DNA of 37,755 bases from a virus: the IMG/VR virus record IMGVR_UViG_3300025117_000152, positions 1 through 37,755 of that record. One strand, given 5' to 3'. Made by a program: the position numbers and the translations under genes. The notes below the pieces were generated by a model. That model made no database searches, was not told the origin of the DNA, and saw only the letters and a list, made by a program, of their open reading frames with translations. Positions 1-37,755 of this stretch are shown in pieces (the stretch's first letter is position 1; the number at the start of each line of letters is the position of its first letter).

Positions 1-413
1 GCGAAGGTGGACGGGGTAGTTCCAGGCGTGCCGCCCGAGGTCCACAGCTTCTTGTACAGCGCCGCCAGATCGGTATCGACCCTGTTGGCCAATACGATCA
101 TGGCCGGGGTGATGTAGCGGGTGCTGTAGTCTTCGATGGTCGTGGTCAACTCCTGGGTGGAGAAGCCCCACGACACATGCTTGCGCTTGTCGATGGTGAA
201 GGTGGCCGAGGTTTCAGTCGCGTTCTGGTTGGAACGGGTTGCGCCGTCCGTCACCGTGAACTTGACCGGCTTGCGAATGGTTACGGACGCACCGACCTTC
301 ACAAACTCTTGTTTGTAATCACGATGCACGTTGTTTGCCATGACGCAGTTATTTTTCAACTGCATCAGCGATTCCCGAGCGATGATCGTCGGGGTAAGCA
401 GGGTATTAGCCAT
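1..413 (-). CDS. Major capsid (coat) protein, P22 gp5-like, partial
   Basis: The N-terminal 137 residues are visible and the C-terminus lies beyond the left edge. The start is the ATG at 413, preceded by a CCTGGAGA ribosome site. The N-terminus MANTLLTPTIIARESLMQL, then FVKVGASVTVRKPVKF and KHVSWGFSTQELTTTIEDYS, is the pattern of the P22 coat-protein family, which forms the icosahedral shell around the scaffold. The scaffold gene is just upstream on the same strand, as in P22-like phages, with one small membrane-protein gene between. Called from remembered family pattern, not a search. Confidence 0.9.
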   Translation of the reverse strand, partial: MANTLLTPTIIARESLMQLKNNCVMANNVHRDYKQEFVKVGASVTIRKPVKFTVTDGATRSNQNATETSATFTIDKRKHVSWGFSTQELTTTIEDYSTRYITPAMIVLANRVDTDLAALYKKLWTSGGTPGTTPSTF

Positions 414-601
414 GATGTTTTCTCCAGGTTAGGGCGATGTTGCCCATGACCCCATCGGATGATGGAGCCGGATTGCAGGTATGCCGGGGTTGGGCGCGTT
501 CGTTTCCCGTCATTGCGACGGCGCGCTTACACTCTTATTGGTCATACTCGCTGGCTTAGCTAAGCCTGGAGATTGCGACCTACATAAAACCTTATAAAAT
601 G

Positions 602-829
602 CTATCTAAAACTGTGCGTAGGCAAGATCCACATGATAATTGTCGATGTCCATAATGCAGTCACTATGACGCCTAAGACTTTTTCGAGATCAGACGCATA
701 AAGCGAATAGCTTAGAAAAATAAACAATCCACACATCGCCATAGACGCGGCAAAGTTGATTCCTATATTTCTGAAGTTCCATTTAGTGCGAATTTCAAAC
801 ACGACGCTGACTTTTCCGCCATTGTTCAT
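602..829 (-). CDS. Small two-helix membrane protein between scaffold and coat genes
   Basis: About 75 residues with two hydrophobic segments (INFAASMAMCGLFIFLSYSL and VLGVIVTALWTSTIIMWIL), so probably an inner-membrane protein. The start is uncertain: ATG at 829 overlaps the scaffold 3' end by 35 nt, while GTG at 802 overlaps the scaffold stop by 8 nt and has GGCGGAAAA upstream. The family is not recognised. Its place in the capsid operon is unusual for a membrane protein; superinfection exclusion is only a guess. Confidence 0.55.
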   Translation of the reverse strand: MNNGGKVSVVFEIRTKWNFRNIGINFAASMAMCGLFIFLSYSLYASDLEKVLGVIVTALWTSTIIMWILPTHSFR

Positions 830-1700
830 AAGCCGCCTGATCCATTGAATCAGGGCTTTTAGTCGGTGATCCGCTGCCGTCAATGGTCTTCATCGGTGCC
901 GGGGCGTTGGTTGCGACCACCTTCTTAACGAGGGCTGGTTTCGCTACAACGGGTTCGGCGACCGTGATACCGTTCGCGGCAATCCGCGTTTCGATCTTGG
1001 TGATTTCACGCAATACGCTGCGCCCATCGAGTCCGTGAATGCGGGCGGCTTCTTCGGGGTTCTTGCCCAGGTAATACGCCACATCTTCCGGCGCATCGGT
1101 GTCGGCAATCGCCATAATCATATCGACGGATAACTTGAGATCGTCGTTATAGACGACATCCTTGTAATCCGCGTACTTATTCATACCGTCATCGTCAGCG
1201 TCTTTAACGTCGGCAATTGCGGCGGCAATCTCTGGGCTTTGGGTTGGCTGAGTTTCGGCCTGCTTCGGCGCAGAGCCGTGAAATTCAAGCGACGCCTTGA
1301 GCCATTCGTTCGGATCTTCGTAATCGTCCAGCTTCGGCGCATCCGCGCTGGCTGGCTTGGTAGGTTCGGGTTCTTGACCGGCATCCTTGCCCTGCCGCAG
1401 ATCGGCATTCTCCTGCTTAAGTCGGCGTTCGGCCCGACGTGCGGCCCGCTTGGCGTTACGCTCATGCTCTAACTGAGCGCGCAGCGATTCAACGCTGTCT
1501 TCTGTAGCAGTCTCATTCTCGCCCTTGTCGGCGACTTCTTCTTCTGCATCATTGTCTGGATCTGCATCCTCGGACTCGACCCCTGAGCGTGTCGTTACCT
1601 CGCCATCGGCAAAGGTAATCTGTTCCTCGGAAAGAACTTCCGGCTCGCGCTCGTTGAGTCGTTCTGTTGTGTCATGCACTGTGCTTACGTCGTCACTCAT
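795..1700 (-). CDS. Capsid scaffolding protein, P22 gp8-like
   Basis: 301 residues, close to the usual size for P22-type scaffolds. The first 60 residues are very acidic. A charged helical segment follows (about 75-105, RAQLEHERNAKRAARRAERR), then linkers rich in Pro, Ala and Gln, and a basic C-terminus ending YEQWRKSQRRV. In P22 the basic C-terminal helix-turn-helix binds coat protein. It lies directly upstream of the coat gene and is followed only by a small membrane-protein gene. A terminator sits just upstream of its start, so it probably depends on readthrough or on a promoter of its own. Confidence 0.8.
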   Translation of the reverse strand: MSDDVSTVHDTTERLNEREPEVLSEEQITFADGEVTTRSGVESEDADPDNDAEEEVADKGENETATEDSVESLRAQLEHERNAKRAARRAERRLKQENADLRQGKDAGQEPEPTKPASADAPKLDDYEDPNEWLKASLEFHGSAPKQAETQPTQSPEIAAAIADVKDADDDGMNKYADYKDVVYNDDLKLSVDMIMAIADTDAPEDVAYYLGKNPEEAARIHGLDGRSVLREITKIETRIAANGITVAEPVVAKPALVKKVVATNAPAPMKTIDGSGSPTKSPDSMDQAAYEQWRKSQRRV

Positions 1701-1727
1701 GGCTATTCAGCCCTCTTAGTTGGCATT

Positions 1728-1750
1728 AAAAAACCGCCTTTCAGCGGCTT
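1728..1750 (-). terminator. Intrinsic terminator after the tailspike gene
   Basis: On the minus strand CCGCTGAAAGGCGG is followed by six T, a short GC hairpin with a U-run. It sits in the 67-nt gap between the tailspike stop and the scaffold start, so it divides the structural operon into a portal-to-tailspike part and a scaffold/coat part. Confidence 0.75.
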
Positions 1751-1767
1751 GCGTGTTGCGTGAAATA

Positions 1768-4700
1768 TCAAAAAATACTCTTACCCAATATCCGCCCCAA
1801 CTCCCCGCCACTCGCCCGCATCTGTGCCGACTCTTGTATAAACGTCAGATCGGCATAAACCGGGTTGTGATCAGAATGAGTAAAGCCGTCATCGACGATA
1901 TGCGAAGCGGTGCAGAGCGATGCCCAGCCTGTTGCGGTTTGGAGATAGATGTAATCATTAATGACTGTTCCGGTTGTGTAGGTTCCGCCTGTTGGAGACT
2001 CAATGCCGTAGCAGCTATCCCAAAGGCTTTCCGCTTCCGTGAAACTCGCATCACCTGATACATGGTTGAAATTTCCGGCAATCACGACAGGCCAGCTGAT
2101 CGCAGACGTTACAGCATACAGTTCACTGATCTGGGCAAGCCGGGTTGTGGCGTTGGTCGAAAGCTCAACAGACGCGAAGGTGGCCGATTTACCCGATGGG
2201 TTTGTGACTGTGGCGATGTGGTAGAAGTCGCCTGACTGTGTATTACCGAGTGATCCTTTGTACAGGACAGCGTTTGTGCCCGATAGGGTGTAGCCGTCGA
2301 AGCCGATCATCTCTACAAGTTCAGCGGCAAGGGTTGCTTGTGTATAACCAGAGTCCCCGAACTCCGTCGGGAAGCCCTGCAAGCAGGCAATCGTCGGGGT
2401 GTCCTGTCCGATAACATTCGCCAACGCCTGATTATCAAACCCGATCAGCCCGCCTGTTCCGTAGTTCGCCACATCATAGGACATGACTCGTGATGACAAA
2501 GTAGATGCGGCAATCGGGGTGAGCGTGTAGGTGAACTCTTGCAAGTCATCGGCTGACGTTGCCGTGATGCCGAAGGTGATCGCGGCTGTCGTGCCATACG
2601 ATACGATTATCGAATAGTCACCCGTCGCTTCGTCTACCGAAAGAGTCCCGACGTTAGGCGCTGTCGTGATCGAATAGGCCAGATCATTGCCTAACGTACT
2701 CGACACACCACAGTCCACCGCCACGTTCCCGGTGCGCTCTACATCGGGGTAACTCAGTCGAAGGATGTCAGCGAAGGTTGCGGATGAATAGGATACGTTG
2801 TCGTACTCAACACTGTCAGTAACCACGACTGTTATAAGCGCGCTGTCGGTAGCCGCTGTGACCACTGAGTCGTGGATATTGACGATAAAGTAGTCTGTTC
2901 CTGTAAAGTCAGTCGGCGGAGTGTACGTAATGACAAGCCCGTTAACACTGAGCGTCCCACCTTCATCGCTGACATTCGCTGTCGGCGTCTGTGATGTTAC
3001 CGAGACAATCGCAAGGTTAGTCGCCCCGGACTGCCAGTCCGCCTCTATGTCCCAGGATACGGCCGCGTTCATCTCGGTGCCGCTTGTCTGGTCACTGATG
3101 GACGCGGCCCGTACCTGGATCGTATAGGCGATGGGAGAGGACGTTCCGCCGTCATCGTCAGAAACAGTATAGGTTCCGCCTGTGTAGTTGCGAAGATACG
3201 CCCCCGGAGCATCACCGGATATGTCGGGTGTACTCGCTATACCAATAAGAGTTGAGCCTGTACCAGCGCCACTATCCAGGATCGTTACACTAAGCGCACC
3301 GGGAGAGCTTGGGTTAGCTGCCTTGGCAATCGTCATAGGATCGCTGTCGTCATCCGTTACGGCGAATGTGGCGGAATAATACTGCAATGTCCCTTTATTA
3401 TGCGGGACCGTAAGAGTCAAAGCCGCACCAGTCGGAACGGTATTGGTAACAACAGTCTCCACCGTACCCACATCGGTATTCACGCCATCACTGATAACAT
3501 AGGTATAGGTTGCTGTCTCTGCCGCTGTTCCAGGGGTAAATTGGATTTTCTGATCGACGATTGAGACGGTTGAAGTTGTGGCCCCGGTAACGTAGGCGCT
3601 AACCAGTGATGTACTTGCAGAACACAGGGACAGCACATCATGCTCAACCGCTGCGGTTTTCTTGGCAACGGCGGCGAAATAGCCTGTCGTGTAGTCGTAA
3701 GCGGTGGGGCCAGATGGGGGAGTTACGACCTCGCCAACCACCGTGAACTCACTCACAGACACCGCGCCCGCGCCGCTGTCGAACTTCGTCATCTCCAGGC
3801 CGCAGAAAGTGCCAGTCTCGATTAATGGGGCCGTTGAATACGGGGTTGAATATCTAGTATCAACCACCCCATTAACCTTAACTTCAAACGATACATCCGT
3901 TGACCCGTTTGGAATAACCTTGAAACTCACGTCGCAGGGGAAAGACGGGAGAACTGCCACCCCTGGTGAGTAAACAATTACCTCTGCGCCTGATGCCGTT
4001 GTCTTGTGAATAGACAGGTAACGGCTGCTCACTATGCGAAGATAGTATCCATACCCACTAGCGTCCCTAAGTCCCCATATAACAAGACGGGCAATCTGTC
4101 CTGATACTGGCGTCGTATTGACTGCATATGCCGTACATTCTTTTACAGTTACTCCCGCATCAACATAGCGCCCAACCAATGTGTTGAACGTACAAACACC
4201 ACCGGATACGGTTCCGCCTGGAGATGCTTCCCAATCAGCAACCTCGCCACCTTCAGGCGTCCCGTCAGCGAATGTGTCCTGGAAGATAATCCCGTCGCTT
4301 GTGGCGGCAGCCGCAACCGTGACAGAAAACGTAGCAGTGTCTGTGCTTGTGCTGTCTGTATTTCTTGCCGTGTAGGTACACGACGCCACGCCGCTGAATC
4401 CCGTAGTTGGGACAAAGGTAATCTTGGTATCGCTGGTCGTGGCAGTAAACGTCCCTCCAACCTGATTCGATATGGCCGTTATAGCCGCAGCGTTAACGTC
4501 ATTATTAGTCAGTACCGCGTAATCGGTGACGGTAGTGTTATGTGCTGTGGTCGTACTGTCGTCGAAGCAATCCACAACCGCAATTGCTGATGTTTCGATC
4601 GCCCCAATATCCGGGGCTGAATTGGTGTAAGGACGATAAATTGAAGCGCCATTAGCAAAAGTTATTGCTGATGACAGCGTTATGGTGCTGTTTGTTAGAT

Positions 4701-6315
4701 CGGCTCCAATTACTGTCACCGCAGTCGATCCTATAATCCAGTCATCACCAACCCCATCAACCTGATACCGCCAATGAGCGAATAGATACGGATTGCTAAC
4801 CGGAACTGTGGCTGACGTGCCTGAGTTGGTGGTGGTGGCGAGTGCGCCGCCAGCATTTATCGCGGCATCACCCGTCGTCGGCTTGAAATCAGTGTAGGCC
4901 GAGAAAGCTCCAGACCCATTAACAAAAGCGACAGTCCCAGACTGTATATTGTTAGCTACATAAGCGGCATGGTTTGCTTCCATGTCGGTAATGGTCTGGA
5001 CAACGCCCAAATAACCCATCGTGCAGGGAACCCCAGGACTACGAATCAGGATATTGTTGAAAACAGACGCGGCAGTAAGAGGCGTGTCTATATTAGACGC
5101 AGCATATTTTCGCCATGTTATGTCAGCAATCGGCGCTCCTGTATAAGTCGCGTTCAATCTTGTTTTGTTGGCTAGATTTTGCTGGAATATATTTCCAGAC
5201 ATACCTAATGCCGTATCCAAATCTTTTTCGACGTTCCAGATACCCGCATTTATTTTATAGAAGGTGTTGCTGTATATCTGATTGTTACGGCAGTACCCCC
5301 CGCCGTCAAAATCCGTGGTTGCGATAGCATCGCCCATCGCGTTTGTATAGACGTTGTTTCGTACTATCCAGCCATCACCAGAAATCTTGGTCATAGCCGC
5401 CTTCAACGCTCTGTAGTTCTCGCCTGTGCCGTCTAAATAGTTTCTCTCAAACAGATTGTAACCGCAGTTAATTAGGTTATTTCCAGACAGAGGCGTAATG
5501 TTTTGATTTCCGCGCAGTTCCGCGCATCGTGCTCCAGGCCGAGTAATACTAACGCCATTAAGCCCAGCCTTCGGGAAGTACGATCCTACGGTCGGAGCAC
5601 CAACAACAGCCGTTGTTGGTGCATTAGTCCAGTCGTTGTAAAGTGAGCAATTTCTAACAATGTTATACCTAGAAGATTTTGCAACGTCTAAAACGTCATG
5701 TCCTCCATACTTGAGAGTGCAATTATCTATCAGGCAATAATACGATGTAGTCCAGATTCTAATAACATTGGCGTACCCGGATTCATTTGGCTCGAACGGG
5801 GTACCCGCTGTGCGTAGCGCGCTGTTAAGAACTTTTATATAAGTTGAGTTTTTTATCTCAAAAGTATTGGTACTTCCATAAGCATAGTCACAGGTGAGAT
5901 TGTCAAATTCACAGCGAGTACAACCATCTATAGTCGCCCATGTTTTAACTGTCGATGACGTAGTGCTGCTCGTACTGAATGGTGTATTGGCTACTGTGAT
6001 GAACCCGATCCAACGTTCTCCATTGATAGAGATATTGGATACATTTATGTACGATTTATTGACTAAATTTATACCAGTAGAAACCCGCCGAATAACCGGC
6101 GTATTCCCGCTAACCGCCGTGTAGGTGATCGGGTTTCCGGCAATACCATTATTAATGGGCGAAATCGTCTGGCCGTCATAGTTGCCGGTGTACAGATAGC
6201 CGGTATCGCCAGCCGCTAGCGTTGAATTCAGCTTGGCAATAGTGCGCCACGGATCGAGCGCCGTCCCTGCACCGAGAGTATCAGACCCCTCTGGGCTGAT
6301 GTAATAACTAGCCAT
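1768..6315 (-). CDS. Tailspike-like protein: beta-helix, Ig-like repeats and degenerate EEP domain
   Basis: 1515 residues, far longer than P22 tailspike (about 670). The N-terminus (YYISPEGSDTLGAGTALDPW) and residues to about 550 look like a right-handed parallel beta-helix of the pectate-lyase type, with many short Asn-rich turns. From about 570 there are Ig/cadherin-like repeats (for example VPTTGFSGVASCTYTA and YTPPTDFTGTDYFIV) with a LamG-like insert near 690-850. Residues 1278-1490 resemble the endonuclease/exonuclease/phosphatase fold: MSYDVANYGTGG, TIACLQGF, VIAGNFN, INDYIYL, THSDHNPVYADL. Most catalytic positions are changed (see findings). The gene starts 8 nt inside the upstream coiled-coil gene. 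Receptor or glycan binding is inferred. Confidence 0.75.
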   Translation of the reverse strand: MASYYISPEGSDTLGAGTALDPWRTIAKLNSTLAAGDTGYLYTGNYDGQTISPINNGIAGNPITYTAVSGNTPVIRRVSTGINLVNKSYINVSNISINGERWIGFITVANTPFSTSSTTSSTVKTWATIDGCTRCEFDNLTCDYAYGSTNTFEIKNSTYIKVLNSALRTAGTPFEPNESGYANVIRIWTTSYYCLIDNCTLKYGGHDVLDVAKSSRYNIVRNCSLYNDWTNAPTTAVVGAPTVGSYFPKAGLNGVSITRPGARCAELRGNQNITPLSGNNLINCGYNLFERNYLDGTGENYRALKAAMTKISGDGWIVRNNVYTNAMGDAIATTDFDGGGYCRNNQIYSNTFYKINAGIWNVEKDLDTALGMSGNIFQQNLANKTRLNATYTGAPIADITWRKYAASNIDTPLTAASVFNNILIRSPGVPCTMGYLGVVQTITDMEANHAAYVANNIQSGTVAFVNGSGAFSAYTDFKPTTGDAAINAGGALATTTNSGTSATVPVSNPYLFAHWRYQVDGVGDDWIIGSTAVTVIGADLTNSTITLSSAITFANGASIYRPYTNSAPDIGAIETSAIAVVDCFDDSTTTAHNTTVTDYAVLTNNDVNAAAITAISNQVGGTFTATTSDTKITFVPTTGFSGVASCTYTARNTDSTSTDTATFSVTVAAAATSDGIIFQDTFADGTPEGGEVADWEASPGGTVSGGVCTFNTLVGRYVDAGVTVKECTAYAVNTTPVSGQIARLVIWGLRDASGYGYYLRIVSSRYLSIHKTTASGAEVIVYSPGVAVLPSFPCDVSFKVIPNGSTDVSFEVKVNGVVDTRYSTPYSTAPLIETGTFCGLEMTKFDSGAGAVSVSEFTVVGEVVTPPSGPTAYDYTTGYFAAVAKKTAAVEHDVLSLCSASTSLVSAYVTGATTSTVSIVDQKIQFTPGTAAETATYTYVISDGVNTDVGTVETVVTNTVPTGAALTLTVPHNKGTLQYYSATFAVTDDDSDPMTIAKAANPSSPGALSVTILDSGAGTGSTLIGIASTPDISGDAPGAYLRNYTGGTYTVSDDDGGTSSPIAYTIQVRAASISDQTSGTEMNAAVSWDIEADWQSGATNLAIVSVTSQTPTANVSDEGGTLSVNGLVITYTPPTDFTGTDYFIVNIHDSVVTAATDSALITVVVTDSVEYDNVSYSSATFADILRLSYPDVERTGNVAVDCGVSSTLGNDLAYSITTAPNVGTLSVDEATGDYSIIVSYGTTAAITFGITATSADDLQEFTYTLTPIAASTLSSRVMSYDVANYGTGGLIGFDNQALANVIGQDTPTIACLQGFPTEFGDSGYTQATLAAELVEMIGFDGYTLSGTNAVLYKGSLGNTQSGDFYHIATVTNPSGKSATFASVELSTNATTRLAQISELYAVTSAISWPVVIAGNFNHVSGDASFTEAESLWDSCYGIESPTGGTYTTGTVINDYIYLQTATGWASLCTASHIVDDGFTHSDHNPVYADLTFIQESAQMRASGGELGRILGKSIF

Positions 6316-6526
6316 GCAGTTCCCCGCTCACATGCTCGCGCAACTGATGCAGCTTCTTGATGGTGTCGGTTCGCAGATTGTTGAGGTCCGCACCCTGCGC
6401 CGCCAGTTCCTTGCGAATCTTCGCCGGCAGGCTACGTTCAAGCGCCATCACCCGCTGAGTCAGCTCAACCTGCCCCGCGCCTAATTGCTCGATGGCTTTG
6501 ATTAGATCGGTGAGTTGGTTAATCAT
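6308..6526 (-). CDS. Small coiled-coil protein next to the tailspike
   Basis: 72 residues, mostly helical, with heptad-like spacing (LTDLIKAIEQLGAGQVEL, VMALERSLPAKIRKEL, TDTIKKLHQLREHV). No signal peptide or membrane segment. Its 3' end overlaps the tailspike start by 8 nt, suggesting coupled translation and perhaps a role as tailspike chaperone or adaptor. The family is not recognised. Confidence 0.6.
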   Translation of the reverse strand: MINQLTDLIKAIEQLGAGQVELTQRVMALERSLPAKIRKELAAQGADLNNLRTDTIKKLHQLREHVSGELHG

Positions 6527-6604
6527 GTGTTCCCTTGTTCATATTTATTCAATAGCCTCTCGGCGGTTTGGTGTGACTCTTGTCGTGGCCGGTCGGAAAT
6601 CTAA

Positions 6605-7969
6605 TTAGCCCACCAACAACGACTTGATTACGCTCCCCCAATACATCCCGAAATAGTGATGCCCAAGCGGTGATGGGTGCAGATCATTTGTTTCTGATAT
6701 GTATCCATACGTCCATTCAGCAGGATAATCATGGCCACCCAACGCTGTGAACGCGTCGAAGAAATAGGCTTCAATGGCTGGGTAGTTGGCATTTACATAC
6801 GCCACTAGGCCGGCCATAACAGCATCTGCTGCTTCCGGCACTCCGCTGGCTGCATCGCCTGCGTGCGTCGGATTCTTTGTATATGGGAATAGACTTACAA
6901 ATGCGATTTTCTTAAGGTTGCTACAGTTGGCGGCCATGTAATCGACATGCGCCTCAAGTGACGATTGATAATCTGCGACAAGTGATAGCGTGTTTGCAAC
7001 GCCATTCACCGAGTTTGCCATCACCAGAATTTCCGGGTTTGCAGCCGCAACCGCCGCTTGATTATCTGTTTGTGGGCTAGCGAACGAATCAGACCATGAG
7101 TACCCGGAATAGCCAAAGCCGCGCAGTTTAACTTTAACGCCCAGGCTGGCCGCGAATGCGCGCTGCACAACCTTGTGCATGCGGGTATCGTAGAACCGCA
7201 CTCCATAGGTCGGGACGCCGCCGGCAGTGCCGAAGCCCGCCTCGATAAATGAATCACTCCAAAGCGCGACTTCTTTCGACAATGTTGCCGGGTCTGGTGG
7301 ACGCAAGCCTATTTGTAAATCACTGAGGTTGTAATCGCCGAGCGGCGTGTCCGCAAATGCTCCGTTGCCACACACATAGATGCTGGCGAATTGGTTGGTG
7401 TCGTAGTCGCCAGTCATCGTGCCACGCGCAACCTCTACGCCGTCGACGTAGATGATATGCAGCTTTCCGTGGATAGCCCACACCACATCTACTTTTCCGC
7501 CTTTGCCGACACTCGTGACGCCGGGGGAAATGATTGACTGTGCGCCAGTTCCAAATTTGTACAGCACAAAAGTGCCGTTTGTGTGGTGATAGAGTTGCAG
7601 GCGTTCGTTGTTACCGCCGTCGCCGATGCAACTTAGTAGTGTGCCGCTAGCCACGCGCAGCGCGCCGGCTGATTGCGTGACATTACCCGCGTCTAGCGAG
7701 TCGTCCTTTGTCAGCGCCTGCGTATCCACTGAAAATGAGATATACCCAGCGTCTTTCAGGTTGGCTTGATTGGTTAGACCGCTGACCAACAGGCGGCCAG
7801 TGCCGCCTAACCCTGCGCCGTTATACCCATCCGCAGTGAAAGCGCCCTTTGTGCCCGATGCCGGGTAGCTCGTCACATTGGCGGCTGGCAGGGCCGTGAG
7901 CGCGTCGCTGAAAAGCACGTCCTCGTCGTCGCTTGGATACGGCGCGAACCTGAACCTGTACTTAGCCAT
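6605..7969 (-). CDS. Tail protein with LamG-like and SGNH hydrolase domains
   Basis: 454 residues from the ATG at 7969, chosen because it overlaps the upstream stop by 8 nt; an ORF extends 17 codons further but inside the neighbour. Residues about 45-225 look like a concanavalin/LamG jelly roll (VVWAIHGKLHIIYVDGVEVA). Residues 232-454 carry SGNH-type blocks: WSDSF with nucleophile candidate Ser240, RGFGYSGYS, VMANS with Asn319, and NDLHPSPLGHHY with Asp429 and His431. The GDS glycine is Ser here. Such domains deacetylate surface glycans in phage tail proteins, so a capsule or O-antigen esterase is likely. Confidence 0.7.
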   Translation of the reverse strand: MAKYRFRFAPYPSDDEDVLFSDALTALPAANVTSYPASGTKGAFTADGYNGAGLGGTGRLLVSGLTNQANLKDAGYISFSVDTQALTKDDSLDAGNVTQSAGALRVASGTLLSCIGDGGNNERLQLYHHTNGTFVLYKFGTGAQSIISPGVTSVGKGGKVDVVWAIHGKLHIIYVDGVEVARGTMTGDYDTNQFASIYVCGNGAFADTPLGDYNLSDLQIGLRPPDPATLSKEVALWSDSFIEAGFGTAGGVPTYGVRFYDTRMHKVVQRAFAASLGVKVKLRGFGYSGYSWSDSFASPQTDNQAAVAAANPEILVMANSVNGVANTLSLVADYQSSLEAHVDYMAANCSNLKKIAFVSLFPYTKNPTHAGDAASGVPEAADAVMAGLVAYVNANYPAIEAYFFDAFTALGGHDYPAEWTYGYISETNDLHPSPLGHHYFGMYWGSVIKSLLVG

Positions 7970-8705
7970 GATTGTTGCCGTTAGTGTGAGTGCTGATGCA
8001 GGTAATGTTAGCAACACCATTAGACAGCACGCGTAGTTTTTTGTAGTTGCCGACGATTTGGATAATGCCGAAGGCTGTCATGGTGGCAACGAACGTCCCC
8101 GGAGTAGTGGAACTGATATTGCGGCCGGTCAAATCGCTCGACCACACGCCACTGCCATGTAAATCTGCCTGTACTGAAATCGAACCAGCTGTGACATAAA
8201 AGCTGTGCACGGAATAGCCGGTTAAATCGCCTGAAGTCCAGACCGCCTGATTATCGGCCGGCGCTACTGCGCTCTGTGAATATTCCAACATTCGGTCGAT
8301 GGGGTGGGTTTGGTCTGATCTTATTGAGACATGCGCCGCGCCGTCCGTCGTCTTCTGACTCGGCACAAAAGCTGAAACACCGTCGAACTTGACCTTGTAC
8401 CCAAGATCAGTGTCGAAGTATTCCTCGTCAACGTGATCGGCCTGAGTGCCTGCTGCTACCCAGGTGGCGGCGAGTGCGGTTAGGGTGGCGGTGGGGAGAG
8501 GGGTGGGGGCTTTGGTGTCTATGATAGTTGCGCCGGCTCTTTTGGATTGCCCCCAGCCGTCTTGAGATCCGACATACACATTATTGGTATCAGTCTCGGT
8601 GAACTCGATTTCCTGATACGCCGGTATATCGGTAATCTTGAACGCTGTCCGGTCAGCGGCCGTGCCGCGCACCTTGAGTACGCTGGTAATGGTTTCTTTG
8701 CTCAC
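7962..8705 (-). CDS. Virion-associated protein of unknown function, downstream of portal
   Basis: 247 residues, family not recognised. The first 110 residues look like a short fibre or collar module (VYVGSQDGWGQSK, then DLGYKVKFDGVSAFVPSQ). The C-terminal half is beta-rich (GYSVHSFYVTAGSISVQADL), like a small jelly-roll. It overlaps the portal start by 4 nt and the SGNH tail gene by 8 nt. The position suggests an adaptor or short tail fibre that anchors the hydrolase, but that is inference. Confidence 0.6.
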   Translation of the reverse strand: MSKETITSVLKVRGTAADRTAFKITDIPAYQEIEFTETDTNNVYVGSQDGWGQSKRAGATIIDTKAPTPLPTATLTALAATWVAAGTQADHVDEEYFDTDLGYKVKFDGVSAFVPSQKTTDGAAHVSIRSDQTHPIDRMLEYSQSAVAPADNQAVWTSGDLTGYSVHSFYVTAGSISVQADLHGSGVWSSDLTGRNISSTTPGTFVATMTAFGIIQIVGNYKKLRVLSNGVANITCISTHTNGNNHG

Positions 8706-10753
8706 GCTGAATTCCTCTGTTGTGCCATAAATTCGGCGATTGATTCTGCGACCAGCTCTCGTATCTGGTTACGGTCTATAGGGGGCTGCTGCGCGGACTC
8801 TTGCTGCGCCACACCCATTTCTGCCTGTCGTATGCGCGCCTGCGCTTCTACCGTCTTGGCCTTGGCCATCGCCATGTTCGCCTCGGCGCCAGCCATGTCA
8901 GCCTCTACCTGCGCCATTGCCACCTCTTGTTCAGGTGTCGGCGGCGGCGGTGGTGGGGGTTCGGGCGGTTCCTCGTCGTCTTCCAGTTCAATGAACCCTG
9001 GCGGCAAGGCTTTGCGCAGACGCTCGGCAAACTCATCGGCGCCTGGCCAGTCCATGTTCTTGGCAATCAGATCACCGGTAAGTTGTGCAGCACCCGGAAC
9101 AACCTTGGCGAACTCCATCATCGAGTCGGCGGCTTCCAGGCGTTGCGTGGCATAAGTCGGTCCTGTCTGTACGACCACATCGAACTTGCCGGCCGACAGA
9201 TCATTAACAATGATTTCCTCGCCGGTCTGCTGGTCGATCCAGACTTGGTTGATTTCAACGAAGTCCTCGGTGTCATCCGCCCACCGAAGTCTTAACACCC
9301 GGTTGGTGTCGTAGATAAACGGCATCCAGTCAACTAATATCCGGCCGGCAAAACCGATAGCCATTGATAAGTTATCGAGATAGGCAAAGGTGCCGGCATC
9401 CGCTTCCTGCTGTCTTGCACGGATAGCGACGCCCGATGTTTCGTTGGAGCGATTGCCTAATGAGGCGTCATAGATCCCGGCCGTCGCCTTGATGTCCTCG
9501 CCTGCGGATGCGGACTGCTGTGCCATGCCCGTAGGAACCTGCGGCGGCAGCTCGCGCCGTGGTGGATTCGGATTTTTGCGGTCGTCGTAGGGCAGAAAAC
9601 CGTGATTCTTGGAGTTGGCTGTTTGCCAGATGCCCTCAAGCCCCTCGACCTGGGATAAACCGGCGACGTAAGGCGCCTTCGGCGCCAGCGCAATCGTTTC
9701 AATCTCGGCGCTGCGGTGGTAGTTGTAGGCGCGCTGCGCATCCTTGGAATTGCGAATAATGGAGCGATACACCACCTTGCCGTTAATGAACAATTCCTTG
9801 CCGGGAACGAACACCACCGGGATATACTTGGTCTTCAGTTCAATCGGACCTTCCAGGGTTTCAAGCCCGGAGATCAGCCGCCATTCCACCTTAAAGGTAT
9901 CGACCGTGCGCTTGGCCACAGCCGTAATCCCTTTGGCCTGCATTTCATCGGCCAGCTTGGCGAACTTATCCCCGGCGATTACCTGACCATCGGAGAGCTG
10001 CACAATCTCGCGCTTGACCGGCACGCGCCGGAAATACTCAGATACCCGTACATCGTCGCCGGCAAACCAACTTGCGTACAGATCGCCCTCGGCCGCGCCA
10101 CTGAACGTGGAACTGGCTTTGCCGGGATACTTGCGTTCAAAATCCCGCTTGCGCATCGTGTCAGTAAGGAAAAAGAAATTGCGGTCACTGCGATCCATTT
10201 CCTTCGCGTATGGATCGTCATAAGCACTGAACGGATTACGAATGCGCTTTATGCGCAGATCCTGATCGAAAACCTCGTCGTCTGGGAACTCATTAGTAAT
10301 ACGGAAATAGCCGCTGCCCGTCGCGGCCGCGTGTTCGGATGCCGTGTCGTAGGCTTGGCTGGCGCGGGATAGATATTCAATATTGCGGATCAGCCCCTCG
10401 TACACGTCCGATAGCTCATAGTCCTGTGTCCCGGCGAGGTTCTTCACCTTCGGCGCCTTGCGCTGACCTTCAACGGGTCGGACCTTGATCGACGGACGCA
10501 TCTTGCGCTGATCGCCCACCACCCGATCCACAAACTGATTCAACCGGCTGAAGGTCAAACAGGGGCGGCCTTCTTCTTCGCGCTCGGCCTTGATCTTCTC
10601 GGGCCATTGCTGGCCATCGAGGAACTGTAGATCGTCATAGGCTCTTGCGCGGTTCTCAGTATCGGCCGCTGACGATATATCGAACTCAATCAGCGCCTGC
10701 TTGATGACCTCCGCTTCATCCTCGGCAGAGTCGGCTTTCTTCTTCTTGTCCAT
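8702..10753 (-). CDS. Portal protein, P22 gp1-like
   Basis: 683 residues, close to P22 portal (725). The N-terminal region has YDDLQFLDGQQWPEKIK and RPCLTFSRLNQFVDRVVGDQ, typical of P22-type portals; a helical barrel-like C-terminus includes a proline run (EPPPPPPPTPEQE, about 605-620) and a Gln/Ala-rich tail. Twelve copies form the channel through which DNA enters and leaves the capsid. TerL lies upstream with two small genes between. The start at 10753 overlaps the previous stop by 1 nt. Confidence 0.9.
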   Translation of the reverse strand: MDKKKKADSAEDEAEVIKQALIEFDISSAADTENRARAYDDLQFLDGQQWPEKIKAEREEEGRPCLTFSRLNQFVDRVVGDQRKMRPSIKVRPVEGQRKAPKVKNLAGTQDYELSDVYEGLIRNIEYLSRASQAYDTASEHAAATGSGYFRITNEFPDDEVFDQDLRIKRIRNPFSAYDDPYAKEMDRSDRNFFFLTDTMRKRDFERKYPGKASSTFSGAAEGDLYASWFAGDDVRVSEYFRRVPVKREIVQLSDGQVIAGDKFAKLADEMQAKGITAVAKRTVDTFKVEWRLISGLETLEGPIELKTKYIPVVFVPGKELFINGKVVYRSIIRNSKDAQRAYNYHRSAEIETIALAPKAPYVAGLSQVEGLEGIWQTANSKNHGFLPYDDRKNPNPPRRELPPQVPTGMAQQSASAGEDIKATAGIYDASLGNRSNETSGVAIRARQQEADAGTFAYLDNLSMAIGFAGRILVDWMPFIYDTNRVLRLRWADDTEDFVEINQVWIDQQTGEEIIVNDLSAGKFDVVVQTGPTYATQRLEAADSMMEFAKVVPGAAQLTGDLIAKNMDWPGADEFAERLRKALPPGFIELEDDEEPPEPPPPPPPTPEQEVAMAQVEADMAGAEANMAMAKAKTVEAQARIRQAEMGVAQQESAQQPPIDRNQIRELVAESIAEFMAQQRNSA

Positions 10754-11031
10754 CAGTGAATGGCGGCCTTCACGGTCATGCTGCCGACGCGGAACTCATT
10801 CTGAGCGATGAATGACGCGGGATTACCCTCGGCAATGACGTTACGCAGGACGCGGGCGAAGTCTTGCTTGCCGGCCTCTGCATTGCGGGTCGCTAGTTCG
10901 GCCAGCAACTGACGCGGCTCGTCGCCGGTCAGCGTCACCTCTTGGGACTCAGCCGGCACACCCTTAGCCTCAAACTCATCGGACGCGGCCACCAGCCAGT
11001 CGCAGATACTCATGTCCTCGTCGTGGCTCAT
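10753..11031 (-). CDS. Conserved small protein between TerL and portal
   Basis: About 92 residues, acidic N-terminus (MSHDEDMSICDWL), helical middle and a beta-like end. The ATG at 11031 gives an ATGA overlap with the upstream stop; an in-frame ATG at 11037 is the alternative. Family not recognised, no membrane segment. It is coupled to the portal gene through a TGATG junction. Confidence 0.55.
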   Translation of the reverse strand: MSHDEDMSICDWLVAASDEFEAKGVPAESQEVTLTGDEPRQLLAELATRNAEAGKQDFARVLRNVIAEGNPASFIAQNEFRVGSMTVKAAIH

Positions 11032-11264
11032 ATACATAACCTCTGCTGTAATTCGGGGGTCGATACCACGCTGATGTCCGTGTAGACCGGGATGCCGTTA
11101 CTCGGGATCTCACGCAAGCGCATCACCAAGGCGTTCAGTTCTTCGTCTGAACACTCATAGGCATCGCGTTTAATCGGGTAGCCGTAACAATCGCCGCGTT
11201 CGGTGCGGCGCACTTCGTATAATCCGGTCGGCAGGCGCTCGATACGGATACGGCAGGAACTCAT
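11028..11264 (-). CDS. Small hypothetical protein in the packaging region
   Basis: 78 residues with a mixed alpha/beta look (MSSCRIRIERLPTGLYEVRR, then CSDEELNALVMRLREI). Function is not recognised. It follows TerL after a 64-nt gap and overlaps the next gene by 4 nt, so it is probably translated with it. Confidence 0.55.
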   Translation of the reverse strand: MSSCRIRIERLPTGLYEVRRTERGDCYGYPIKRDAYECSDEELNALVMRLREIPSNGIPVYTDISVVSTPELQQRLCI

Positions 11265-11328
11265 ATTTCAAGCTCTAGTGGGAAAATGCTCGTATCGGCT
11301 CGGCGAGCAAATCCAAGAAAGTGGGAAA

Positions 11329-12618
11329 TCACCCCCCCATCCAGGACGCGCCGCTAGTGCCGGCTTTGATCTTCGGGGTGGTGGCGATTTGCTTAACTGC
11401 CGCGTCGTTGTTTAGCTGATCGGCAACGATAGAGAGATAACGGAACATATCGGCACCATGCGAAAACTCGTCATGTACCGGCGCCCCCGGCTCATTGGTT
11501 TGCTGATTAACCGACCGACGATACCGCTTAAGGCAGTTAATTAGTCTCGCGCCCTTGGTCTTGTCGATGTAGCAGCGCGGCAACGCCATGCGGGCGGCCT
11601 TAATGCCATTCTCCAGGCCGATGTCTGGCACTATCTCAACCCGGCGCCCGAAGTCGGCGAGTATCTGTTGTGCGCTCATGCCCGTCTTGAAGTCGGCGTG
11701 CTTGCCGTCATGGGGAAGATAATCCGTACCCCAATTCATATTCATTTTTTGCAGTTCGGCCACATACCAGTCCAGCGTTCGATGACTGTCTTCGATGTAG
11801 CCAACTATCCGTATCTCAGACCGCAGCTTCTGAACCAGGCCGATGACCATCGAATCATTCCAGCCAAGATCCCAAATAGTGTGAACCTTGAGTTTCGGGT
11901 CATACGGGACATTGCAGAATCGACTGTCGCGTATCGCCGCATCAACCTCGGCGGCGTATATGGCGCCCTGAATCGTCGTCCTACAGCGCCCTTCCCATAC
12001 ATTCGCGTACTCGTCGGCCGGCATAGTGCGCTCGGCGTGGATGCGCTCTTGCTCCAGCACGGACGGGAACCAGGGGTTATCGATGTAGTTGACCATCGCC
12101 GATACAACAGACTCAGGCGGCTCGACCACGAAGCGGATATAGGTGTCGTCGGTATCCAGATCAGGATTGAAACTTACCCATATCTCGGAATTCTCAGCGC
12201 GTATTGTCGGGATCAGGATGCCCCAAGATCGCTTGCTGACCGTCTGAGCTTCCTCAACCCAGCAAATATCGGCACCCTCAAACGACTTGATAGACTCGAC
12301 TGTGTGAGTACCCAAACCAGTAAAGCTAAACGTCGTACCGTTCTTCCCGCGTATCTCGGTTTCCAGCACCTCGTAGAATCCGCCCAGCCCTAACGCCTGA
12401 ACCTGATCGCTCAACAGTGTGTGAACTGACTGCTTGATGGACTTCTGGACCTCGCGGGCACAGATGATGCGTAACTTTTGCTGCGCACCCTTGGCAAGTA
12501 ACGCCCTGGCGTATGTCCAACTCTTTGCTGAGCCTCGACCACCATAGGCGACCTTGTAGCGGTGTGGCTCAAAAAGGAACGCCAGTCTGGCCGGGAACTC
12601 GATAGGCTCATCGGCCAT
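11329..12618 (-). CDS. Terminase large subunit (DNA packaging ATPase/nuclease)
   Basis: 429 residues, normal for the Terminase_3-type large subunit. Walker A is GGRGSAKS (26-33); Walker B is ICWVEE (118-123) with the catalytic Glu. The C-terminal nuclease region shows IWDLGWNDS, LPHDGKHADFKTG and HDEFSHGADMFRYL, matching the Asp/Asp metal-binding pattern. It pumps DNA through the portal and cuts concatemers. It overlaps the upstream DUF5681 gene by one base. Confidence 0.93.
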   Translation of the reverse strand: MADEPIEFPARLAFLFEPHRYKVAYGGRGSAKSWTYARALLAKGAQQKLRIICAREVQKSIKQSVHTLLSDQVQALGLGGFYEVLETEIRGKNGTTFSFTGLGTHTVESIKSFEGADICWVEEAQTVSKRSWGILIPTIRAENSEIWVSFNPDLDTDDTYIRFVVEPPESVVSAMVNYIDNPWFPSVLEQERIHAERTMPADEYANVWEGRCRTTIQGAIYAAEVDAAIRDSRFCNVPYDPKLKVHTIWDLGWNDSMVIGLVQKLRSEIRIVGYIEDSHRTLDWYVAELQKMNMNWGTDYLPHDGKHADFKTGMSAQQILADFGRRVEIVPDIGLENGIKAARMALPRCYIDKTKGARLINCLKRYRRSVNQQTNEPGAPVHDEFSHGADMFRYLSIVADQLNNDAAVKQIATTPKIKAGTSGASWMGG

Positions 12619-12956
12619 TAGACGAACTTGATGGACAGACTCAGCGGAATGCTACCGTTCTCGCCTTCGCCCCTGACGATCTGAGCAGCCTTACCCCATC
12701 CACGGTCGATGATGTACTGCGCAGCAGCCAACTTGTTACGCTCATTGTCGCCAGCCACCATAATGCTCAGGATGGTTTCGAGCGCGGCCGGCGTTTTGTC
12801 ACGGCACATCATCTCAAGCGTTTTCTGTTCTTCAGTCTTCTTCGGCCCGCCCAGCGGATTACCAGACTGCCCAGGCTTAAATGACGTTGACCGCTTGCCG
12901 CCACGGCCTGACGTTTGCTTGCCAGCAGGCAAAGCAGATTTCTTCTTCGTTGCCAT
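12618..12956 (-). CDS. DUF5681-type protein, candidate small terminase
   Basis: 112 residues with a basic Lys/Arg N-terminus, then FKPGQSGNPLGGPKK, the DUF5681 signature, and a helical region LAAAQYIIDRGWGKAAQIV. Proteins of this type commonly sit directly before phage large terminases and may be the DNA-recognition subunit. No other small-terminase candidate lies nearby. The stop overlaps the TerL start. Confidence 0.7.
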   Translation of the reverse strand: MATKKKSALPAGKQTSGRGGKRSTSFKPGQSGNPLGGPKKTEEQKTLEMMCRDKTPAALETILSIMVAGDNERNKLAAAQYIIDRGWGKAAQIVRGEGENGSIPLSLSIKFV

Positions 12957-12996
12957 ATCGGCTCTCGGCCCAACTCTGGCCTACCTCTTGAGAATT

Positions 12997-13016
12997 AAAA
13001 AAGGCGCCGAAGCGCC
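12997..13016 (-). terminator. Intrinsic terminator between GIY-YIG gene and terminase genes
   Basis: On the minus strand GGCGC-TTCG-GCGCC is followed by six T: a stable tetraloop hairpin with a U-run. It lies upstream of the terminase operon, so leftward transcription from the right would have to read through it. Confidence 0.8.
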
Positions 13017-13161
13017 AAGGGTAGCGGCGGAGGATGCCGCCCAGGTGTTCAGGTGCCGGCCAGTGACGGTGCTGCCACCTACCCGTAGTTTCGCGGCGAT
13101 GCGCGTCTATGGTCCTGGCCGGCAAGGCTTAATAAGTGCCCGTTTAGTGGCCGGGCCACAG

Positions 13162-13788
13162 CTACATCATTTCTTTCGGTCTAACCGGGATATCTAGATT
13201 CACGAGAATCCCACGACGGCCTTTTTCGTATTTTGTGCCGAAGAAGTAAATAAGTTTTGATTCTAATTCAAGAGCTTGGGACTCAGTAAGCCCGTCCTTA
13301 ACTATAGAAACGATATCATTTGGGCTATGCTTATCGATTAAGCCCCTGAGTATCGCTCCATGTCCCTGATTCCTTTTCAGGTCAAAGGCTCTGTCTCCAG
13401 TGCCTTTGCCAACATAAAATGGATACCCGTCCGTCCTAATAACCGCTTTTTCACTTACGTACCTAATTGATTTTCCACTAGGTTCATAATGAACATAGAC
13501 ATAGTACTTAGGCTCAGTATCACCGGAGAATAAATGCGACCAATCTTGATCAAGCAAGATCGTTAGGTATCTCAGCCAGTGCCGATTAAATGAGTGGTGA
13601 GGCTTTGGTAAACACCTGTATTTTTTGGAGAACTCGCCAACCAACTCATTATATTGATCTCTTTGAACGCTTCTTTCTCTGCGTCTATTCCTTAATTCGT
13701 CGTCCACTGCAACCCGAATACTTTTCAGCACCGGATCTGGCAACTTGGTCAGGTCGGCATTAAACAGCGAACTATATGCATTTTGCAT
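13162..13788 (-). CDS. GIY-YIG nuclease domain protein
   Basis: 208 residues. The C-terminal half has YYVYVHYEPSG, then GYPFYVGKGTGDRAFDL, and ESQALELESKLIYFFG: the GIY-YIG core with the catalytic Arg (in GDR) and metal-binding Glu region. The N-terminal half is helical and basic and may bind DNA. It is flanked by terminators on both sides, like an inserted free-standing unit. A homing-type nuclease is the simplest reading, since such genes often sit near terminase genes. Confidence 0.7.
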   Translation of the reverse strand: MQNAYSSLFNADLTKLPDPVLKSIRVAVDDELRNRRRERSVQRDQYNELVGEFSKKYRCLPKPHHSFNRHWLRYLTILLDQDWSHLFSGDTEPKYYVYVHYEPSGKSIRYVSEKAVIRTDGYPFYVGKGTGDRAFDLKRNQGHGAILRGLIDKHSPNDIVSIVKDGLTESQALELESKLIYFFGTKYEKGRRGILVNLDIPVRPKEMM

Positions 13789-13841
13789 TGAGTATTATCT
13801 CCTCCGAGCTGTCAGTATTTGAGGCTGAGAATGCCATAACG

Positions 13842-13867
13842 AAAAAACCCACCTCTAGGGCGGGTTC
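13842..13867 (-). terminator. Intrinsic terminator downstream of the tRNA (second of two)
   Basis: Minus strand: ACCCGCC-CTAGA-GGTGGGT followed by T residues. It is the distal member of a tandem pair just after the tRNA and before the GIY-YIG gene. Confidence 0.7.
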
Positions 13868-13873
13868 GGACAT

Positions 13874-13898
13874 AAAAAAAGCCCGCCAATCGGCGAGC
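13874..13898 (-). terminator. Intrinsic terminator downstream of the tRNA (first of two)
   Basis: Minus strand: GCTCGCC-GATT-GGCGGGC followed by seven T. It lies 12 nt past the encoded CCA end of the tRNA, so it can end the tRNA transcript. Confidence 0.8.
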
Positions 13899-13909
13899 TT
13901 CTTTACTTC

Positions 13910-13983
13910 TGGCGATCTAGGCCGGTTTCGATCCGGCTACCTGCACCGTGAGGGCACTGCTCTCCCGATTGAGCTACTAGATC
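13910..13983 (-). tRNA. tRNA-like gene with shortened anticodon arm (Glu- or Val-like)
   Basis: Cloverleaf on the minus strand: acceptor GATCTAG/CTAGATC (7 perfect pairs), D-arm GCTCAATCGGGAGAGC, T-arm GCCGG-ATCGAAA-CCGGC, discriminator G and an encoded CCA. Without CCA it is 71 nt. The normal variable loop AGGTA fits only if the anticodon stem is GTGCC/GGTGC (two G-U pairs), leaving a 5-nt loop CTCAC instead of 7. A 7-nt loop with anticodon CAC (Val) is possible but leaves a three-pair stem. Identity is therefore undecided; it could be degenerate. Confidence 0.75.
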
Positions 13984-14055
13984 TGAATTGATGGCGCTGA
14001 TTGGGGGCTTCCCACTTAAGGGCCTGAAGAAGTCGGCGCGCAGCGCCTGGACCTA

Positions 14056-14580
14056 TCAAGCCGGTGGATGAGTCTCGACTGGATTTATTAAATACCTTAC
14101 TTCTGGCTGAAATTCGTGATGCCCGACCTTGGCCTTGGAATAGGCGAGGTAGGCTGTTTCGGCGGTATCGAATAATCCAAGGTAGCGATTTTTGCTGTTA
14201 ACTTTGATGGTAGCCATGAATTTCCCAGCCGCCTTATGGTAACTAACGCCAGGAAACCCAGTTTTGTTATTTGAATTCAATCCCCGGTTTTGCATGTTTT
14301 CAGATTTCGTGGCGTGCCTGATATTTTTCCAACGGTTATTAGCTACATCGCCGTCGCGGTGGTCTACATCATGCGGCGGAAATTCGCCTGTTATCCAAAG
14401 GAATGCGAGTCGGTGAGATCTATATGACTTACCGTCAATCTTGATGCAGGTGTAGCCAGAATGGTGTAGGTTACCAGCCTCTGTGTTAACCATTGCTCTC
14501 CCACGAGAGATCCGCCAAGTGAAAACACCGGTATCTGGCTCGTAATTCAACAATTCTTTTAATCTTTCTTTGGTAAGCAT
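14056..14580 (-). CDS. HNH endonuclease with AP2 DNA-binding domain (copy 1)
   Basis: 174 residues from the ATG at 14580, chosen because GGAG lies 6 nt upstream; the longer ORF would run through a terminator. Residues 1-60 carry LLNYEPDTGVFTWRISRG, then the HNH core HRLAFLWITGEFPPHDVDHR and GDVANNRWKNIRH. The C-terminus NKTGFPGVSYHKAAGKF to YLGLFDTAETAYLAYSKAK is an AP2-type DNA-binding fold. This is the usual layout of phage HNH-AP2 homing endonucleases. A close paralogue lies at 32604-33122. Confidence 0.85.
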   Translation of the reverse strand: MLTKERLKELLNYEPDTGVFTWRISRGRAMVNTEAGNLHHSGYTCIKIDGKSYRSHRLAFLWITGEFPPHDVDHRDGDVANNRWKNIRHATKSENMQNRGLNSNNKTGFPGVSYHKAAGKFMATIKVNSKNRYLGLFDTAETAYLAYSKAKVGHHEFQPEVRYLINPVETHPPA

Positions 14581-14640
14581 TGCTCGCTCCGATAAGCGAT
14601 TGAATGAGCGACCTACTCCCGTATCGGCGGTTTCGGTCAT

Positions 14641-14662
14641 AAAAAAACCGCCCGAGGCGGTT
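14641..14662 (-). terminator. Intrinsic terminator upstream of the HNH-AP2 gene
   Basis: Minus strand: AACCGCC-TCG-GGCGGTT with a run of T. It sits about 160 nt downstream of a candidate leftward promoter and before the HNH gene, a layout like lambda pR' followed by tR'. Confidence 0.8.
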
Positions 14663-14816
14663 AATTGAATATGTGGCACTGGTGGTAGCGTCCCAACTGT
14701 CGGCACTATGGGCCTTTCTAGCAGCTATCCACGATTAGCGTCTTTAGGTTTACATCCGGCCGGATCAGCGCCTACCTCGCCTTTCTTCAGAGACAAAACG
14801 AGGCGTATGGATTGAC

Positions 14817-14844
14817 ATCGTACACTTGGCAGTCCATTTGTCAA
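14817..14844 (-). promoter_or_regulatory. Candidate late promoter
   Basis: Minus strand: TTGACA (14844-14839), 16-nt spacer, TACGAT (14822-14817), in the 370-nt gap between the HNH gene and the DUF1364 gene. Nothing else in the gap looks coding. The promoter faces the tRNA and the packaging genes. The perfect -35 and 4/6 -10 are read by eye; no start site is known. Confidence 0.45.
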
Positions 14845-14950
14845 GCGAAACTGATTGCTAACCCGGTTGCTATAAGTGAATGCTTATATATCAGCATTGC
14901 TTATGGTTCCACGGGGAACGTGTCGGCGGCGATTATTCTTGGGCGCCCGC

Positions 14951-15265
14951 TCACTTCACCCCCTTGATCGCTATTACCCCGGACTCGGCCATGATCCGCA
15001 GCGTGCGCGTCTGGGCGCGGCGCATGTACCAGTCTTTCTCGCCATCCTGAAAGTAATAAGGGGATCGGCCATCTATCACCGCATGACACCCCGCACAACC
15101 GTAGCCAGCGGAAAGGTCGTCACTTTTGCGCCCCATCCCGCCAGACTCATCAGGAAGGTGACAGAGTACGGTAGTCTCTGTGCCGTAGTCGCATACCCCT
15201 GGAAGGTTGAACGTGCATTGCTGGCCCCTGGCGGAGTTTCGCATGGCTTTGGATTCGATCTTCAC
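14951..15265 (-). CDS. DUF1364-type phage nuclease-like protein
   Basis: 104 residues. MRNSARGQQCTFNLPGVCDY, then VLCHLPDESGGMGRKSDD and GYGCAGCHAVIDGR match the DUF1364 pattern, which has Cys/His pairs like a treble-clef HNH nuclease. These proteins occur in nin-type regions of lambdoid phages. The start overlaps the NinB stop by 4 nt. Confidence 0.75.
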   Translation of the reverse strand: MKIESKAMRNSARGQQCTFNLPGVCDYGTETTVLCHLPDESGGMGRKSDDLSAGYGCAGCHAVIDGRSPYYFQDGEKDWYMRRAQTRTLRIMAESGVIAIKGVK

Positions 15266-15663
15266 GCAGACCGCCTGAACCGATCCGCTTCCGGCAATAT
15301 CACCCCATCATGTGCCGCTAGCCTGTAAGTCAGTTCAATCAGTTCCGAATACGGCATCTTGGTTAATTGCTCAGAATGACCATCCGGCAGTTCCCGAATC
15401 TTGCCGCCTACCTTCACTTCCTTGGTGCCGAAATACTCACGCTTCACCACGTCCTTCATTTCCGGCAACGTGTAGCCTAGCTCCATCCCGTACAGGGTTA
15501 GCAACTTGTGCCACCATCCCCGTTGTGAGTCAGTCTTAGGCTTCTTGTGCTCGACTATCTCAATATCCCAGACCTTGCTAGGGTCCAGTGTGTTGATAGC
15601 CCGTATCAGGTTGTGCTTGATCTCTGGCATACCGGGCCATAGGGTGAAAGTCCGCTTATCCAT
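15262..15663 (-). CDS. ninB: NinB-like recombination mediator
   Basis: 133 residues from the ATG at 15663, which overlaps the upstream stop by 8 nt. The pattern (WDIEIVEHKKPKTDSQRGWW, HKLLTLYGMELGYTLPEMKD, VVKREYFGTKEV) is that of lambda NinB (Orf), which binds ssDNA and SSB and helps Red recombination without RecFOR. This fits a phage that also has Bet, YqaJ and SSB genes on the other arm. Confidence 0.85.
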   Translation of the reverse strand: MDKRTFTLWPGMPEIKHNLIRAINTLDPSKVWDIEIVEHKKPKTDSQRGWWHKLLTLYGMELGYTLPEMKDVVKREYFGTKEVKVGGKIRELPDGHSEQLTKMPYSELIELTYRLAAHDGVILPEADRFRRSA

Positions 15664-15940
15664 CACCGAACACCTGCCACTCGCCACAGTTAGGACAGTA
15701 AACCCCGTCCCTCGTTGCCTGGAATAAATCATTACCGCAGTTGCAGTGCCAATGCTCGCCCTCTCGCTGTATCTGCGCCACATACCTACCGCGCTCAAGC
15801 GTGCAGGACGGGCATTCAAGCCAAATAGTTCCAACAGGCGCAACCGCTACCCACTTGTGAGAACAGGCAAGACACTTCGCAACGCCTTCAAGGTGCGGCT
15901 CGCGTTCTTCCTTTTCCTTGGCGAAGTCGATAACGCTCAT
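15656..15940 (-). CDS. Zinc-ribbon protein of the nin region
   Basis: 94 residues; ATG at 15940 gives an ATGA overlap with the upstream gene. Three Cys-pair knuckles are visible: CLACSHKW, ECPSCTLERG, and HCNCGNDLF with YCPNCGEW, enough for two zinc ribbons. Function unknown; probably nucleic-acid or protein binding. Confidence 0.7.
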   Translation of the reverse strand: MSVIDFAKEKEEREPHLEGVAKCLACSHKWVAVAPVGTIWLECPSCTLERGRYVAQIQREGEHWHCNCGNDLFQATRDGVYCPNCGEWQVFGDG

Positions 15941-16344
15941 ATCTTTCGCCACGCACACGCCACTGGATCAGCCATCACCCACAGGTGCCTCATATTCGCC
16001 ACATTCACCACGTCGGCATCGGACGGGAATATCTCTACCGCATCGCGGTCCCCATAGCCACATTCGCGCTTAAGGCGCTGTAAGTCTTCCCATGCTATGC
16101 CGTCCTGCCAGGAATCGCCTGCAAGGCTTGTGCGGCAGACCGTGAGGCGCACGATAGCGGGTGCTTGGGCTGCAAACTCCTGTACCAGAAAATCACACGA
16201 CCGCAGTACGCGAAGCTGATCGCCTGACTGGTTAGGCCACCGCTCACGCGGAACCTCTCGCAGCACTTCCGGCTGTTGCGCGTTGTCGCGCTTAAGTTGT
16301 CGGCGCTGCCATCTGGTTGTTGAAATGGTTGATTTGTCAGTCAT
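15937..16344 (-). CDS. DUF7694-type phage protein
   Basis: 135 residues; ATG at 16344, overlapping the previous stop by one base (TGATG). A basic N-terminus (RWQRRQLKRDNAQQP) is followed by SCDFLVQEFAAQAPAIVRL, DSWQDGIAWEDLQRLKRECG and DADVVNVANMRHLWVMAD, a strongly conserved pattern in nin-like regions. No function is established that I know of. Confidence 0.7.
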   Translation of the reverse strand: MTDKSTISTTRWQRRQLKRDNAQQPEVLREVPRERWPNQSGDQLRVLRSCDFLVQEFAAQAPAIVRLTVCRTSLAGDSWQDGIAWEDLQRLKRECGYGDRDAVEIFPSDADVVNVANMRHLWVMADPVACAWRKI

Positions 16345-16538
16345 CAAAACAGGTCCATCGTATCCGTATCAACGGCCAGATATTCCGCGCAGTATCCGTG
16401 CGTCCATTCTTCTGGCAAACCCAGATCATCAAGCCCCGGCCTCATGCCGTCATCGCGGATACAACAGCCGATAGTCTTCTGGCAGGCTGTGCATAACGTC
16501 TCAAGTATTTGCGATGCAGTTTTTTCAATATCGCTCAT
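16344..16538 (-). CDS. Small Cys-containing protein
   Basis: 64 residues from the ATG at 16538. LCTACQKTIGCC gives a cluster of four Cys, then a short acidic domain (PEEWTHGYCAEYLAVDTD). The ORF could extend upstream, but this start leaves a tight 2-nt gap to the preceding gene. Family not recognised. Confidence 0.5.
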   Translation of the reverse strand: MSDIEKTASQILETLCTACQKTIGCCIRDDGMRPGLDDLGLPEEWTHGYCAEYLAVDTDTMDLF

Positions 16539-16540
16539 GA

Positions 16541-16726
16541 TTAATTTCCCCCGCCGTGCATAAACTCCAACAAATCGAAACACCGCTTATGAACCTGCTT
16601 TGCCTCGACTATCCCGTCATGCTCTGTTCCGGGTATAGGGACCAGCACGGTTTCGCAGGCTTTCGCCGTTTTACAGACCGGGCATGTTTCGCCGTGACTG
16701 CTGTTGAATCGCTCGAAAACTCTCAT
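16541..16726 (-). CDS. Small zinc-knuckle protein
   Basis: 61 residues with CPVCKTAKAC and a later VHKRCFDLLEF, consistent with one zinc site. ATGA overlap with the upstream gene. Similar short Cys proteins fill nin regions of lambdoid phages. Function unknown. Confidence 0.5.
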   Translation of the reverse strand: MRVFERFNSSHGETCPVCKTAKACETVLVPIPGTEHDGIVEAKQVHKRCFDLLEFMHGGGN

Positions 16727-17271
16727 AAAATCTCAGACTCCCCTATCAGCATGTCAGCCTCGATCAGATAGCCCTCGATCTGGTACTCGACCGACTTTAG
16801 CCACCGCGTTAGCAGATCCACCGTATCGTTACGCATCGCCACCCAGGCAAAGGATTTACGGAACGCGGCGTCAGTCACCCCGCAGTCGTAGGCCATGCGG
16901 CGTAGCGGGTAGGTGTCGTTGTAGATAACCTTCGCCCGGTGCGCCTTGAGCGTTGCCGTACCCAATGCGTGCATCTGCTCTGCCAGTCGCCCTTCTGCCG
17001 ATGGCAGGACGCGCACGCGCTCGCCAATCAGCCAGCCCACCTGTATGTCTCGCTCAGGATCGGGTGCGCCGTAGATCGCCTTGGTGACAGCCGCCGCCTC
17101 TGCCGGCTCGCAGGCTGCAACCCGCGCCGATATGGACAGCGCCACGTCGAAGATGATCTCACCGCTGCCGCCCAGGCCGCGCATGAGCTTGCCGATCTGA
17201 CTGCCGATGTCGGGACGGGTCGCGTATTCCTCGGCAAATCGGATCGCTTGGCCGGCGTCCAGGAATCTCAT
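16723..17271 (-). CDS. Unknown 182-aa protein of the early operon
   Basis: Helical, soluble, no Cys pattern. Residues about 120-160 (RRMAYDCGVTDAAFRKSFAW) look like a helix-turn-helix or recognition helix. I do not recognise the family. It is coupled by 4-nt overlaps on both sides. A regulator such as a late antiterminator is possible, since no other Q candidate is visible and terminators punctuate the late region, but the sequence does not prove this. Confidence 0.55.
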   Translation of the reverse strand: MRFLDAGQAIRFAEEYATRPDIGSQIGKLMRGLGGSGEIIFDVALSISARVAACEPAEAAAVTKAIYGAPDPERDIQVGWLIGERVRVLPSAEGRLAEQMHALGTATLKAHRAKVIYNDTYPLRRMAYDCGVTDAAFRKSFAWVAMRNDTVDLLTRWLKSVEYQIEGYLIEADMLIGESEIL

Positions 17272-17693
17272 TGCGCGTAACGATTGGCCATAATCGCCTC
17301 GATAGGTGGCTGCTCAAACTGCATATCAGGGATGGGAAGGGCTATGTACCAACTCAGCACGTCGCGGGCCTGCTCGAAACCTGTAGCACAGTAACCGGCG
17401 TAGCCTTGCATACGGATCTTGAACAGCCATTCCTTTTGCTCGGCGGTCATTTTGTTTTTGCCGGCTTTCAGTTCCAGGAATAGGCCCATGAACATGCCGC
17501 GAGGTACGGGGATCATAAAATCGCTTACGCCTGCACGAACACCCATGCCCTTCATGCGAGCAGCTTCACGCGCATTTCTCCGGCCCCCGTTTGGTACCGC
17601 GAAAAGATAATCCCGCAGCGTCGGAACATGCTGCGCCCATTGCCATAGCGCCTTGGCTTCGTCATCCTCAAGGTGCTTGTTCAAGCCAGCCAT
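17268..17693 (-). CDS. VRR-NUC domain nuclease
   Basis: 141 residues from the ATG at 17693. PNGGRRNAREAARMKGMG, then VSDFMIPVPRG, LFLELKAGKNKMTAEQKEWL and GYCATGFEQARDVLSWYI is the VRR-NUC pattern: catalytic Asp in SDF, ELK and Gln in the EQ motif. Phage VRR-NUC proteins are thought to act on branched DNA during replication or recombination, like the RusA resolvases in the same position of other lambdoid phages. Confidence 0.85.
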   Translation of the reverse strand: MAGLNKHLEDDEAKALWQWAQHVPTLRDYLFAVPNGGRRNAREAARMKGMGVRAGVSDFMIPVPRGMFMGLFLELKAGKNKMTAEQKEWLFKIRMQGYAGYCATGFEQARDVLSWYIALPIPDMQFEQPPIEAIMANRYAQ

Positions 17694-17893
17694 GCGCTTT
17701 GATCCTCGCGCAGAATGAATCGGTCGCAGTTCTTGATGTTCTGCATCTGCGCCAGCGCATCCCGGCCGAACATGCAAACGTATCCGCCGCGCTTTAAGTC
17801 GCCGCGGCCGACGCACCGCTTACACTTCGCCGCCCTGTTCTCTATGTTCTGGAGGCGCTGGGCGCCGCTCTCTGTCGCCGTCAGTACCGTCAT
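17681..17893 (-). CDS. Small Cys-rich protein
   Basis: 70 residues with CKRCVGRGDLKRGGYVC and a later Cys (IKNCDRF), a likely single zinc site. It overlaps the VRR-NUC start by 13 nt and the upstream stop by 4 nt. Function unknown. Confidence 0.55.
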   Translation of the reverse strand: MTVLTATESGAQRLQNIENRAAKCKRCVGRGDLKRGGYVCMFGRDALAQMQNIKNCDRFILREDQSAWLA

Positions 17894-18204
17894 GCCATCC
17901 TCGCTACGCCAGCCGCCTTTATGCGGGCCGCCTTGTCGCAGCGCACTACGCCACGGAGCTGTTTGATAAGGCCGCGCTCATTCATGCGCGCCACGATCTT
18001 GTGATGCTGTACGCCAATCTGCTCGCAGATCCAGCGGATACCCCAAGGGCGCTCGCTCATGCTGCGTAAGTACGCCGCCGCGCTCATGGCGTCGGCTGCG
18101 CTTGGGCCGTGCAGCTTGATATTGTCCTGGTGATCCTCAATCGCCCGCAGAAGCGTCGCGCAAGCGACTCGGATGTATGGCTTGTACTCATGCTCGTTTA
18201 GCAC
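17890..18204 (-). CDS. Putative DNA-binding protein
   Basis: 104 residues from the GTG at 18204, chosen because GGAGG lies 7 nt upstream. The C-terminal half (GIRWICEQIGVQHHKIVARM followed by NERGLIKQLRG) looks like a winged or simple helix-turn-helix. The first half is helical. Probably binds DNA; no family name recognised. Confidence 0.5.
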   Translation of the reverse strand: MLNEHEYKPYIRVACATLLRAIEDHQDNIKLHGPSAADAMSAAAYLRSMSERPWGIRWICEQIGVQHHKIVARMNERGLIKQLRGVVRCDKAARIKAAGVARMA

Positions 18205-18487
18205 TGGCCGTCCTCCACTCACGTTCAACATATTTCAGCAGCGCGTCACGGCTTGCGATGCCATGCCGGCGCCCCCAGCGATCAAGGAACTCCCTGCGTT
18301 CTTTCAGTTTCGGCTTGGCGCAGATCCATCGAGCCAAGCAAGTCAACAACCATTCCCGCGAACAAGTGGGGCCAGCATTACCGGCCCCACTGCTTTGCTT
18401 CGCTTGTACTGCTCGCGTTACTTCTTGCCTTTTTTCACCGGCACTTTCTTCTTGGCGGTCTTTTTCTTCGCAGTAGCCATTTGGCAT
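18188..18487 (-). CDS. DUF7696-like small protein, start uncertain
   Basis: The conserved part is the last 56 residues: CSREWLLTCLARWICAKPK, LKERREFLDRWGRRHG and ALLKYVEREW, a pattern common in phage nin-like operons. The first 35 codons are read in a different frame from the lysine-rich peptide gene at 18418-18480 and look like its shadow, and no other ATG or GTG exists in frame before the conserved part. It may start at a rare codon or be reached by a frameshift (see findings). Confidence 0.5.
   Translation of the reverse strand: MPNGYCEEKDRQEESAGEKRQEVTRAVQAKQSSGAGNAGPTCSREWLLTCLARWICAKPKLKERREFLDRWGRRHGIASRDALLKYVEREWRTASAKRA
18418..18480 (-). CDS. 20-aa lysine-rich peptide
   Basis: The complete product is MATAKKKTAKKKVPVKKGKK, 11 Lys in 20 residues, like the tails of histone H1/AlgP-type proteins. 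It has a clear ribosome site, AGGAG 8 nt before the ATG, better placed than that of the overlapping frame. It may be a free DNA-binding peptide or the N-terminus of a frameshifted longer product. Confidence 0.55.
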   Translation of the reverse strand: MATAKKKTAKKKVPVKKGKK

Positions 18488-18499
18488 ACTCCTATCTCA

Positions 18500-18652
18500 T
18501 TACCGTGTGTGCGACACGGCGCGCTTGAATTGGGGCCAATCTACGCACGGCGCTACTACTCCCTCGGAAACTTCGCGCAATTCCGGGTTCATTGGCGGCG
18601 CTTGCAGGCGCCCCGTCCCATGCTTTTCGTTCGGCAGTCCGGCCAAACGCAT
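18500..18652 (-). CDS. Possible 50-aa protein (two competing frames)
   Basis: The frame from 18652 gives MRLAGLPNEKHGTGRLQAPP followed by an acidic, natural-looking middle (NPELREVSEGVVAPCVDW) and ends just before the AGGAG of the lysine peptide. A competing frame, 18683-18492, is coupled to the upstream stop by TAATG but is poor in acidic residues and rich in Arg, Ala and Ser, as shadows often are. Only one is likely real; neither has a strong ribosome site. Confidence 0.3.
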   Translation of the reverse strand: MRLAGLPNEKHGTGRLQAPPMNPELREVSEGVVAPCVDWPQFKRAVSHTR

Positions 18653-18682
18653 GTCGCCGAGCAATGGGATGCGGCTTTGTCA

Positions 18683-19309
18683 TTAGTTGGCGCCCGTACT
18701 GCCGAGGCCCGTCGATTCTCCGAACCGGCCAGTCCCGCGGCCGTTGATCGGCGCAGTAACCGCGTCGGAGTCAGACCACCCGCGCCTTAATCGGAGCCTG
18801 ATAACATCGCCGCTTATTCCGAATTTTTCAGCCCATTCCGGCAACGGCTTCGTTTCTCCGTCTACGGTAAGAAAAACCGTGCTTCTCCTATTCCTTGCCT
18901 GCGTCTTTAGATCAACCCATCGGCAGTTATCTTTTTCATACCCGAGCGCAGAATCCTTCCTGTCTATCTGATAACCGATTGGCGCCTCGCCCATGTCGGC
19001 GTAAAAAGCCTCAAAGCTTTGAATCCACGCATCGCACACAGTGATGCCGGCCCCGCCGTAGCGCGGATAGCTTTTAACGCTCTTGTTTACGCATCGCTGT
19101 ATCATCCCTGCCCATATTCCGTAAGTTCTTGCCCCGTACATTCCGTGGGTTCTGCTGATGCCGGACTTAACCATCTGCCTGCTTCTGTATTCCTTGAAGC
19201 AGTCACCACCGCATGTCTTCCTCGTCTGCTTTTGACTTTTCCTGACCTTGACGACAGCATTACAAATCGCGCAATGAATTGAATGCCCGCCAGAAGAATC
19301 AAGATTCAT
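18683..19309 (-). CDS. HNH-like / AP2-like phage endonuclease family protein
   Basis: 208 residues from the ATG at 19309, which overlaps the upstream stop as ATGA. The N-terminus has a CAIC and CGGDC zinc-type pair. Then comes YGIWAGMIQRCVNKS, YPRYGGAGITVCDAWIQSF, IDRKDSALGYEKDNCRWVDL and QARNRRST, a pattern common in phage and plasmid proteins annotated as HNH or homing-type endonucleases. A C-terminal helix-turn-helix-like part (WAEKFGISGDVIRLRLRRGW) resembles NUMOD DNA-binding repeats. Confidence 0.6.
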   Translation of the reverse strand: MNLDSSGGHSIHCAICNAVVKVRKSQKQTRKTCGGDCFKEYRSRQMVKSGISRTHGMYGARTYGIWAGMIQRCVNKSVKSYPRYGGAGITVCDAWIQSFEAFYADMGEAPIGYQIDRKDSALGYEKDNCRWVDLKTQARNRRSTVFLTVDGETKPLPEWAEKFGISGDVIRLRLRRGWSDSDAVTAPINGRGTGRFGESTGLGSTGAN

Positions 19310-19410
19310 AACCAACCCCGGCGCCATACGTAGATAAATTCAACCAGCCGCGCCACCCACTTCCAGCGAAACGTCCGATCAATGCCTCGCGCCGTGTATC
19401 TTTTTTTCAT
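19306..19410 (-). CDS. 34-aa basic peptide
   Basis: Short gene, ATG at 19410 with AGGGAGAG just upstream and 4-nt overlaps on both sides. The product starts MKKRYTARGIDRTFRWKW and is rich in Arg and Trp. Function unknown; support comes from the ribosome site and tight packing. Confidence 0.5.
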   Translation of the reverse strand: MKKRYTARGIDRTFRWKWVARLVEFIYVWRRGWL

Positions 19411-19559
19411 TTCACTCTCCCTTTTGCAAATCTAATCTTCTGGCCGATGCTTCGGCGCGCACTCTGCGCCATGCCCTGCAACTTGAGTTTGGCGACAAGA
19501 CAGCGCATGTCGATGTTGTTATTCACGCGCTGCGCGGCAGCTTCAAAAAGTTCATTCAC
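19407..19559 (-). CDS. 50-aa basic protein, GTG start
   Basis: GTG start at 19559 overlapping the upstream TGA (GTGA). Helical product: NELFEAAAQRVNNNIDMRCL followed by VAKLKLQGMAQSARRSIGQK and a basic end. Short proteins of this sort are common beside phage replication genes. Function not known. Confidence 0.5.
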   Translation of the reverse strand: MNELFEAAAQRVNNNIDMRCLVAKLKLQGMAQSARRSIGQKIRFAKGRVK

Positions 19560-19963
19560 TTGTTCAATCCTCTTGCGTAACGATCCAGGCGCTTGATGTC
19601 CTCGCGGATAGACACCAGCAGCTCGCGCAACTCCGGCGCAGACGCTTTGCTAATCCGCGTCAGCAGCTTTAATTTTTCCTCGGAATTCTCGACGCGGGAG
19701 AATCTGCGACCGCGAACCGGCGAGCGGCGCGAAGGCGCTACAACTTTCTTATCCGTCAATACAATCGCGCTCAACTCCGCAACGGTCAGGTGCCGGTATG
19801 TGCCGTTCTCCATCCGCCGAATCGGTGCGCCAGACTGCATCAGCCGAATGAGCGCCACAGATACTTCTACGCGGTCGGTCTTTAATTCGTCGGCTATCTG
19901 GCTTGGACTCATCGCAGAAATATCCTGCTTGAGCAGGTCAGTTATTTTTCCCCAGAGCGTCAT
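19556..19963 (-). CDS. Helix-turn-helix protein downstream of replication genes
   Basis: 135 residues from the ATG at 19963 (ATGA overlap). Residues 1-60 (LLKQDISAMSPSQIADELKT then VEVSVALIRLMQSGAPIRRM) form a winged helix with a GTYRHLTV wing. A basic linker follows (RRSPVRGRRFSR), then a coiled-coil end (ELRELLVSIREDIKRLDRYA). Likely DNA-binding; a role in replication control is inferred from position. Confidence 0.6.
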   Translation of the reverse strand: MTLWGKITDLLKQDISAMSPSQIADELKTDRVEVSVALIRLMQSGAPIRRMENGTYRHLTVAELSAIVLTDKKVVAPSRRSPVRGRRFSRVENSEEKLKLLTRISKASAPELRELLVSIREDIKRLDRYARGLNK

Positions 19964-20427
19964 ACGCGCCCCTTGAGTATCGCCATCATTGCCGCCGTGT
20001 GCCGGCGATTCTTTTCCCGCCGCGCATCCCGTTCGTCGCTGGATAGCAGGCGGGCGCGGTCTGTCACTTTCGCCTCCCGGTAATACTCCGGGATGTAGTC
20101 GAGGCCGAATTCGTTCTTGCCGTTTGTTTTGCCAAGGCAAGCGTTACGGAATTCAGGAAGGCTCGGCGGCCAGTCTTCTTGCCACAGCCGCAAACCAGTC
20201 GCTATCTGCTCGCCGGTTATGCCGGATAAGCCTTGCGCCCATTCGTCCATTGCCACGCGCTCAATCCCCTCAAACTGCGCGACAAACTTAGTTCCGTACC
20301 GCCCCTGCAACTTCGCAAAGAGCGCCGCCACCCATTCCCTCGGCATCTTCAAGGGCGTATTCGCGGAGCTTGTCGTGGAATCTGCCGGCCCTTCCCCGAT
20401 CTTCACTAGCTTGCTTACGTGTTCCAT
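19960..20427 (-). CDS. Replication protein P-like helicase loader
   Basis: 155 residues from the ATG at 20427, preceded by GAGGGG. PREWVAALFAKLQGRYGTKF, DEWAQGLSGITGEQIATGL and LWQEDWPPSLPEFRNAC match the lambda P-like family, which loads host DnaB at the phage origin. It is shorter than lambda P (233). The start lies 140 nt inside the upstream replication gene in another frame. Confidence 0.75.
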   Translation of the reverse strand: MEHVSKLVKIGEGPADSTTSSANTPLKMPREWVAALFAKLQGRYGTKFVAQFEGIERVAMDEWAQGLSGITGEQIATGLRLWQEDWPPSLPEFRNACLGKTNGKNEFGLDYIPEYYREAKVTDRARLLSSDERDARREKNRRHTAAMMAILKGRV

Positions 20428-21217
20428 CTGCGTAGTTCCCCTCAAGGACTTTGATGAGATTTGACGGCGTGATCAGCCAGTCAATCGAGGCGACGAACGG
20501 TAGCTTTCCAGGTGAAGCCCTGGCCTTGCCGGTGAGGAACGCGCTGGCCGCGACGGTATTCCAATATTTTTCCCAATCGAGCAGGGTTGGAAGTTCAAGC
20601 AGCCACCGCTGCCGGATATGGGCTTTTCTCGCATCGGTGAGGCGAACAACATCAGGCAGGCCAAGCGGGACAAGAATTGCTTTGTAGCTCTCCACGATCT
20701 GCGCGTATGGAACCCTTATTTTCTCCGGGTCATCCACGGCGGTCTGGGGAACACCCTCGTTAGAGGGTGTAGTCTTTTCATACATTCCCTTTCCCTCTCC
20801 CTCTCCATCAGACGGAGGATTTCCGTACTGGTGGGGAACTGGTTCGGAACCAGCGGGCGGATAAGAAGGGCTTAAGGCGTACCCGTTCGGTAGCTGTTCG
20901 GAAGGAACTGGATGATAAAATGTTGGTTTCTTTGGTTTTTGGTATCTTTGGAAGCTGCGGATCATTGCGTACTGCCGACCATCTACTTCATAGCGCCATA
21001 TCTGCTTAGTCGACAGCAGTTCACCCAATAAGGAATCCATATCGCAGTTGTCAGCGGGCAATAAGCGCATCTTCAACTTGATTGGATTCCACTCGAACAC
21101 CCCGTTATCGTCGGCCTCGTTCCGTATTCCAAGAGCTACAAGCCTCGCTAGTGGGGAAGTGGTTACGAACTGGTCGTCCGTCCATTGTTCTGGGTGTATT
21201 GATCTAATGCGCGCCAT
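20288..21217 (-). CDS. Replication initiation-type protein (O-like position)
   Basis: 309 residues from the ATG at 21217, which has GGAGG 6 nt upstream. MARIRSIHPEQWTDDQFVTT, SPLARLVALGIRNEADDNGV and WNPIKLKMRLLPAD form the usual winged-helix N-terminus of phage replication proteins. A linker rich in Pro, Gly and Ser spans about 125-155. The C-terminus has YWNTVAASAFLTGKA and IDWLITPSNLIKVLEGNY, common in these initiators. It sits just before the P-like gene, as lambda O does, so the origin may lie within it; I see no clear iterons. Confidence 0.8.
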   Translation of the reverse strand: MARIRSIHPEQWTDDQFVTTSPLARLVALGIRNEADDNGVFEWNPIKLKMRLLPADNCDMDSLLGELLSTKQIWRYEVDGRQYAMIRSFQRYQKPKKPTFYHPVPSEQLPNGYALSPSYPPAGSEPVPHQYGNPPSDGEGEGKGMYEKTTPSNEGVPQTAVDDPEKIRVPYAQIVESYKAILVPLGLPDVVRLTDARKAHIRQRWLLELPTLLDWEKYWNTVAASAFLTGKARASPGKLPFVASIDWLITPSNLIKVLEGNYADGTRKQASEDRGRAGRFHDKLREYALEDAEGMGGGALCEVAGAVRN

Positions 21218-21317
21218 TCGTCGCCTCCAGCTCATCCCGCAACCACCACATCCACCCCGTCAGCGCGACGGCATAGCCAGCAGAGAGCGTGAGGGCGGTT
21301 AGGGTCCAGTCGGGCAT
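21204..21317 (-). CDS. 37-aa single-pass membrane protein
   Basis: MPDWTLTALTLSAGYAVALT followed by GWMWWLRDELEATNGAH. One hydrophobic helix (about 5-26) and a charged tail. It overlaps the upstream gene by 19 nt and the replication gene start by 14 nt, and contains that gene's ribosome site. Function unknown. Confidence 0.5.
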   Translation of the reverse strand: MPDWTLTALTLSAGYAVALTGWMWWLRDELEATNGAH

Positions 21318-21490
21318 ACGTCGATCCTCTCGCTGTACTCAGCCCACATGCGCCCTGAGTAGTAATCGCCGCTCACAGGGGCGTAGCGTGGCTGTTGCCC
21401 GGTGACATTGGCAAACTCTTCGGCGTAGTCATGCCATAACCCGAAGGCGAGCATCTTCTTGGTGGCTTCGCTGAGTTTTTGGGTGTTCAT
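21299..21490 (-). CDS. 63-aa hypothetical protein
   Basis: Start ATG at 21490 with ATGA overlap. Product MNTQKLSEATKKMLAFGLWH then YAEEFANVTGQQPRYAPVSG; soluble, no motif recognised. It belongs to the tightly coupled leftward operon. Confidence 0.5.
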   Translation of the reverse strand: MNTQKLSEATKKMLAFGLWHDYAEEFANVTGQQPRYAPVSGDYYSGRMWAEYSERIDVCPTGP

Positions 21491-21972
21491 TGGTTCGCCC
21501 TCATCGCCAAGCGCAGCAAGTCATCGCGGAACTCTACCGGCGTAGCATTCGCCTCTCGCTTTCCGAGTGTCGGCTTGTTCGCTCTATGCCCGTAAGCCGA
21601 CTGCCACACTTCGCACACCCAACCGCCATCGATGGTCATTTGCCAACCGATTACCTCCGGTGCAGCCAATTCATGCGCGGCCCACGCCCTCGTCTTCGCC
21701 GGGTGTTCGAGAACTCCACCAAACCGCCGCACGCTATCCAGGGCCGCAGCAAAACACCCTCCGTCATTCCCTGGCCTGTTGTGCTCGCCGCCCCACCTGG
21801 CGTAGTTCACTGCCGCCATAGCGCCCCACAACTGGCAGGGTGGATGCGCCACAACTGGAAGCGGACCTGCGTAGCGTCTAGCGTCTCGATGCTCCGGCCA
21901 TGCGTCCACGTTTTGCAGATCGGCATAGCATCCGTCAGGCTGCACAAAAATAGCGGCGATGTGTTTGGTCAT
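21487..21972 (-). CDS. Conserved phage protein with a PPC motif
   Basis: 161 residues. FVQPDGCYADLQNVDAW, YAGPLPVVAHPPCQLWG, GNDGGCFAAALDSVRRFGG and VLEHPAKTRAW are a pattern seen in many phages of proteobacteria. The PPCxxWG and EHP blocks recall the PC and ENV motifs of cytosine-5 methyltransferases, but the protein is far too short and lacks an FxGxG SAM loop. Function unknown. Confidence 0.65.
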   Translation of the reverse strand: MTKHIAAIFVQPDGCYADLQNVDAWPEHRDARRYAGPLPVVAHPPCQLWGAMAAVNYARWGGEHNRPGNDGGCFAAALDSVRRFGGVLEHPAKTRAWAAHELAAPEVIGWQMTIDGGWVCEVWQSAYGHRANKPTLGKREANATPVEFRDDLLRLAMRANQ

Positions 21973-21975
21973 GCC

Positions 21976-22146
21976 TCAGCCCCCTACCGCACGCGGCTTG
22001 CGGCGCATGTCTGAAAGTGCTTCATTCGGGAAAACCCCTCTCAGGACAGCCGCCAGCCGGGGGATGAATCCCGGCCCAGGTTTGAGCGCAAAGGCACGCT
22101 CGCCGCTGTTGGCGGCTGTCGTGGGAGAGGTCTTGAATTTGAGCAT
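21976..22146 (-). CDS. 56-aa hypothetical protein
   Basis: ATG at 22146 with AAAGGATCAC upstream as ribosome site. The product begins MLKFKTSPTTAANSGERAFA and has GFIPRLAAVLRGVFP as the only hydrophobic part. Unknown function. A perfect 12-bp palindrome lies 37 nt upstream. Confidence 0.5.
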   Translation of the reverse strand: MLKFKTSPTTAANSGERAFALKPGPGFIPRLAAVLRGVFPNEALSDMRRKPRAVGG

Positions 22147-22182
22147 TCTGTGATCCTTTGTACGCCACCGAACATCACCCGG

Positions 22183-22194
22183 ATAAGCGCTTAT
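22183..22194. promoter_or_regulatory. Perfect 12-bp palindrome ATAAGCGCTTAT
   Basis: It lies in an AT-rich 150-nt gap (22147-22296) in the otherwise gapless leftward operon, upstream of the 56-aa gene. It could be an operator or part of an internal promoter. No coding sequence is evident in the gap apart from an 18-codon ORF without a ribosome site. Confidence 0.35.
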
Positions 22195-22296
22195 ACTGAT
22201 GTTATTTATTAAAAGAAATTCGTTTTTATCTATAGCTTATATTCTGGCGATAGTTTTTTGTTATCGGTATTCGTATATCCATGATTACAGTAGGAC

Positions 22297-22443
22297 TTAT
22301 ACCGCATAAGAAATACCCACTAGAAGGTAGTCGAATCCCGCCAGCGCGCACGCTAGGGACGCTATTTCGTAACCCCTCGCCCAGAACATGCGGGCAGTAA
22401 TTGCCCACCCGGCAAATGCTAGGCAGAAGATGGGGAGGTTCAT
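22297..22443 (-). CDS. 48-aa membrane protein, paralogue of the gene at 28454-28615
   Basis: Two hydrophobic helices separated by ITARMFWARGYEIASLACAL. The rightward-operon protein has LTARMFWSGGYEIASLACAV at the same place, so the two are clear paralogues. ATG at 22443 overlaps the upstream stop as ATGA. Function unknown. Confidence 0.65.
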   Translation of the reverse strand: MNLPIFCLAFAGWAITARMFWARGYEIASLACALAGFDYLLVGISYAV

Positions 22444-22703
22444 TTCGGTGGCTCCGGTAGATGCTGCCAGTGGGTCGGCGGCATATCCGTTTTAAGTAGG
22501 TATTCGTGCGATTCGGATTCCTCATACCATGCCGGAGGCATCATGCCATCTTCGGTAACATCGTCTTCTTCGTAATCTTCGTGCGCCAGCAATGTCCCGT
22601 CATAAAACGTGGCGATGATTGTCCGCCAATTACCGAGAGTATTTCTATACCCGGCAATTACCTTGCGATTCTTAGGCGCTGTCGCTATCGGCTGCCAGCT
22701 CAT
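22440..22703 (-). CDS. DUF551-like phage protein
   Basis: 87 residues from the ATG at 22703 (ATGA overlap with the ribbon-helix-helix gene). MSWQPIATAPKNRKVIAGYR at the N-terminus and PPTHWQHLPEPPK at the C-terminus are the signature ends of the DUF551 family, common in phage early operons and of unknown role. Confidence 0.75.
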   Translation of the reverse strand: MSWQPIATAPKNRKVIAGYRNTLGNWRTIIATFYDGTLLAHEDYEEDDVTEDGMMPPAWYEESESHEYLLKTDMPPTHWQHLPEPPK

Positions 22704-22840
22704 TTCGTCGCCCCTATCATATCCGCCAATAGTTCTGCCAGAGTCTGGCCCCGTTTCTTCGCCAATGCGCGGAGCTGTCTCGCCAGTTTCGGCGTAATTC
22801 TCATGCAAAATGGCGGCTCTCGTTTCGTTTGCTTTGTCAT
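22700..22840 (-). CDS. Ribbon-helix-helix regulator, first gene of the leftward operon
   Basis: 46 residues: a basic start (MTKQTKREPPF), a beta strand MRITPKLARQLRALAKKRGQ and a second helix TLAELLADMIGATK. This is the size and layout of Arc/CopG-type dimers, which bind palindromic operators with the beta ribbon. The gene heads the leftward operon and faces a divergent promoter pair with two copies of a palindrome. An in-frame ATG at 22802 would give a 34-residue form. Autoregulation is inferred. Confidence 0.7.
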   Translation of the reverse strand: MTKQTKREPPFCMRITPKLARQLRALAKKRGQTLAELLADMIGATK

Positions 22841-22847
22841 AGATTCT

Positions 22848-22876
22848 AAACTAGCATACAGGTATTACCTTTGCAA
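22848..22876 (-). promoter_or_regulatory. Candidate leftward early promoter
   Basis: Minus strand: TTGCAA (22876-22871), 17-nt spacer, TAGTTT (22853-22848). The -10 is weak, but the arrangement mirrors the rightward promoter. If used, transcription would begin at about the ATG of the ribbon-helix-helix gene, giving a leaderless or nearly leaderless mRNA. Confidence 0.4.
22860..22870. promoter_or_regulatory. Operator-like palindrome, left copy
   Basis: AGGTATTACCT, an 11-bp palindrome with a single central base, within the spacer of the leftward promoter. The 9-bp core begins exactly one base after the -35 hexamer. Second copy at 22907. Confidence 0.6.
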
Positions 22877-22899
22877 CACTCACAGCGCAAAAATAATTC

Positions 22900-22928
22900 T
22901 TGACACGGTATTACCTGACGACTAAAGT
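22900..22928 (+). promoter_or_regulatory. Rightward early promoter
   Basis: TTGACA (22900-22905), 17-nt spacer, TAAAGT (22923-22928). It faces the recombination operon beginning at 23022, leaving about 85 nt of leader. Consensus -35 and optimal spacing make this the best promoter seen in the window. Confidence 0.65.
22907..22916. promoter_or_regulatory. Operator-like palindrome, right copy
   Basis: GGTATTACCT, same core GGTATTACC as the left copy, 46 bp away centre to centre, in the -35/-10 spacer of the rightward promoter and again one base after the -35. Confidence 0.6.
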
Positions 22929-23021
22929 TATTCCCACGGTAGCCGACAACACACACAGCCATACACGAACACCAGGGCCTAGCCCACTGAACACACCGAC
23001 CACGGGATCGAGAGGGCAGAG

Positions 23022-23705
23022 ATGGACGATAAAAAAACTGTAATCGCTTACAAAGGTTTCGATCTGAACTGGCAATGCCGTGGCTACCAGTTCGAGGTCG
23101 GCAAGACCTACACGCACAACGGCGACGTAGAAGTTTGCTCAAGCGGCTTCCATGCCTGCGAATGTCCGATGGACTGCTTCACCTATTACGATCCGACCAC
23201 TAGCAAGTACGCCGTGGTCGAACTGAGCGGCCTCACAGATCGGCATGAGGGTGATACGAAGATTGTATCTGCATCTATTTCAGTTAAGGCCGAAATCAAC
23301 ATCGCCGAGATTGTGAGACAGAGCGTCGCTTGGATTAAACAACTAGCCGCTTCATCTGATCCGGCGAAGCCTGCATCGGGTAACTACTCGAATCTGGCTG
23401 CATCGGGTAACTACTCGAATCTGGCTGCATCGGGTAACTACTCGAATCTGGCTGCATCGGGTGACTCCTCGAATCTGGCTGCATCGGGTAACTACTCGAA
23501 GCTGGCTGCATCGGGTGAAAAATCGCTTGTGATGGGCGCGTACTTATCGAGAGCAAAAGTCGGGAAAGACGGCGCAATCGCGCTGGCCTGGATAGATAAG
23601 GATAAGCGCCCCCGTATTTCTGTTGCCTATGAGGGCGAGAACGGCATCAAGGCCGATGTTTTGTACTCGCTGAACGACGATGGTGAATTCGTAGTAGCCG
23701 CCTAA
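23022..23705 (+). CDS. DUF7666-type protein with nonapeptide repeats
   Basis: 227 residues. VIAYKGFDLNWQCRGYQFEV, VEVCSSGFHACECPMDCFTY and HEGDTKIVSASISVKAEI are typical of the DUF7666 N-terminal domain. A run of AASGNYSNL nonapeptides (about 118-165) follows, then a C-terminal domain (VMGAYLSRAKVGKDGAIALA) that probably caps a small beta-solenoid. First gene of the rightward operon, behind TTGACA/TAAAGT. Function is unknown; its early position suggests a host-takeover or anti-defence role, which is a guess. Confidence 0.7.
   Translation: MDDKKTVIAYKGFDLNWQCRGYQFEVGKTYTHNGDVEVCSSGFHACECPMDCFTYYDPTTSKYAVVELSGLTDRHEGDTKIVSASISVKAEINIAEIVRQSVAWIKQLAASSDPAKPASGNYSNLAASGNYSNLAASGNYSNLAASGDSSNLAASGNYSKLAASGEKSLVMGAYLSRAKVGKDGAIALAWIDKDKRPRISVAYEGENGIKADVLYSLNDDGEFVVAA
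23373..23518 (+). repeat. 27-nt in-frame tandem repeat
   Basis: Five 27-nt units starting at 23373, 23400, 23427, 23454 and 23481, plus a partial sixth at 23508. Units 1 to 3 are identical; unit 4 differs in the GDSS codons and unit 5 in one codon. They encode AASGNYSNL. Such identical units can change number by slippage. Confidence 0.9.
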
Positions 23706-23729
23706 CCGACCACACCGGGAGCCGAGGAC

Positions 23730-24035
23730 ATGGCAAAAGCATTCGATGGATTGTTCGGGGCCTGTGTGTTCATGGCTGGCGGAATTCTGGTGTACGGGCT
23801 GGCGGATCTGATCGACAGGAAGGGAACGGACATGCAGACGCAGACATTCGAGGTTGAGCCGCAGTTGCCGGTGTCGTCGGCGATGCGCATCGAGACATGC
23901 AAATCGTGTGGCGCGTCAATCTTCGTGCCGGCTGACCGTGAGCCGCATGTACTGGGGTACCTGTGCTCCGCTCAATGCGATCGGGAGAACGTGGACCACT
24001 ATTCCGATGAGCGCGATACAGAGGGTTTCTACTAA
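23730..24035 (+). CDS. Membrane-anchored zinc-module protein
   Basis: 101 residues. An N-terminal transmembrane helix (LFGACVFMAGGILVYGLADL) is followed by a linker and the zinc module CKSCGASIFVPADREPHV with YLCSAQCDRENVDHY. The same module ends the protein at 24863-25249. An internal ATG at 23832 would give a soluble form without the helix. The stop overlaps the next ATG by one base. Confidence 0.65.
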   Translation: MAKAFDGLFGACVFMAGGILVYGLADLIDRKGTDMQTQTFEVEPQLPVSSAMRIETCKSCGASIFVPADREPHVLGYLCSAQCDRENVDHYSDERDTEGFY

Positions 24036-24250
24036 TGATCTCCGACATCGCAGCTATACGGGACGCCGAGAAACGCGGGCGAATCATCGGTCGTAGACTG
24101 TCTGACGTTGCGCTGCACGAGATTCGTATCAAGTTGGATTTGACGAAAAACGCACTGGTCGCGGCTATCCAGATGCTGGAATCCGGCCAACGGGATAAGA
24201 CGCTGATCGATGCGCTCAAGACGGCTGCGCTTCAGGCGGGTGAAGCATGA
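24035..24250 (+). CDS. 71-aa helical protein
   Basis: MISDIAAIRDAEKRGRIIGR then LDLTKNALVAAIQMLESGQR. Charged and helical, no motif recognised. Coupled on both sides by overlapping start and stop codons. Confidence 0.5.
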   Translation: MISDIAAIRDAEKRGRIIGRRLSDVALHEIRIKLDLTKNALVAAIQMLESGQRDKTLIDALKTAALQAGEA

Positions 24251-24348
24251 TCCGCGCCGCCCTAGAGATGTTCCGCGACACACTGTTTTTCGTCGGCGCC
24301 GTCTATGCGGTATGGGCGCTGCTCGCGCTGTTGGAGGTTACAAAGTGA
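24247..24348 (+). CDS. 33-aa single-pass membrane peptide
   Basis: ATG at 24247 overlaps the previous stop (ATGA). The product has one hydrophobic helix (TLFFVGAVYAVWALLALLEV). Its stop overlaps the GTG of the pentapeptide gene, and GGAGG before its end serves that next gene. Confidence 0.55.
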   Translation: MIRAALEMFRDTLFFVGAVYAVWALLALLEVTK

Positions 24349-24866
24349 ATATACAAATCAAAAACCGCTGGAACCTGGAAGTTATTTTCGAGTGCGAGGC
24401 CGACTCTATGAGGCTGGCTGTTGAGTTGGCGGTGAGTAAAAAGATCAATCTGGGTGGCAGCAATCTGCGTTACAGCAATCTGGGTGGCAGCGATCTGCGT
24501 GGCAGCAATCTGAGTGGCAGCGATCTGCGTTACAGCGATCTGAGTGGCAGCGATCTGCGTGGCAGCGATCTGAGTGGCAGCAATCTGAGTGGCAGCGATC
24601 TGCGTTACAGCGATCTGAGTGGCAGCAAGTATGGCGATTACGCCATCACCATCACCCCGCTCCAGATTCTTGGACTGTATTGGGACGTACTCATTCTGGA
24701 TACGGCCATCAAGATCGGCTGCCAGATGCACAGTATTGACGAGTGGGACAAGTTCGATGATTCGACCATCAAGGGAATGGCGAACAACGCGCTCCCATTT
24801 TGGGCTGAACACAAGGGTTTGATTATCTCGGCTGCGCGTCTACATGCCGCAAAGGTGTCGAAATGA
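24345..24866 (+). CDS. Pentapeptide-repeat protein
   Basis: 173 residues from the GTG at 24345 (GTGA overlap, GGAGG upstream); the longer ORF read upstream is in a different gene's frame. Residues 35-94 are twelve pentapeptides of the NLGGS/DLRYS/DLSGS type, which fold as a right-handed square helix. The C-terminal domain (ITPLQILGLYWDVLILDTAI, then ALPFWAEHKGLIISAARLHA) is common in phage pentapeptide proteins. DNA mimicry is known for some relatives, but this array is short and Ser/Gly-rich, so function is open. Confidence 0.75.
   Translation: MNIQIKNRWNLEVIFECEADSMRLAVELAVSKKINLGGSNLRYSNLGGSDLRGSNLSGSDLRYSDLSGSDLRGSDLSGSNLSGSDLRYSDLSGSKYGDYAITITPLQILGLYWDVLILDTAIKIGCQMHSIDEWDKFDDSTIKGMANNALPFWAEHKGLIISAARLHAAKVSK
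24447..24626 (+). repeat. 15-nt tandem repeat encoding pentapeptides
   Basis: Twelve consecutive 15-nt units of the form (A/G)ATCTGxGTxxCAGC. Nearly identical codons across units suggest recent expansion or gene-conversion-like homogenisation. Confidence 0.9.
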
Positions 24867-25249
24867 TCCGCGACACAAGCCAATCAGCCATCGACGGATT
24901 GAACGCGACAGGCCGCGCCAGCCTGCTACGCAACATCATCCACAAATGCGTAGTCATGTCGTCGGTGCCGCTGACACGCAAGGCCATCGCCGACAAAACC
25001 GGATTGCCTATTAACACTGTCGCCGGACGCTGCAACGAATTACTGAAGATCGGGATGCTTGCTGAGTTGCCGGCCATTCGTGATCCCGAAACCGGGCGGC
25101 ACGCGCATCCCGTCACGGCCAGTGTGCGCGTCGTTCATTGCAAGAACTGTAATGCAACGCTGTACGCACCGCGAGACATTGAGCCGCCTGTTTTGGGCTT
25201 TATCTGCTCTGACCAGTGCGAGCGTGAGAACGCCGAACACTATGCGTAG
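24863..25249 (+). CDS. Winged-helix protein with zinc module
   Basis: 128 residues. The N-terminal part (CVVMSSVPLTRKAIADKTGL then INTVAGRCNELLKIGMLAEL) is a winged helix. The C-terminal part CKNCNATLYAPRDIEPPV with FICSDQCERENAEHYA is a four-Cys module nearly identical in layout to the one in the gene at 23730. Probably a DNA-binding regulator of the operon. Confidence 0.65.
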   Translation: MIRDTSQSAIDGLNATGRASLLRNIIHKCVVMSSVPLTRKAIADKTGLPINTVAGRCNELLKIGMLAELPAIRDPETGRHAHPVTASVRVVHCKNCNATLYAPRDIEPPVLGFICSDQCERENAEHYA

Positions 25250-25367
25250 CAAGCTGATCGAGCTTTGGGAATGCGCCATGCGTAACCCGAAGCTATGTAG
25301 TGAGTCCCGCCAGCATATCGAGTATGTGCTTGGCGCTGAATACGAGACTTTAATTGGAAAGGAGTAA
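25242..25367 (+). CDS. 41-aa hypothetical protein
   Basis: ATG at 25242, overlapping the previous gene end by 8 nt. Product MRSKLIELWECAMRNPKLCS then RQHIEYVLGAEYETLIGKE. Helical. Its end carries the AGGAG for the Bet gene. Confidence 0.5.
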   Translation: MRSKLIELWECAMRNPKLCSESRQHIEYVLGAEYETLIGKE

Positions 25368-25372
25368 TGGAA

Positions 25373-26152
25373 ATGAGTACAGCACTTGCAACATTAACGA
25401 GCAATCTAGCCAAGCGCCTTGAAATGGGCGACGGCACCGGATTGATTGAAACCTTGAAGGCTACCGCTTTCAAGGGCCAAGTATCGGACGCGCAAATGAC
25501 CGCGCTGATGGTGGTGGCGAACCAATACGGTTTGAATCCGTGGACGAAAGAGATCTACGCCTTCCCGGATAAGAATAACGGGATCGTCCCTGTTGTTGGC
25601 GTCGATGGCTGGTCGCGGATCATCAACAATCACCCGCAGTTCGATGGCATGGAGTTTGAGCAGGACGCCGAAAGCTGTACCTGCATCATCTTCCGCAAGG
25701 ATCGCAGCCACCCGATCAAGGTGACTGAGTACATGACCGAGTGCAAGCGGGCGAATGTCGGCCCCTGGAGCAGCCACCCACGCCGCATGTTGCGCCACAA
25801 GGCCATGATTCAGTGTGCGCGGCTGGCATTCGGGTATGGCGGTATCTACGACCAGGACGAAGCCGAGCGGATTGTAGAGGTAGACATGGGTGCCGCCGAA
25901 GTCGTCCGCGAACCGTCGCGCCCCGAGATCCAGGCGTACCCGCAATCCGAGTTCGATAAGAACCTGCCGGCGTGGCTCAAGGCTATCGAAGGCGGCAAGC
26001 GCACACCGAAACAGATCATCGACATGGTTTCCACTAAAGGAAACCTGACCGACGAACAGAAATCCGCCATCCTCGCCAATCACGAAACCGGCGAGATTCC
26101 ACAAGACGATTTCATAGCTGCTTACGACGCGGCTGAACAGGAGAGCGCGTAA
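25373..26152 (+). CDS. bet: Bet/RecT-type ssDNA annealing protein
   Basis: 259 residues from the ATG at 25373, 8 nt after AGGAG; an ATG at 25367 is too close to it. VSDAQMTALMVVANQYGLNP, WTKEIYAFPDKNNGIVPVVG, VDGWSRIINNHPQFDGMEFE and HPRRMLRHKAMIQCARLAFG are the conserved core of the Bet/RecT family. It anneals complementary single strands, working with the exonuclease encoded next. It overlaps that gene by one base. Confidence 0.92.
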   Translation: MSTALATLTSNLAKRLEMGDGTGLIETLKATAFKGQVSDAQMTALMVVANQYGLNPWTKEIYAFPDKNNGIVPVVGVDGWSRIINNHPQFDGMEFEQDAESCTCIIFRKDRSHPIKVTEYMTECKRANVGPWSSHPRRMLRHKAMIQCARLAFGYGGIYDQDEAERIVEVDMGAAEVVREPSRPEIQAYPQSEFDKNLPAWLKAIEGGKRTPKQIIDMVSTKGNLTDEQKSAILANHETGEIPQDDFIAAYDAAEQESA

Positions 26153-27834
26153 TGATTATCCAAAACTGTCAGCAAGGTTCAGCGGAATGGCTGGCGCTGC
26201 GTACCGGCTATCTAACCGCCAGTGAAGCCCCGGCCATGCTGGGTATCAGCAAGTACCAGACGCGCACCGACCTACTTAAACAAAAGTCACTAGGTATCGC
26301 CGAAGAAGTAAGCGCGAACACGCAAGCCTTGTTTGATCGCGGCCATGCTGCCGAAGCGGCTGCCCGCCCGATTGCCGAGCGCATCATCGGCGAGGATCTG
26401 TTTCCGGCTACCGTGACCGAGGAAGTCGATGGGCTGCCGCTGCTGGCCTCCCTGGACGGTATGACGATGGCCGGCGATATTCTGTTTGAGCATAAACTGT
26501 GGAGTGAATCGCTCGCCGAAGCTGTGCGGAAAGGCGAATTAAGCGCGCAGTACACGGCGCAAATGGATCAGCAGTTACTCGTCACGGGCGCTGAAAAGGT
26601 GTTGTTCATGTGCAGCGACGGCACCGAGGAACGCTGCGCCTGGATGTGGTATTTCAGGAATGAGGCCGCCGAGAACTACCTTACCGTGGCTTGGCATAAC
26701 TTCCGCGCCGACCTTGCCAACTACCAGCACGTCGCACCAACTGAGCAGGCTATTGCCGAACATACAGAGTCCCTGCCCGCCGTTTCTGTCCGCATGGACG
26801 GGGCTATTGCCGTGGTGTCAAACCTCGATCTATTCGGTGAGAAACTTGCCGCCTTCATTGATGGCATAGACAAGAACCCGAGTACAGATCAAAGCTTCGC
26901 TAATTGCGAGTCTGCCATTAAAACACTCGCAAAGGCGGAAGAAGCGCTGGATCACGCCGAGAGCAATGCCATAGCCCAGATTGAACCAGTCGAATCCATG
27001 CGCCGTGTGGTGGCCGACTACAAGAACTTGGCTCGCACCACGCGGTTGATGCTGGATAAGTTGGTTAAGAGCCGCAAAGAGTCCATTCGCGTCGAGATTC
27101 AGCAGGGCGCTGTGAATGCGCTGCGCGACCATTACAACCAGATCAATGCCACGCTCCGCATTACCTTGGGCGTGCCTGCCGACTTCGGATCCAATGTCGG
27201 TGCGGCCATGAAAGGCAAGAAGACCGTCGCCAGTCTGCGCGGCGCAGCAGATGATGCAGTTGCCACCGCCAAGATAAAAGCCAGCCAGGACGCAGACCGC
27301 GTGCGGATCAACCTGCAAACCTTGGATGCCCACCCAGATTATACGCACCTGTTCCCGGACGTGGCGCAGATCGCCGTCACGAAGGCCGCAGACGACTTTA
27401 AGGCTGTTGTGACATCCCGTATTGCCGAACACAAGGCCGAGCAGGAACGCAAACAGGAGGCTGATCGCCAGCGCATCCGAGAGGAAGAACGCGCCAAGGT
27501 CGAGGCCGAAGAACGCGCCAAGTATGCGGCCAAGATAAAGGCCGACGCCGATCTGGCGCTGGAGCTTGGCGCCGCCGAGTCCGCAGCAGCAGCACGGCGC
27601 GCAGAAGATCAACGAGGGAAAGCGGCGGACGAGTCAAAGGGCGTAGCTGCCCCTCAGCCGTCCACCGCGAGTACCTCACCCATTAAAAAGCCGGAGAAGG
27701 CGACGCGGCCGACAGATGCCGAGATTATCGAAGTCCTGACCCTGCATTATCGCGTTCACGAATCCAAGGTCATTGAGTGGATTTTGGATATGGACCTGAA
27801 CGCCGCAAGCGAAAAGATGTTGGAGGCGATGTGA
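26152..27834 (+). CDS. YqaJ-family exonuclease with long coiled-coil C-terminus
   Basis: 560 residues; lambda exonuclease is 226. Residues 1-190 are the YqaJ nuclease core: [46 protein letters not shown] (Asp), FEHKLW (Glu-x-Lys) and [12 protein letters not shown]. Residues about 200-560 are helical; 420-500 is a charged coiled coil ([20 protein letters not shown]), and the end has [20 protein letters not shown]. The enzyme makes 3' single strands for Bet. Confidence 0.88.
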
Positions 27835-28019
27835 TGCTGATCCTTTCCAGGAATCCAGGCGAGTCCATCATCATCGGCGACAGTAAGATTATCGTCACTG
27901 TCATCGGTGTAGCCGGAAGCAGGGTACGGATAGGTGTTGATTGCGATAAATCTATACCTGTCCATAGAGAAGAAATTTACGAACGTATCCAGCAGGAGAA
28001 GACAAGCAATGTCAAATGA
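27834..28019 (+). CDS. csrA: CsrA-family RNA-binding regulator
   Basis: 61 residues, the normal CsrA length. [35 protein letters not shown] and [16 protein letters not shown] match the family from end to end, with the RNA-contacting residues Leu4 and Arg of VHREEI kept. Dimeric CsrA binds GGA motifs in mRNA leaders. Start overlaps the YqaJ stop (TGATG). It could redirect host carbon-storage regulation or tune phage mRNA. Confidence 0.93.
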
Positions 28020-28440
28020 CCTCAACCAATGCTCATTCATCGGGCGACTTGGCAAAGACCCCGAAGTGCGCTTTATGCCGAATGGAAACGCCGTCACTTC
28101 GTTTTCTATCGCGGTCGGTTCGACCTGGAAGGATAAGAATTCAGGCGAGAAGAAAGAGGCGACTGAGTGGGTGAACATTACAGCCTTCGGCAAGCTGAGC
28201 GAGATCATCGGCGAGTATGTCAAGAAAGGCTCTCAGGTATTCATCCAGGGCCACATCAAGACTGACAAGTACGAGAAAGACGGCCAGACGCATTACAGCA
28301 CAAAGGTTATTGCTGACCGGATGCAAATGCTAGGCGGCCGGCAAGACGGCGAGAGCAAGCCGCACACCAAGCCCGGCGAGAACGTGCCGGCTGGCGAGTA
28401 TGAATACGGTGCCGACTTCTCAGACGAAATCCCATTTTGA
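28009..28440 (+). CDS. ssb: Single-stranded DNA-binding protein
   Basis: 143 residues from the ATG at 28009, overlapping the CsrA 3' end by 11 nt. [40 protein letters not shown] and [19 protein letters not shown] form the OB fold. A flexible linker leads to the acidic tip DFSDEIPF that recruits SSB partners. It belongs with Bet, YqaJ and NinB. Confidence 0.95.
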
Positions 28441-28453
28441 GGGAGCGGACGCA

Positions 28454-28615
28454 ATGATGTGGCCCCTATTCACTTTAACCCTGTTCATGTGGGCGCTGAC
28501 TGCCCGCATGTTCTGGTCAGGTGGTTATGAGATAGCTTCCTTGGCGTGTGCGGTGGCGGGGGCTGGGTATCTGCTGATCGGAATTTTCTATGCGGTAGGC
28601 TGCGGACAAGGATAG
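28454..28615 (+). CDS. 53-aa membrane protein, paralogue of the gene at 22297-22443
   Basis: Two hydrophobic helices around LTARMFWSGGYEIASLACAV. GAGGGAG lies before the ATG at 28454; a second ATG follows directly. Its paralogue is the third gene of the opposite, leftward operon. Function unknown. Confidence 0.65.
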   Translation: MMWPLFTLTLFMWALTARMFWSGGYEIASLACAVAGAGYLLIGIFYAVGCGQG

Positions 28616-28621
28616 ATCGAC

Positions 28622-28852
28622 ATGACTTGCAAAGATTGCGTATGGGCTACATGGCAAAGAACCAGGACAGGGAGAATTAAAAAGGATATGGCTGGACGAT
28701 GCACCTATATTGTCGAATTGCCTCCACTTCCGTATGCAATGCTGCGCCCGAACTTAGGGAAAAAATATATTTGGACTGACAGCGGGGAATCGTGCCCATG
28801 TTATGAACAGATAGTTAAGCCTAATAACGGAAAGGTTGGGGCCGAAAAATAA
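28622..28852 (+). CDS. Cys-rich small protein
   Basis: 76 residues; CKDCVWATWQRTRTGRIKKD, then GRCTYIVELPP and ESCPCYEQI give five Cys, a probable zinc site. Similar proteins are frequent in phage early regions. Its codons are more AT-rich than those of the neighbours. Confidence 0.55.
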   Translation: MTCKDCVWATWQRTRTGRIKKDMAGRCTYIVELPPLPYAMLRPNLGKKYIWTDSGESCPCYEQIVKPNNGKVGAEK

Positions 28853-28853
28853 A

Positions 28854-28946
28854 ATGCTAATGAAAATCAGCCAGTACCGTGAACTGTTCGCCGAGGGGTC
28901 AAAGCCCGCGATGAATACGGTGAAGGCGTGGATAGGTGACGAATGA
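28854..28946 (+). CDS. 30-aa helix-turn-helix peptide, excisionase-like
   Basis: Product MLMKISQYRELFAEGSKPAM then NTVKAWIGDE, resembling the N-terminal recognition half of small phage excisionases. ATGA overlap with the next gene and one base after the previous stop. Too short to assign with certainty. Confidence 0.45.
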   Translation: MLMKISQYRELFAEGSKPAMNTVKAWIGDE

Positions 28947-29155
28947 ACACAATCGAAATGCTGATCCAGCGTTACAAGAAGCTCGACCTGGATACTACCG
29001 ATCTGGCTGACTTCATGCGGATGCAGGAAAAATCTGTGCTGAATGCCATATCAGCTGGCCGGTTCCCGATCAAAACCGCCAAGAAGGGAAAGCACCGAGT
29101 GGCCGATGTTCGGGACGTTGCCGATTGGTGGGACCAGCAACGGGCGTCAGCCTAG
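28943..29155 (+). CDS. PrtN-like / putative excisionase
   Basis: 70 residues. MNTIEMLIQRYKKLDLDTTD, MRMQEKSVLNAISAGRFPIK and RVADVRDVADWWDQQR match the pyocin activator PrtN-like family, many members of which sit beside phage integrases. Its 3' end overlaps the convergent integrase gene by 9 nt. Directionality factor for excision is the most likely role. Confidence 0.65.
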   Translation: MNTIEMLIQRYKKLDLDTTDLADFMRMQEKSVLNAISAGRFPIKTAKKGKHRVADVRDVADWWDQQRASA

Positions 29156-30118
29156 CTTAGAGAGGATATGACTGTGCGACGGATGGGTATACAGCTTAAG
29201 AGACCTCCAATCACTATGCCGGGTGATGGCGGCTACCTCCTCAATGGTAAGGCCACGCTCGAACAGCCGGGAAGTTGCCTCATGTCTCAAGTCATGGACG
29301 CGAAGGTTTTTGACCCCAGCCCGTTCACAGGCTCTGTCGAATGCCTGGGTGATGGAATCAGGTTTGAGGCTGAACACGCTGCCGGTCTTGCCATCAAGCC
29401 CCCTCAACAGACCGATGGCCGCGAGGGATAACGGAATGCTTGAGGACTTCCCCGTTTTATCGTCAGGGATAAGCAAGGCATCTCCATTGAGGTGTTCCCA
29501 GCGCATCTTTGATAGCTCCCCACGGCGCATGGCAGTCTCGAGCGCGAAACAGACCAAAGTACACATGGGCTGCTTGAGTTCTGACAGCACCTTATCAAGT
29601 TCTTCGTCCGAGATTCGGCGAACCCGCCTATTGGGTGACGTGAGCGATCGTGATCTAGTCATGGTCTTGATAGCTTCCCGTGCTGCGTTCGATCTGAGCG
29701 GCGCCCAGCGGAGCACCATTGCTGTCTCGAGCACGGCAGACAGCACCGCCAAATCCCGCCGCACCGAGTCGCTGGCGTTTTTCTTGAGCCGTTCTGCCGC
29801 GAACTTAGCCACGTCACCGGCCGTCAGCGAAGTGACGCGAGATGCGCCCATAGCGTCCTTGATGATCTTGATCCGATACGACTCTGGACCCTTGCCCTTT
29901 TTCTTAACGGTCACTTCCCGTTCGTACTTATCGAGCAGGTCGGACAGGCTCATGTCGGATTCAGTTATCGAGCCGTCACGGTCTATCTCGGACTCCCGTT
30001 CACGCGCCCACGAATCAGCCGCCGCCTTGGTGCGGAATGTCTTTGACACCGGCATGATCCCCTTCTTTCGAATGGATGCCTGCCAGCGCCCTGAGGGGAG
30101 TCTTCGGATATATGCCAT
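29147..30118 (-). CDS. int: Tyrosine recombinase integrase
   Basis: 323 residues from the ATG at 30118 (MAYIRRLPSGRWQASIRKKG, the usual N-terminal arm domain); the longer ORF runs into the att core and is rejected. A core-binding SAM-like domain spans about 60-150. Catalytic signatures: ETAMRRGELSKMRW (Arg), VHDLRHEATSRL (His-x-x-Arg) and TRHSDWRSLKLYTH (His and Tyr). Directly beside attP, reading away from it. No strong ribosome site is visible, so expression may be low. Confidence 0.93.
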   Translation of the reverse strand: MAYIRRLPSGRWQASIRKKGIMPVSKTFRTKAAADSWARERESEIDRDGSITESDMSLSDLLDKYEREVTVKKKGKGPESYRIKIIKDAMGASRVTSLTAGDVAKFAAERLKKNASDSVRRDLAVLSAVLETAMVLRWAPLRSNAAREAIKTMTRSRSLTSPNRRVRRISDEELDKVLSELKQPMCTLVCFALETAMRRGELSKMRWEHLNGDALLIPDDKTGKSSSIPLSLAAIGLLRGLDGKTGSVFSLKPDSITQAFDRACERAGVKNLRVHDLRHEATSRLFERGLTIEEVAAITRHSDWRSLKLYTHPSHSHILSKLG

Positions 30119-30221
30119 AGGCTGCGAAGAATGGCGTAAAATGTACTTGCATGGAATAGCGGACTGCGTTGTAATAACGCACGTGGACTGCAAAGGCTTG
30201 TTATTGATGAAACAATTTTGC

Positions 30222-30267
30222 CTTCGCAATGCAGAGGTCGGGAGTTCGATCCTCCTCCGCTCCACCA
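30222..30267 (+). other. attP core: 3' part of tRNA-Ala(CGC)
   Basis: The sequence reads as a tRNA from the anticodon loop to CCA: TTCGCAA loop with anticodon CGC, strand TGCAG, variable AGGTC, T-arm GGGAG-TTCGATC-CTCCT, acceptor CCGCTCC, A73 and CCA. T at position 70 is the G3-U70 alanine identity partner. The 5' half does not pair (TTGCC instead of CTGCA), so only the 3' half is carried. This is the classic identity segment by which a phage rebuilds its target tRNA on integration. Confidence 0.85.
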
Positions 30268-30592
30268 TTTTAAATCAAGCACTTGCAGTAAATTCCCGCT
30301 CTGAAATTGCCTCGCCAACGCACGGCGAGCGCACTTTCTATTCCATTGATTTGCCACGCATGTCCACTACAGCGCCTTTTCGCAGTGCGCTGAAATTGCG
30401 TTCGTCTGAGCGCCGGATTGCTGCGTTTATCGCCCCAAAATGTCAAGGTGGTGGCCGCTCAAGCCTAAGCCGATGAAAGTTAAGGGATACAGGGTTAGTT
30501 ATACACAGGCAAAATTGTCAAATTCGACTCAATTGAATCAAATAGTTAAACGGTAGTTTCGGGAAAATAAACAGGCGGGACGGGAGGGAGTG
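30268..30592. other. Non-coding region right of attP
   Basis: No gene is supported here. It contains a DnaA-box-like TTATACACA at 30498-30506 and an AT-rich stretch at 30515-30555, then GGGAGGGAG, the ribosome site of the next gene. Integrase arm sites and a rightward promoter would be expected here, but I cannot point to them with confidence. Confidence 0.4.
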
Positions 30593-30850
30593 ATGGCAAT
30601 AACACAGGCTTGGATTGACGCGATTATGCAATGCGACATCGACGACTGCCCTGATGTGATCGGAAGAACGGAGCTTAACGACAAGCTGGATGCGTGGGCG
30701 CTTCGTTACATCGCGGCAATGATAGAGCGTGGTGTGCCGATGGGCTTTGCGATTGAGAACTATCAGGCGGGTGAAGCGCGACTAGAACTTGATCCAGAGC
30801 AGGCGGCAATAGATGAAATGAGTTATTGGGACGACGACGGCGACGCCTGA
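30593..30850 (+). CDS. 85-aa acidic protein
   Basis: ATG at 30593 with GGAGGGAG 5 nt before it. MAITQAWIDAIMQCDIDDCP, YIAAMIERGVPMGFAIENYQ and an acidic end (DEMSYWDDDGDA). Soluble and helical; family not recognised. First gene of the rightward accessory operon. Confidence 0.55.
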   Translation: MAITQAWIDAIMQCDIDDCPDVIGRTELNDKLDAWALRYIAAMIERGVPMGFAIENYQAGEARLELDPEQAAIDEMSYWDDDGDA

Positions 30851-30902
30851 TTTCGGGAAAGTTTCGGGTATGCCGCACCCATGACGCGGCGGAGAAATAA
30901 GC

Positions 30903-31073
30903 ATGACCACGACCGTAAAGATCGAAGCGCATTGCTCGTCAGACAAAGAGGTGTTCGTTGCCATCACGGACGGTGACTCTGGCGATACGTTCACCCTGCA
31001 AGACGGCGAGACTGCGGAGCGTTACGTCTACGATAACCGCTACATCGCCGTGAGCGAGCGGATTAAGCAGTAA
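30903..31073 (+). CDS. 56-aa hypothetical protein
   Basis: ATG at 30903 after GGCGGAGAA. MTTTVKIEAHCSSDKEVFVA, then FTLQDGETAERYVYDNRYIA. Beta-rich, like small phage proteins of unknown role. Confidence 0.5.
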   Translation: MTTTVKIEAHCSSDKEVFVAITDGDSGDTFTLQDGETAERYVYDNRYIAVSERIKQ

Positions 31074-31140
31074 CGGAACCCAGGCCAAGGACGGCAGTTT
31101 CGTATCAATTGAACCAGACACATAGAGAGGGGTTTCGGGG

Positions 31141-31281
31141 ATGAGCGACTTAGACGACCTGTTTAGGTTAGGGACAACGGTTTATGTTGTAGGAATCCGC
31201 AAATGGTACAACCCGATGCGCTGGATTAAGGGGCCGTTATACAGAAATAGGATTGCTAATAAAGACTTTTTCAAGCCTTAG
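31141..31281 (+). CDS. 46-aa hypothetical protein
   Basis: ATG at 31141; upstream GAGAGGGGTTTCGGGG contains the ribosome site. MSDLDDLFRLGTTVYVVGIR then WYNPMRWIKGPLYRNRIANK. Unknown. Confidence 0.45.
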   Translation: MSDLDDLFRLGTTVYVVGIRKWYNPMRWIKGPLYRNRIANKDFFKP

Positions 31282-31332
31282 GGTTTAACCAACCGCCCCG
31301 GAAATGTAGAAGCGATATACGGAGAGGAAGAA

Positions 31333-31638
31333 ATGAGCACAGAGACAAAGACAGGTGGGCCGGCGTTTCCGCTGCCGTTTATTTATGACCCTGAACGCGG
31401 GGCTTGTGGACTGTATGTAGACGCTCAAAACGCTGGCGCTGCTACTGGCGTCACAGTCCGTGATTACATTGCTATCAGGGCGATGCGTTCTCAGCCTTTA
31501 TTTCCGTCGAATATATGGCAGGCGCTGCGATGGGCTATTGGTCTAACTTACAACCCGGCGAGTTTTTCCCCGGAGGAAGACGCGAAGATTGCATATAGGC
31601 ACGCCGACGCCATGATAAAGGAGCGTGCCAAGCCATGA
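31333..31638 (+). CDS. Conserved phage protein (GGPAFP family)
   Basis: 101 residues. TGGPAFPLPF, TGVTVRDYIAIRAM and AYRHADAMIKERAKP are the three blocks of a very common small phage protein family of unknown function. AGAGGAAGAA precedes the ATG. Confidence 0.65.
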   Translation: MSTETKTGGPAFPLPFIYDPERGACGLYVDAQNAGAATGVTVRDYIAIRAMRSQPLFPSNIWQALRWAIGLTYNPASFSPEEDAKIAYRHADAMIKERAKP

Positions 31639-31928
31639 CCGACCTAAACCTATCCGCCATCGTCCTTGGCGATGATCCGAGTCAGACCGCGCCCTTATGC
31701 AACGGTACTGCGCGGGAGATTATCGACTATGCGAGAGAGTTGCAGCGGCGCCTTTTGCGAACCTGCACATGGAAGTGTGAAGATTTTGAGCAAGAGATAT
31801 GGGAATCTGATTGCGGTATTGCATGGTCGTTCATCGACGGTGGGCCAGATGAAAATGGCTGCAATTATTGTTACCGATGTGGCGGGAAATTGCTTGTAGC
31901 TAGGCCGACGAAGGAGAAACCGGAATGA
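31635..31928 (+). CDS. Zinc-ribbon phage protein
   Basis: 97 residues, ATGA overlap. CTWKCEDFEQEIWESDCG and GCNYCYRCGGKLLVARP supply six Cys; the second pair is a classical zinc ribbon. Family common in phage accessory operons, function unknown. Confidence 0.6.
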   Translation: MTDLNLSAIVLGDDPSQTAPLCNGTAREIIDYARELQRRLLRTCTWKCEDFEQEIWESDCGIAWSFIDGGPDENGCNYCYRCGGKLLVARPTKEKPE

Positions 31929-32113
31929 GCGTGAAACATAAGCAAGGTGATTTTGTTCATATTTGTGCCGGACCACATACCGGAATGATGGCGCGGATAC
32001 GATTGACTGATGGGAAAGAGGCGTTATTGGAAGGTGAGGGTCGGAATGCAGGCGTGGTTGTTAGCCTTAAATTTTGTACTCCGCCTCCAGCAGCGAAGGA
32101 GAAACCGGAATGA
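31925..32113 (+). CDS. 62-aa KOW-like protein
   Basis: MSVKHKQGDFVHICAGPHTG then MMARIRLTDGKEALLEGEGR. The GDxVxIxxGPxxGxxARI order resembles a KOW motif and a small SH3-like barrel. Possible RNA or ribosome binding, by motif only. Confidence 0.5.
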   Translation: MSVKHKQGDFVHICAGPHTGMMARIRLTDGKEALLEGEGRNAGVVVSLKFCTPPPAAKEKPE

Positions 32114-32553
32114 GTGAGATACTAAACAAGCCCATGATTGACGCGATGATAACTAAGTTCCTGTCGTGGAAATTGCCGGATGATTTCTCGCCGGACTGCG
32201 GGATTAAGTTCGCTGCGCCAGTAAATGACTGGCCTGTAGGTACGAACCTGTTTACAGGCCAACAAGCACGCGCAATGATCGAGCATATGCTTTCCGACTG
32301 CATGGTGATTCATATGACTGAGGATCAGGCCGATGCAGCTTTGGCGCACGGGCATTACCTGGAGCAGCGACTTGCAGAAGCCGAAGCCACCACCCAGAGC
32401 GCCATTGATTACCGAGCTGATGAACTAGCCAATGCGGCGATTCGCGGGAATGAAGCCTATGCCGACTTGCAGGCCAAGCTAGCCGAAGCGGAAGCGAGGA
32501 TTGTGGAGCTTGAGGGTGCTGTAGTGTATAATTGCGGGCAACGGAAGGACTAG
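32110..32553 (+). CDS. Phage protein with coiled-coil C-terminus
   Basis: 147 residues from the ATG at 32110 (ATGA overlap). KFLSWKLPDDFSPDCGIKF and NDWPVGTNLFTGQQARAMIE form a domain common in phages, then helices rich in Glu and Ala (QRLAEAEATTQSAIDYRADE, LQAKLAEAEARIVELEGAV). Function unknown. Confidence 0.6.
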   Translation: MSEILNKPMIDAMITKFLSWKLPDDFSPDCGIKFAAPVNDWPVGTNLFTGQQARAMIEHMLSDCMVIHMTEDQADAALAHGHYLEQRLAEAEATTQSAIDYRADELANAAIRGNEAYADLQAKLAEAEARIVELEGAVVYNCGQRKD

Positions 32554-32603
32554 GAATCCTCCCGCCACCCTAATCACTACCAACCTGTTTCGGAGGTTCG
32601 GCA

Positions 32604-33122
32604 ATGACTGCGAAGAAGCATAGCACTCTCACGCAAGAACGGCTTAAAGAATTACTGCATTATGATCCTGAGGCTGGGGTTTTTACTTGGCTTGTTAGAT
32701 CAGCGCAACGCATTAAGGTAGGTGACGAAACTGGATACCAACATCCTTCTTCTGGATATATATACATAAGGGTTTGCGGAAAGTTATATAGAGCGCATCG
32801 CCTAGCTTTTCTATATATGCTAGGAGAATTTCCTCCTAATGATGTGGATCACCGCGACGGATGTCCTAGCAATAATAAATGGAAAAATCTCAGGCATTCA
32901 ACCGACTCAGAGAATCAGCAAAATAGAAAATTATCTTCAAGCAATAAAACTGGGTTTACTGGAGTTAGCTATAACAATCGGCGGCGTAAATTTGTGTCTA
33001 CCATCCGTATTAGCAAAAAGAATCGCTGTCTTGGGTACTTTAACACTGCCGAAGAAGCGAACATCGCCTATTGCAAAGCAAAGGCAAAGCACCACGCCTT
33101 TCAGCCAGTCCCGCGAACCTAA
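32604..33122 (+). CDS. HNH endonuclease with AP2 domain (copy 2)
   Basis: 172 residues, the same layout as the gene at 14056-14580: ERLKELLHYDPEAGVFTWLV, HRLAFLYMLGEFPPNDVDHR, SNNKWKNLRHSTDSENQQNR, NKTGFTGVSYNNRRRKF and LGYFNTAEEANIAYCKAK. Markedly AT-richer than its neighbours, a sign of separate origin. Free-standing homing endonuclease is likely. Confidence 0.85.
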   Translation: MTAKKHSTLTQERLKELLHYDPEAGVFTWLVRSAQRIKVGDETGYQHPSSGYIYIRVCGKLYRAHRLAFLYMLGEFPPNDVDHRDGCPSNNKWKNLRHSTDSENQQNRKLSSSNKTGFTGVSYNNRRRKFVSTIRISKKNRCLGYFNTAEEANIAYCKAKAKHHAFQPVPRT

Positions 33123-33144
33123 TTACTTTCCTAACGGTGAAATT

Positions 33145-33384
33145 ATGAACAGCATACAGAAAATTATCGAAGAGATGCGACACGAGGCGCGAATTATTCG
33201 CGGCCTTGGCGTTGAGCAAACTATTGGAATAGCTATCGGACTTGAGCAGTACGCCGACCGCCTTGAGGCGTTGATGGGCGAGCCGGTGGCATGGACTGAT
33301 CCTGATGGTGATTTTTATCGAGAAAAGCCACCAGAAAACTGGATGCCGATACCGCTCTATGCACTGAAGGGTGAGGGGGAATGA
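33145..33384 (+). CDS. 79-aa hypothetical protein
   Basis: ATG at 33145. MNSIQKIIEEMRHEARIIRG, LEQYADRLEALMGEPVAWTD and NWMPIPLYAL. The last part (PVAWTDPDG to PLYAL) is a common tail of small phage proteins. Function unknown. Confidence 0.5.
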   Translation: MNSIQKIIEEMRHEARIIRGLGVEQTIGIAIGLEQYADRLEALMGEPVAWTDPDGDFYREKPPENWMPIPLYALKGEGE

Positions 33385-33533
33385 TGGTTAGCGCAGACGC
33401 CATGTTTATAGTATTTAATATGTTTGTTGCGACGGGCTTTATTCTTTCAGAAAACAAAGGGTCTGTGTATGCGGCGGTAATTGTTTTAGAAATTATCTAC
33501 CTTATCGGGTTTATTATCTTGTGTTACACCTAG
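33381..33533 (+). CDS. 50-aa two-helix membrane protein
   Basis: ATGA overlap at 33381; a second ATG follows at once. Hydrophobic helices DAMFIVFNMFVATGFIL and AAVIVLEIIYLIGFIILCYT. Unknown function. Confidence 0.5.
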   Translation: MMVSADAMFIVFNMFVATGFILSENKGSVYAAVIVLEIIYLIGFIILCYT

Positions 33534-33561
33534 TTATGCATCGTGATTGCGAGGGGAAACT

Positions 33562-33792
33562 ATGAAACTGTTCGTGTGGTGCGATCCGTACCAAGTGACT
33601 TACGGCTCCGCGATGGTGTTTGCTGTTGCGGCTACCGAGGCGGCGGCCAAGAAGCAAGCCACAAAAGGGCTGGCGTACAAGTACGGGAAATACCGGCAAG
33701 ACGGAAGCATGGCTGATTTGGCTGGCAGACTTGGGAAGCCTGACCGCGTTGTCGATCTTCCGTGCGCCGAGTGGCACGAGTGGTCGGAGTAA
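33562..33792 (+). CDS. 76-aa hypothetical protein
   Basis: ATG at 33562 with GAGGGG 5 nt upstream. MKLFVWCDPYQVTYGSAMVF then AAATEAAAKKQATKGLAYKY and PDRVVDLPCAEWHEWSE. The pattern recurs in phages; no role known. It is the last gene before the attC-like element. Confidence 0.55.
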   Translation: MKLFVWCDPYQVTYGSAMVFAVAATEAAAKKQATKGLAYKYGKYRQDGSMADLAGRLGKPDRVVDLPCAEWHEWSE

Positions 33793-33796
33793 CGAT

Positions 33797-33849
33797 GCAT
33801 AACGCCAGCTTCAGCGGCGCGTAGCGTCCGCTGGGAGCACTTGTTAGCT
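33797..33849 (+). repeat. attC-like imperfect palindrome
   Basis: Outer boxes GCATAAC (33797-33803) and GTTAGCT (33843-33849) enclose a stem, GCTTCAGCGG (33808-33817) against CCGCTGGGAGC (33828-33838), with one unpaired G and a 10-nt loop. Simple outer boxes, unpaired spacers and a bulged base in the stem are the layout of integron cassette recombination sites. It ends 23 nt before the methyltransferase start. The right-hand box is not a perfect GTTRRRY. Confidence 0.45.
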
Positions 33850-33872
33850 TAATGTTTTTATTGTGAGGCACG

Positions 33873-34679
33873 ATGAATGAGTTGGCACTTTTCGCGGGCG
33901 CTGGAGGAGGAATACTCGGCGGCAAACTGCTTGGGTGGAGAACAGTCTGCGCCGTGGAACTCAATACCTTTTGCGCGCGACGACTCATGCAGCGCCAAAA
34001 TGAAGGACACTTGGCACCATTCCCCATTTGGGATGATGTTTGTACCTTTACTGGAAAACCATGGCGCGGCATTGTTGACGTGGTATCTGGAGGTTTCCCC
34101 TGTCAAGATATCAGCGCGGCGGGCGCAGGCGCAGGACTTGACGGCGAACGAAGCGGGCTCTGGTCGCATATGGCGCGGATCATTGGCGAAGTACGACCCC
34201 GTTACGCATACGTGGAAAACTCGCCAGTTCTCACTTCTCGGGGGCTCGACAGAGTTCTCGGAGACCTGGCCAAGATGGGGTTTGATGCGCGATGGGGAGT
34301 TATATCTGCTGCCGATGTCGGAGCGCACCATTTGCGAGAGAGAATCTGGATTGTTGCCAACGCCAACAGTATGCGGGAACTACAACCGGAAAGGTGCGAG
34401 CCCAACATCAGGGGATGGGCTGATAACTGCTCTACGCAAGATGTGGCCGACGATGCTGGCCAGAGACTCACGGACGGTTCGGGGGGGGCGAGATCGATGA
34501 ACTCTTTGGGGACGGAACCGCTGATAACGCAAGTTGCGGAAGCGGAAAATCAAACCGATGGCCGATTGAACCCGACGTGGGTCGAATGGTTCATGGGGTG
34601 GCCAATGGGGTGGACAGATTGCGAGCCCTTGGAAACGGACAGGTTCCGCGAGTGGTTGCAGCAGCATGGCGGATATTAA
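33873..34679 (+). CDS. Cytosine-5 DNA methyltransferase, C-terminus out of frame
   Basis: Motif I LFAGAGGGILGGKLLG, motif IV GGFPCQDISAAG with the catalytic Cys, motif VI ENSP and motif VIII RERIWIV are all in frame. After the G8 tract at 34481 the frame yields the C-terminus of another family. The expected motif X (LGNGQVPRVVAAAWRIL) and target region (WPIEPDVGRMVHGVANGVDR) are present in the -1 frame, ending at 34687. One added base in the tract, or a -1 slip there, gives a normal protein of about 271 residues. The ribosome site TGAGG precedes the ATG. Confidence 0.85.
   Translation: MNELALFAGAGGGILGGKLLGWRTVCAVELNTFCARRLMQRQNEGHLAPFPIWDDVCTFTGKPWRGIVDVVSGGFPCQDISAAGAGAGLDGERSGLWSHMARIIGEVRPRYAYVENSPVLTSRGLDRVLGDLAKMGFDARWGVISAADVGAHHLRERIWIVANANSMRELQPERCEPNIRGWADNCSTQDVADDAGQRLTDGSGGARSMNSLGTEPLITQVAEAENQTDGRLNPTWVEWFMGWPMGWTDCEPLETDRFREWLQQHGGY
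33877..34500 (+). CDS. Overlapping second-frame protein of a known phage family
   Basis: The +1 frame inside the methyltransferase gene is open for 207 codons from an ATG 4 nt after the methyltransferase ATG. MSWHFSRALEEEYSAANCLG, RIWRGSLAKYDPVTHTWKT, STEFSETWPRWGLMRDGELY and SGLLPTPTVCGNYNRKGASP match a family I know as phage hypothetical proteins beside C5 methyltransferases. That family's usual C-terminus (NPTWVEWFMGWPMGWT) lies in the methyltransferase frame after the G8 tract, ending at 34679. The same -1 change restores both. Function is unknown. Confidence 0.6.
   Translation: MSWHFSRALEEEYSAANCLGGEQSAPWNSIPFARDDSCSAKMKDTWHHSPFGMMFVPLLENHGAALLTWYLEVSPVKISARRAQAQDLTANEAGSGRIWRGSLAKYDPVTHTWKTRQFSLLGGSTEFSETWPRWGLMRDGELYLLPMSERTICERESGLLPTPTVCGNYNRKGASPTSGDGLITALRKMWPTMLARDSRTVRGGRDR
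34481..34488 (+). repeat. G8 homopolymer at the junction of the dual-coding frames
   Basis: Eight consecutive G. With nine G (or six), both overlapping genes read through to their expected C-termini; with eight, both are broken. See findings. Confidence 0.9.
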
Positions 34680-34680
34680 C

Positions 34681-34692
34681 AAGCTAACAAGT
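34681..34692. repeat. 12-bp inverted copy of the repeat before the methyltransferase gene
   Basis: AAGCTAACAAGT is the exact reverse complement of ACTTGTTAGCTT at 33839-33850. The pair flanks the methyltransferase locus, and this copy covers the last codons of the -1 frame. Confidence 0.75.
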
Positions 34693-34693
34693 A

Positions 34694-34717
34694 TTAGGGA
34701 GCTTTTAGGCTCCCTAA
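34694..34717. terminator. Bidirectional hairpin between convergent operons
   Basis: TTAGGGAGC-TTTTAG-GCTCCCTAA, a perfect 9-bp stem. No long U-run on either side, but it lies between the rightward methyltransferase and the leftward spanin genes, where a shared terminator is expected. Confidence 0.55.
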
Positions 34718-34747
34718 CACCCGGATCTCTGGATTTTGGGGTGCTAG

Positions 34748-34999
34748 CTACCGAACTGCCGCCCGGTCCGAATTCGCCCGCTCGATAGTCTCAAGTAGGT
34801 GCTCTGTCCATTTCCACAGCGCCCCGTTCGTGTCCCCGGTTAATTCAGGGATCGGCAGCGGGTCCGTGTACATTGCCGGGACTGTCGGGCACGGGGTTAC
34901 AATCTGCGCGGTACTCGCACAGCCGACTAACAATAAAATCAGGCAAACGAGTAGTATCCCAAGTAGCAACGTCCGGGTCTCTAGCGAGAGCGGCCTCAT
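34748..34999 (-). CDS. Outer-membrane spanin lipoprotein (Rz1-like)
   Basis: 83 residues. A hydrophobic signal LLLGILLVCLILLLVGC ends in a lipobox with Cys27; the mature part is Pro-containing (TPCPTVPAMYTDPLPIPEL). The start lies inside the Rz-like gene in another frame and the end extends past it, a usual spanin arrangement. With the inner spanin it fuses the membranes at lysis. Confidence 0.8.
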   Translation of the reverse strand: MRPLSLETRTLLLGILLVCLILLLVGCASTAQIVTPCPTVPAMYTDPLPIPELTGDTNGALWKWTEHLLETIERANSDRAAVR

Positions 35000-35246
35000 A
35001 GTCTTTAACCCTTTTTTCGGTGGATGATCGTAGCTTGGCGTATTGATTGGCGCTGTCCGAGAGCTTCTTAGTCAGTCCGTTGGCGTAGGCGTTCTGAGCT
35101 TCGAGAGCCAGCTTGTAGGCGTCCACCTGGGCCGCAAGGTTCACATCCACCCCATCGCTGCGACCTTTGAGGTACGCGCCTCCCAGGGCCGCTGAGAAGG
35201 TCAGGAACGCGGCCAGGATCAGGTAGGGGTTTGGCAGCCCGAGCAT
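34845..35246 (-). CDS. Inner-membrane spanin (Rz-like)
   Basis: 133 residues from the ATG at 35246, coupled to the upstream stop (TAATG). N-terminal membrane helix (YLILAAFLTFSAALGGAYL), then a periplasmic coiled coil (LAAQVDAYKLALEAQNAYAN to STEKRVKDYEAAL). It pairs with the Rz1-like lipoprotein encoded in the overlapping frame. Confidence 0.75.
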   Translation of the reverse strand: MLGLPNPYLILAAFLTFSAALGGAYLKGRSDGVDVNLAAQVDAYKLALEAQNAYANGLTKKLSDSANQYAKLRSSTEKRVKDYEAALARDPDVATWDTTRLPDFIVSRLCEYRADCNPVPDSPGNVHGPAADP

Positions 35247-35464
35247 TATCTGACGGCTTGCGAAGTAATCGCCCTGAACATGTAGTCCACACCCTTGATC
35301 CCGGCGATGACCAGCCCCGAAGTACCCGGATGGTCTTGCAGCGCCAGAGCCAACCATTGCTGGGCATCCGGCAGAACAAACACCGCCATACCCGCTGTTA
35401 TCCCAATCAGGTTCCACACCTGGGACTTACTGACAGTTCCGTCTTCTTTGAATAATTTAATCAT
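35246..35464 (-). CDS. Small membrane protein, holin candidate
   Basis: 72 residues with two moderately hydrophobic segments (VWNLIGITAGMAVFVLPDA and SGLVIAGIKGVDYMFRAI). Position just before the spanins suggests a holin or its partner. Segment hydrophobicity is modest, so this rests mainly on context. Confidence 0.5.
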   Translation of the reverse strand: MIKLFKEDGTVSKSQVWNLIGITAGMAVFVLPDAQQWLALALQDHPGTSGLVIAGIKGVDYMFRAITSQAVR

Positions 35465-35466
35465 CG

Positions 35467-35721
35467 CTACCCCCTGTCCGCTTTCTTATCCAACTTGTCT
35501 TCGATCCGATGCAGAAGCGCAAAAACGTCCCGCATCGCTTCAGTCAGTTCCGGCCGCTTGACGTACTCACCCGCGACAAGAATCTCGATCTCACCGACTT
35601 TATCCGCCAGTACCCTGTCCGCCTGCTGTAGGTCTCGCATCGCCTGCCAAATGTTGTTCAGAATGAATCCGGCCAACGCCCCGAATCCGGCGAATATCCA
35701 GTTAATTATTGTCTGATCCAC
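35467..35721 (-). CDS. Membrane-anchored coiled-coil protein of the lysis cassette
   Basis: 84 residues from the GTG at 35721, 8 nt after the upstream stop, with TAGGG before it. One membrane helix (IINWIFAGFGALAGFILNNI), then helices RDLQQADRVLADKVGEIEIL and AMRDVFALLHRIEDKLDKKA. Such proteins are frequent in lysis regions of P22-like phages. An alternative holin component. Confidence 0.55.
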   Translation of the reverse strand: MDQTIINWIFAGFGALAGFILNNIWQAMRDLQQADRVLADKVGEIEILVAGEYVKRPELTEAMRDVFALLHRIEDKLDKKADRG

Positions 35722-35729
35722 GCGATGCC

Positions 35730-36128
35730 CTACGGTAGTTTGATAACAGTGCCGGTAACATTGGCCGGCGGACTTGACGTGGTATCGCAAGCGATATTTG
35801 ACCAAGACAAGCTACTAACACTGTCCGCTATCCGAACAGCCTTGGCCCTGGCGCACAACTTCTCTCCGGGCGTTCCTGAATAGATATGAACACGTTTACT
35901 GTCTGTGCCAGGCGAGTCTGGTGAGATCGCCGTCCACGGGCCGGTGCTTGTCGGCGCAAGCTGAATCCGAATATCAACTGCTGCACCGGCTGGATGTGGA
36001 TTCCAAGTTATTACCGCATCTGCCGCCTTCACATCTTCCGCCACCAAAAACAGGACAATCCCGACAATCATCAGGACAATCGAACCGAGTAGCAGGCTGC
36101 ATAATCGGCTGTAGTCTAAGTTCCGCAT
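35730..36128 (-). CDS. Membrane-anchored fibronectin-like protein
   Basis: 132 residues. N-terminal membrane segment (LCSLLLGSIVLMIVGIVLFL), then an Ig/FN3-like beta domain (DAVITWNPHPAGAAVDIRI, GTPGEKLCARAKAVRIAD, SLSWSNIACDTT). Probably periplasmic, tethered to the inner membrane. Placed between amidase and holin-type genes. Role unknown. Confidence 0.55.
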   Translation of the reverse strand: MRNLDYSRLCSLLLGSIVLMIVGIVLFLVAEDVKAADAVITWNPHPAGAAVDIRIQLAPTSTGPWTAISPDSPGTDSKRVHIYSGTPGEKLCARAKAVRIADSVSSLSWSNIACDTTSSPPANVTGTVIKLP

Positions 36129-36147
36129 AACACCCCCTAGAGAAAAT

Positions 36148-36609
36148 CTAACTCACCGCCATTGCTAACCAAACCCGCACATCAAAGCACGGGCACTCTT
36201 TCATCCATTCGTGTTTCTCGATAACGCCATCGCCGTCAACGTCAGGCGAAAGGTCGCGGTGCCCAACAATCTGCGCGTTCGGGGCCGTGCTGTGCAGGCT
36301 GGACAGCAGCGCACGCAAGGCCGTGTATTGTGCGGGCGTGAAGTTGTCCTCGCCCTTGCCGTCATTGCCCAAACCACCCACCAGGCACACGCCCCACGAA
36401 TGGTAGTTGTGCCCCTTGGTGTGTGCGCCGGGTTGCGTCAGCGCCCGTCCGCCCTGTATATGACCGGCGCGGGTGATGACGTAGTGGTAGCCGCAGCCGT
36501 TCCAGCCACGGCCACGGTGCCATCGATCGATCTCGGCGATGTCAATATCTTGGGCTGCGCGTGTTGCCGAGCAATGCACGACGATGTATGCAATATCGTT
36601 AGGATTCAT
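36148..36609 (-). CDS. Endolysin: N-acetylmuramoyl-L-alanine amidase, T7 lysozyme-like
   Basis: 153 residues. Zinc ligands by alignment to T7 lysozyme: His12 (VVHCSAT), His117 (VGHRDLS) and Cys139 (ECPCFD); Lys137 matches the catalytic Lys. GYHYVITRAGHIQGGR and HSWGVCLVGGLG are family blocks. DVDGDGVIEKHEW looks like an EF-hand-type Ca-binding insert, seen in related phage amidases. No signal peptide, so it needs a holin. Confidence 0.92.
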   Translation of the reverse strand: MNPNDIAYIVVHCSATRAAQDIDIAEIDRWHRGRGWNGCGYHYVITRAGHIQGGRALTQPGAHTKGHNYHSWGVCLVGGLGNDGKGEDNFTPAQYTALRALLSSLHSTAPNAQIVGHRDLSPDVDGDGVIEKHEWMKECPCFDVRVWLAMAVS

Positions 36610-36683
36610 CGGATTTATTGCCCCTGTTCCTGGTCGATTTCAGGCGTTAAGCCCTCAAGGTTGCGGGGCATGGCGCCTCCAAT

Positions 36684-36706
36684 AAAAAACCCGCCATTTG
36701 GCGGGT
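36684..36706 (-). terminator. Intrinsic terminator upstream of the lysis operon
   Basis: Minus strand ACCCGCC-AAAT-GGCGGGT followed by T residues. It would stop leftward transcripts from the LPD38-like gene before they enter the amidase gene. Confidence 0.75.
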
Positions 36707-36767
36707 ATCGTGTTCGTGTGCTAGGCTTTTATCGCCCACTCAACAACCAAGAATGAGGGATGCCACC

Positions 36768-37040
36768 ATGCGTTATCTGATTGCACTGCTTCTGCTTGTA
36801 ACCTTCACCGCCCACGCACAACCGCCCATCCTTGTTGGTTCAGATGGGGAATATCTCGGTACGCTCAGCGGGAATAAGTACGATCCGGACTCGACTTCTA
36901 ACCCATACGGACAATATGGAAGCCGCTACAGCCCGGATTCGATCAACAATCCATACGGCAGATACGGATCACGCTACAGTAATGAGTCTGTTTCAAATCC
37001 ATACGCGACGGATGCGCCGCGAATTATTGGGCGGGATTGA
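36768..37040 (+). CDS. Exported repeat protein
   Basis: 90 residues from the ATG at 36768, after GAGGG. Signal peptide MRYLIALLLLVTFTAHAQ, then repeats of the form DSxxNPYGxYGSRYS. This layout recurs in phages of Gram-negative bacteria near lysis genes. Probably periplasmic; function unknown. Confidence 0.65.
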   Translation: MRYLIALLLLVTFTAHAQPPILVGSDGEYLGTLSGNKYDPDSTSNPYGQYGSRYSPDSINNPYGRYGSRYSNESVSNPYATDAPRIIGRD

Positions 37041-37189
37041 TGGCCGCGATAACGGCAGCAGAATTCTGGCTACTGGCCCTGTTTGGGCCGATGGCCTTCC
37101 TTCTGATCTGGGCTGCATCCGCATGGCTTAACGGCCAGACAATGGCCGAATGGTTCCGTTGCCATATCCTACGCAAGCGCCGCCGCTAA
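37040..37189 (+). CDS. 49-aa membrane protein
   Basis: ATG at 37040 overlaps the previous stop by one base. MAAITAAEFWLLALFGPMAF, a long hydrophobic helix to about residue 30, then a basic end (RCHILRKRRR). Positive-inside topology places the tail in the cytoplasm. Role unknown. It meets the convergent LPD38-like gene with a 4-nt overlap. Confidence 0.55.
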   Translation: MAAITAAEFWLLALFGPMAFLLIWAASAWLNGQTMAEWFRCHILRKRRR

Positions 37190-37755
37190 GACGCCTTCTT
37201 GAATCGCAGCATCTTCTGATTGTAAGCGCGGTTGAATCGGCGCATCACGACTTCCTCCCGCTCTCGGGCAGACTTAAGCCCGACTTCGTTACCGGATTTC
37301 TCAGCGGCCTTAATCTGTTTGCGGATCTTCCGCAGTTGGCTTTGCGCCAGCTTCATGTCACCCAGCAAGCGCACTTCGCCGGCACGTTGCTTGCGAACCT
37401 CGGCCATTTTCACGGGATCTTCTTTGTAATGCTTCAGTTGCTTGTCTGTAACCTGTACCGCTTCCATGCGCTCGTAGAAGTCGGATACCAGCGTTCCGCG
37501 CCCCGGGGCGCCGTAGACCTTGCGCAGCACCGGAACCTCGTAGGATTCGACCGGCTCGCCGCTGAGCGCCTTGGCGGGTGTGGCGAACGTGTCAGCCACG
37601 AACCGGCCAGCACCACCTGTGAACGTGTCCACCAGCAGATCGACCGCCTCCGGGGATATGTCGATCGCACCCGGGCGAATCTCATCACCCCCCGTCAACT
37701 CGTTCAGGGTATCGGTCAGCCACTTCGACGGCGCACGCACAGAACCCCAATACTT
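37186..37755 (-). CDS. LPD38-like large virion protein, C-terminal part
   Basis: Open to the right edge, so this is the C-terminal 189 residues of a longer protein. WLTDTLNELTGGDEIRPGAI, DISPEAVDLLVDTFTGGAGR and VLRKVYGAPGRGT match the LPD38 domain found at the end of very large phage internal or ejection proteins. It ends with a basic helical stretch (AQSQLRKIRKQIKAAEKSGN). An ATG-like start inside the window is not the true start. Confidence 0.75.
   Translation of the reverse strand, partial: KYWGSVRAPSKWLTDTLNELTGGDEIRPGAIDISPEAVDLLVDTFTGGAGRFVADTFATPAKALSGEPVESYEVPVLRKVYGAPGRGTLVSDFYERMEAVQVTDKQLKHYKEDPVKMAEVRKQRAGEVRLLGDMKLAQSQLRKIRKQIKAAEKSGNEVGLKSAREREEVVMRRFNRAYNQKMLRFKKAS

Follow-up and report, generated by a model that had tools for sequence, protein, structure and literature searches.

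The window analysed here, by which we mean the whole 37,755-base stretch of the IMG/VR viral record IMGVR_UViG_3300025117_000152, carries a terminase gene, Bet/RecT-like and RecE-like recombination genes, an HNH gene, a spanin and an amidase; a methyltransferase gene closes the rightward run of genes, and the lysis genes face it. At this last gene, two long reading frames of the + strand overlap, just as the original prediction had it: frame 1, hereafter alpha (33873..34679, 268 aa), and frame 2, hereafter beta (33877..34500, 207 aa). Their ATG codons, at 33873 and 33877, lie 4 nt apart in the start pair ATGAATGAG (33873..33881), an arrangement common to nearly all relatives, and a Shine-Dalgarno-like GAGG (33865..33868) precedes the alpha and beta starts by 4 nt and 8 nt, respectively. 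Slightly upstream, an ORF at 32839-33384 opens, in a different frame, before the HNH gene (32604-33122) ends; its real start is probably further in, after HNH.

Alpha matches PF00145 (aa 4-169, E 9.9e-27), with the PCQ motif present, as well as phrog_363 (aa 1-207, E 2.9e-56); it is indeed a C5 methyltransferase through motif VIII, as had been proposed. Beta matches phrog_1008 (aa 67-199, E 2.7e-18). The two frames exchange their tails at a G8 tract (34481..34488), identified from the sequence and from comparison with relatives, which is the only homopolymer of at least 8 bases in the window. Past this tract, beta is shortened and alpha runs into LNPTWVEWFMGWPMGWTDCEPLETDRFREWLQQHGGY, its final 40 residues matching the tail families phrog_26627 and phrog_1008. 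The motif IX segment LNPTWVEWFMGWPMGWTDC (34566..34622), located by hhalign to single-chain methyltransferases, is in the alpha frame in the window and in the beta frame in intact relatives; motif X (ALGNGQVPRVVAAAWRIL, also VDRLRALGNGQVPRVVAAAWRIL) falls in the third frame, in the tail DRLRALGNGQVPRVVAAAWRILTS (34613..34687) that ends at 34687 and is read in the alpha frame in intact relatives. The predicted exchange of tails at the G8, including its frame arithmetic, was, thus, correct. In the window, motifs I-VIII are on alpha, and we found no single chain combining them with both IX and X.

Conservation of both frames and selection on beta

Several hundred loci were gathered with a frame-2 alignment, a methyltransferase alignment and tract patterns, the alignments being used after a single-protein search of viral contigs with frame 2 had given one locus only. 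Both frames are intact from start to end in 182 loci, or 137 after a cut at <80% identity in frame 2, and the overlap across these 137 non-redundant loci is 684-1083 bp long (median 819 bp). When the search was made blind to frame 2, with the methyltransferase frame only, both frames were intact in 65 of the 72 readable loci. Dual coding is the rule in this methyltransferase subfamily: the original prediction was right in holding it to be real, given the relatives with both frames intact, and this phage is one of many to have it. Shine-Dalgarno-like 4-mers precede the start pair in 117 of the 137 relatives and, where the alpha start lies 3-6 codons upstream, an AAGGAG-like site is often found between both starts; such a site, located inside alpha, points to a separate initiation of beta.

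Dual-frame loci occur in phages of Salmonella, Acinetobacter, Pseudomonas, Vibrio and Microcystis and also in bacterial genomes, from Pseudomonas and Halomonas through verrucomicrobial MAGs. Two E. coli chromosomes from pigeons hold similar DNA (94.5% identity to the Salmonella phage locus, a match at the DNA level), and sequence matches to frame 2 are found in plasmids of Acinetobacter, Leptospira and Pseudomonas. In public records, as a rule, a single frame is annotated, be it alpha (L003-L005) or beta (Vibrio phage 1.291.O, Pseudomonas phage phPA-G); the phage DNA methyltransferase families phrog_363 and phrog_1008, matched here by frame 1 and frame 2, respectively, are annotated as separate or fused proteins, and most of the phage records that we saw annotate one of the two frames. 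In Microcystis phage Mwe-JY08 (L091, 1-700), a methyltransferase of a more distant group, ending in DRVDRCGALGNAVIPQI, has its second frame open with a motif IX tail; judging from this locus, dual coding may extend well outside the family that we counted.

Beta is under purifying selection. We took 42 independent pairs with a divergence of 3-15% and counted their substitutions, the third frame serving as a control. Relative to the doubly silent rate, changes that are silent in frame 1 and alter frame 2 run at 0.285 (0.281 when transitions alone are counted), and those that are silent in frame 2 and alter frame 1 at 0.075, both ratios being approximate because the doubly silent class is small (154 changes). 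As the corresponding ratio for the third frame is 1.34 (1.75 for transitions), the constraint is specific to frame 2. The expectation that relatives would conserve both frames, with constraint at alpha-silent sites, is, thus, borne out. Frame 2 has no stop over 160 codons in 137/137 loci, these relatives having been found partly through frame 2, against a mean of 3.4 stops in synonymous codon shuffles of the methyltransferase frame, where it remains open over 160 codons in 2.1% of cases. A within-sequence codon shuffle was also tried as a conservation test and dropped, since shared ancestry inflates it and the third frame looked conserved as well.

G/C tracts and the exchange of tails

A pattern scan for motif IV followed by a run of at least G8 returned at least 120 stretches. 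Tract loci are mostly from metagenome assemblies, in which long G runs are open to miscount. In the 80 loci listed from the scan, runs are 8 to 17 long, the methyltransferase frame was scored as reaching motif X in 49 (L095, L129 and L142, scored among them, are not clean examples) and the locus was scored as swapped in 18. Across 286 distinct loci, the swapped state is found in 27 of 78 with a G/C run of at least 8 vs. 8 of 208 without one (p 5e-11), the window counting among the 27; with the window left out and the loci clustered at 85%, the figures are 7/22 vs. 3/95 (p 3e-4). In loci that had not been chosen for their tracts, G/C runs of at least 8 number 0.088 per kb inside the locus and 0.013 per kb outside (7-fold, p 2e-7), and A/T runs are not enriched inside it. 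When 369 bacterial genomes belonging to one class were scanned for the tract pattern, a Gallionella copy was the only hit.

Tract length varies together with the exchange of tails. Two near-identical pairs illustrate it best: L110 (G14, swapped) with L190 (G15, intact), at 97.9%, and L164 (G11, swapped) with L197 (G10, intact), at 99.0%. At C-terminal tracts, L455-L457 have G10 and are intact, L460 has G8 and is swapped, L128, with three tracts, exchanges its tails as the window does, and L250 is swapped too. A homopolymer inside the coding region and, in relatives, length variants differing in their frame state, both expected of phase variation, are, thus, found, and phase variation in the family is well supported by these sequence comparisons; switching inside one population is what we infer from comparing different contigs. 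Several contigs (L357, L279/L350, L114, L147) stop in or just past a G or C tract, one of them with an implausible G43; assemblies seem to break at the tract, as would be expected if its length varied in the population. A few copies are swapped and have no G/C tract of at least 8 (L059, L082, L249, L274, L321, L325, L397), either through ordinary indels or because the tracts have since been lost; some of the swapped tractless copies have very long frame-2 ORFs (409-453 aa) that end in methyltransferase motif X.

Even with dual coding being real, the G8 of this particular contig could be an assembly or sequencing miscount, the actual phage having both frames intact. We consider this an unlikely reading that nevertheless carries some weight: the G8 is known from one contig, no tract occurs at the window position in the nearest intact relatives, and swapped copies are a minority in the family. 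It fits poorly with the recurrence of the swapped state at different C-terminal tracts of further contigs (L128, L460, L250) and with an enrichment of the locus in G/C tracts that A/T tracts do not share, a bias not to be had from error alone; moreover, short-read assemblies rarely miscount eight bases. The phase-variable switch put forward in the original prediction, therefore, stands for the family, on tract enrichment and on the swapped/intact length pairs, and for the single-contig G8 of the window it is left beside the error reading.

The tract may otherwise be a slippery site, where transcription or translation slips on the Gs so that the swapped gene yields some full-length chains. Slippage bypass was found for M.HaeIII (PMC3812077), and something similar could provide some product here. 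We hold this to be improbable, as the sites of the tracts are spread across some 20 codon positions and the intact relatives L216 and L221, which are close, and L266 have no tract at the window position; no slippery site conserved at one position across relatives was found, the tract being absent from intact ones. With no conserved tract at that position, the tract does not qualify as a family-wide programmed signal, and the programmed -1 slip that had been offered as an option is unlikely.

Nature of the second frame

C5 methyltransferases are built of a large domain, with motifs I-VIII and X, and a small domain, with the recognition part and motif IX (PMC3404938), and the division between the two frames follows this division between domains. 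Intact loci have motifs IX and X in different frames: X is read with alpha, and a motif IX-like E-W-x-M-G-W-P is present in the +1 frame in 216 of 251 loci, being undetected in the other 35. Pfam, NCBIfam and PDB sequence searches with frame 2 found no identity for it. In hhalign, by contrast, the frame-2 family matches single-chain actinophage methyltransferases (probability 97%, E 9.5e-11) vs. 0.3% for the alpha family used as a negative control; the aligned part brings the C-terminal half of beta onto their recognition repeats (LLPTPxAxD) and EWMMGWPxGW segment, the LPTP/WPTP repeats of beta lining up with the single-chain recognition region. This EWMMGWPxGW segment is co-linear with motif IX of M.HhaI, the direct alignment being not significant. 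The AlphaFold model of one single-chain member, confident over its IX-X end, matches M.HhaI with an E of 1.7e-13 and a TM-score of about 0.5, the match spanning 426 alignment columns on a 327-residue target. Modelled alone, beta gives no confident fold (pLDDT 56, pTM 0.23) and its model was too poor to search with; a low-confidence fold would fit an obligate partner, and we count it as no evidence for one.

Mycobacteriophages have both single-chain and split enzymes; in the latter, alpha ends past motif VIII and a +1 ORF holds the recognition region, IX and X. By their sequences, these split enzymes appear as an intermediate arrangement. A small chain carrying IX and X together, of the M.AquI type, was found in these mycobacteriophage pairs only and not in intact relatives of the window locus.

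From these alignments, frame 2 probably encodes the remaining half of the methyltransferase, the two frames looking like two chains of one enzyme. Its assignment to a separate phage family, made in the original prediction, holds as far as the phrog_1008 match goes; beta is, however, unlikely to be an unrelated protein, its C-terminal part being probably the target-recognition/motif IX region. An unrelated anti-restriction protein, considered as a candidate for frame 2, was set aside after the motif IX alignment. More broadly, beta could be a conserved independent protein (e.g., a regulator or an anti-restriction factor) that merely shares its DNA with the methyltransferase, and its N-terminal half lends itself to this idea: these about 140 aa have no recognisable homologue in the Pfam, NCBIfam and PDB sequence searches and are as open and conserved as the rest. 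The idea is, however, decidedly improbable in view of the C-terminal half, which aligns with the recognition/motif IX region, of alpha, which has no motif IX, and of the split mycobacteriophage enzymes, which use the same +1 frame for their recognition/IX region.

A probable two-chain enzyme and its known counterparts

The reading that we favour, with a probability of roughly 0.7, is a two-chain C5 cytosine methyltransferase encoded on two almost wholly overlapping frames and phase-variable through G/C tracts, the window copy being in a swapped, predicted off state. Alpha would be the catalytic large domain, with motifs I-VIII and X; beta, starting 4 nt later, would join a new N-terminal half, overprinted on I-VIII, to a target-recognition-like region and then motif IX, which together would make up the small domain. 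Beta would be translated and bind alpha, both chains being needed for methylation. Slippage at the tract would turn both chains on or off together and reversibly, probably varying phage DNA methylation among progeny that meet hosts with different restriction systems, and the window copy, swapped at a C-terminal tract, would be caught in the off state.

One may also speculate that the swap is more than an off state. The chimeric chains produced by slippage at the various tracts (the catalytic N-terminus with the beta tail, or the beta N-terminus with motif X) would then have a predicted activity of their own, the two frames would serve as a reservoir for exchanging recognition regions, and this same process would have given rise to the actinophage enzymes, single-chain as well as split; we find this rather far-fetched. 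It is, in turn, hardly credible that frame 2 is untranslated and open as a by-product of methyltransferase sequence and codon choice, for, although composition can keep overlapping frames open, this frame is open in 2.1% of codon shuffles vs. 100% of relatives, selection acts on it and not on the third frame, and its ATG and ribosome site are conserved.

The favoured two-chain reading has natural precedents. In M.EcoHK31I, a two-chain C5 methyltransferase, the large chain carries I-VIII and X and the small chain IX, and the recognition domain is reported in the large chain rather than with motif IX; in M.AquI, I-VIII are on one chain, and the recognition part and IX, also X, on the other (PMC3404938). 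Intact relatives of our locus resemble M.EcoHK31I (YGGCCR) in their motif arrangement, with I-VIII and X on the large chain and IX on the small one, an arrangement that the tract disturbs in the window copy. They may differ from it in the place of the recognition domain, the recognition-like repeats aligning here with beta, and they do differ in that the two genes share start and end (690-1080 bp) in hundreds of phages, with G tracts; in addition, the window locus has no obvious adjoining restriction gene. The small chain of M.EcoHK31I is itself said to be read from another frame inside the large-chain gene, reportedly described by Lee, Kam and Shaw in 1995. With M.AquI, the locus shares a catalytic I-VIII chain and a second chain bearing the recognition part and IX; unlike M.AquI, where X goes with IX, it has X on the catalytic chain and a nearly total overlap. 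Homopolymer slippage that switches methyltransferases (phasevarions, poly-G tracts) has been reviewed (PMC3711429, PMC11868660); those methyltransferases are bacterial and single-frame, whereas those described here belong to phages, and a single slip hits two proteins, each receiving the tail of the other.

Both split C5 methyltransferases and methyltransferases with phase variation are, thus, already known; neither the dual coding seen here nor poly-G switching in C5 methyltransferases of phages turned up in the open-access literature searched, and nor did the breadth of the overlap, its spread in phages or the joint switch. It is very rare in DNA phages for two selected proteins to overlap by 700-1000 bp; here, such an overlap appears to be the norm in hundreds of phages and prophages from many hosts, with either one gene or the other annotated. 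If the frames are chains of one enzyme, a single message would supply both partners equally and one mutation would switch both; if G-tract switching is real, the progeny of a single infection would differ in their methylation marks, which would be a cheap way of hedging against restriction. One has to keep this in mind when meeting a frameshift in such a locus, which should not be written off as a pseudogene.

The split pairs of mycobacteriophages (Alma gp83/gp82) resemble M.AquI closely. In Mycobacterium phage Alma (L087, 1080-2100) and in L482-L503, C5 methyltransferases are split over two overlapping ORFs and annotated as two DNA methylases. The same arrangement as in these split enzymes is seen in Streptomyces phages Lilbooboo and phiBT1 (L088, L089), and gp9.1 of phiBT1 is annotated as possibly inactive, yet a +1 ORF with the rest of the enzyme lies directly 3' of it.
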